The notes below the pieces were generated by a model. The model ran no database searches, had not been told where the DNA came from, and saw only the letters and a list, made by a program, of their open reading frames with translations. Shown in pieces: positions 1 to 31,224 of a stretch of 31,224 nt of DNA. This DNA is from a virus. The position numbers and the translations under genes were made by a program. The stretch spans positions 1 through 31,224 of IMG/VR virus record IMGVR_UViG_3300021090_000080; one strand, written 5' to 3'. Numbering within the stretch: the stretch's first letter is position 1; every line of letters starts with the position of its first letter.

Positions 1-60
1 ATACAAATAGTCAAAAAACAGGGCTTCCCTTCTTCACTCATCTGAGATAGGTTCACACAC

Positions 61-1146
61 ATGCCTGGTGAAATCCGCAGTTTGGAAATCTTTGGTGTTG
101 GCACATGGGATGCTTCCACTGGCCGCGTCATTGTGACCGAGACAGATTTGGATGGCATCGTTGAGTCATTCTACGGGCTCCAAGGCAGCAACATTGTAAA
201 GCCGCACCTCAAGCTGGGCCATAGTGATGCTCAGAAATGGTTCGGCCAAAAAGATGGCATCCCCACCCTCGGCTGGATCAGCCGTATTTGGCGTAACGGC
301 AAAAAGCTGTTCGCAGATATTGTGGATGTGCCCGATATGCTGATGGATTTGATCCGCGCTGGTCGGTATCACAACGTCAGTTCAGAAGTGTATCTCAACG
401 CATCATTCGAGCATAACGGCAGGAAGTGGGGAAAAGTCCTTTCTGCCGTTGCGCTCTTGGGTGTTGAGATGCCCGCAGTCAAGGATTTGGCGGGTATTGC
501 CAATGCCTTGTTCACAGCAGAGCGCCAACCAACACTGCGAACGGAAGGTGCTGACCTTACAGTCATTGATCAGGAGAACGAAATGCCTGGCGATCCCAAG
601 CTGCCCCTGTTCAGTCAGGAGCAAATGGACGCCTTGATCAAGGCGGCTGTGGACAAAGCAGTCGTTGAGGTCGTGGCGAAGCAAGACAAGACCGTCCAAG
701 ACCTGACAGCAGAGCGGAACGCACTCACGGTGCGCGCTGAGTCTGCTGAGAAGGAAGTCAAGGCGGTCAAAGCAACTGCTGCCGTTGCCGAAGCCACAAT
801 GATTGTGGACCAGGCGATCAAAGACGGCAAGTTGCTTCCGAAGCACAAAGCGATGGCCATGGCGTTCATGTCCAACACCGGCGCCATCAAGTTTGGTGAA
901 GGTGAGAAGTCAACCGCTGTCCTGTTCAAAGAGTTGCTTGAGAGCCTTGGCTCCCAGGTAGCTCTGAAGGAAAAGGGCGACGGCAAGACTGCTCAGGGCA
1001 GTTATGCCACTGCGGCCGAGGAAGTGGATGCCAAAACCAAGGCAGCCATTAAGGACAACTCCAAGCTGTCGTATGGTGATGCCATGCAGCAGGTTTTGGC
1101 TGCTGATCCTGACCTCAAGGGCCGCTACGCCCTGTCCACCCAGTAA
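61..1146 (+). CDS. Mu GpI-like prohead protease fused to scaffold
   Basis: Predicted 361-residue capsid maturation protease with a C-terminal scaffold. The N-terminal half (about residues 1-160) has the look of the phage Mu GpI protease family: a VKPHLKLGHSD stretch near residue 46, then GWISRIW and a VSSEVYLN segment with a conserved-type serine pair. The second half (about 190-270) is rich in Ala, Glu and Lys and is probably coiled coil, as expected of a scaffold core that is digested during maturation. The position just before a decoration protein and the major capsid protein fits. An ATAGG ribosome site precedes the ATG. In-frame codon 175 is a second likely start (see the nested entry). 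Family assignment is by motif and context, not alignment. Bases 1-60 hold only the end of an upstream gene or leader: two frames run open from base 1 and stop at 43-45 and 48-50, and I cannot choose between them. Confidence 0.82.
   Translation: MPGEIRSLEIFGVGTWDASTGRVIVTETDLDGIVESFYGLQGSNIVKPHLKLGHSDAQKWFGQKDGIPTLGWISRIWRNGKKLFADIVDVPDMLMDLIRAGRYHNVSSEVYLNASFEHNGRKWGKVLSAVALLGVEMPAVKDLAGIANALFTAERQPTLRTEGADLTVIDQENEMPGDPKLPLFSQEQMDALIKAAVDKAVVEVVAKQDKTVQDLTAERNALTVRAESAEKEVKAVKATAAVAEATMIVDQAIKDGKLLPKHKAMAMAFMSNTGAIKFGEGEKSTAVLFKELLESLGSQVALKEKGDGKTAQGSYATAAEEVDAKTKAAIKDNSKLSYGDAMQQVLAADPDLKGRYALSTQ
583..1146 (+). CDS. Nested in-frame capsid scaffold protein (internal start)
   Basis: An internal ATG at codon 175 of the protease gene (protein beginning MPGDPKLPLF) is preceded by CAGGAG at 571-576 with a 6-nt spacer, a better ribosome site than that of the full-length gene. 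Starting here gives a 187-residue, Ala/Glu/Lys-rich protein that lacks the protease domain. Phage Mu (gpI/gpZ) and lambda (C/Nu3) both make a scaffold from an internal in-frame start in the protease gene, so this is a known strategy. That it is used here is inferred from the ribosome site and the domain boundary. Confidence 0.65.
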   Translation: MPGDPKLPLFSQEQMDALIKAAVDKAVVEVVAKQDKTVQDLTAERNALTVRAESAEKEVKAVKATAAVAEATMIVDQAIKDGKLLPKHKAMAMAFMSNTGAIKFGEGEKSTAVLFKELLESLGSQVALKEKGDGKTAQGSYATAAEEVDAKTKAAIKDNSKLSYGDAMQQVLAADPDLKGRYALSTQ

Positions 1147-1157
1147 GGAGGGCACAC

Positions 1158-1562
1158 ATGTCCTATCGTGGCGAATTTTGCGCCGTCACCAAAGAGGCCG
1201 TTGCCGATCTGCGCAGCCACAAGTACAAGGTGGTTGAGCTTGATTCAAACGGCAAAGTTGGTCTGTCGGCGCTCGACAAGGGCTATGGCATCCTCCAGAA
1301 TGTTCCCAATTCTGGTGAAGCTGCCGCTGTCGTCAATTGGGGCACCACACAGGCGATTGCTGCCGTGGCCGTCTCCATCGGCGACAAGCTCAAGGTCCAG
1401 TCCGGTGGCTGGCTCACGCCAGTTGCTTCGGGCGCTGCCCACACTGGGACCTTCATGCTGATGGGTCGCGCAATGACTTCTGCTGTTTCCGGGTCCATAT
1501 TCACTGTCGAACTGGAGCGCCAGTTGCTGGTGAACGTGTTGTCCGGCGCGGCCATCGCTTAA
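1158..1562 (+). CDS. Capsid decoration / cement protein
   Basis: A 134-residue small protein between the protease-scaffold and the major capsid protein, where head decoration proteins usually sit. It is rich in Gly, Ala, Val and Ser and has the short beta-strand pattern of trimeric capsid cement proteins: VVELDSNGKVGLS, then GDKLKVQSGGWLTPV, then GRAMTSAVSGS. This resembles the DUF2190 or Mu gp-type decoration families; the exact family is uncertain. A strong AAGGAGG site at 1144-1150 precedes the ATG, as expected for a protein needed in hundreds of copies. No signal peptide or membrane segment is visible. Confidence 0.72.
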   Translation: MSYRGEFCAVTKEAVADLRSHKYKVVELDSNGKVGLSALDKGYGILQNVPNSGEAAAVVNWGTTQAIAAVAVSIGDKLKVQSGGWLTPVASGAAHTGTFMLMGRAMTSAVSGSIFTVELERQLLVNVLSGAAIA

Positions 1563-1578
1563 CCAGGAGGTCACCACA

Positions 1579-2541
1579 ATGCCCGCTCCCTCCACTGGTC
1601 GCGAACTCCATATTGATGTGCCGCTTTCCAACACTGTTGTTGGGCGGCGCCCGTATGGCTTCGTGGCTGATGAACTGCTTCCTGTCACTCCGGTGGACAA
1701 GCAGTCCAACATCTACTACAAGTTCCGCCACCTTGAGTGGTATCGTCACGAAGCTGGCCTGACCCTTCGCGCCCCAATGACCGAGGCGAAGAAGGTGTTC
1801 ATGACTGTGTCTTCGGACGGCTACATGGCCAAGAACTATGCTCTTGGCACTGAATGGCCGGTCGAGGATGAGGTGAACGCCGACAGCGTTCTCCAGTGGG
1901 CGACGAATGCCGGCAACTTCGTCATGGACAAGATGATGCTGGACTATGAGGTCCGTGTCGCGAACCTTTGCGTGGCGTCTGCGAACGTGGCGACGATCTT
2001 CGTGGCAGCCTCCAGCTGGGTCGGCCCTGCGGTGCCGATCTTGACCAACATCCTGGACTGGCGCGAGAATTTTCGGCAGATCACTGGCCGCTATCCCAAT
2101 ACGGCCATCATCCCAGAGAAGCTCCACAGGCGCTTGGCGGTGAACGACCAAATCCGTGACATCCTGTTTGGTGATCGCGGCGGTGTCACCACCGACAACA
2201 AGCAACTGGCGGGCCTTTTCCGTGTCGGAAAGGTGATCACTCCGCTTTCCCAGGTCAACACGTCAGCTGAGGCTGATCCTCAGGGCGGCACCTTTGCCGA
2301 CATCTGGGCCGGCAACGGCAACTTCTGGTTCGCCTACATCGAGAACCTGTCGGGCATGATGACCGATACGTGGCTGAACGCCTTCCGGTGGACCAGCCCG
2401 CTGTTCGGCACTCCTATGGCCGTCCAACGGTATCCGTTCGATGCCAAGCGCAAGTGCTATGGCTTGGAGATCAACTACTACCAGGACGAAAAGGTGGTGT
2501 CGAACGATCTGGCCATTCGCGTCAGTTCGCTCGATCCGTAA
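1579..2541 (+). CDS. Major capsid protein
   Basis: A 320-residue protein, the usual size for an HK97-fold major capsid protein without a long delta domain. It follows the protease-scaffold and decoration genes and ends just before a strong terminator. Typical features are the N-terminal VVGRRPYGFVADELLPVTPV segment (shells often carry such a start before the N-arm), an acidic middle helix (WPVEDEVNADSVLQWATNAG) and a C-terminal region with WTSPLFGTPMAVQRYPF. An AGGAGG site lies at 1564-1569, 9 nt before the ATG. Assignment rests on size, order and general sequence character; I did not align it. No N-terminal cleavage site can be fixed from the sequence alone. Confidence 0.8.
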   Translation: MPAPSTGRELHIDVPLSNTVVGRRPYGFVADELLPVTPVDKQSNIYYKFRHLEWYRHEAGLTLRAPMTEAKKVFMTVSSDGYMAKNYALGTEWPVEDEVNADSVLQWATNAGNFVMDKMMLDYEVRVANLCVASANVATIFVAASSWVGPAVPILTNILDWRENFRQITGRYPNTAIIPEKLHRRLAVNDQIRDILFGDRGGVTTDNKQLAGLFRVGKVITPLSQVNTSAEADPQGGTFADIWAGNGNFWFAYIENLSGMMTDTWLNAFRWTSPLFGTPMAVQRYPFDAKRKCYGLEINYYQDEKVVSNDLAIRVSSLDP

Positions 2542-2550
2542 GCAGAATGA

Positions 2551-2581
2551 GCCACAGAGGGGGCATCCTCTGTGGCTTTTT
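2551..2581 (+). terminator. Intrinsic terminator after the capsid gene
   Basis: A perfect 10-bp stem, GCCACAGAGG (2551-2560) with CCTCTGTGGC (2567-2576), closes a 6-nt loop and runs straight into TTTTT (2577-2581). It lies 10 nt after the capsid stop codon. This is a canonical rho-independent terminator and probably caps the highly expressed capsid transcript, with partial readthrough into the connector and tail genes. Confidence 0.9.
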
Positions 2582-2598
2582 CGTACCCTGCGCAGGTA

Positions 2599-2634
2599 GG
2601 GCTGGGAATGACGATGCCCCGTCGTTCCCAGCCC
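2599..2634. other. Second long hairpin before the glycosyltransferase
   Basis: A 15-bp stem with one G-T wobble pairs GGGCTGGGAATGACG (2599-2613) with CGTCGTTCCCAGCCC (2620-2634) around a 6-nt loop. It is followed by ACTTCCTTT, not a clean T run. It sits 17 nt after the intrinsic terminator and about 10 nt before the ribosome site of the next gene. It may be a backup terminator, an RNA processing site or a 5' stabiliser for the downstream message. No promoter is evident between the two hairpins. Confidence 0.6.
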
Positions 2635-2654
2635 ACTTCCTTTAGGGGCATCTA

Positions 2655-5564
2655 ATGGAAATCGCCATCGTATCTCCGGGCTTGGCTTTTGGCCCGAACA
2701 CTCTCGACCACTTCTCGCTCGGCGGCAGCGAGACTGCTGCTCTGATGATAGCCAAAGAATTGCGGGCTTTGGGCCATTTGGTCACACTGTTCTGCAATCT
2801 CCCCGGTCCAGGGCGCCCTGACTTCATTCAATCTGGGTCCATTGGTCCTGATAAGGTGCGATACGTCCAAATTGAGGCGTATGGCCCATTTGCTGCAAAC
2901 ACCGAAGTTGACTTGCTGATCGTTAGTCGTGATCCGCGCCTGTTTGGTGTTCCGCATCAGGCAAGGAAAGCAGTGCTATGGTGCCATGATTTGGCAACCT
3001 ATCATCAGTACACGCCGATGCTTTTACAGCATGCCTTCAATTTTGATGAGATTTGGACAGTAAGCGAATACCACCGTCAGCAAATCCACAAAGTGATTGG
3101 CTACCCTTTGGCTAACATTCGCGCCACTCGCAATGGTATCAGCAGGTGGAACATTGACAAGGTATTCCCACGTCAAGACAAAACGCTGCTTTATGCCGCA
3201 CGCCCTGAGCGCGGTCTTGACAATTTGATCAAGCCAGGCGGCATTATGGATCGACTGCCTGATTTCAAGCTCAAAGTCTGCATGTACAACAATTACCCTG
3301 AGCACATGCGTGGCTATTATGAGTTCTTGTTCAATCGCATGAAGCAAATGCCGAACGTGGAAATGCTCGGTAGCTTGACTCAAAAGCAACTTCGTCAACT
3401 CATGTCGGAGACTTGGGCATATGTCTACCCTACTGGCTTTGAAGAAGTTAGCTGCATCCTTGCGCGCGAAGCTATTGAGCAGCACCTTCCTTTCATCTGC
3501 ACCCATCATGGCGCTTTACCTGAGACATTGGGGGGCGACGCAGTTTTTGTTGGGCCTCAATCTGATCGGACGTATGGCAGTTCAACCCAGCTTCCGATTG
3601 AGTTCGCAGCAAAGATACGTTGGCTCCATGAACATCCCTCGGAGTATGCCGAACTCCAGCGGCGCTTGAGCGAGCGCCAAGACCTTTATTGGGATGATGT
3701 GGCAAAGCAGATGGCTTCTTGGGCAGAGCCTCTACAGCCCTCTGCCTACAGCAAACTATTCTCGCTCATCGAGGATAGCGATGTTGTAGCAGCGAAAGCA
3801 TACGCCGACAGCCTACCGCCCAGGGAACTCACGAAAGGTGTGCGTACACTGATCGGACGCGTGGAGCAATGGTATCCTTACTTGTTCGGGCGCGAGACGT
3901 TCGCTGATTACTATGAGCGTTATTACAAGAACGAAGATGCCAAGGGGGCACGTGTCAAGCCGAATTTGGAGAACACTGATCGCTTCAAATCTATCGCAGA
4001 AGCAATTGCTCAGTTGCCGCCTGGATCAAAGGTGGTTGACTATGGGTGCGCTGAAGGCACAATCATCCTTGGATTGGCCAAGCATTTTCCTGACAAATTG
4101 TTTTTTGGGCACGACTTCGCCCAGAGCAATCTTGTTCTGGCTCAGAAATATGCTGATCAAGATGGTCTAAAGAATGTGTCATTCCACTTGGTGACTGGGC
4201 CCAAGGATATTGCTGGTAACGATTATGATGCAGCAGTCGTTTCTGAGGTTCTTGAGCATGTTGAGAAGCCTTGGAAATTGACAGAGGAAATCGAGAGCCA
4301 CATCAAGGAAGGGGGTAAAATCATCATCACAGTGCCATCCGGTCCTTGGGAAGCTATCGGGCTGTATGACATCAACCAATGGGGCTGGCGCGCTCACATT
4401 TGGCATATCAACAAGTGGATGATCCGCAAAATGTTTGCGGACAAAGAACACTGTCAAATGGCCAATATCACCATCGGTCATGGGGTGGATGGTCGCGCTC
4501 TTGGTCATCTTGTGTACATTTATCAAGTTGACCACAAGCCGATCTATGCCATTGATCCTTTGGAGAAGGCCAAGCAGCACCGTTGCCGGCAAACTGTTTC
4601 GACCGCAATCATCGCTATGAATTCTGAGGAAACCATCCTTCGCACTCTCAACAGCATTGGGCGATATACTCAGCAAATTCAGATTGCACTTGGTCCGTCC
4701 CAAGACAACACCCAATCTCTGATCAAGAATTGGGCCACTCAGCATCCATGGGTTGAGATGCGTGTTGTTCAAGTTCCCAAGATTGAACCGGGCAAGTTCG
4801 GGTTTGATGATGCCAGGAACACATCCGCGCAAGGTCTTGATGGTGACTGGATTTTCTGGATCGACACTGACGAGTATCTGTCGCCAGGTGCCTGGTATAG
4901 CTATCTGCGTAACAATGCCTTTGACAGCTATGCGATCCACCAGCACCACTTTACGGTCGATCCGCGTGGCACCCCAGCACAGCTTGATAAGCCTGCCCGA
5001 TTGTTCCGTAATAATGGATCGTTCACATTCTATGGGAAAGTCCATGAACATGCCGAAAAGGGCTTCAATGGAGGGCCAGGGTTTGGTATGATCATGCACA
5101 ATGTGGACATTGGCCACGTTGGATATGTGAATGATGCAGTTCGTCGTGATCGCTTTCAACGCAATTACCCATTCTTGGAGTGGGATCGCCAAGTGTACCC
5201 TGAGCGTAAGCTTGGGCTCTATCTTTGGTTGCGTGATACCATCCATAAGATGCGGTGGTCGCTCGAACAGAGGGACATGAATTTCGCTCGCCAGTTGGCT
5301 GAGGAAGCCGTACAATTCTACAAGAAAAATTCCCGTCTGTTTGAGAACATCGGGAGTGGATATCAGCAAGCTCTAGGATATGTCAGCGAGGCCATGACGA
5401 TCTTGGGGAGGGGCATCCCTTTTGAAGTCATGGTCAAAATGCCAGACACTGGCGGTGTGATGGCATATGCTGGCATTTTTGATGATCCTGATGAACTTGC
5501 CTATCCTCTCAAGCAGTTCATGCGCGACGAACTGAACAAAAGGACGAGTGGATACTGGCAATGA
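2655..5564 (+). CDS. Three-domain GT4 glycosyltransferase - SAM methyltransferase - GT2 glycosyltransferase
   Basis: A 969-residue enzyme with three recognisable domains. Residues 1-370 resemble a GT-B glycosyltransferase (GT4 type): a Gly-rich loop at LGGSE (22-26) and an E-x7-E motif (E264 and E272) for the nucleotide sugar. Residues about 440-620 are a class I SAM methyltransferase: motif I VVDYGCAEG (460-468), an acidic GHDF strand end and EVLEH (531-535). Residues about 645-850 are a GT-A/GT2 domain with STAIIAMNSEETI and a WIDTDE motif whose DTD (737-739) would bind metal and sugar nucleotide. The last ~120 residues are helical and unassigned. It follows the capsid terminator, has an AGGGG site 6 nt before the ATG, and its stop overlaps the next start (ATGA). 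The acceptor is unknown; a virion protein is likely from the position, but modified DNA or host glycans remain possible. Confidence 0.85.
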   Translation: MEIAIVSPGLAFGPNTLDHFSLGGSETAALMIAKELRALGHLVTLFCNLPGPGRPDFIQSGSIGPDKVRYVQIEAYGPFAANTEVDLLIVSRDPRLFGVPHQARKAVLWCHDLATYHQYTPMLLQHAFNFDEIWTVSEYHRQQIHKVIGYPLANIRATRNGISRWNIDKVFPRQDKTLLYAARPERGLDNLIKPGGIMDRLPDFKLKVCMYNNYPEHMRGYYEFLFNRMKQMPNVEMLGSLTQKQLRQLMSETWAYVYPTGFEEVSCILAREAIEQHLPFICTHHGALPETLGGDAVFVGPQSDRTYGSSTQLPIEFAAKIRWLHEHPSEYAELQRRLSERQDLYWDDVAKQMASWAEPLQPSAYSKLFSLIEDSDVVAAKAYADSLPPRELTKGVRTLIGRVEQWYPYLFGRETFADYYERYYKNEDAKGARVKPNLENTDRFKSIAEAIAQLPPGSKVVDYGCAEGTIILGLAKHFPDKLFFGHDFAQSNLVLAQKYADQDGLKNVSFHLVTGPKDIAGNDYDAAVVSEVLEHVEKPWKLTEEIESHIKEGGKIIITVPSGPWEAIGLYDINQWGWRAHIWHINKWMIRKMFADKEHCQMANITIGHGVDGRALGHLVYIYQVDHKPIYAIDPLEKAKQHRCRQTVSTAIIAMNSEETILRTLNSIGRYTQQIQIALGPSQDNTQSLIKNWATQHPWVEMRVVQVPKIEPGKFGFDDARNTSAQGLDGDWIFWIDTDEYLSPGAWYSYLRNNAFDSYAIHQHHFTVDPRGTPAQLDKPARLFRNNGSFTFYGKVHEHAEKGFNGGPGFGMIMHNVDIGHVGYVNDAVRRDRFQRNYPFLEWDRQVYPERKLGLYLWLRDTIHKMRWSLEQRDMNFARQLAEEAVQFYKKNSRLFENIGSGYQQALGYVSEAMTILGRGIPFEVMVKMPDTGGVMAYAGIFDDPDELAYPLKQFMRDELNKRTSGYWQ

Positions 5565-6046
5565 GCTACGCCACTTATGCCGATCTGTTGCCTCGCTACA
5601 AGCCGATCTACACAATGGTCGGCACTGAGACGCTCCAGGTCACAAGTTTAGAAGTGAACTCAGTGTTCATTTATGGTGCTGAAGGCATCATGGATGCTTA
5701 CCTGGGACGGCGTTACCAAACGCCTGTACCGGCAAGTCCACTGATCACCCACATTGCTTGTGATCTGGCTCTATTCAACATGCTTGTCGAAAAGCTGCCT
5801 CAAGTGCCCGACTATGTCAAAGACAGATATGATCGGTCGATGAAGATGTTGGAGCAGATCGCTGAGGGTGAAATGGTGATATCAAGCGCCTCTATTTTGA
5901 CCACAGGCGATCAGGAAGTGTGGTCATCTGGGCAAGGCTATCATGGTATCTTTTCGCCAGTCATCAACATGGAGGATCAGCGGGTGGATGAGGATCGCGC
6001 TGACTATGAGAAGGGCCAGCGCACCGATGATGCCACCACACCATAA
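5561..6046 (+). CDS. Gp36-like head-tail connector protein (DUF1320 type)
   Basis: A 161-residue protein beginning MSYATYADLLPRY, the typical opening of the Mu Gp36-like (DUF1320) family, followed by an EGIMDAYLGRRYQTP segment and a helix with YVKDRYDRSMKMLEQIAEGE. In this family the short N-terminal helices resemble head-completion adaptors that bind below the portal. The Ser/Asp-rich tail (residues 110-161) is probably flexible. The ATG overlaps the stop of the glycosyltransferase (ATGA), so translation is likely coupled. The next gene starts on the last base of this stop codon. Confidence 0.82.
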   Translation: MSYATYADLLPRYKPIYTMVGTETLQVTSLEVNSVFIYGAEGIMDAYLGRRYQTPVPASPLITHIACDLALFNMLVEKLPQVPDYVKDRYDRSMKMLEQIAEGEMVISSASILTTGDQEVWSSGQGYHGIFSPVINMEDQRVDEDRADYEKGQRTDDATTP

Positions 6047-6555
6047 TGGCAGCAATCCTCTATGATGACAAAGCGGTCAGGCGCCTTGTCCGTAAGTTCA
6101 AAGAAGAAATCAGCAACCCACGTCAAGTCTATGCTGATTTGGCGCGAACTGCACGAGACTATGTCCGCGAAACCATCACACTCCAAGGCCGCAATACGCC
6201 TTGGCCCGGTCTGAGTCAATGGACAAAATCTCGTACTGGCCGCCGCAAAGCACTGATCGCCATTCGTCCACTTATCAAGGCGAAGTGGAGCAATTCATCA
6301 GCTGAGGTGTACTTTGATGCGCCGAGTACTGAGTGGAATTTGGATCAGCATAATACTGGTTTCTCTGTCCGTGGGGTACAGCACAAAAGGATGGTTGTTC
6401 CCAGTAAGTCCGGTGGAATACTGGCTGTGTTTACAAAGCGGAAACCAGTTAAGGTTCCTCGCCGCCGTGTCTATCCAACACAACGCGAAATGGAAAGCAT
6501 GGTGTCTGTCACTCTAAAGGAATGGGCAGAAAGGTTGGATAGGCTCCGTGCTTGA
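6046..6555 (+). CDS. Phage virion morphogenesis protein (tail completion, Mu gpG-like)
   Basis: A 169-residue basic protein resembling the phage virion morphogenesis family (P2 gpS / Mu gpG type). Characteristic features are an N-terminal helical region, a WPGLSQWTKSRTGRRKALI segment (the W-x-x-L-x-x-x-T pattern before the 'K-x-L' strand), a middle strand and the NTGF piece that corresponds to the usual 'HQFG' turn, then a C-terminal helix. Such proteins join the tail to the head. Start TAATG overlaps the stop of the connector gene. It ends 8 nt inside the next gene. Confidence 0.8.
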   Translation: MAAILYDDKAVRRLVRKFKEEISNPRQVYADLARTARDYVRETITLQGRNTPWPGLSQWTKSRTGRRKALIAIRPLIKAKWSNSSAEVYFDAPSTEWNLDQHNTGFSVRGVQHKRMVVPSKSGGILAVFTKRKPVKVPRRRVYPTQREMESMVSVTLKEWAERLDRLRA

Positions 6556-7000
6556 TTTTTATGGCGTCCAAGAAGCGTTAAGGGATTTGCTCAAGGCAGA
6601 TGCCACTCTGGCTGCTTCTGTCAAGCAAGATTCATTCTTCATCGAAATGATGGATAGGGAGGATCGGCTTGACCACATGCCGATTATCAATGTCCGTTTG
6701 ACAGAAGGTGCGTCGGAAATTCGTTCAATTCCAAATGGATATTACGTCACAGCACGTTTTGACATCGACATCGTTTCATTCGACTTTACTCACTTCAATA
6801 AAGCAGCTAGAGTTCGTGATAATTTGCTCAACCGGGCGATGGCAGTTGTGAAAGGAAATGCCGACTTCCATGTTGATATTTCCACATCAACGGTCGGGCC
6901 AGATATCAAGTTTGGGGCAGGTACTCCAGACCAAGGCGGTGGGCATCTTGCCTTGGCCACTTTCTCTGTAACCATCGAAGCGGACATAAACGCTTCGTAA
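6548..7000 (+). CDS. Tail terminator-like protein
   Basis: A 150-residue protein starting at GTG (6548), overlapping the previous gene by 8 nt. It has the size and fold pattern of tail terminators and neck proteins (lambda gpU or Mu gp37 type): N-terminal helix FYGVQEALRDLLKAD, then strands with IINVRLTEGASEI, a strand-turn-strand YYVTARFDIDIVSFD, a helix AARVRDNLLNRAMAVV and a final strand ALATFSVTIEADI. Position between the tail completion protein and the tail tube supports the role. No ATG start fits the start of homologous length, so GTG is preferred. Assignment is by order and pattern. Confidence 0.68.
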   Translation: MLDFYGVQEALRDLLKADATLAASVKQDSFFIEMMDREDRLDHMPIINVRLTEGASEIRSIPNGYYVTARFDIDIVSFDFTHFNKAARVRDNLLNRAMAVVKGNADFHVDISTSTVGPDIKFGAGTPDQGGGHLALATFSVTIEADINAS

Positions 7001-7015
7001 CAGGAGGCACTACAA

Positions 7016-8071
7016 ATGGCTTCTGGTACTGGTGGCCAAGTTGCCCTGTACAAAGCTGGCTCACTCTACCATTCAGTGGGGTCTGCCAACATCTGGACTG
7101 ACTTCGTCAGCGAGAGCATCGAACACCAACTCCAAGAGTTGGAGGAAGCGAGCATCACCGGCAACAAGGATGCTCCGCCCTCTCATAAGGGCATTGACTC
7201 TGCTGCCGGCGACATCAATCTGGAGCCTAACCCTGATGCTTGGGGTCATTGGATGAGGGCCACCTTCGGCCAATCATCCGGCACCCTTCTCTGCAATGCA
7301 GGTTCCACGGGCGCCAACTCTAACGCATATGGCGCTGGTCAACCAGTGTTCATGCATCAGTTTGTTCCGATCCAGACCGCTGTGGATCAAAACAATTTCT
7401 TGCCTGTGTATACTACCATGGTGTACAAGGACACAGGCTCAGCCTTCTTCTACCAGGGAGGTCAGATACACGGGCACCAAATACAGGTGCAGGCTGGCCA
7501 GCTTGTCAAATCGGTTGCGACTGGCATGTGGCGCAAGGTGGAGCGTTTTGCTCGTATTGACGCCATCCGTGACATGACGGTTCCCAAGTCCAAGAAGTTT
7601 GTGTGGGATATGGCATCGGTTCAGGCTGGACCGGGCGTGTCCTCGCTCGCTGGGAACACGAACTTTGAGGCCATCAATATCAACTTGAACATCCCACTGG
7701 AAGGCGTTGTCCTGCTTGACGGCACCAAGAACTATGCCGAGTTCCAGGTCAATGAGTTCAGGCGCGCTCAGATCAATGGAACCATTTCATTCCGCTCACA
7801 AGCGGAGTATGATGCGTTCGTTGTTTATGAAAACCGTTTTCTGCGTCTAACTCTGCGGAACACCAACAGCTTGATGGTGATCGGAAATCCCGCGTCAGCC
7901 TTTTTCCCTACGTTGGAAATTGACATTCCGCAGTTCAAGTTCCTGTCTTGGAGCACCCCGATTGGTGGACCCAATCGTTTGATCACTTCGTTCACCGGCA
8001 AGGCTGAGCGTGACCCGACGAGCGCCTATATGATCGAGGCTCGCCTCACCAATATCACTTCACTCTACTAG
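7016..8071 (+). CDS. Major tail tube protein
   Basis: A 351-residue protein with an AGGAGG site (7001-7006) 9 nt before ATG. The N-terminal part (MASGTGGQVALYKAGSLYHS) and the GDINLEPNPDAWGHWMRATFG stretch correspond to the beta-sandwich of tail tube proteins, where a 'leave P x G l' loop precedes a helix ending in LF/ATFG. The remainder repeats a strand-rich pattern, including AEFQVNEFRRAQINGTISF and the final EARLTNITSLY. It sits between the tail terminator and the assembly chaperones, the usual place. The length is long enough for two tube-like domains in one chain, the second starting near residue 215, which would resemble a hexameric tail tube in place of twelve monomers; this is inferred. 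Confidence 0.8.
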   Translation: MASGTGGQVALYKAGSLYHSVGSANIWTDFVSESIEHQLQELEEASITGNKDAPPSHKGIDSAAGDINLEPNPDAWGHWMRATFGQSSGTLLCNAGSTGANSNAYGAGQPVFMHQFVPIQTAVDQNNFLPVYTTMVYKDTGSAFFYQGGQIHGHQIQVQAGQLVKSVATGMWRKVERFARIDAIRDMTVPKSKKFVWDMASVQAGPGVSSLAGNTNFEAININLNIPLEGVVLLDGTKNYAEFQVNEFRRAQINGTISFRSQAEYDAFVVYENRFLRLTLRNTNSLMVIGNPASAFFPTLEIDIPQFKFLSWSTPIGGPNRLITSFTGKAERDPTSAYMIEARLTNITSLY

Positions 8072-8079
8072 GATCGTTC

Positions 8080-8268
8080 ATGACCACCAAAGTCACTGTT
8101 GAAGTTTCTGCTGGCGCTGGGCATGATGTTGCAGTGCTCACCGAGGATCATATGTTCGGTGAGGAATACAAAGTCACTGGCTGCGACATCATTGGTCCTG
8201 GCACCAAACGTGACTACTACGCCACCAGTTCTCGGCGCATTCAAGTGAGAGAACTCCACAAGAAGTAG
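8080..8268 (+). CDS. Small hypothetical tail-region protein
   Basis: A 62-residue protein I do not recognise. It has a short strand-rich sequence (KVTVEVSAGAGHDVAVLTE) and ends with a basic RRIQVRELHKK. It has no membrane segment or signal peptide. It lies 8 nt after the tail tube gene, is translated in the same direction, and has an AGGA at 8070-8073. Its place between tail tube and chaperones suggests an accessory tail protein, but this is only context. Confidence 0.6.
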   Translation: MTTKVTVEVSAGAGHDVAVLTEDHMFGEEYKVTGCDIIGPGTKRDYYATSSRRIQVRELHKK

Positions 8269-8294
8269 CTTCACCCGGAACCTCAGAGGGCATT

Positions 8295-8717
8295 ATGAAG
8301 GTTTCTTTCTCCAAGAAGATCATCTACACTCCTGACTTTAACGACAATACCACACTTCCTTTAGCTGAGCAGTGTCAGGTTGAACTGACGCCACTCAGTT
8401 TTGAGGAACTGATGCACTTGATGGAGGCATTTAAGGGCGTCATTGGTGATGAGAACGGTGATGAGAAAGTGGACGAGAAGTCCATGGGCAAGTATCTGAA
8501 ACAAATGCGAGCTATCAGTAAAGATGCTGCTGAGATCATCATTCATCGCGCCAAGATGAATAATCTGAACGATGTGAATGGAGAAAGCCTCAGCATTGAG
8601 GATGTCACCAAGTACCCGTCGTTCATGCCTCTGTTGGCAGACATCGTTAACAAGCTGTGCGAGATTTCCACCCCTTCGGAGACAGACACAAAAAACTTGA
8701 AACAGCAACCAGACTAA
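8295..8717 (+). CDS. Tail assembly chaperone, zero-frame product (gpG-like)
   Basis: A 140-residue acidic, mostly helical protein (for example FEELMHLMEAFKGVIGDENG and YLKQMRAISKDAAEIIIHR) with a GAGGG site about 7 nt before the ATG. It occupies the place of lambda gpG, directly before the tape measure gene. Its 3' end contains an in-frame slippery A AAA AAC sequence at 8690-8696, from which a longer product can be made by -1 frameshift. It is expected to coat the tape measure protein during tail assembly and to be absent from the finished virion. Sequence similarity to lambda gpG is not expected to be detectable. Confidence 0.85.
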   Translation: MKVSFSKKIIYTPDFNDNTTLPLAEQCQVELTPLSFEELMHLMEAFKGVIGDENGDEKVDEKSMGKYLKQMRAISKDAAEIIIHRAKMNNLNDVNGESLSIEDVTKYPSFMPLLADIVNKLCEISTPSETDTKNLKQQPD

Positions 8718-8965
8718 GTCAGTTCCCAATTAGGGCTGAAAAAGTCGGGTTGCTGACGACTACACATTGGTCATGCACATACTATCTGGGATGGTTCTTT
8801 CGCCTCTATGAAGTCAAGGAAACTGGATGGTGGTTAACGCGGCTCCCTGATAGCCGCCCGATAGGCAGGCAGGACGCTTTCTTCATTAGGTCTATGGAAA
8901 TCATATGCACAACTATGAACCTGATGCGAAAAGAGGAACTGGATCGGATTAGGACACAAAGATAA
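8295..8965 (+). CDS. Tail assembly chaperone, -1 frameshift fusion product (gpGT-like)
   Basis: Joining codons 1-134 of the zero frame to the -1 frame at the slippery site gives a protein of about 223 residues. The extension of 89 residues (LETATRLSQFP onward) is different in character: basic and aromatic, with YYLGWFFRLYE and FIRSMEIICTTM, as in lambda gpT-like domains. The fusion ends with TAA at 8963-8965, and the tape measure ATG begins on the last A of that stop. This end-to-start fit supports that the -1 frame is translated. In lambda and relatives the fusion is made at a few percent and is essential for tail assembly. Confidence 0.85.
8690..8755 (+). promoter_or_regulatory. Programmed -1 ribosomal frameshift site with downstream stem
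   Basis: The heptamer A AAA AAC lies exactly in the X XXY YYZ phase of the zero frame (8690-8696). Six bases later (8703-8710) an 8-nt arm CAGCAACC pairs perfectly with GGTTGCTG at 8748-8755. The stem can continue inward after an A-G mismatch with GACT (8712-8715) against AGTC (8743-8746), and an inner hairpin can form with CAG/CTG and CCC/GGG near 8720-8738. Slippery site, spacer of six, and stem all fit the known stimulatory layout. Confidence 0.85.
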
Positions 8966-11900
8966 TGGCCATAGCCCAACTCCTAATCCAGATCAAGGCC
9001 ACTGGGTCCCAGGCAATTGCGCTGCTCGACCAGCTTGAGAAGAAGCTGGGTGCAACCAGCCGATCTGCCGAAATCTTTGATCTCCAACTTCGGAATGTTG
9101 ATCGCACTCTGAAGTATCTGGCGACTGGCGCGGTATTGGGGTTGGGCGTTTCCTTCCTCAAGACCGCCGGTCAGTTGGAGCAGTTGACGCTTCGCCTCGC
9201 GTCACTTGAAGGCTCCCTTGATGTAGCCAACAAGAAGATGGACCAGTTGGTGGCGTTGACCACCAGGGTTCCGTACACCATTAAGGGCGTGTCTGATGCC
9301 TTCGTTAAGCTGAAGGCTGCTGGCATCAATCCCATTGTTGATGACCAGGGCAACGGGCCTCTCAAAAAACTGCTTGATGGCATTGCCGCCTTCGGCGGTG
9401 ACACTGACATCCTGAACCGCGCCACTATCGCCATCCAGCAGATGGCTGGTAAGGGCGTGATCTCAATGGAAGAATTGCGTCAGCAGTTGGGTGAAGCGAT
9501 CCCCACTGCGATCCGTGCCATGGCTGAGGGCATGGGTATCTCTGTGTCCCAATTGATCAGGGATGTCAGCCGAGGTAGGGTGGAGTTTGAGAAGGGCTTC
9601 ACTGCAATGATTGATACCCTCGGCAAGAAATATGCCGGGGCTGGCGAATTGCTCAAGACCACCTTCCTTGGGTCTTTGATGCAAACGCGCAACGAATTTG
9701 AGAAGTTCGCACTGCTGTTTCAGCGTTCCGGTTATCTGGACGTATTCACTGCCTTCATCAAAAAGGCAAATGATGAACTGTCCCGGTTGAACGCATACCT
9801 GGCTTCATCAGATGCCAAGAGCGGAATTGAAGCATTTAATCGGCGTTTGATCAGCTTTGCTGAGGCGGCATACAAAGCTACGTTGCCACTCCAGTCTTTA
9901 ATCAGCATGATCAGCAATCTCGCATCAGCAGTGACTGGGTCAATTAGTGGCATCCCTGCTGAAATAATTGGTGGTGGCATTCTTGGCTTCATTTTGTTTG
10001 GCAAGAAGGGTGCGTTGGCTGGCGCCTTGTTTGGCGTTGTCCATGAACAATTGGATAGCATCATTCGATTGATTGCTGCCTTCATTGGTGGTGTCAATGA
10101 TGCTGCTTCATCCATCGGATTGGACCTTGGCGATGCTGCGGCTGGCGGCTTGCTTGGTTATATGATCTTTGGTAAGAAGGGGGCGCTCATTGGTGGCGCA
10201 CTCGGCCTTGTTGAAGATATGGCGCGCATTGTTCGTGATATCATTCTTTGGTTTTCTGACCAATTTGAAACGCTTGGTGTCCGCATTGGCTTGTTCTTGC
10301 GCAATGGCATCATGGATGCCTTTGGCGGAGCTAAGGTGGATATTGATAAGACGTTGAAAGAAATGGGCCTGGGCGGCAGATTGGATGCTGCTCGTGCAGA
10401 TGACAAGCTTGGCCGCTTGAATCAGAACAATCCGTTTAACCGGGCGTTCTGGGATAAAGGCGCCATGGAAAAGGAAATGGCGCTTCCTGATCCTGAGAAA
10501 ATGGGAGTCCAGAACTTTCGCGCCAGTATCGAGCAGACCGTTGAATCATTCAAAAAGCTGCGCGAAGAAACTGTTAAGAATTTTGAACAGATCAAGACGT
10601 TCGGTGGTTTGACCGACGCTCAAGATAAGGCTCTGCAAAAAGTTAACAAGACTATGTCTGAAGCTGAGCTTCGCCTCCAAGGCGGCGGCGATTCAATGGC
10701 CACTTATGTGGCTAAGCAGAAGAAAAGCCTTGGTGAACTGCAAAAGATCATTGGTGATGTCCGCGATGGTATCAGCAAAGAGACTGATCCAAATAAGAAG
10801 GCTGGGCTTCAGAAGGAACTCGTATCACTTATGATGACGGCTGGCCAGTACAAGCAAGTCATTTCTGGACTTGAGCGCATGGCCGGTGCTAATATTGGCG
10901 GTAAGATAGACAAGCAGTTCCTTCAAATTGCCGTCACTTTACGTGACATGAACAGAGAGGTTGATCGCGCTCTTGAGTCGTTTGGAGGTTTTGCTGATCC
11001 TATCCAATTAGCGGTGGATAAAGCAAAGGAAAAGTTTGAAGATTTGCGCGATAAGATCGAAAAGACTGAGCTTGCCATCAGACAGTCTCGCGCCTCAGTT
11101 GACCAAAAACGTGTCGCTCTTGAAGCAATCGCCAAAACACTTGAGAGAGTAGGTGAAGCTGAGAAGATTGTTGAGGCGCGCGAACGGTTCAAAGCAACAA
11201 TTGCAGTACAGCGCGCCACCCAAGAAGCGACAAATGCTGCGTTGATTGAGCGCACCAATGCGCTTGTCATGCAAGCAGAGAACAATTATGACCAATATGC
11301 TGTTGCGACGATCCGCGCCAATGAACAGGTACGTCAATCATTGCAAGGCATTCAAGATAAGATGCGCGATATTGAACTAAACATGCGCAAAAATGGTGGG
11401 TTGATCCCAGATGATGTAGCGCAGAACGCAATTGATAGTCTCAAGCGCACTTACGAGTTGATGTCGATTGAGGGGCAGAAGTTTGTTGAGCGTGCTAAGT
11501 TCCAGGCAAGCGACTGGGGCCGTATGTTCACCAATATTGCCTCGTCATTGGAGAACTCTTTGGTGTCTGGACTTGACATGCTTGTTACCAAGACTGGAAA
11601 CGCTACTGACATTTTGCGTAGTTTCTACCGCGACATCACCAAGGAAGTAGAACGCTATCTTGTCAAGATGGCGATGATGGCCGTCTTTGGGACAGGGGAT
11701 AATGCTGGGCAAGGCCAGGCCATGTCTGGCATTGTTGGCTTCCTTGGCAAGATTGGTGCTGGTGTGGCTACGTCAATGGGCTTCGCCAGCGGCGGATCAT
11801 TCCTTGTTGGCGGCACTGGCGGGACTGATTCTGTCCCGGTTAAGTTCATGGCCTCTCCTGGTGAGCGCGTTAGTGTTGAGACAGAAGGTCAACAAATGCG

Positions 11901-12039
11901 TGCTGGTTCAGGTAGCTGGAACATTAGCATTAATGCTGTTGATTCCAGAAGTGTGCGCGAATTGTTCATGAGGGAAGGGTCAGCCCTGGTAGAAGCAATT
12001 CAACAGCGCCAACGTCTCAATAGGGGCTTCAGGACATGA
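8965..12039 (+). CDS. Tail tape measure protein
   Basis: A 1024-residue protein whose length sets tail length. Residues about 65-220 are a recognisable tape measure domain: LTLRLASLEGSLDVANKKM, the VKLKAAGINP loop and GKGVISMEELRQQLGEAIP. Two Gly-rich membrane-like stretches follow at about 335-360 and 392-415, both containing FGKKGAL (around 341-351 and 398-408). The centre (500-900) is long, charged and helical. The C-terminus has the usual FASGGSFLVGGTGGTDSVPV motif. Start TAATG overlaps the stop of the frameshift product and there is only a weak AGGA 10 nt upstream, so its translation may depend on ribosomes that reach it through the frameshift. At about 0.15 nm per residue the tail would be roughly 150 nm, a rule-of-thumb estimate. 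Confidence 0.93.
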   Translation: MAIAQLLIQIKATGSQAIALLDQLEKKLGATSRSAEIFDLQLRNVDRTLKYLATGAVLGLGVSFLKTAGQLEQLTLRLASLEGSLDVANKKMDQLVALTTRVPYTIKGVSDAFVKLKAAGINPIVDDQGNGPLKKLLDGIAAFGGDTDILNRATIAIQQMAGKGVISMEELRQQLGEAIPTAIRAMAEGMGISVSQLIRDVSRGRVEFEKGFTAMIDTLGKKYAGAGELLKTTFLGSLMQTRNEFEKFALLFQRSGYLDVFTAFIKKANDELSRLNAYLASSDAKSGIEAFNRRLISFAEAAYKATLPLQSLISMISNLASAVTGSISGIPAEIIGGGILGFILFGKKGALAGALFGVVHEQLDSIIRLIAAFIGGVNDAASSIGLDLGDAAAGGLLGYMIFGKKGALIGGALGLVEDMARIVRDIILWFSDQFETLGVRIGLFLRNGIMDAFGGAKVDIDKTLKEMGLGGRLDAARADDKLGRLNQNNPFNRAFWDKGAMEKEMALPDPEKMGVQNFRASIEQTVESFKKLREETVKNFEQIKTFGGLTDAQDKALQKVNKTMSEAELRLQGGGDSMATYVAKQKKSLGELQKIIGDVRDGISKETDPNKKAGLQKELVSLMMTAGQYKQVISGLERMAGANIGGKIDKQFLQIAVTLRDMNREVDRALESFGGFADPIQLAVDKAKEKFEDLRDKIEKTELAIRQSRASVDQKRVALEAIAKTLERVGEAEKIVEARERFKATIAVQRATQEATNAALIERTNALVMQAENNYDQYAVATIRANEQVRQSLQGIQDKMRDIELNMRKNGGLIPDDVAQNAIDSLKRTYELMSIEGQKFVERAKFQASDWGRMFTNIASSLENSLVSGLDMLVTKTGNATDILRSFYRDITKEVERYLVKMAMMAVFGTGDNAGQGQAMSGIVGFLGKIGAGVATSMGFASGGSFLVGGTGGTDSVPVKFMASPGERVSVETEGQQMRAGSGSWNISINAVDSRSVRELFMREGSALVEAIQQRQRLNRGFRT

Positions 12040-12629
12040 CCCTTCCAATCTTTGTTACATCGCCCCTGCCCCTTCCTATGGATCGCGTCCCAAGCTGGAA
12101 CGAGAGTGTCTACAGGTATGATAGCGGCGCCCGCCAGGCTACAACTGGATGGGATCGACCGCTCTACACTCGCATGGCATTCACCGTTCGCAATATGGGG
12201 CGCGCCAAGCAATCGAGCCTCCATAACTTCTACAATGAGCGCAAGGGCAAAACTGAACCTTTTGTGGTGAAAGACCCTTATGACTATTTGGTCCAAGGTA
12301 TCACCCAGGTCCCATCTGGCCCGACTATTGCTGCCAATTCTGGTTTCTATTTTGTGGAGGCTCATAGTTGGAACTTCCTTCCTGATAGTGCTAATCTGGT
12401 CTTTGTGTCTGCTCTTTCTGGCACTCTTATATCTGGGTCTCATTATGTTGTCAGTCTTGATAATGGCTTTGTGCAATTGGTCATCGGCAAGGCGGCAGCA
12501 GATAACATTTCCGCTTCAGGTCACTATTTCAGAAAAGTAGCGTTTGCAGATTTCCAAGAGCAATCGTTCTTGTGGGATCAATTCAACGGCTCTTTCGTGC
12601 TTGAGGAGCTTCTGCCTAGAACATCATGA
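12036..12629 (+). CDS. Distal tail protein (DUF2460-like)
   Basis: A 197-residue protein, first of a four-gene tail-tip set. The N-terminal part (residues 1-85) has an SWNESVYRYDSGARQATTGW opening and then FYNERKGKTEPFVVKDPYDY, which resembles the DUF2460 family, a distal tail protein in gene transfer agents and related phages in which a short helix 'FF..R.G...gF...D..D' recurs. The middle contains GSHYVVSLDNGFVQLVIG, and the end has FAVFNGSFVLEELL-like strands. Its ATG overlaps the tape measure stop (ATGA). It is expected to form a ring joining tail tube and hub. Confidence 0.78.
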   Translation: MTLPIFVTSPLPLPMDRVPSWNESVYRYDSGARQATTGWDRPLYTRMAFTVRNMGRAKQSSLHNFYNERKGKTEPFVVKDPYDYLVQGITQVPSGPTIAANSGFYFVEAHSWNFLPDSANLVFVSALSGTLISGSHYVVSLDNGFVQLVIGKAAADNISASGHYFRKVAFADFQEQSFLWDQFNGSFVLEELLPRTS

Positions 12630-13462
12630 GAAGCGTATCCTCAGCATTCTGGCTCGCGCTCCAGCAGGAAGGTATCCAGCTGACTGAGTTGCTTGAGTTC
12701 ACAACAGCACTACAAGTGTTTCGTTGGACCGTGGCAAACAAGGTCATGGTGTCGAGCGGATTTGAGTGGTATCCGTTCCCTGGTAGAAATGTCAATGGCA
12801 TTGAGGAAAGCAATGACCTTGGTGTTAATGTCACAGACTTTGTGATGGCTAATACTGGCACAGTATTGCCAGCAGTGTTGGTTTCAAATAATTTTGACCA
12901 CGCATCTTTGATTGTTCGCCGCGTCCTAGTCAATTCACCTGACTTGGGCAATGTGACAATTTACCGTGGCCGAATGGGCGACTTTGCCTATAACCGTGAC
13001 GCAATCACCGGTCAGCTTCGCAACAGGTGGAATAGTGCAGATGTACAATGGCCATACTACACTTATATGGACACTTGCGTTTGGCGCTTTGGCGGTGTGG
13101 GTTGTGGCGTCGATGCGAGTAGCTTCACAGTTCGCTCCCTACAACTTCTTAGTTCCACAGAGTTCCGCACGCTCACAACTACGGCTGGTTCACTCTCAGC
13201 ATATTCCAACGGTCACTTCGACCGTGGGCGCGTCACCTTTAAGACTGGTCAAAACTCAGGGCAACTGAGAAGCATCCTTGTTCACAGCGGGAGCACTTTG
13301 GCGCTATTCCATCGCCTCCCATATGCGGTATCAAGTGGTGACATCATTGAAATCTTCCCAGGCTGTCGCAAGCGGATCATAACCGATTGCCTGAGCAAGT
13401 TTAACAATACTGGCAGGGCATTGGCTTTCCCATGGATACCAAAACAAGAGCAAGCATTCTAA
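12626..13462 (+). CDS. Tail tip protein of the DUF2163 / phage BR0599 type
   Basis: A 278-residue protein in the second position of the tail-tip set. The C-terminal third has the family hallmarks: a Cys pair in FPGCRKRIITDC (about residues 247-256) followed by FNNTGRALAFPWIPKQ, and an earlier TCVWRFGGVGCGVD piece with two more Cys near 150-160. In the gene transfer agent structure this type of protein sits between distal tail protein and hub and may hold an iron-sulfur or metal site; that is knowledge of the family. Start overlaps the previous stop (ATGA). The reading frame overlaps the next gene by 31 nt. Confidence 0.85.
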   Translation: MRSVSSAFWLALQQEGIQLTELLEFTTALQVFRWTVANKVMVSSGFEWYPFPGRNVNGIEESNDLGVNVTDFVMANTGTVLPAVLVSNNFDHASLIVRRVLVNSPDLGNVTIYRGRMGDFAYNRDAITGQLRNRWNSADVQWPYYTYMDTCVWRFGGVGCGVDASSFTVRSLQLLSSTEFRTLTTTAGSLSAYSNGHFDRGRVTFKTGQNSGQLRSILVHSGSTLALFHRLPYAVSSGDIIEIFPGCRKRIITDCLSKFNNTGRALAFPWIPKQEQAF

Positions 13463-13872
13463 AGGAAGCACGCACCTGGATTGGTGTCTCTTTCCATCAT
13501 AAGGGGCAGACCAGGGCTGGCGTTGACTGTGGTGGTTTCATCCAAGCAGTCTATTGTCAGTTTATCCCACTCAAACCATTTCCTGATTGCTACGCACAGG
13601 ATTGGGGAGTGCATAAGGATAACAATGAGATTTACCTGGAACATATATCAGAGTACGTTACTGAAGTCCTGCTCCCGGTGCCAGCAGGACTGGCTGTATT
13701 TAAGTTTGGCAGGTCATTTTGCCACGGCGCAATTTGTACCGAGAAAGGTACCTTCATCCATGCCAAGGGCAGGACTGGAGCGGGCGCTGTGGTTGAAACA
13801 AGGATCACTGAATTCTACCGCCAAGGGAAGCTTGTTCCAGTCAAGTATTTTGACCTGAAAACCAATGGGTGA
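13432..13872 (+). CDS. NlpC/P60-type phage cell wall peptidase
   Basis: A 146-residue cysteine peptidase that would cut peptide cross-links in the cell wall during DNA entry. The catalytic Cys is probably C33 in GVDCGG. The His is C97-H98 (FCHGAI), followed by FIHA (108-111), the strand-helix pattern of the family. It is the third member of the tail-tip set, which in gene transfer agents and many alphaproteobacterial phages is followed by the hub gene. It starts 31 nt inside the preceding gene without a clear ribosome site, so coupled translation is likely. An internal wall-degrading role in the tail tip is inferred from this placement; a lysis role is less likely because an endolysin is present downstream. 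Confidence 0.88.
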   Translation: MDTKTRASILKEARTWIGVSFHHKGQTRAGVDCGGFIQAVYCQFIPLKPFPDCYAQDWGVHKDNNEIYLEHISEYVTEVLLPVPAGLAVFKFGRSFCHGAICTEKGTFIHAKGRTGAGAVVETRITEFYRQGKLVPVKYFDLKTNG

Positions 13873-16800
13873 GTTTGCTGGTCCTCTTGGAGGTGCCGCA
13901 GCTGGCGCGGTAGCTGGTGGCTTTGTTGGCATGCCGCAATTGGGTGCTGCGGTTGGCTGGCTTGTAGGCTCATGGCTGTTTGGTAAGAAAACCCAAGAAC
14001 AGAACCAAATAATTGATCCAGGGGCTGAGGAAATGCCCCGGTTTAATCAAGCTTTGCGCGGCGTCACCATACCAGTTCTGTTTGGCACTAATAAGGTGTC
14101 ATCGCAGATAGTTTGGCAGAACAATTTCCAAACACTTAGGCAAGAGACATCAAGCCAACCTGCTGGCGCTGCCAAAGGTGGCGGCTCTGGGATGGGGGCA
14201 AAAGGTGGTGCTGGTAGCGGCTCTACCACAGTGGCATATACCTACAAATGGGATTTGATTTATCATTTTGGTATGGTCCCTGAAGCATACACATTATATG
14301 GTGGTTGGGTTGGAACCCAGCGCCTATCAAGTGACACTATTTTGAAGCTCACCGGCTCTATTATTGGTGAGAGTTTCGGTCTGGTACCACCTTCTGGTAA
14401 TGCTGAGAAGGCTTCGCTCCACTTCACTGAGGGAGTGTTCTTTGGAGGTTCAAGTAATGTAGATGAGTTTTGGACACATCTTACCAGCGTGGTCGGGTTT
14501 AATGTTGGTTGGCCACATACCGCTTGGATTGGTTTCAAAGAATTGGAGCTAGGCTCCCATCCTAATGTGCCACAACTCTTTGTAGAGATTGGCCCTGGTG
14601 GTGCTGAGATCACTCCTATAAGTGACTTCTTGTGGGCCATTGATGAACTTGATCCATTGACTGAATGGCAACACGCTGGATTTACCAAATACCAAATGAC
14701 GTTGGGTTGGGTCAATTCTGGCACATTAAGCACTGTTGTTGTCAGAATTATTGATTTTCAAGGGGTACAAAGGCAGGCATATACAGTCCAGCAGATTATT
14801 GATATTGTCAATCCAAACATTAGCAGCATCATTGATACTGGATCGGTTAACCTTTCCATAGGTGCATGGTCAGTGCTTATGGGAGGTAAATATAGTGTCT
14901 GTAAAATCCATTCAGTTATTGGAATTTCTGAAGTTCTACATATTTGCGTTTTCCAAAATGAATCAGATGGTGGATTGACCTATATTGGTCATGGATACTA
15001 TGAGCGCGGATCAACTTTTGTTCCATATTTGACTGATGGATTTATCACCCATGGCGGTGCTATGGATGAAGATGCCCCGCTTTATTTGTTTGGCGGAAAT
15101 GGTATTGGTGGGGTAGCCAGGGCATTTGCTTGCCTTCCATCAATCACTAATTTGATTAGCGGTTCATTTAACCATCTTGGATCATCCGGTACATTTGGTG
15201 CTAGAGAGTTTCCGCATGTGCTCTATGCTCCATCATCCAAATTGGACTATCTTGGTTCACATAGCAGCAATGGTAATTATTCATTTATCCGCAATACAAG
15301 AATTGGTTTTGTACTGCCAACATACACCATCAGCCTGACTTTGGTTGCTAGGGATTATTACTATGTGTATGTGAGCAAGCCGACGCGCGATCAGCACTCT
15401 GCTTCTGGTGCCTTGAAAGTGCCATTCATCGTTGATAACTATGCTGCTTATCCAAATGGATTCATTTTCAGGCTCCCTGTTGGTCCTGCTGATGGCCAAG
15501 GTTATACAAGCATTGAGCACACAATCTCAGGGGTAAACAAATTCATTTCAATTAGCATTTCTGATTCTGACATTGTAGTTGTCAATGACAAGTTCAATGA
15601 TCGGACTGGCAATGCTGATGAAATCCCATTTGATGATGAAGGGGAAGATGTTCAAGGCAATGTTAATGCTGCACTTGGATACTTTGAATACTTTGCTGCT
15701 GTAGAGGCTTTGCCCCAAGGCGGCTTTTTGATTTTCTTCAACAAATATGATTTCAATTTGGGTGGCGCCAGCGAACCAAACTATTTCACTATCCGTGCAT
15801 TTGTTTGGAACCCTGTCACAGAGCAGTCGCGCGAATATGCCCAGGGCTCTGGGTCTGTATTCTTGCCATCAGATTTTGGTGATTCAAGTTCTACTAGTGA
15901 CTATGATATGATGTCCATGGTTCTCCGTTCTGGAGAATATGTGTACATTGGTGGTTGGACCGGAATAGGATTAAGTGCTGAAAGCAAGGGTTCGCCCTGG
16001 CTTTCACAATTTGGAACATTCAATCTTTCTGGCGGTGTTGACATCCCACCCCCAGCCATTATTCGCGAGATTTTAGCGCACCCAGTATTTGGGATTGGCT
16101 TCGCTTACGCTGATATTGATGAGACAAGCTATCAGTTTGCATTCCAATTTTGTGAAGCAAACAACTATCTCGTCAGCACGCAATATCGCCGCGAGCAAGG
16201 ATCACTCGACACAATTGAATTGCTGTTAGCTGTGTATGGTGGCTTTCTTGCCATTACAACAGAGGGCACAGTCAAATTTGGCGTCCAGCAATATCAATCA
16301 ACCCCGGTTCGGACCATTGATAATAACCATCTGCTAATTGACAAAGTAGGTGAGCCGCCAGTTTCAATTAGCAAGGGTGCGCCACAAGATACATTCAATA
16401 AAGTGCTGGTCAATTTCATTGATCGTAACCTTGATTATCAGCAGAACCAAGTTGAAGATGCTGATGAAGTTGATCAAGATGTAACTGGCATTAGGAAGAA
16501 GGAATTTCCGCCACAGTTTGTAATGGCAGAGAATACTGCCCGCACCATTGCTTTGCGCGCATTGATCAATAATCTCTATGCGCGCGACATCTATTCTTTC
16601 ATGCTTGGCCCCAAGGATCAAGACCTTGAACCGGGCGATCTCATCACATTGGTAGATAGCTACAGCACATTGAACACGCAGTGCCGTATTACGCGGTGGG
16701 AGGAAAAGCGCAAGCAACGCTTTGAAGTGAAGGCGGTGCAAGAACTGGCATACGTTTCTAGTCTCCAAGTGAGCAGCGGGTTTGATTCAACCAGCCAATC

Positions 16801-17851
16801 AACCATTAGTCAGCTTACTGGTAATGCGCGTATTCCGCTCATGCAGACAATGTATGAGCTCCCGCCAGAATTTCAGCAGTCTGGCTCTGCCAAACTATAT
16901 GTTGGTTATCTGCCAGATGGCTTCGTAGCTGGAGCTACCTTGTACGTTTCCCCAGATGGTACAACGTATGCGCCAGTGCTGGACACACAGCCCTATCCTA
17001 TTGCGGGAGTTCTCCAGTCGGATTTGCCTAACAATGGAGAGACTGCGGTCAATGTACAAGTTGCATTGTTCCCTGCATCCCACGATCCTGCATCATTGGC
17101 ATTCAGTTTTGATGCCACGCTTGATGAAGTGACACCAGCAGCCCGCGCCATTGGCCTTGGCCTAATGTGGGCTGGCAGTGAGATGCTTGCTTATGAGAGC
17201 GTTACACTGCTGAGCCAGAACACATATCGTTTGGGCAAAGTCTATCGTGGCTGGGGTGGCACATACTTCCATGCTCATAACTCGGGGGACTATTGGCATA
17301 AGCATGGTGGTGGCATATTCGCGCAGGCATTCAATGAGGACCAAATTGGCCGCACCATATATTACAAAGTGGTGCCATATAATCTTCTTGGATATCACGC
17401 AGACATTTCATCAATTGATGCCGGCACATATGTTGTCCAAGGGATTGTGTATAAGCCGCGCCCGCCAAGTACCCCGTTTTGGGTATGGAGCGGATATGAG
17501 TACAGAGGGACACGGGTTGCTCAAGTCAATTCAGAAATTGACATTGAGGTTAAGTGGCACGATGTCGCTGGAAAGACTGGTTTTGGCTTTGGTGGCTATG
17601 GTGGGACTCAGCACTATGGAAACTTTGCGGCTGATCCAGCCTCCAAAGAATGGCACATCAATGTTGTGGGTTCTGGCGGAAATACAGTCAGATCAATGCA
17701 CATTGGTTCGCCATATTTCACTTATTCCAATTCCATGAATATTGCCGACAACGGCGCATGGCGCGGAATATTGGGATTCACTATTGCAGGCCACAATGCA
17801 TTCGGTCACACGCCCGTGACTGAAGTCCTGTCACTGGAGTTGTTCCAATGA
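13865..17851 (+). CDS. Tail hub / tip attachment protein (J-like) with large inserted region
   Basis: A 1328-residue tail hub. Residues 5-42 are a Gly/Ala-zipper (GGAAAGAVAGGFVG, then LFGKK), probably a membrane-interacting segment. Then comes a RGVTIPVLFGTNKVS piece, typical of tail hub starts. Residues about 700-1060 resemble the Phage-tail_3/J hub core: REILAHPVFGIGFAYADID, an LDTIELLLAVYGGFLA helix, DTFNKVLVNFIDRNLDYQQ and LEPGDLITLV. Residues about 270-700 are a long beta-rich insertion with many aromatic and Gly residues and no recognisable family. The last ~270 residues are beta-rich tail-end strands. Hand counts of two lines in the insertion gave 40-43% GC against 53% for a line in the capsid gene, consistent with separate origin. 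Start overlaps the peptidase stop by 8 nt, and its own stop overlaps the next start. Receptor contact by the insertion is inferred. Confidence 0.85.
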   Translation: MGEFAGPLGGAAAGAVAGGFVGMPQLGAAVGWLVGSWLFGKKTQEQNQIIDPGAEEMPRFNQALRGVTIPVLFGTNKVSSQIVWQNNFQTLRQETSSQPAGAAKGGGSGMGAKGGAGSGSTTVAYTYKWDLIYHFGMVPEAYTLYGGWVGTQRLSSDTILKLTGSIIGESFGLVPPSGNAEKASLHFTEGVFFGGSSNVDEFWTHLTSVVGFNVGWPHTAWIGFKELELGSHPNVPQLFVEIGPGGAEITPISDFLWAIDELDPLTEWQHAGFTKYQMTLGWVNSGTLSTVVVRIIDFQGVQRQAYTVQQIIDIVNPNISSIIDTGSVNLSIGAWSVLMGGKYSVCKIHSVIGISEVLHICVFQNESDGGLTYIGHGYYERGSTFVPYLTDGFITHGGAMDEDAPLYLFGGNGIGGVARAFACLPSITNLISGSFNHLGSSGTFGAREFPHVLYAPSSKLDYLGSHSSNGNYSFIRNTRIGFVLPTYTISLTLVARDYYYVYVSKPTRDQHSASGALKVPFIVDNYAAYPNGFIFRLPVGPADGQGYTSIEHTISGVNKFISISISDSDIVVVNDKFNDRTGNADEIPFDDEGEDVQGNVNAALGYFEYFAAVEALPQGGFLIFFNKYDFNLGGASEPNYFTIRAFVWNPVTEQSREYAQGSGSVFLPSDFGDSSSTSDYDMMSMVLRSGEYVYIGGWTGIGLSAESKGSPWLSQFGTFNLSGGVDIPPPAIIREILAHPVFGIGFAYADIDETSYQFAFQFCEANNYLVSTQYRREQGSLDTIELLLAVYGGFLAITTEGTVKFGVQQYQSTPVRTIDNNHLLIDKVGEPPVSISKGAPQDTFNKVLVNFIDRNLDYQQNQVEDADEVDQDVTGIRKKEFPPQFVMAENTARTIALRALINNLYARDIYSFMLGPKDQDLEPGDLITLVDSYSTLNTQCRITRWEEKRKQRFEVKAVQELAYVSSLQVSSGFDSTSQSTISQLTGNARIPLMQTMYELPPEFQQSGSAKLYVGYLPDGFVAGATLYVSPDGTTYAPVLDTQPYPIAGVLQSDLPNNGETAVNVQVALFPASHDPASLAFSFDATLDEVTPAARAIGLGLMWAGSEMLAYESVTLLSQNTYRLGKVYRGWGGTYFHAHNSGDYWHKHGGGIFAQAFNEDQIGRTIYYKVVPYNLLGYHADISSIDAGTYVVQGIVYKPRPPSTPFWVWSGYEYRGTRVAQVNSEIDIEVKWHDVAGKTGFGFGGYGGTQHYGNFAADPASKEWHINVVGSGGNTVRSMHIGSPYFTYSNSMNIADNGAWRGILGFTIAGHNAFGHTPVTEVLSLELFQ

Positions 17852-18684
17852 GCTTCACTAATGATAATGACCTGGAAGTCCAACAGGCCGGTCAAGCCGA
17901 CTGGGACACAGGGCTGAACAGCAATTTCCAAATACTAGAGCGCGGGTTCACATTCCGCGCTTTGGCCGGGATTGCAGTTGCCAGCGCCTCAATCATTTGG
18001 TTGAACAATTCCGGCTATGCGTTCCCATATGATCCGCGTTCGCTTGATCTGAAGCATGCACACGGCATGAGCAGGTTGTCAGTTGGATCAGGAGGCACTG
18101 GCCTTTTTACCCATGTAGGCATAACGCGCAGTCTCAGCGTCGGCTCACTAGTGATGGGCCAGCCTGTGTACGCGTGTCCAGACCCTGCTTCTCTTGGCCT
18201 ACATGTGGCGTCCTACGCTGGCGCTGACTTCCCGGTGGGCGTTGCCCTCGCTCTGAACGCTATTCTGATCAATCCTGGCAAGCGGGAAATCCCAGAGTTG
18301 GTCACCATCGTAACATCTGGTGTTGCCGCAACAGGCGCCAGTTCAGCGTTCAATTTCGCAATACCCATTGGTCATCGTGGCATCATCCGCGATGTAACTA
18401 TCCAGGCCAACAGCGTTAACGTGTTTGACTACAAGCTGTTGCTCCATAGTGGTTCGGCTCGTGTTAGCAGCGAGCGCGTATATGAAACATTGACACGGTC
18501 ATATGGCGCCAGTGGATCGTCAGATGTCGCCTCGTCATACTTCCGCGACGCAGCTGGCTTCCCATTCAAAAATACTGACGTCGCAAGCTGGGCTCTCCTG
18601 TTTGGGCGTGTCGTTATTCAGGGCAACCACTCCGTGACGTCTGGTACGTTCGGCGTGACTGTCATTATGGAAAGGTTCCGCTAA
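17848..18684 (+). CDS. Tail-tip accessory / fibre-associated protein
   Basis: A 278-residue protein I do not recognise. Its start MSFTNDNDLEVQQAGQADWDTGLNSNF is the short segment that often opens proteins binding the hub in phages of this type. A first domain up to about residue 145 is Gly/Ala/Val-rich, and a second from about 150 (VTIVTSGVAATGASSAFNF) is a beta-rich fold. Both look like a non-enzymatic virion structure. Start overlaps the hub stop (ATGA), stop overlaps the next ATG (TAATG). It is probably attached to the tail tip, based on position. Confidence 0.65.
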   Translation: MSFTNDNDLEVQQAGQADWDTGLNSNFQILERGFTFRALAGIAVASASIIWLNNSGYAFPYDPRSLDLKHAHGMSRLSVGSGGTGLFTHVGITRSLSVGSLVMGQPVYACPDPASLGLHVASYAGADFPVGVALALNAILINPGKREIPELVTIVTSGVAATGASSAFNFAIPIGHRGIIRDVTIQANSVNVFDYKLLLHSGSARVSSERVYETLTRSYGASGSSDVASSYFRDAAGFPFKNTDVASWALLFGRVVIQGNHSVTSGTFGVTVIMERFR

Positions 18685-20072
18685 TGACCGATTGGTATGT
18701 AGACAGCGCTGCTGCCGGCGATAACTCTGGAACGTCGGCAGTCAATGCCACTATCAACATTACCAGCCTCTATGCCAGGGTTGGCTCTGGCCCGGTTGCT
18801 GGCGACTTTGTTTGGGTGCGACGCACCCACTTTGAAGACATCCCTGTTTCGGGTGGTACTGTATCTTGGGGCAGCAACTCTGGGCAATTGTCATCAAACA
18901 GCGTCGCAGCATGGAACTGGTTGGTTGGTTGGCCGAACTCACAGGACGTTTTCTTTGATATGCGTCCCACAGCACCGCAGTCAGGGGCGACACCAGACTG
19001 GGACAATGATGCCTCATCACCATATCCTACTATTGTGACGAGCAGCGCAATTACAAACCGGGGTGTAGCTCCGCGTGGCGCGTTCGCAATTTACAATTTC
19101 ACAATGGTTAACAGCGTGAACCTTCAGACACCTGTCTTGGTTGGTAACGATCAAAACAAGGCTGCTTTGGAGAAGGCCAATTGGCAAGTATATGGTCGTA
19201 CCGCGTCTTGGGAAACAGCAGCAGGGGTTGAAATCCCCAATCTTTCTGATGTGACTATCACAACTTCACTAAATACTTTCCTGTTTAGCAGTCGTCCTTT
19301 GAATGCAGGCAAGATTACAATTACTGCTAGTTCAGTTATTCGCAGTTTGTTTTCTGCAACATATGATGTAGAAATCCAACACATTCATAATGATAGTAAT
19401 AGCCTGGGGGCAATTTTTACTTGGAATGGAGGAACCATTCCAAATTATCTTCGCCCACTTCGCATTCGGAGACTTAGTGGCATTAAACCCAATAATGGGT
19501 TCATAACAGGAATTATTGACTTTGATAATGCCAATGTACGCCTCTTTGTTGATGACTTTTATGGAGAGGGGCCACGCATCATTGGGCCAAGCGGTGGGCA
19601 CCAGACCTATCGCACCACATCTGCTCAAGCCAATTATGTTGGTCGTGAAACTTATTGCACTGAAGTAATGTCAGGAGGATCTGACCTTATCTTTGCGCAA
19701 GGCAGGTTGCATAACCATACTCCTGATGCGACTGCTTGGATCAGGGTGAGCTCAGGAACTCCGGTAAGTGTTGCGTGGCCGATATATGGTGTTGGTGCTC
19801 CCAACCCTGATCTTTACCACGGCAAACTGATGTTTCTTACGCACGCATTCAGTGGGCAAGTAACCAATCCACTGATCTGTGGTTCGCGCTATCTGAAATC
19901 TGGCAATGTCAATAGCTGGTCTGGCACTTCACTGACGGCTGGCTCAGCCTATTTCATGGTCCACACTATTACCCCCAGAGAGACTGGGACTATCCAAGCT
20001 CAACTCTACATCCCTGGGTTCAACACAAGATCTGGATACTGGGTGTATCCGGCGCAACCGGACATTGCATAA
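18684..20072 (+). CDS. Tail fibre / tailspike-like protein (beta-helix)
   Basis: A 462-residue protein whose opening (MTDWYVDSAAAGDNSGTS, then ATINITSLYARVGSGPVAGDF) resembles the N-terminal part of right-handed beta-helix proteins, where 'YVD..G.D.nsGTs..pa.Tl..a' is common. The middle (about 190-320) contains many short strands with Asn and Ile/Leu. It has no visible enzyme motif, so a binding or polysaccharide-recognising role is more likely than a certain depolymerase. Two lines in its middle (19261-19380) gave hand counts of 35-38% GC, lower than the neighbours, fitting recent exchange. It begins on the previous stop (TAATG) and ends on the next start (TAATG). Confidence 0.65.
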   Translation: MTDWYVDSAAAGDNSGTSAVNATINITSLYARVGSGPVAGDFVWVRRTHFEDIPVSGGTVSWGSNSGQLSSNSVAAWNWLVGWPNSQDVFFDMRPTAPQSGATPDWDNDASSPYPTIVTSSAITNRGVAPRGAFAIYNFTMVNSVNLQTPVLVGNDQNKAALEKANWQVYGRTASWETAAGVEIPNLSDVTITTSLNTFLFSSRPLNAGKITITASSVIRSLFSATYDVEIQHIHNDSNSLGAIFTWNGGTIPNYLRPLRIRRLSGIKPNNGFITGIIDFDNANVRLFVDDFYGEGPRIIGPSGGHQTYRTTSAQANYVGRETYCTEVMSGGSDLIFAQGRLHNHTPDATAWIRVSSGTPVSVAWPIYGVGAPNPDLYHGKLMFLTHAFSGQVTNPLICGSRYLKSGNVNSWSGTSLTAGSAYFMVHTITPRETGTIQAQLYIPGFNTRSGYWVYPAQPDIA

Positions 20073-20314
20073 TGCCCGTTATCCTTGGCCTATATGGCAT
20101 CCCAACATTTGTTCAGTCAACTGATGTTGACAGTTCATTTTCGTTGGCTTATGGTGGTCCAGGGTTCTATAATGGGAACTCAGCAGCAGTTTCATCAGCT
20201 GGTGGCGGAGGTAGCGTAGTTGAAGCCGTCCGCAATCAAAGAGCATTCCCAGCAATTAATCAGGCGCCAGCAGATTTCCCCAGTATAGTCTTGCGTGAGT
20301 TTCCATATCCCTGA
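20072..20314 (+). CDS. Small Gly/Ser-rich hypothetical tail protein
   Basis: An 80-residue protein with no recognised family. It contains AYGGPGFYNGNSAAVSSAGGGGS in its middle and a Pro-rich end. The start TAATG overlaps the stop of the fibre gene, so it is probably co-translated with it. It lacks a signal peptide or membrane segment. The Gly-rich linker could be a flexible bridge, as in small fibre-attachment or chaperone proteins, but this is context only. Confidence 0.55.
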   Translation: MPVILGLYGIPTFVQSTDVDSSFSLAYGGPGFYNGNSAAVSSAGGGGSVVEAVRNQRAFPAINQAPADFPSIVLREFPYP

Positions 20315-20322
20315 GGTGCGCC

Positions 20323-20565
20323 GTGGAAAAGGCAATCGACAAGATTGTGGATGGGTCACCGATCATAGCTCTGGTACTTGGGCTAGTGATCGTATTCCTC
20401 TGGCGTGAGTTGCAGAAGGCCCGACAAAATCACCTTGATTGCTTGAACAAGATGGTTGAAAACTCTAAGATCGAAGTAACCAATTATTTGGGCTTCAAGG
20501 AAATTCTAACAGATGTTTTGACTGTTGTTCGTTATCTCAAAGAGCACCGTGGAGAAACCAAATGA
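20323..20565 (+). CDS. Single-span membrane protein, holin-like
   Basis: An 80-residue protein starting at GTG (20323) with a GAGGTG site 4 nt upstream. One clear membrane segment lies at about residues 13-27 (SPIIALVLGLVIVFLWR), followed by a long charged helical tail of about 50 residues. N-in or N-out cannot be told. Such a layout occurs in small holins (BhlA-like) and in lysis accessory proteins, and the gene opens a cluster that includes spanins and endolysin. Function as a holin is therefore inferred. The next gene overlaps by 4 nt (ATGA). Confidence 0.6.
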   Translation: MEKAIDKIVDGSPIIALVLGLVIVFLWRELQKARQNHLDCLNKMVENSKIEVTNYLGFKEILTDVLTVVRYLKEHRGETK

Positions 20566-20813
20566 GCTATGGATTTTGGCGCTTCTGGGGTAACAGCAAG
20601 ATAATCAGAGCAATGGAAGAAGCAGCCCTCAAGACAGCTGCTTTCGCTGAGGAACACGGCAAGGTACTATCTCGGGATATTGGTCAAGTTCATAAGGCCC
20701 TGAATGATGAGGTCCAGGAGTTGTGTCATGACAAGAATGCTGATGGCGTTTGTGATGTCTGTGGCGCTAAGCGGAATGGCCATTGCCCACGGAGAATACG
20801 CATGGATCAATAA
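20562..20813 (+). CDS. Small protein with a C-terminal Cys-rich, EF-hand-like loop
   Basis: An 83-residue protein with a helical N-terminal two-thirds and a C-terminal CHDKNADGVCDVCGAK block (residues about 55-70). The DKNADGVCD piece looks like a short Asp-rich metal loop, and the four Cys with His resemble a zinc knuckle; similar short blocks occur in unrelated bacterial proteins. The role is unknown. It starts by ATGA overlap, and its C-terminal 86 nt overlap the signal-peptide region of the next gene in another frame. No signal peptide of its own is visible. Confidence 0.6.
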   Translation: MSYGFWRFWGNSKIIRAMEEAALKTAAFAEEHGKVLSRDIGQVHKALNDEVQELCHDKNADGVCDVCGAKRNGHCPRRIRMDQ

Positions 20814-21063
20814 GGGCGGATATAGAGGGCCTGACGGCTCGCTGTGCTGCGGCAAAGATGACTGCCAACCTTTGCAGGCTCCACAAGAGGTGGATGAAGC
20901 GCCCAACGGATACACCCTGCGCTTCAAATCAATGTTCGACCAACAAGACTATCAATTTCTTGTTCCACACGAACACACCCAGGATAGTGAAGATGGCAAG
21001 TACTGGGCATGCATTGCTGGCGGGAAGGTGCGATGCTTCTTTTCGCCCAAAGGGAGAATGTGA
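20728..21063 (+). CDS. Exported Cys-rich small protein
   Basis: A 111-residue protein with a good signal peptide (MTRMLMAFVMSVALSGMAIA, cleavage likely after residue 20). The mature part contains GSLCCGKDDCQPL and WACIAGGKVRCFF, five Cys in all, and a VPHEHTQDS segment. The CCGxxDC arrangement is seen in small periplasmic proteins of Rhizobiales and relatives. I chose the ATG at 20728 because AGGAG lies 7 nt before it; an ATG 24 nt further upstream in frame lacks this site. It overlaps the previous gene and joins the i-spanin by TGATG. The function is unknown; its position in the lysis cassette suggests an envelope role during lysis. Confidence 0.7.
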   Translation: MTRMLMAFVMSVALSGMAIAHGEYAWINKGGYRGPDGSLCCGKDDCQPLQAPQEVDEAPNGYTLRFKSMFDQQDYQFLVPHEHTQDSEDGKYWACIAGGKVRCFFSPKGRM

Positions 21064-21392
21064 TGTTACCTGACATTTTTGGGCTCGGCAAGGCGATCAG
21101 TACCGGGATCATAGTCGCGGCCCTGGCTGGTTCAGCAGTCGCTGTGTACTCTTACTGGGATGATCAGGTTGGTGACAAGCGTGAATCACAATTGCGTCAG
21201 AAGGCGCTTGAGGACAGATTGAAAGGGATACGCGATGCCAATGAACGTGAGAAGCAACGCAAGGCACTACCAGCCTTCGCCAAGGTCTGGTGCGCAGTGG
21301 ATGGTTCTGGGTCTGATTGCTGCAAACCTGATGCTGTCAGCTTGCCAAGGTGCACCCACGACCCAGCTTCCGATCTACCGCGACCCAATTAA
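21063..21392 (+). CDS. Inner-membrane spanin (Rz-like)
   Basis: A 109-residue protein with one N-terminal membrane segment (residues about 11-30, STGIIVAALAGSAVAVYSYW) and a charged helical region that looks like coiled coil (QLRQKALEDRLKGIRDANER). That is the layout of type II inner-membrane spanins. It has four Cys near the C-terminus (CAVDGSGSDCC and LPRC). The start at 21063 has GGGAGA about 5 nt upstream; a longer in-frame start is less well supported. A lipoprotein gene in another frame overlaps its 3' half, as in Rz/Rz1 pairs. The pair would fuse inner and outer membranes in the last step of lysis. Confidence 0.75.
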   Translation: MLPDIFGLGKAISTGIIVAALAGSAVAVYSYWDDQVGDKRESQLRQKALEDRLKGIRDANEREKQRKALPAFAKVWCAVDGSGSDCCKPDAVSLPRCTHDPASDLPRPN

Positions 21393-21543
21393 CTGCGACA
21401 CATACAAGTCGCATAACTGGAGTAAGGAAGCTGCACTCATCCAACTCCAGAAGGGTTCATCCGTGTTGGATGATCATAACACGAATGAAGCGAACGCTCA
21501 TGAGTGCAAACTCGATCCCAACAGACAAGGTGGACCAAGATGA
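21235..21543 (+). CDS. Outer-membrane spanin lipoprotein (Rz1-like)
   Basis: A 102-residue lipoprotein encoded in another frame inside and beyond the i-spanin gene (overlap about 158 nt). An Arg-containing n-region precedes a hydrophobic MVLGLIAANLM, then the lipobox LSAC with Cys37. The mature protein would be about 66 residues with Pro near its start, as in Rz1-type o-spanins. AAGGGA at 21223-21228 lies 6 nt before the chosen ATG; a shorter start at 21301 has no ribosome site but would leave a more compact signal peptide. Its stop overlaps the next small gene (ATGA). It should interact with the i-spanin across the periplasm. Confidence 0.75.
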   Translation: MPMNVRSNARHYQPSPRSGAQWMVLGLIAANLMLSACQGAPTTQLPIYRDPINCDTYKSHNWSKEAALIQLQKGSSVLDDHNTNEANAHECKLDPNRQGGPR

Positions 21544-21668
21544 ATGACGTTCCTACGACCAAGAACCAGTGGACTGCATGGCTTCTCCGGCAAATCCTCC
21601 CGCTTCTCATTGGCGGCATCGCCGGATACTTCATCGGCAGGGCCACAGGAGCGATTTTGGGCTTCTGA
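21540..21668 (+). CDS. 42-residue glycine-zipper membrane peptide
   Basis: A short gene starting in ATGA overlap with the o-spanin stop, with AAGGTGG (21527-21533) 6 nt before the ATG. The product has one hydrophobic helix (about residues 19-42). Glycines fall at 25, 29, 33, 37 and 41, exactly every four residues, a glycine-zipper pattern that favours helix packing in membranes. An Arg at 34 sits in the middle. The N-terminus is polar and holds two Trp. It may be a holin, antiholin or pore-forming partner. Overlap, ribosome site and a hydrophobic helix of normal length make it likely to be expressed. Confidence 0.6.
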   Translation: MNDVPTTKNQWTAWLLRQILPLLIGGIAGYFIGRATGAILGF

Positions 21669-21683
21669 GCAGAATACAGACCA

Positions 21684-21722
21684 ATAGGGAGGCTCGGGAC
21701 ACACACACCAGAGCCTCCCTAT
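21684..21722. other. 12-bp perfect hairpin between lysis genes
   Basis: ATAGGGAGGCTC (21684-21695) pairs perfectly with GAGCCTCCCTAT (21711-21722) across a 15-nt loop containing ACACACACAC. There is no T run after it, so it is not a typical intrinsic terminator. It lies 16 nt after the stop of the small membrane gene and 48 nt before the endolysin ATG. Possible roles are RNA processing, a rho-dependent or weak terminator, or a barrier against exonuclease. Confidence 0.7.
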
Positions 21723-21754
21723 ACAATCCTGTGTTAGACCCTTGCCTGTGTGTC

Positions 21755-21769
21755 TAGGAGCTTCTCCTA
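21755..21769 (+). promoter_or_regulatory. Hairpin holding the endolysin ribosome site
   Basis: The likely ribosome binding site AGGAG (21756-21760) of the endolysin is part of a 6-bp stem TAGGAG/CTCCTA (21755-21760 with 21764-21769) with a 3-nt loop. The ATG follows at 21771. In the folded state the site would be hidden, keeping endolysin translation low until ribosomes or another factor opens it. Whether the stem is stable in the cell is not known. Confidence 0.5.
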
Positions 21770-21770
21770 C

Positions 21771-22301
21771 ATGGATACACACATTCAGGCGATAATCGAC
21801 CGGACGATTGAGCGAGAAAGTGGGTTTGTGAACCATCCTTCCGATCCAGGCGGCGCCACCAAGTACGGGATCACCTTCGCTACCCTCCAAGAGTTTCGCG
21901 GACGCCCCATCACCAATCTTGGTGTAATGAATCTCACCATTGATGAAGCCCGCATTATCTACCACCAACGCTATTGGATGCGAGGCAACCTGGACCTGGT
22001 GCCTCGATCATTCCAAGACTTTGTCTTTGACTTCTTCATTAACGCCAAGGATGCCATCAAGTGCGTCCAGAGAACCTGGGGCGCCAAACCTGATGGTTCT
22101 ATTGGGCAGGCCTCAGCCGGTGCTGCCAATCGCTTCTTGTTGACGCACGGCCCCGGTACAGGGCTCAACAAAATGGTGGATGATCGTATTCGCCACTACA
22201 TACAATTTGTAGTGGATCGGCAGAAGAATGTTGATTTCATCCACGGTTGGTTCAATCGTTCGGTCAAGTTCTACAGTCATAACGGCTATGTAGCACCTTG
22301 A
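21771..22301 (+). CDS. Endolysin, GH108-type muramidase with PG_binding_3 domain
   Basis: A 176-residue endolysin. The N-terminal part has the GH108 pattern: catalytic Glu E16 in ERESGFVNHPSDPGGATKYG, where 'E..G...P.DPGG.T..GIT' is characteristic. The C-terminal part (about 95-176) resembles PG_binding_3, with the FFINAKDAIKCVQRTWG and FLLTHGPGTGLN regions. It cleaves the glycan backbone of peptidoglycan. No signal peptide is visible, so a holin or pinhole system is needed for release. I chose ATG 21771 over an in-frame GTG at 21750 because AGGAG lies 10 nt upstream; that site is within a hairpin (separate entry). It is followed by the long non-coding region. Confidence 0.9.
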   Translation: MDTHIQAIIDRTIERESGFVNHPSDPGGATKYGITFATLQEFRGRPITNLGVMNLTIDEARIIYHQRYWMRGNLDLVPRSFQDFVFDFFINAKDAIKCVQRTWGAKPDGSIGQASAGAANRFLLTHGPGTGLNKMVDDRIRHYIQFVVDRQKNVDFIHGWFNRSVKFYSHNGYVAP

Positions 22302-22531
22302 CGTAACGTTGCGTTACGTTAAAGTTCATCCTCCGTTACGTCTGCTAACCAATTGAGAACCGGGGCGAAATCACTCATGAAGACCCCACGTAACCGCGTA
22401 ACGGACGCGCGAGAGCGAATTGAATTACAATATTCTTTTCGCGGTACAAGGCGTTACCAGTTACGTTAGCATGTAAGCAGTTGGTATCGTTCGCGAAAAC
22501 ACGTAACGCCTGAGCGTTACGCCCCGTTACG
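22301..22531. repeat. CGTTAC-type motif array in the long non-coding region
   Basis: The non-coding stretch 22302-22620 is the only gap longer than 300 bases. Within 22301-22531 about ten copies of CGTTAC or its complement GTAACG occur (one is the variant AGTTACG), in both orientations and irregularly spaced: near 22302, 22312, 22334, 22389, 22397, 22452, 22460, 22502, 22515 and 22525. Two pairs form perfect inverted repeats: ACGTAACG-TTG-CGTTACGT (22301-22319) and CGTAACGC-CTGA-GCGTTACG (22502-22521). The central part (about 22415-22440) is AT-rich. The layout suggests a replication origin with iterons or a cluster of regulator sites just before the helicase gene. No gene of convincing quality lies in the gap; a 30-codon frame at 22377 has no ribosome site. 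Confidence 0.75.
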
Positions 22532-22620
22532 ATCCACTAATCAATTCGGGTCAATATAGCCTCTCGCGCGCATATACTACCCAGGCTAGGCTCTCTGGTC
22601 CCTGCTAAGGAATGACGGGC

Positions 22621-24375
22621 ATGTCTATAAAAATTGAAATGCGCGGCTCACAACTGGCATTGACGTTCCTTTGGAGCCATATTGATTACGAGCGCGCAAA
22701 GAGTATTCCAGAACGTCGATTTGATAGCCGCACCAAGGCGTGGATATTTAAGCCCACGCTCCAAAATATGTCTTATGTCAAACAGTGGTTTCCCACGGCT
22801 CAATGGGATGAAGCCGCAAATGAACAATACGATGAAGCGAAGCGTCGGGCAGAACAACGTGATAGTTTTGCTAGAGGTTCTGAACCAGTCCATGATGATT
22901 TGGATGCCGTGGCTTTCAAATTGCCTCCATTCAAACACCAGCGGACGGCATTGTTGGGTGGTAGAGACAAAGAAGTCTTTGCCTACCTTATGGAACAAGG
23001 TACTGGCAAGTCCAAAGTCCTGCTTGACGATGCGGCTCATAATTTCAGAAAGGATCGGATTGACCGTCTACTCATTATTGCTCCAAATTCAGTTAAGACA
23101 AATTGGGTTGACCCAAATGGAGGTACGGATGAGGTGTCTACCCACATGGCACCAGACATACCGTATGTCAAGGCTTGCTATGTGGCTCAGGCAACTCAAT
23201 CGACCCGTCATTTTATCGAGCAGTTATGGAAGGAAGTGGATAATCCTTCCATACTCAAACTTCTTGCGGTCAATGTGGAAGGTCTCAGTTCACCACGAGC
23301 CATAGCCGTTTGCGAGGATTTCCTTAGCAAAGGAAAGGCAATGATTGTGGTTGATGAGAGCACCAAGATCAAGAACCGCACAGCCAAGCGCACCAAGTCG
23401 TGCTTGAGGTTCCGCGCCCGCTGTGACTATGCCCGGATAATGTCAGGGACGCCCATCATCAAGTCGCCGCTTGATTCATTCTCTCAATTCTCATTCTTGT
23501 CACCTGACATTCTAGGCTATACATCCTATTATGGTTTCCGCAATCGCTATGCGATAATGGGAGGATATATGGGATACCAGGTTATGAATTACTGTAACCT
23601 GGATGAATTGACGCATAGGATTGCCGGCGTCAGTTATCGCGTGCTCAAAGATGATTGCCTTGATTTGCCGCCTAAACTGTACAGCAAGCGATATGTCGAA
23701 ATGACTGATCAACAGTGGAAGCTGTACGAACAAACCAAAGAACAGGCGCGCACACACCTAGAGGAACTACGTGAGAGCAGCACTTTAGAGACCACGCACG
23801 TCCTTACGCAGCTGATGCGCCTACAACAGATTACATCAGGCTTCTACCCCATCTTCAATGAAATGGGGGATCAAGTTGATATCAAACCGATTATGGAGGC
23901 TGAATTTAATCCCAAGGTCCAAGAGATTGTAGAACTAATCCAAGAGACGAATGGCAAGGTTATTGTTTGGTGCAAGTTTCGCCAGGAAATCTTCGCCATG
24001 ATGCGTGCGCTGGAGAAGGAAGGGATCAAACATGTCGTGTTCTATGGAGACGTCAAAGAAACTGACCGAGTTACTGCGCGTCAATCTTTCCAAAGCGACC
24101 CAAGCGTTCAAGTGTTTGTCGGACAAGTGCGTACAGGCGGGATTGGCATTACACTCCACGCAGCAAATACTGTCATATACTTCAGCAATTCTTTCAGCAC
24201 AGAAGATCGCGTTCAATCAGAGGACCGTGCCCACCGTATCGGTCAAACTAAATCGGTGGATTACGTTGACATCGTGGTCCCAGCTACCATTGATGTTAAG
24301 ATCATAAGCGTGCTGCGGAACAACAAGCATCTGTCCGATCAAATCCTGAAAGACGGCATCAAAGAGTGGATTTGA
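22621..24375 (+). CDS. SNF2-family DEAD/DEAH helicase
   Basis: A 584-residue superfamily 2 helicase of the SNF2 type, probably used in phage DNA replication or recombination. Visible motifs: Walker A EQGTGKSK (residues 125-132), VVDES (about 243-247) as motif II, SGTP (275-278) as motif III, and the SNF2-type motif VI region SEDRAHRIGQTKSVD (533-547). The first ~100 residues form a small domain of unassigned kind with a FDSRTKAWIFKP strand. The start at 22621 is preferred over one 9 nt upstream, since AAGGA lies 9 nt before it. It is the first gene after the motif array. ATP-driven translocation on DNA is known for the family; a precise substrate is not known here. Confidence 0.92.
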   Translation: MSIKIEMRGSQLALTFLWSHIDYERAKSIPERRFDSRTKAWIFKPTLQNMSYVKQWFPTAQWDEAANEQYDEAKRRAEQRDSFARGSEPVHDDLDAVAFKLPPFKHQRTALLGGRDKEVFAYLMEQGTGKSKVLLDDAAHNFRKDRIDRLLIIAPNSVKTNWVDPNGGTDEVSTHMAPDIPYVKACYVAQATQSTRHFIEQLWKEVDNPSILKLLAVNVEGLSSPRAIAVCEDFLSKGKAMIVVDESTKIKNRTAKRTKSCLRFRARCDYARIMSGTPIIKSPLDSFSQFSFLSPDILGYTSYYGFRNRYAIMGGYMGYQVMNYCNLDELTHRIAGVSYRVLKDDCLDLPPKLYSKRYVEMTDQQWKLYEQTKEQARTHLEELRESSTLETTHVLTQLMRLQQITSGFYPIFNEMGDQVDIKPIMEAEFNPKVQEIVELIQETNGKVIVWCKFRQEIFAMMRALEKEGIKHVVFYGDVKETDRVTARQSFQSDPSVQVFVGQVRTGGIGITLHAANTVIYFSNSFSTEDRVQSEDRAHRIGQTKSVDYVDIVVPATIDVKIISVLRNNKHLSDQILKDGIKEWI

Positions 24376-24388
24376 TGCGTCAGTAAAA

Positions 24389-24420
24389 CAGGCTTCTCGC
24401 GCCTGATTACCAAGCGAGAA
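24389..24420. other. Two overlapping alternative hairpins between helicase and next gene
   Basis: In the 70-nt gap after the helicase, CAGGC (24389-24393) can pair with GCCTG (24401-24405) across a 7-nt loop, TTCTCGC. That same TTCTCGC (24394-24400) can instead pair with GCGAGAA (24414-24420). The two folds exclude each other. No T run follows either. This resembles the switch seen in attenuators, but I see no leader peptide. It is weak evidence for regulated translation or processing. Confidence 0.4.
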
Positions 24421-24445
24421 TACAACAACAACGTGGAGCGTGGCA

Positions 24446-24844
24446 ATGAGTGAGAAACGCATCATTGATTTGGCGTCTAGGCTGCGTGAGCTCAAGACGA
24501 CAAAGGATGAGATTGAGGACAGCTTGTCTGTCGTCAATGCTGAGATCAAGAACATCCAGGAAAAAGACCTGCCCGGTCTAATGCAAGATGCTGGCGTGGC
24601 CTCTATGAAACTGGAGGGAGTTGGAACGCTCTATCTGCGCAGCGAAGTGCGGATTGGGCTCAAGGCTGAGGACCGCCAAACAGGCTATCAATGGCTGGCA
24701 GAGAACGGTCATGGTGACTTGATCGTGGAATACGTCTGGCCGAAAACTCTCCAATCGTTTGCGCGTGAACAATTGGAGAAGGGCGTAACAATGCCTGCAA
24801 TCTTCAACGCAACCTACGTTTCAATCGCATCATTGAGGAAGTGA
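24446..24844 (+). CDS. Hypothetical protein with N-terminal coiled coil
   Basis: A 132-residue protein I do not recognise. Residues 1-45 form a probable coiled coil (LASRLRELKTTKDEIEDSLS, then VNAEIKNIQEKDLPGLM), followed by a small alpha/beta domain with LEGVGTLYLRSEVRI and YQWLAENGHGDLIVEYVWPK. Similar-sized proteins with this style often sit beside ssDNA-binding proteins in phage replication modules, but no function is claimed. The ATG at 24446 has GGAG 7 nt upstream; a GTG 6 nt earlier is less likely. The stop overlaps a GTG of the next gene (GTGA). Confidence 0.6.
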   Translation: MSEKRIIDLASRLRELKTTKDEIEDSLSVVNAEIKNIQEKDLPGLMQDAGVASMKLEGVGTLYLRSEVRIGLKAEDRQTGYQWLAENGHGDLIVEYVWPKTLQSFAREQLEKGVTMPAIFNATYVSIASLRK

Positions 24845-24846
24845 AA

Positions 24847-25737
24847 ATGGCTAAGAAGGCGAGTGCACCTGCCCCTGTGGAAGAACCAAAGACCAATCTT
24901 CCCGCAATTGTTCAAACATACGACTATGGCGAAGATGCCGGAGCAGGCACCGAGCAGGTCGATGTCAAAGACATTGCAATTCCACGGCTTAAGCTGGGGC
25001 AGTCCATGACCCCTGAGGTCAAGGACAAGATTGTGGAAGAAGGCGACCTGTACCACAGCATCACAAAGGAAGTGGTGTGCGCCAAAGGCGATAAGCTGAA
25101 GGGCATTATCGTCGGCATCACCACCGAGTACATCTTGTGGCGGGATCGCAAGACTGGCGGTGGCATCATGGCGCGCGCCAAGCGCGTCCAGACCAAGAAT
25201 GGCTATCGCTACAAGTGGGATAAGCCCAATTCCACATTCACTGACAAACTGGACGGTCGCACAGCAGTGGAGTATAAGACTGCCGAATACATCGACCAGG
25301 ACAAGCTCAGTGAATGGGGAACGCAAGTCCCCAATGACCCTGAGAGCGGGCCTGCTGCGACAAAGCATCACCACTATCTGGTATGCTTGCCGGAGCGCAA
25401 CTTTGAGGTGGTGGCAATCTCATTGGCCCGTACTGCGGAGAAGAAGGCCAAGAACCTTAACGCCATCATCAACGCGCCGATGTCAAATGGCCAAGTCCCG
25501 CCGTTGTTCGCCAAGATGTACAACCTTTCCACAGTGGAAGAAGTAAGCGGTGACAACCGCTATGCCAATTGGGTGTTTGATGGAGCAGGTTTCATCGACC
25601 CAAAGAGCGACACATTCCATCGCGCCAAGACTGTGTTCGATCAGTTCAAAACGGCCAGCTATCAGGTCGCCATGGACGACGATGCGCAGAATGAAGCGCG
25701 TGCTGGCAGCAAGGGTACTGGCGACGGGAAGTTCTGA
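24847..25737 (+). CDS. Probable ssDNA-binding or replication accessory protein
   Basis: A 297-residue protein. A low-complexity Lys/Ala/Pro N-terminus is followed by DIAIPRLKLGQSMTPEVKD, a short motif seen near the start of a widespread phage protein family of unproven role. The middle has strands and aromatic residues (IVGITTEYILWRDRKTGG). The end is acidic and disordered-looking (MDDDAQNEARAGSKGTGDGKF), as in ssDNA-binding proteins that recruit partners with an acidic tail. The ATG at 24847 has GAGGAAG 5 nt upstream. It is between the coiled-coil protein and the primase, which fits a replication partner. The family role is not certain; the ssDNA-binding suggestion rests on size, acidic tail and context. 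Confidence 0.55.
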   Translation: MAKKASAPAPVEEPKTNLPAIVQTYDYGEDAGAGTEQVDVKDIAIPRLKLGQSMTPEVKDKIVEEGDLYHSITKEVVCAKGDKLKGIIVGITTEYILWRDRKTGGGIMARAKRVQTKNGYRYKWDKPNSTFTDKLDGRTAVEYKTAEYIDQDKLSEWGTQVPNDPESGPAATKHHHYLVCLPERNFEVVAISLARTAEKKAKNLNAIINAPMSNGQVPPLFAKMYNLSTVEEVSGDNRYANWVFDGAGFIDPKSDTFHRAKTVFDQFKTASYQVAMDDDAQNEARAGSKGTGDGKF

Positions 25738-25739
25738 TC

Positions 25740-27257
25740 ATGCGACGGTTCGCTCAGCTATTTGCTGGGCGAACCGACTGCTATGGTTCCTATGTCGTCA
25801 GTGAGACCAGGAGTGACGGCAAACAGAAAGGCAAGGGACGCACCCATCGCGGCGATGTGACCGAAAATCACTGGACCAATCACCTAACTGGAAAGGTGAT
25901 GTTGGGTATCGTTCCCATCCTTCCAAATGGAACATGCAGTTGGTTTGCCCTTGACATAGATGACTACAAAATCGACCATAAGGCGTTGATTGCCAAGGTC
26001 GAGGAATATGAAATCCCGGCAATTGTATGTCGCTCTAAGTCAGGGGGTGCTCATCTTTATTGTTTCATCAATGGATTTGTAACGGCTGAGGCAGCGCGCA
26101 AGCTCATTTACAAATGGGTTGACCTGCTCAAGCCTGTCTTCCATTTCACAGACTTTGACGTTTTCCCGAAGCAAGCAGAGACAGAAGAAGCTGCTTTTGG
26201 AAATTGGATCATCCCACCATACTTTGGAGGGGACAACACAGGCCGCTATGCGTTTGGCCTGAATGCAGAGCGTTTGACGCTCGCTGAATTTGAGCAATAT
26301 GCTAACGCTAAGGCGATCACCCCCAAAGAGTTTGAGATGTGCCTCGCCAAGAGGGTGGCGCCGGTCGAGAACATTTGGAAGGATGCGCCTCCGTGCGTTG
26401 AATACTTTGCCACAGAGGGGATGCGCGAAGGTGGGCGCAACAGCTTGCTCGCCCATATGTGTGTGTTCTACAAGCGCGTCGATCAGAATAACTGGAAGGA
26501 AATGGTTGAGCAATTCAACCAGCACTATTGCCATCCTCCTATAAGCCATACTGAACTTGCGGATATATTCAAGAACCACCGCAAGAAGAAATATGAGTAT
26601 TATTGCAAGCACGAGCCAATGAAGTCACACTGCGATCAGACAGCTTGCCTGGCTCGCAAATACGGGATTGGTTCTGGAGCGAAATACGAGACATTTGAGA
26701 TCACTGCGCTGACTGTGATCAAGTCAACGCCGCGCGTGTTCATCTTTGAGATAGATGGCAGCAAGGTACAAATGGAAGCTGATTCAATCTCAAATCCTTC
26801 CCGGTTCAGGCAAGCTATAATGGCAGGGACCGGGAAGTTTGTAAAGCGGTTTGACGCTGACGACCTGGACAAAATGTTGGAGCCAGTGTTTGCCACTAAG
26901 AAAACTGAGGAAGATGCGCCAGATGATGTGTCTATTGAGGGTCAGGTCCGCTACGTGATCCATGAGTGGGCAAAGAACATGATCCCACGCTGTCGATCGC
27001 GTGAAGATATTTCCAAGGGCCTGCCATTTTGGGAGAAGGATGCCAGAGAGATTTGGTTCCGTGGTGAGGACTTTGTCAAAGCATATCGTCAAATATACCG
27101 CAAGGACATTGAGACCAGGAAGATTTGGACAGAACTCCGCGAAATGGGCTGCATGTCTAAGCTATTGCGCGTCAAGAACGTGCCTATGAGAGTGTGGATT
27201 TACCCGCTGAACGAGGAACAAATCTGGTTTGAGGAGCCAAAACATGGCCAATTCTGA
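25740..27257 (+). CDS. Archaeo-eukaryotic type primase (primase-polymerase, TOTE-like)
   Basis: A 505-residue primase of the AEP superfamily. The catalytic motifs are clear: a DxD in WFALDIDDYK (D72 and D74), the SGGAH motif (101-105) that carries the catalytic His, and DFDVFPKQ (138-145) with the third acidic residue. The domain is like that in TOTE conflict systems and phage primases. A second part (about 210-320) with HMCVFYKRVDQNNW, and then CKHEPMKSHCDQTACLARKYGIG, looks like a primase C-terminal helical and Cys/His region. The last ~180 residues are unassigned. It would make primers for phage DNA replication, perhaps also extend them. Start lies 2 nt after the previous stop. No family B or A DNA polymerase is visible in this window. 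Confidence 0.85.
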   Translation: MRRFAQLFAGRTDCYGSYVVSETRSDGKQKGKGRTHRGDVTENHWTNHLTGKVMLGIVPILPNGTCSWFALDIDDYKIDHKALIAKVEEYEIPAIVCRSKSGGAHLYCFINGFVTAEAARKLIYKWVDLLKPVFHFTDFDVFPKQAETEEAAFGNWIIPPYFGGDNTGRYAFGLNAERLTLAEFEQYANAKAITPKEFEMCLAKRVAPVENIWKDAPPCVEYFATEGMREGGRNSLLAHMCVFYKRVDQNNWKEMVEQFNQHYCHPPISHTELADIFKNHRKKKYEYYCKHEPMKSHCDQTACLARKYGIGSGAKYETFEITALTVIKSTPRVFIFEIDGSKVQMEADSISNPSRFRQAIMAGTGKFVKRFDADDLDKMLEPVFATKKTEEDAPDDVSIEGQVRYVIHEWAKNMIPRCRSREDISKGLPFWEKDAREIWFRGEDFVKAYRQIYRKDIETRKIWTELREMGCMSKLLRVKNVPMRVWIYPLNEEQIWFEEPKHGQF

Positions 27258-27468
27258 AGCACTAGGACACAGCGGCGTGCGCTGGATGCAGGAGTTGCTG
27301 GCAGAGGCGGAAGATCACCCAGAGAAGATCACCGAGTGGGAGCAGATATTCGTTGCTAGCATGGATGACAAATTGATGAAGTATCAGCAAAAGATGCTCA
27401 TCAGCGAGAAGCAGCAAGAAATTCTCAATCGTATAGCCAATAAGCTAGGGATGGATGAAAATGCTTGA
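27244..27468 (+). CDS. Small hypothetical helical protein
   Basis: A 74-residue protein, mostly helical, with MQELLAEAEDHPEKITEWEQ and then a Lys/Gln-rich region, ISEKQQEILNRIANKLGM. No family is recognised. It overlaps the end of the primase gene by 14 nt in another frame. The ATG at 27244 has GAGGAG 7 nt upstream; a longer TTG start is not needed. The last 8 nt overlap the next gene. It is likely to be a replication accessory protein from position alone. Confidence 0.6.
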   Translation: MANSEALGHSGVRWMQELLAEAEDHPEKITEWEQIFVASMDDKLMKYQQKMLISEKQQEILNRIANKLGMDENA

Positions 27469-27634
27469 AGATGACAAACTTGTCAAAGTGAAATATCTCA
27501 CTCCAGAAGAAGCTGGATGGGTGAAGCATCCGCATTTGCCAAGAACTTGGTATATGCCTGATGGATGCCTCTATGTGTTTCCCCCAGGCGGCAAGCAGGA
27601 AATAGTCAGGCTTCTTGACAGAGATAACATTTGA
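27461..27634 (+). CDS. 57-residue hypothetical protein
   Basis: A short frame of 57 residues that fills the gap between the helical protein and the UvrD-like helicase. It starts at ATG 27461 inside the end of the preceding gene and its TGA overlaps the helicase ATG (TGATG). The sequence (KYLTPEEAGWVKHPHLPRTW, then MPDGCLYVFPPGGKQEIVRL) looks like a compact folded domain with several aromatic and Pro residues. No family is recognised. The perfect overlaps on both sides support that it is real. Confidence 0.6.
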   Translation: MLEDDKLVKVKYLTPEEAGWVKHPHLPRTWYMPDGCLYVFPPGGKQEIVRLLDRDNI

Positions 27635-29181
27635 TGCCTGAGCTCAAGAAAATCTACGGCCCACCAGGCACGGGCAAGACTACAACATTGCTGGACATTC
27701 TCCAGAAAGAGTTAGTGGCAGGAACCCCTCTCACGAAGATTGCGTTTGTTACGCACACCGTAGCAGCCCGCGATGAGGCTCGTGAGCGCGTCTACAAAAT
27801 CATTCCGGTGCACAACAATGATACATTCCGATATTTCCGCACTATTCATGGCATCTGCTTTAATGCTGTGGGCCTTAGCAAATACCAGGTTATGCAAGTC
27901 CCAGATTATTTGGCATTTGGTGACCGTATTGGGATGCCCTTCTCAGTCAACTTCACTGAGTCTATGGATGACGACGGCCTCCCACTTGGATACAATAACA
28001 GCGGCGGTAATGAAATTCTCGCCATACGGCAATTTGCTGCCGCATGGATGCAGGATTGGAAAGACTTTCCAGATCAGTGGCCTGATTGGTGCGACACTGA
28101 TACTCTCAAAGAGGTCATGGATGAATACAAGGCTTACAAGGTGGAGAACACCAAGTTTGACTTTGTTGACATGCTACAACTCTACATGGAGAAGCCAAAG
28201 GCACTAGACATTGATGTGCTCATAGTTGATGAGGCCCAGGATTTGTCCCGGTTACAATGGGAAGTGGTCCACAATTTTATGGGTGCTTGTAAGCGCGTAT
28301 ACATTGCCGGCGACGATGATCAGAGCATCTATGGCTTTATTGGCGCCGATCCTACTGGCTTCCTGCACCATCCGTGCGATAATGAAATGGTGCTACCAAA
28401 GACCTATCGGTTGAGAGCGAACATCTGGCAATTTGCAAACCAAATTATCAGTGAGGTCAAAGAGCGCCGTGCCAAACAAATCGAGGTGCGTGGAACCGGG
28501 GGTGAAATTGAATATTGGAACTCACCAATTGAGTACCTGGATTTGGAAGCAGATCAAACCACAATGGTTGTGGCTCGCCATCACAAGCAGCTGGCTGGCA
28601 TTTCAGATATGCTGTCTGAGAAGGGCATTGCCTACAGCCATCGAGGGCGTACTCTGGTGAATACAAAGCGTGCCAAAGCTATCTATGCCTGGATTAAACT
28701 CCAGCGCGGTGATAATGTTGGCATGAATGATGTGGTGCGTATTCTTGAGGTGAAGGGCCTCACCAAAGAGCAGCTGCGATCCGTCCGCGCTCAAGCGCGC
28801 GAGCACCCAGAGTGGATGATGGATCGTAAATTGATGGCCAAAGAGTTCAAACTGAACTTCGATGCCCATTGGGTCAATGAGCTTGCGCGTGCTCCGCACG
28901 ACGTCAAGAAAAACGACCTGATAGACATTATTATTCACCAAAGAGGCTTAGATGCGATTGTAACCCAGCCTAAGATTGATCTAACAACGTACCATGCTTG
29001 TAAGGGCCGAGAGGCTGATCATGTTGTGCTATTCACTGATTGTTACAACTCAGCATTTCGTAATGCGGAAACCAATCCAGATGAGGAACGCCGTTTGGCC
29101 TATGTCGGTGTTACTCGCGCCAGAGAGAAGTTGACCATCGTTGCCCCTGAAACTGATATGTACATGAGGAGTTTGCTGTGA
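27634..29181 (+). CDS. UvrD/Rep-like superfamily 1 helicase
   Basis: A 515-residue superfamily 1A helicase. Motifs in order: Walker A GPPGTGKT (9-16), DEAQD (199-203) as motif II, GDDDQSIYGF (226-235) as motif III, YRLR as motif IV region, TYHACKGREADHVVLFTD as motif V, and RLAYVGVTRAREKLTIVAP as motif VI. It is shorter than UvrD (about 720 residues), so the 1B and 2B subdomains are probably reduced. It would unwind DNA 3' to 5' during replication or repair. A TTG one codon earlier could also serve as start, but the ATG overlapping the upstream TGA is preferred. It ends in GTGA overlap with the next gene. Confidence 0.92.
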   Translation: MPELKKIYGPPGTGKTTTLLDILQKELVAGTPLTKIAFVTHTVAARDEARERVYKIIPVHNNDTFRYFRTIHGICFNAVGLSKYQVMQVPDYLAFGDRIGMPFSVNFTESMDDDGLPLGYNNSGGNEILAIRQFAAAWMQDWKDFPDQWPDWCDTDTLKEVMDEYKAYKVENTKFDFVDMLQLYMEKPKALDIDVLIVDEAQDLSRLQWEVVHNFMGACKRVYIAGDDDQSIYGFIGADPTGFLHHPCDNEMVLPKTYRLRANIWQFANQIISEVKERRAKQIEVRGTGGEIEYWNSPIEYLDLEADQTTMVVARHHKQLAGISDMLSEKGIAYSHRGRTLVNTKRAKAIYAWIKLQRGDNVGMNDVVRILEVKGLTKEQLRSVRAQAREHPEWMMDRKLMAKEFKLNFDAHWVNELARAPHDVKKNDLIDIIIHQRGLDAIVTQPKIDLTTYHACKGREADHVVLFTDCYNSAFRNAETNPDEERRLAYVGVTRAREKLTIVAPETDMYMRSLL

Positions 29182-30143
29182 TCATCATCGGAGCCGGAAT
29201 GGCTGGACTTCTTGCCGCTAATTACTTCAGGAAGCATGAGCCAATTGTATATGAGAAGCAGAAAACGCTTCCCCACAATCACGAGGCTCTGCTCAGGTTC
29301 CGCACTGAAGGCATTCAGTCGATTACTGGCATCAAGACGCGGCAGGTGGTGATACGCAGAGGCATTATTGCCAACAACACATATCTGGATCGCCCTAACC
29401 CCCACGTCGCAAATGCCTATGCCATGAAGGTGAGCGGCAGGGTTATTGACCGCTCGATTTGGAACGGTACGAATGCGGATCATCGCTTTATTCCGCCAAC
29501 CAATTTCGTGGAGTTGCTTGCGCGCGGTGTTGATATCATATACGACACCGGATTACAATTCCATGACGTCACTGGCAACATGAAACTCCAAGGGTTGCGC
29601 GCGCCGATCATTTCCACCATACCAATGCCGGTGTTGATGAGCATATTGGATTGGAAGGAAAAGCCCAATTTCTCGTGGAAGCCGATTTGGGTCATTAGCG
29701 CATCAATCACATTCCCTGTCTGTGATGTCCAACAGACGCTCTACTTTAGCGACCTGGATAACCCAGTCTATCGTGCCAGCATCACCGGGAACCGCCTCAG
29801 CATTGAGCTTAACGCAGACCCAGGAACGGATGCTGGTACCATCTTCAATGCTACTTTGGAGAATTTCGGCATCCCATCAAGCCTTGCCCAAACACCTGGG
29901 TGGAAGGTGAGCAAGCAGGAGTTCGGCAAAATCGTGCCGATTGACGAAAATGTACGCCGTGGGTTCATGTATCAAGTGACGCGTGACTACAACATTTACA
30001 GCCTGGGCAGATTTGCAACATGGCGCCAAATCCTGCTTGATGATCTGTGCAAAGACCTTCAACAGATCGAGCGCATGATCATGGCTGACAGCGCATACAA
30101 CCAGCGCCTGATGTCCATCGCCAAACAAGGGAGCATCCAATGA
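29178..30143 (+). CDS. FAD-dependent oxidoreductase-like flavoprotein
   Basis: A 321-residue protein with a clear FAD-binding Rossmann start: MIIIGAGMAGLLAA (GxGxxG at residues 5-10) and an acidic E26 at the end of the second strand (IVYEKQ). Near residues 275-282 is SLGRFATW, comparable to the C-terminal FAD-contacting segment of amine-oxidase and UDP-galactopyranose-mutase-like enzymes. It is short for those families. It starts at GTG 29178, with AGGAG 6 nt upstream, overlapping the helicase stop. Substrate is unknown. It lies two genes before a flavin-dependent thymidylate synthase, so a role in nucleotide or DNA-base chemistry is a reasonable guess but not proven. Confidence 0.8.
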   Translation: MIIIGAGMAGLLAANYFRKHEPIVYEKQKTLPHNHEALLRFRTEGIQSITGIKTRQVVIRRGIIANNTYLDRPNPHVANAYAMKVSGRVIDRSIWNGTNADHRFIPPTNFVELLARGVDIIYDTGLQFHDVTGNMKLQGLRAPIISTIPMPVLMSILDWKEKPNFSWKPIWVISASITFPVCDVQQTLYFSDLDNPVYRASITGNRLSIELNADPGTDAGTIFNATLENFGIPSSLAQTPGWKVSKQEFGKIVPIDENVRRGFMYQVTRDYNIYSLGRFATWRQILLDDLCKDLQQIERMIMADSAYNQRLMSIAKQGSIQ

Positions 30144-30307
30144 TACAAGCATTAAGAAATTGGTATCTAGTGCATGGCTTTCCACTTGCAGCAGCTAATG
30201 TGGAATACATCATGCTCATGCGAAGCAGCAGCGGTTTGAAACCAGAAACTCTCTTGAAGGATTTGAGCAACCATGCAAAACGCAAGAGCAGGAGGAAGCC
30301 ACAATGA
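30140..30307 (+). CDS. 55-residue basic hypothetical protein
   Basis: A short frame that fills exactly the space between the flavoprotein and thyX, joined to each by ATGA overlaps (30140-30143 and 30304-30307). The sequence has a helical N-terminus (MIQALRNWYLVHGFPLAAANV, shown here only in outline), an EYIMLMRSSSG segment and a strongly basic tail (HAKRKSRRKPQ). No family is recognised. A nucleic-acid-binding role is possible from the tail charge only. The thyX ribosome site AGGAGG lies inside its last codons. Confidence 0.6.
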   Translation: MIQALRNWYLVHGFPLAAANVEYIMLMRSSSGLKPETLLKDLSNHAKRKSRRKPQ

Positions 30308-31032
30308 ATGTGGACCTAACCTATTACAATCCATTCGCAGCTGAGATCATGATTTGGACCAAACAAACCCGTTTGGAACTGAAGCCTAGCCTACTGCATG
30401 AGATTGCCAAATGGCCTGAAGCCAAGAAGCTGGAAGAACTCCAGTATATGGCAAAAACCATCCCATCCAGTTGGGAGTTCTCTGACTACATCTTCTGTGT
30501 CAACGACGTGAGCCGTGCGTGTACCCACCAAATTGTTCGGACACGTACTGGCAGTTTTGCGCAACAGAGTATGCGTGTGACGCGTCAAGACCAATTCCAA
30601 TATGTGATGCCTCTACGCTTTGACCGCGAGGGCGACCAAGCCCACGGAAGCATCTTCAAAGAAGCCATGGAAGATGCGCAAATGCATTATAACAAATTGC
30701 TTGATTATGGAGCACCCATCGAGGATGCGCGCGGCGTCCTGCCTACGAACATCTGCACTAACATCATATGCAAGTACAATCTCAGGACACTTTCTGAACT
30801 GGCCCGGTCCAGGGCTGGTGGTCGCACTCAAGATGAGTACCGGGCTGTGGTCAGGTGTATGACTGAAAAGGTTCTGGCAGTTCAACCGTGGGCCGCTTAT
30901 TTCCTGTTCCCTGAGGACTGTGACCTCATTGAAGAACTGGAGAAACTCGCCAATGTTGTCAAGATGGGAGGACAAGTCAAGGCTTCCACAGAAATTCTCA
31001 AGGTCTGCGATCAACTCAGAAAGAGGGGTTAA
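30304..31032 (+). CDS. thyX: Flavin-dependent thymidylate synthase ThyX
   Basis: A 242-residue ThyX, which makes dTMP from dUMP with FAD, NADPH and methylene-tetrahydrofolate. The family signature RHR-x7-S appears here as R79-T80-R81 then x7 then S89 (RTRTGSFAQQSMR), with Thr in place of the usual His. The C-terminal KYNLRTLSELARSRAGGRTQ followed by DEYR matches the nucleotide and flavin-binding helix and its Arg. The ribosome site AGGAGG is 8 nt before the ATG. Having its own ThyX frees a phage from host thymidylate supply. The variant signature leaves open a modified substrate, such as another pyrimidine. It is downstream of the flavoprotein and the 55-residue protein. Confidence 0.92.
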   Translation: MNVDLTYYNPFAAEIMIWTKQTRLELKPSLLHEIAKWPEAKKLEELQYMAKTIPSSWEFSDYIFCVNDVSRACTHQIVRTRTGSFAQQSMRVTRQDQFQYVMPLRFDREGDQAHGSIFKEAMEDAQMHYNKLLDYGAPIEDARGVLPTNICTNIICKYNLRTLSELARSRAGGRTQDEYRAVVRCMTEKVLAVQPWAAYFLFPEDCDLIEELEKLANVVKMGGQVKASTEILKVCDQLRKRG

Positions 31033-31033
31033 G

Positions 31034-31224
31034 ATGTCACTGACATTGGAAGAACTGCTCGCCCAGTATGAGGCGTTCCACGCCAAGGTGGAAAAGACGC
31101 CAGAATACATGCTCCAGGTTGATGAGAATAATCATATGGATGCGGTCTGGCCCACTATTGATACTGAGAAATCATTCTGGCGCCAATTTCATGCAGCGTG
31201 CGGCATGGCTTCTGAATCAGGAGA
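31034..31224 (+). CDS. Partial hypothetical protein, truncated by the window end
   Basis: An open frame from ATG 31034 to the window end, 63 codons seen without a stop. It begins MSLTLEELLAQYEAFHAKVE, a helix, followed by TPEYMLQVDENNHMDAVW. No family is recognised. It follows thyX by 1 nt and has GAGGGG about 6 nt before the start, so it is probably in the same transcript. Full length and function cannot be judged. Confidence 0.55.
   Translation, partial: MSLTLEELLAQYEAFHAKVEKTPEYMLQVDENNHMDAVWPTIDTEKSFWRQFHAACGMASESG

Follow-up and report, generated by a model that had tools for sequence, protein, structure and literature searches.

A 31,224-nucleotide stretch of viral DNA (IMG/VR record IMGVR_UViG_3300021090_000080; hereafter the window) carries, between its major capsid and head-tail connector genes, a single gene for a GT4-methyltransferase-GT2 fusion. 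We conclude that this protein is probably a soluble trifunctional glycan synthase, made late in infection, that decorates a protein of the virion. For this phage lineage, making a sugar chain with a methyl group, probably on the particle, looks like a fixed step of assembly.

Parts and motifs of the enzyme

The sequence-only reading of the window had described one 969-residue frame with GT-B, SAM methyltransferase and GT-A parts. The open reading frame and Pfam agree with that description, its motifs (E264-x7-E272, residues 460-468, EVLEH and DTD 737-739) lie exactly where it had placed them (Table 1), and domain searches together with structure prediction back two transferases plus a methyltransferase in a single chain. 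Pfam places Glyco_transf_4 at residues 23-162 (6.7e-8, with Glycos_transf_1 narrowly under the cut-off), Methyltransf_31 at 457-562 (3.5e-12) and Glycos_transf_2 at 650-752 (1.6e-8). Five general Methyltransf models score above the cut-off in the central part, and the methyltransferase models together span residues 444-585. The AlphaFold model, built from a 17-sequence alignment, has a mean pLDDT of 86.2 and a pTM of 0.85, and residues 767-778 form its sole segment with pLDDT below 50. The highest 19-residue hydropathy of the window protein is 1.27, and no membrane segment is evident.

Each part carries the features of its class. The first has a GT-B fold, the E-x7-E motif and the glycine-rich N-terminal GGSE, retained in 63-65 of 65 full-length proteins. 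The second has a Rossmann domain, motif I and the acidic end of the next strand, where position D487 is D in 52 of the 65 proteins, N in 12 and E in 1. The third has a GT-A fold, a DxD, and the HE and H-x-GY motifs of the SunS-GmaR group.

Table 1. Features of the structural locus and of the enzyme, in window coordinates.
Feature	Coordinates	Strand	Basis
Head maturation protease	61..1146	+	phrog_976 3.7e-36; conserved upstream in relatives
Head scaffolding protein	1158..1562	+	phrog_673 2.4e-7
Major capsid protein, candidate acceptor	1579..2541	+	phrog_1005 9.3e-39
Terminator-like hairpin, TTTTTC tail, directly 3' of capsid gene	2550..2582	+	sequence; scan lists stem on - strand
Second hairpin, 15-pair stem, shortly 5' of enzyme start	2599..2634	+	sequence, scan
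Trifunctional GT4-methyltransferase-GT2 enzyme	2655..5564	+	969 aa, ATG to TGA; AlphaFold model
GT4 (GT-B) part, residues ~1-365	2655..3749	+	Pfam, profile matches, Foldseek
GGSE motif of GT4, residues 23-26	2721..2732	+	kept among 65 relatives
E264-x7-E272 of GT4	3444..3470	+	E264 63/65 (D in 2), E272 65/65
Helical linker, residues 366-440	3750..3974	+	AlphaFold secondary structure
Class-I SAM methyltransferase part, residues ~441-640	3975..4574	+	Pfam Methyltransf_31; 3mgg
SAM motif I VVDYGCAEG, residues 460-468	4032..4058	+	G464 61/65, G468 63/65
EVLEH, residues 531-535	4245..4259	+	E531 65/65, E534 64/65, H535 65/65
GT2 (GT-A) part, residues ~641-860	4575..5234	+	profile matches GmaR, SunS, ThuS
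DxD (DTD) of GT2, residues 737-739	4863..4871	+	65/65
HEH of GT2, residues 797-799	5043..5051	+	HE pair common to SunS, ThuS, GmaR
Variable C-terminal helical region, residues 861-969	5235..5561	+	identity comparison, model
Head-tail connector (adaptor)	5561..6046	+	phrog_195 3.5e-18
Neck / tail completion protein	6046..6555	+	phrog_26 4.4e-6
Tail tube (major tail) protein, candidate acceptor	7016..8071	+	PF18906 8e-9; phrog_290 1.4e-12

Among solved structures, the best profile matches of the GT2 part are GmaR (6.6e-21), SunS (3.5e-17) and ThuS (2.3e-14), with teichoic-acid and chondroitin enzymes ranking behind them, and SunS is also its top Foldseek match. SunS and ThuS bear the name of S-glycosyltransferases of glycocins, and GmaR transfers GlcNAc onto flagellin (PMC9638930). 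Because the catalytic core is ~23% identical to that of SunS, the two may act on different classes of acceptor. By profile, the GT4 part resembles 3c4q (4.4e-12) and GlgM (6tvp, 5.7e-12), and by Foldseek tll1591 (TMt 0.75) and PimA. The methyltransferase part matches 3mgg (6.3e-17) by profile; its matches are broad, taking in 6uv6 (a D-glucose O-methyltransferase), WbdD and also protein lysine methyltransferases, and this mixture of sugar and protein types does not settle its substrate. The C-terminal region (residues 861-969) has the lowest median pairwise identity of the parts compared (0.20) and is a possible acceptor-recognition part.

Fifty-seven residues, spread across all three domains, differ in no more than one of the 65 full-length proteins. 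Near-invariant positions include SE 25-26, H111-D112, RPERG 183-187 and E272 in the GT4 part; E531, E534, H535, P561, G563 and H581 in the methyltransferase; and D737, D739, E740, H797-E798-H799, H821 and Y824 in the GT2 part. Purifying selection acts on all three domains: between close pairs, whole-protein dN/dS is about 0.06-0.17, and that of individual domains 0.04-0.22.

Inteins typically sit in conserved active-site motifs, and in this one phage enzyme family they have invaded two different active-site positions. The intein of locus L027 lies inside GG|SET of the GT4 part, after the second G, and those of L030 and L035 lie just before HEH of the GT2 part, two residues upstream. The inteins are ~300-400 aa long, two of them with HNH domains, and the frames that bear them are L027:2119-6276, L030:5977-9828 and L035:5998-9981. 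An IS605 OrfB / TnpB-like gene (L027:190-1398) lies upstream of the L027 enzyme.

Position and inheritance among structural genes

The placement of the enzyme between the capsid gene and the connector, and its joint to the latter through an ATGA overlap of stop and start (5561-5564), are both as the sequence-only reading had them. The 113-nt gap between capsid gene and enzyme contains two strong hairpins that this reading overlooked, the first of them terminator-like. Among 28 distinct intervals between capsid gene and enzyme, with L001 omitted because it duplicates the window, 20 contain a terminator-like hairpin; in shuffled gaps the share is 8%. The hairpin's presence suggests that the enzyme would be expressed by read-through at a level below that of the capsid protein, as suits a catalyst. 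Farther along the window, at 24841-25734, lies a protein of PF23977, the Pam3 phage gp34-like family (4.4e-38).

Scanning with the window protein yielded five full-length relatives of 50-57% identity, all in loci ordered protease, scaffold, capsid, enzyme, connector (L003 stops inside the connector). An alignment scan added three further members of this clade and the distant L021 (~32%), and a scan seeded with L021 revealed a second clade, clade B, in which other genes intervene between capsid and enzyme and the enzyme mostly lies immediately 5' of the connector; in L025, L030, L032 and L035 a gap or small frame separates the two. In total, we collected 65 distinct full-length relatives that retain the reading frame and the motifs, a degree of conservation well past what chance would give. 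Every clade shows synteny of the enzyme with structural genes, and all members of the family are from uncultured phages. E-values from the related-locus search are local.

We also approached the lineage from the capsid side. A scan with over-specific patterns from the single capsid protein gave nothing, whereas a capsid alignment scan succeeded, and we considered the best 80 of 281 loci, those with the most similar capsid. Within this set, 72 of 80 contigs carry the enzyme or its cut-off start, which answers the sequence-only reading's suggestion to look for the same fusion beside capsid genes in other phages. All three domains are present in 54 of the 72; the other 18, a count that leaves out L108 and its extra upstream GT4, show only part of the enzyme, in almost every case owing to the end of the contig or locus (in L071 two overlapping frames carry the enzyme beyond the locus as fetched). 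The eight without a downstream match sit on contigs that end within 3 kb downstream of the capsid gene. The one clear exception is L067, where a lone GT4 gene followed by DegT-like, GT2 and B12-radical-SAM genes fills the slot; these unfused sugar genes occupy positions 5879-10522. In L033 the chain is naturally split, with the GT4 part apart from methyltransferase-GT2. An inversion inside the structural block is seen in L072, L073 and L075, where the enzyme is on the opposite strand yet just 3' of the capsid gene; in L075 the inverted enzyme still precedes the connector.

Outside the lineage, a search of 50,697 phage records returned no full-length match to the enzyme. In isolates with capsid proteins ~25% identical (RDJL Phi 1, KPP23, Salgado, Vibrio 1.023.O and others), tblastn and annotation, used since the ORF filter drops genes beneath longer antisense frames, reveal no enzyme relative in the region. 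The position, taken at first to be unusual, is thus the rule inside the lineage, and the gene's absence holds for these distant isolates only. A first scan of genome contigs found no relatives; a second yielded two weak bacterial GT2 matches and, within MAGs, four contigs that are phage-like, so a prophage or host link does not emerge.

Across 20 phages, pairwise identities of the GT4 and GT2 parts correlate with those of capsid, connector and tail proteins (Spearman 0.60-0.78; 0 of 500 permutations), and those of the methyltransferase do so at 0.40-0.61, with at most 1 of 500 permutations reaching the observed values for any comparison, a pattern that plain linkage and shared ancestry would also produce. 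GT2 identity tracks the tail protein best (0.78, compared with 0.60 for capsid; n=20), which is only a lead toward the tail protein as acceptor. Position 201 of the tail tube protein is S in 30 of 30 sequences. A shared C-terminal Ser/Thr tail was sought on the capsid and tail proteins as an acceptor candidate, and no pattern stood out. In clade B, the capsid-enzyme interval of L021-L032 contains variable genes for 250-690 aa proteins, some with tail-protein-like PHROG matches; these are possible decoration proteins and alternative acceptors.

Proposed pathway and alternative readings

In the mechanism that we propose, the GT2 part and the variable C-terminal helices would bind a virion subunit, whether tail tube, capsid or a neighbouring head protein, and GT2 would move the first sugar from a nucleotide-sugar onto a side chain. 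The GT4 part would then add one or more further sugars, and the central methyltransferase would methylate the chain, ending its growth. That the acceptor is a virion protein is likely, and the methyl group is likewise expected to go on sugar rather than protein; the assignment of the priming step to GT2 is an even call. The virion target is suggested by three observations: the nearest relatives of GT2 are protein and peptide glycosyltransferases, the gene tracks structural genes, and ThyA is absent from all 12 relatives in which it was sought. On these grounds the proposal, made from the sequence, of a glycan on a virion protein stands as the likeliest reading. We entertain only tentatively the stronger view that glycosylation is obligate throughout the lineage, with the enzyme priming, extending and methyl-capping a head or tail glycan and virions made without it being defective.

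Sugar genes near some relatives, namely a UDP-sugar dehydrogenase beside the L030 enzyme and an extra GT2 in L026, fit the building of a glycan. The L030 segment directly 5' of the enzyme (L030:2671-5945) holds genes for a UDP-glucose/GDP-mannose dehydrogenase and a B12-radical-SAM protein, together with a small frame whose product clusters with L026's GT2-like protein. A second GT4-like gene lies 5' of the capsid gene in three loci (L083:618-1967, L092:1-723 and L108:903-2258). Epimerase genes were considered as a sugar supply and set aside, being present in only 2 of 12 relatives.

The transferases might instead modify a virion protein while the methyltransferase acts on protein, or the enzyme might additionally serve as a structural component or chaperone when head and tail join, a role that would account for how often it precedes the connector. 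In clade B the enzyme stays at the connector or close to it even though other genes part it from the capsid gene, in keeping with such a role, and the protein lysine methyltransferases among the profile matches are in keeping with protein methylation. However, the sugar-related matches (6uv6 and WbdD) score comparably, the hairpin ahead of the gene points to a low dose, and in L072, L075, L090 and L112 the enzyme either is encoded on the opposite strand or lies apart from the connector. We regard this variant as unlikely.

T-even phages have glycosyltransferases that act on modified DNA, and the enzyme could by the same token glycosylate and methylate modified genome bases against restriction. 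Phage glycosyltransferases do often target modified DNA (PMC12619734), but a ThyA/hydroxymethylase family member is present in none of 12 near-full-length relatives (42-71 kb, contigs possibly incomplete), and the thymidylate gene of the window is ThyX (PF02511 8.3e-33). Together these weaken, without removing, the case for DNA as the substrate, and the GT2 relatives work on protein or peptide and the gene lies among late structural genes rather than replication genes, leaving DNA hypermodification improbable. That the enzyme alters the host's polysaccharide, thereby blocking superinfection or changing the serotype, also has a low probability: the GT4 part does resemble transferases that build polysaccharides and glycolipids (PimA and others), but the window protein has no evident membrane segment, and the enzyme is positioned and co-inherited with virion genes and near-universal in the lineage, unlike conversion genes, which are usually dispensable cargo.

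Comparison with known systems

Among phages, virion glycosylation has previously been known from a few cultured actinobacteriophages, by way of separate genes. For cluster O mycobacteriophages, PMC11600133 (citing Freeman et al. 2023) reports glycosyltransferases that modify capsid and tail tube proteins, and describes an O-methyltransferase gene and three tandem glycosyltransferase genes, separate where ours are fused. The presence of a single-chain synthase in nearly every lineage member examined, across a diverse lineage, suggests that virion glycosylation is widespread in nature rather than optional cargo, and the enzyme offers a compact, testable route to methyl-capped protein glycans. 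The literature searched, of incomplete coverage, holds no description of a GT4-methyltransferase-GT2 fusion.

Partial likenesses exist. SunS, ThuS and GmaR have in common with the GT2 part a DxD-type site, HE and H-x-GY, but are not known with GT4 or methyltransferase parts, and are bacterial or prophage genes whose targets are bacteriocins or flagellin. Manatee Spring podovirus ctKR88 has a GT2-TPR-GT4 fusion, with more transferases and methyltransferases soon after the capsid gene, but there GT2 precedes GT4, the methyltransferases are unfused and the phage is of a different kind. A BFVD structure search showed that large sugar-methyl fusions exist in uncultured phages and giant viruses, where they may serve other purposes. 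As full-length analogues we rejected the best BFVD matches, since ~1000 aligned columns at an rmsd of ~29 A indicate that domain content alone is in common.

The nearest working analogue, judged by function and domain content and not by sequence relation, is A064R of PBCV-1, in which two rhamnosyltransferases and a methyltransferase, biochemically verified, complete the glycan of the Vp54 capsid protein (PMC7019647, PMC9614988). Like the window enzyme, A064R is one viral chain with two GT domains and a sugar methyltransferase. It differs in belonging to a eukaryotic algal virus, in its length of 638 aa and in its order, with the methyltransferase last (GT-GT-methyltransferase, compared with GT-methyltransferase-GT here); both of its transferases extend an existing N-glycan, and its domain 2 is of a different GT family. 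With those differences, the window enzyme would be the bacteriophage counterpart of this chlorovirus capsid-glycan enzyme.
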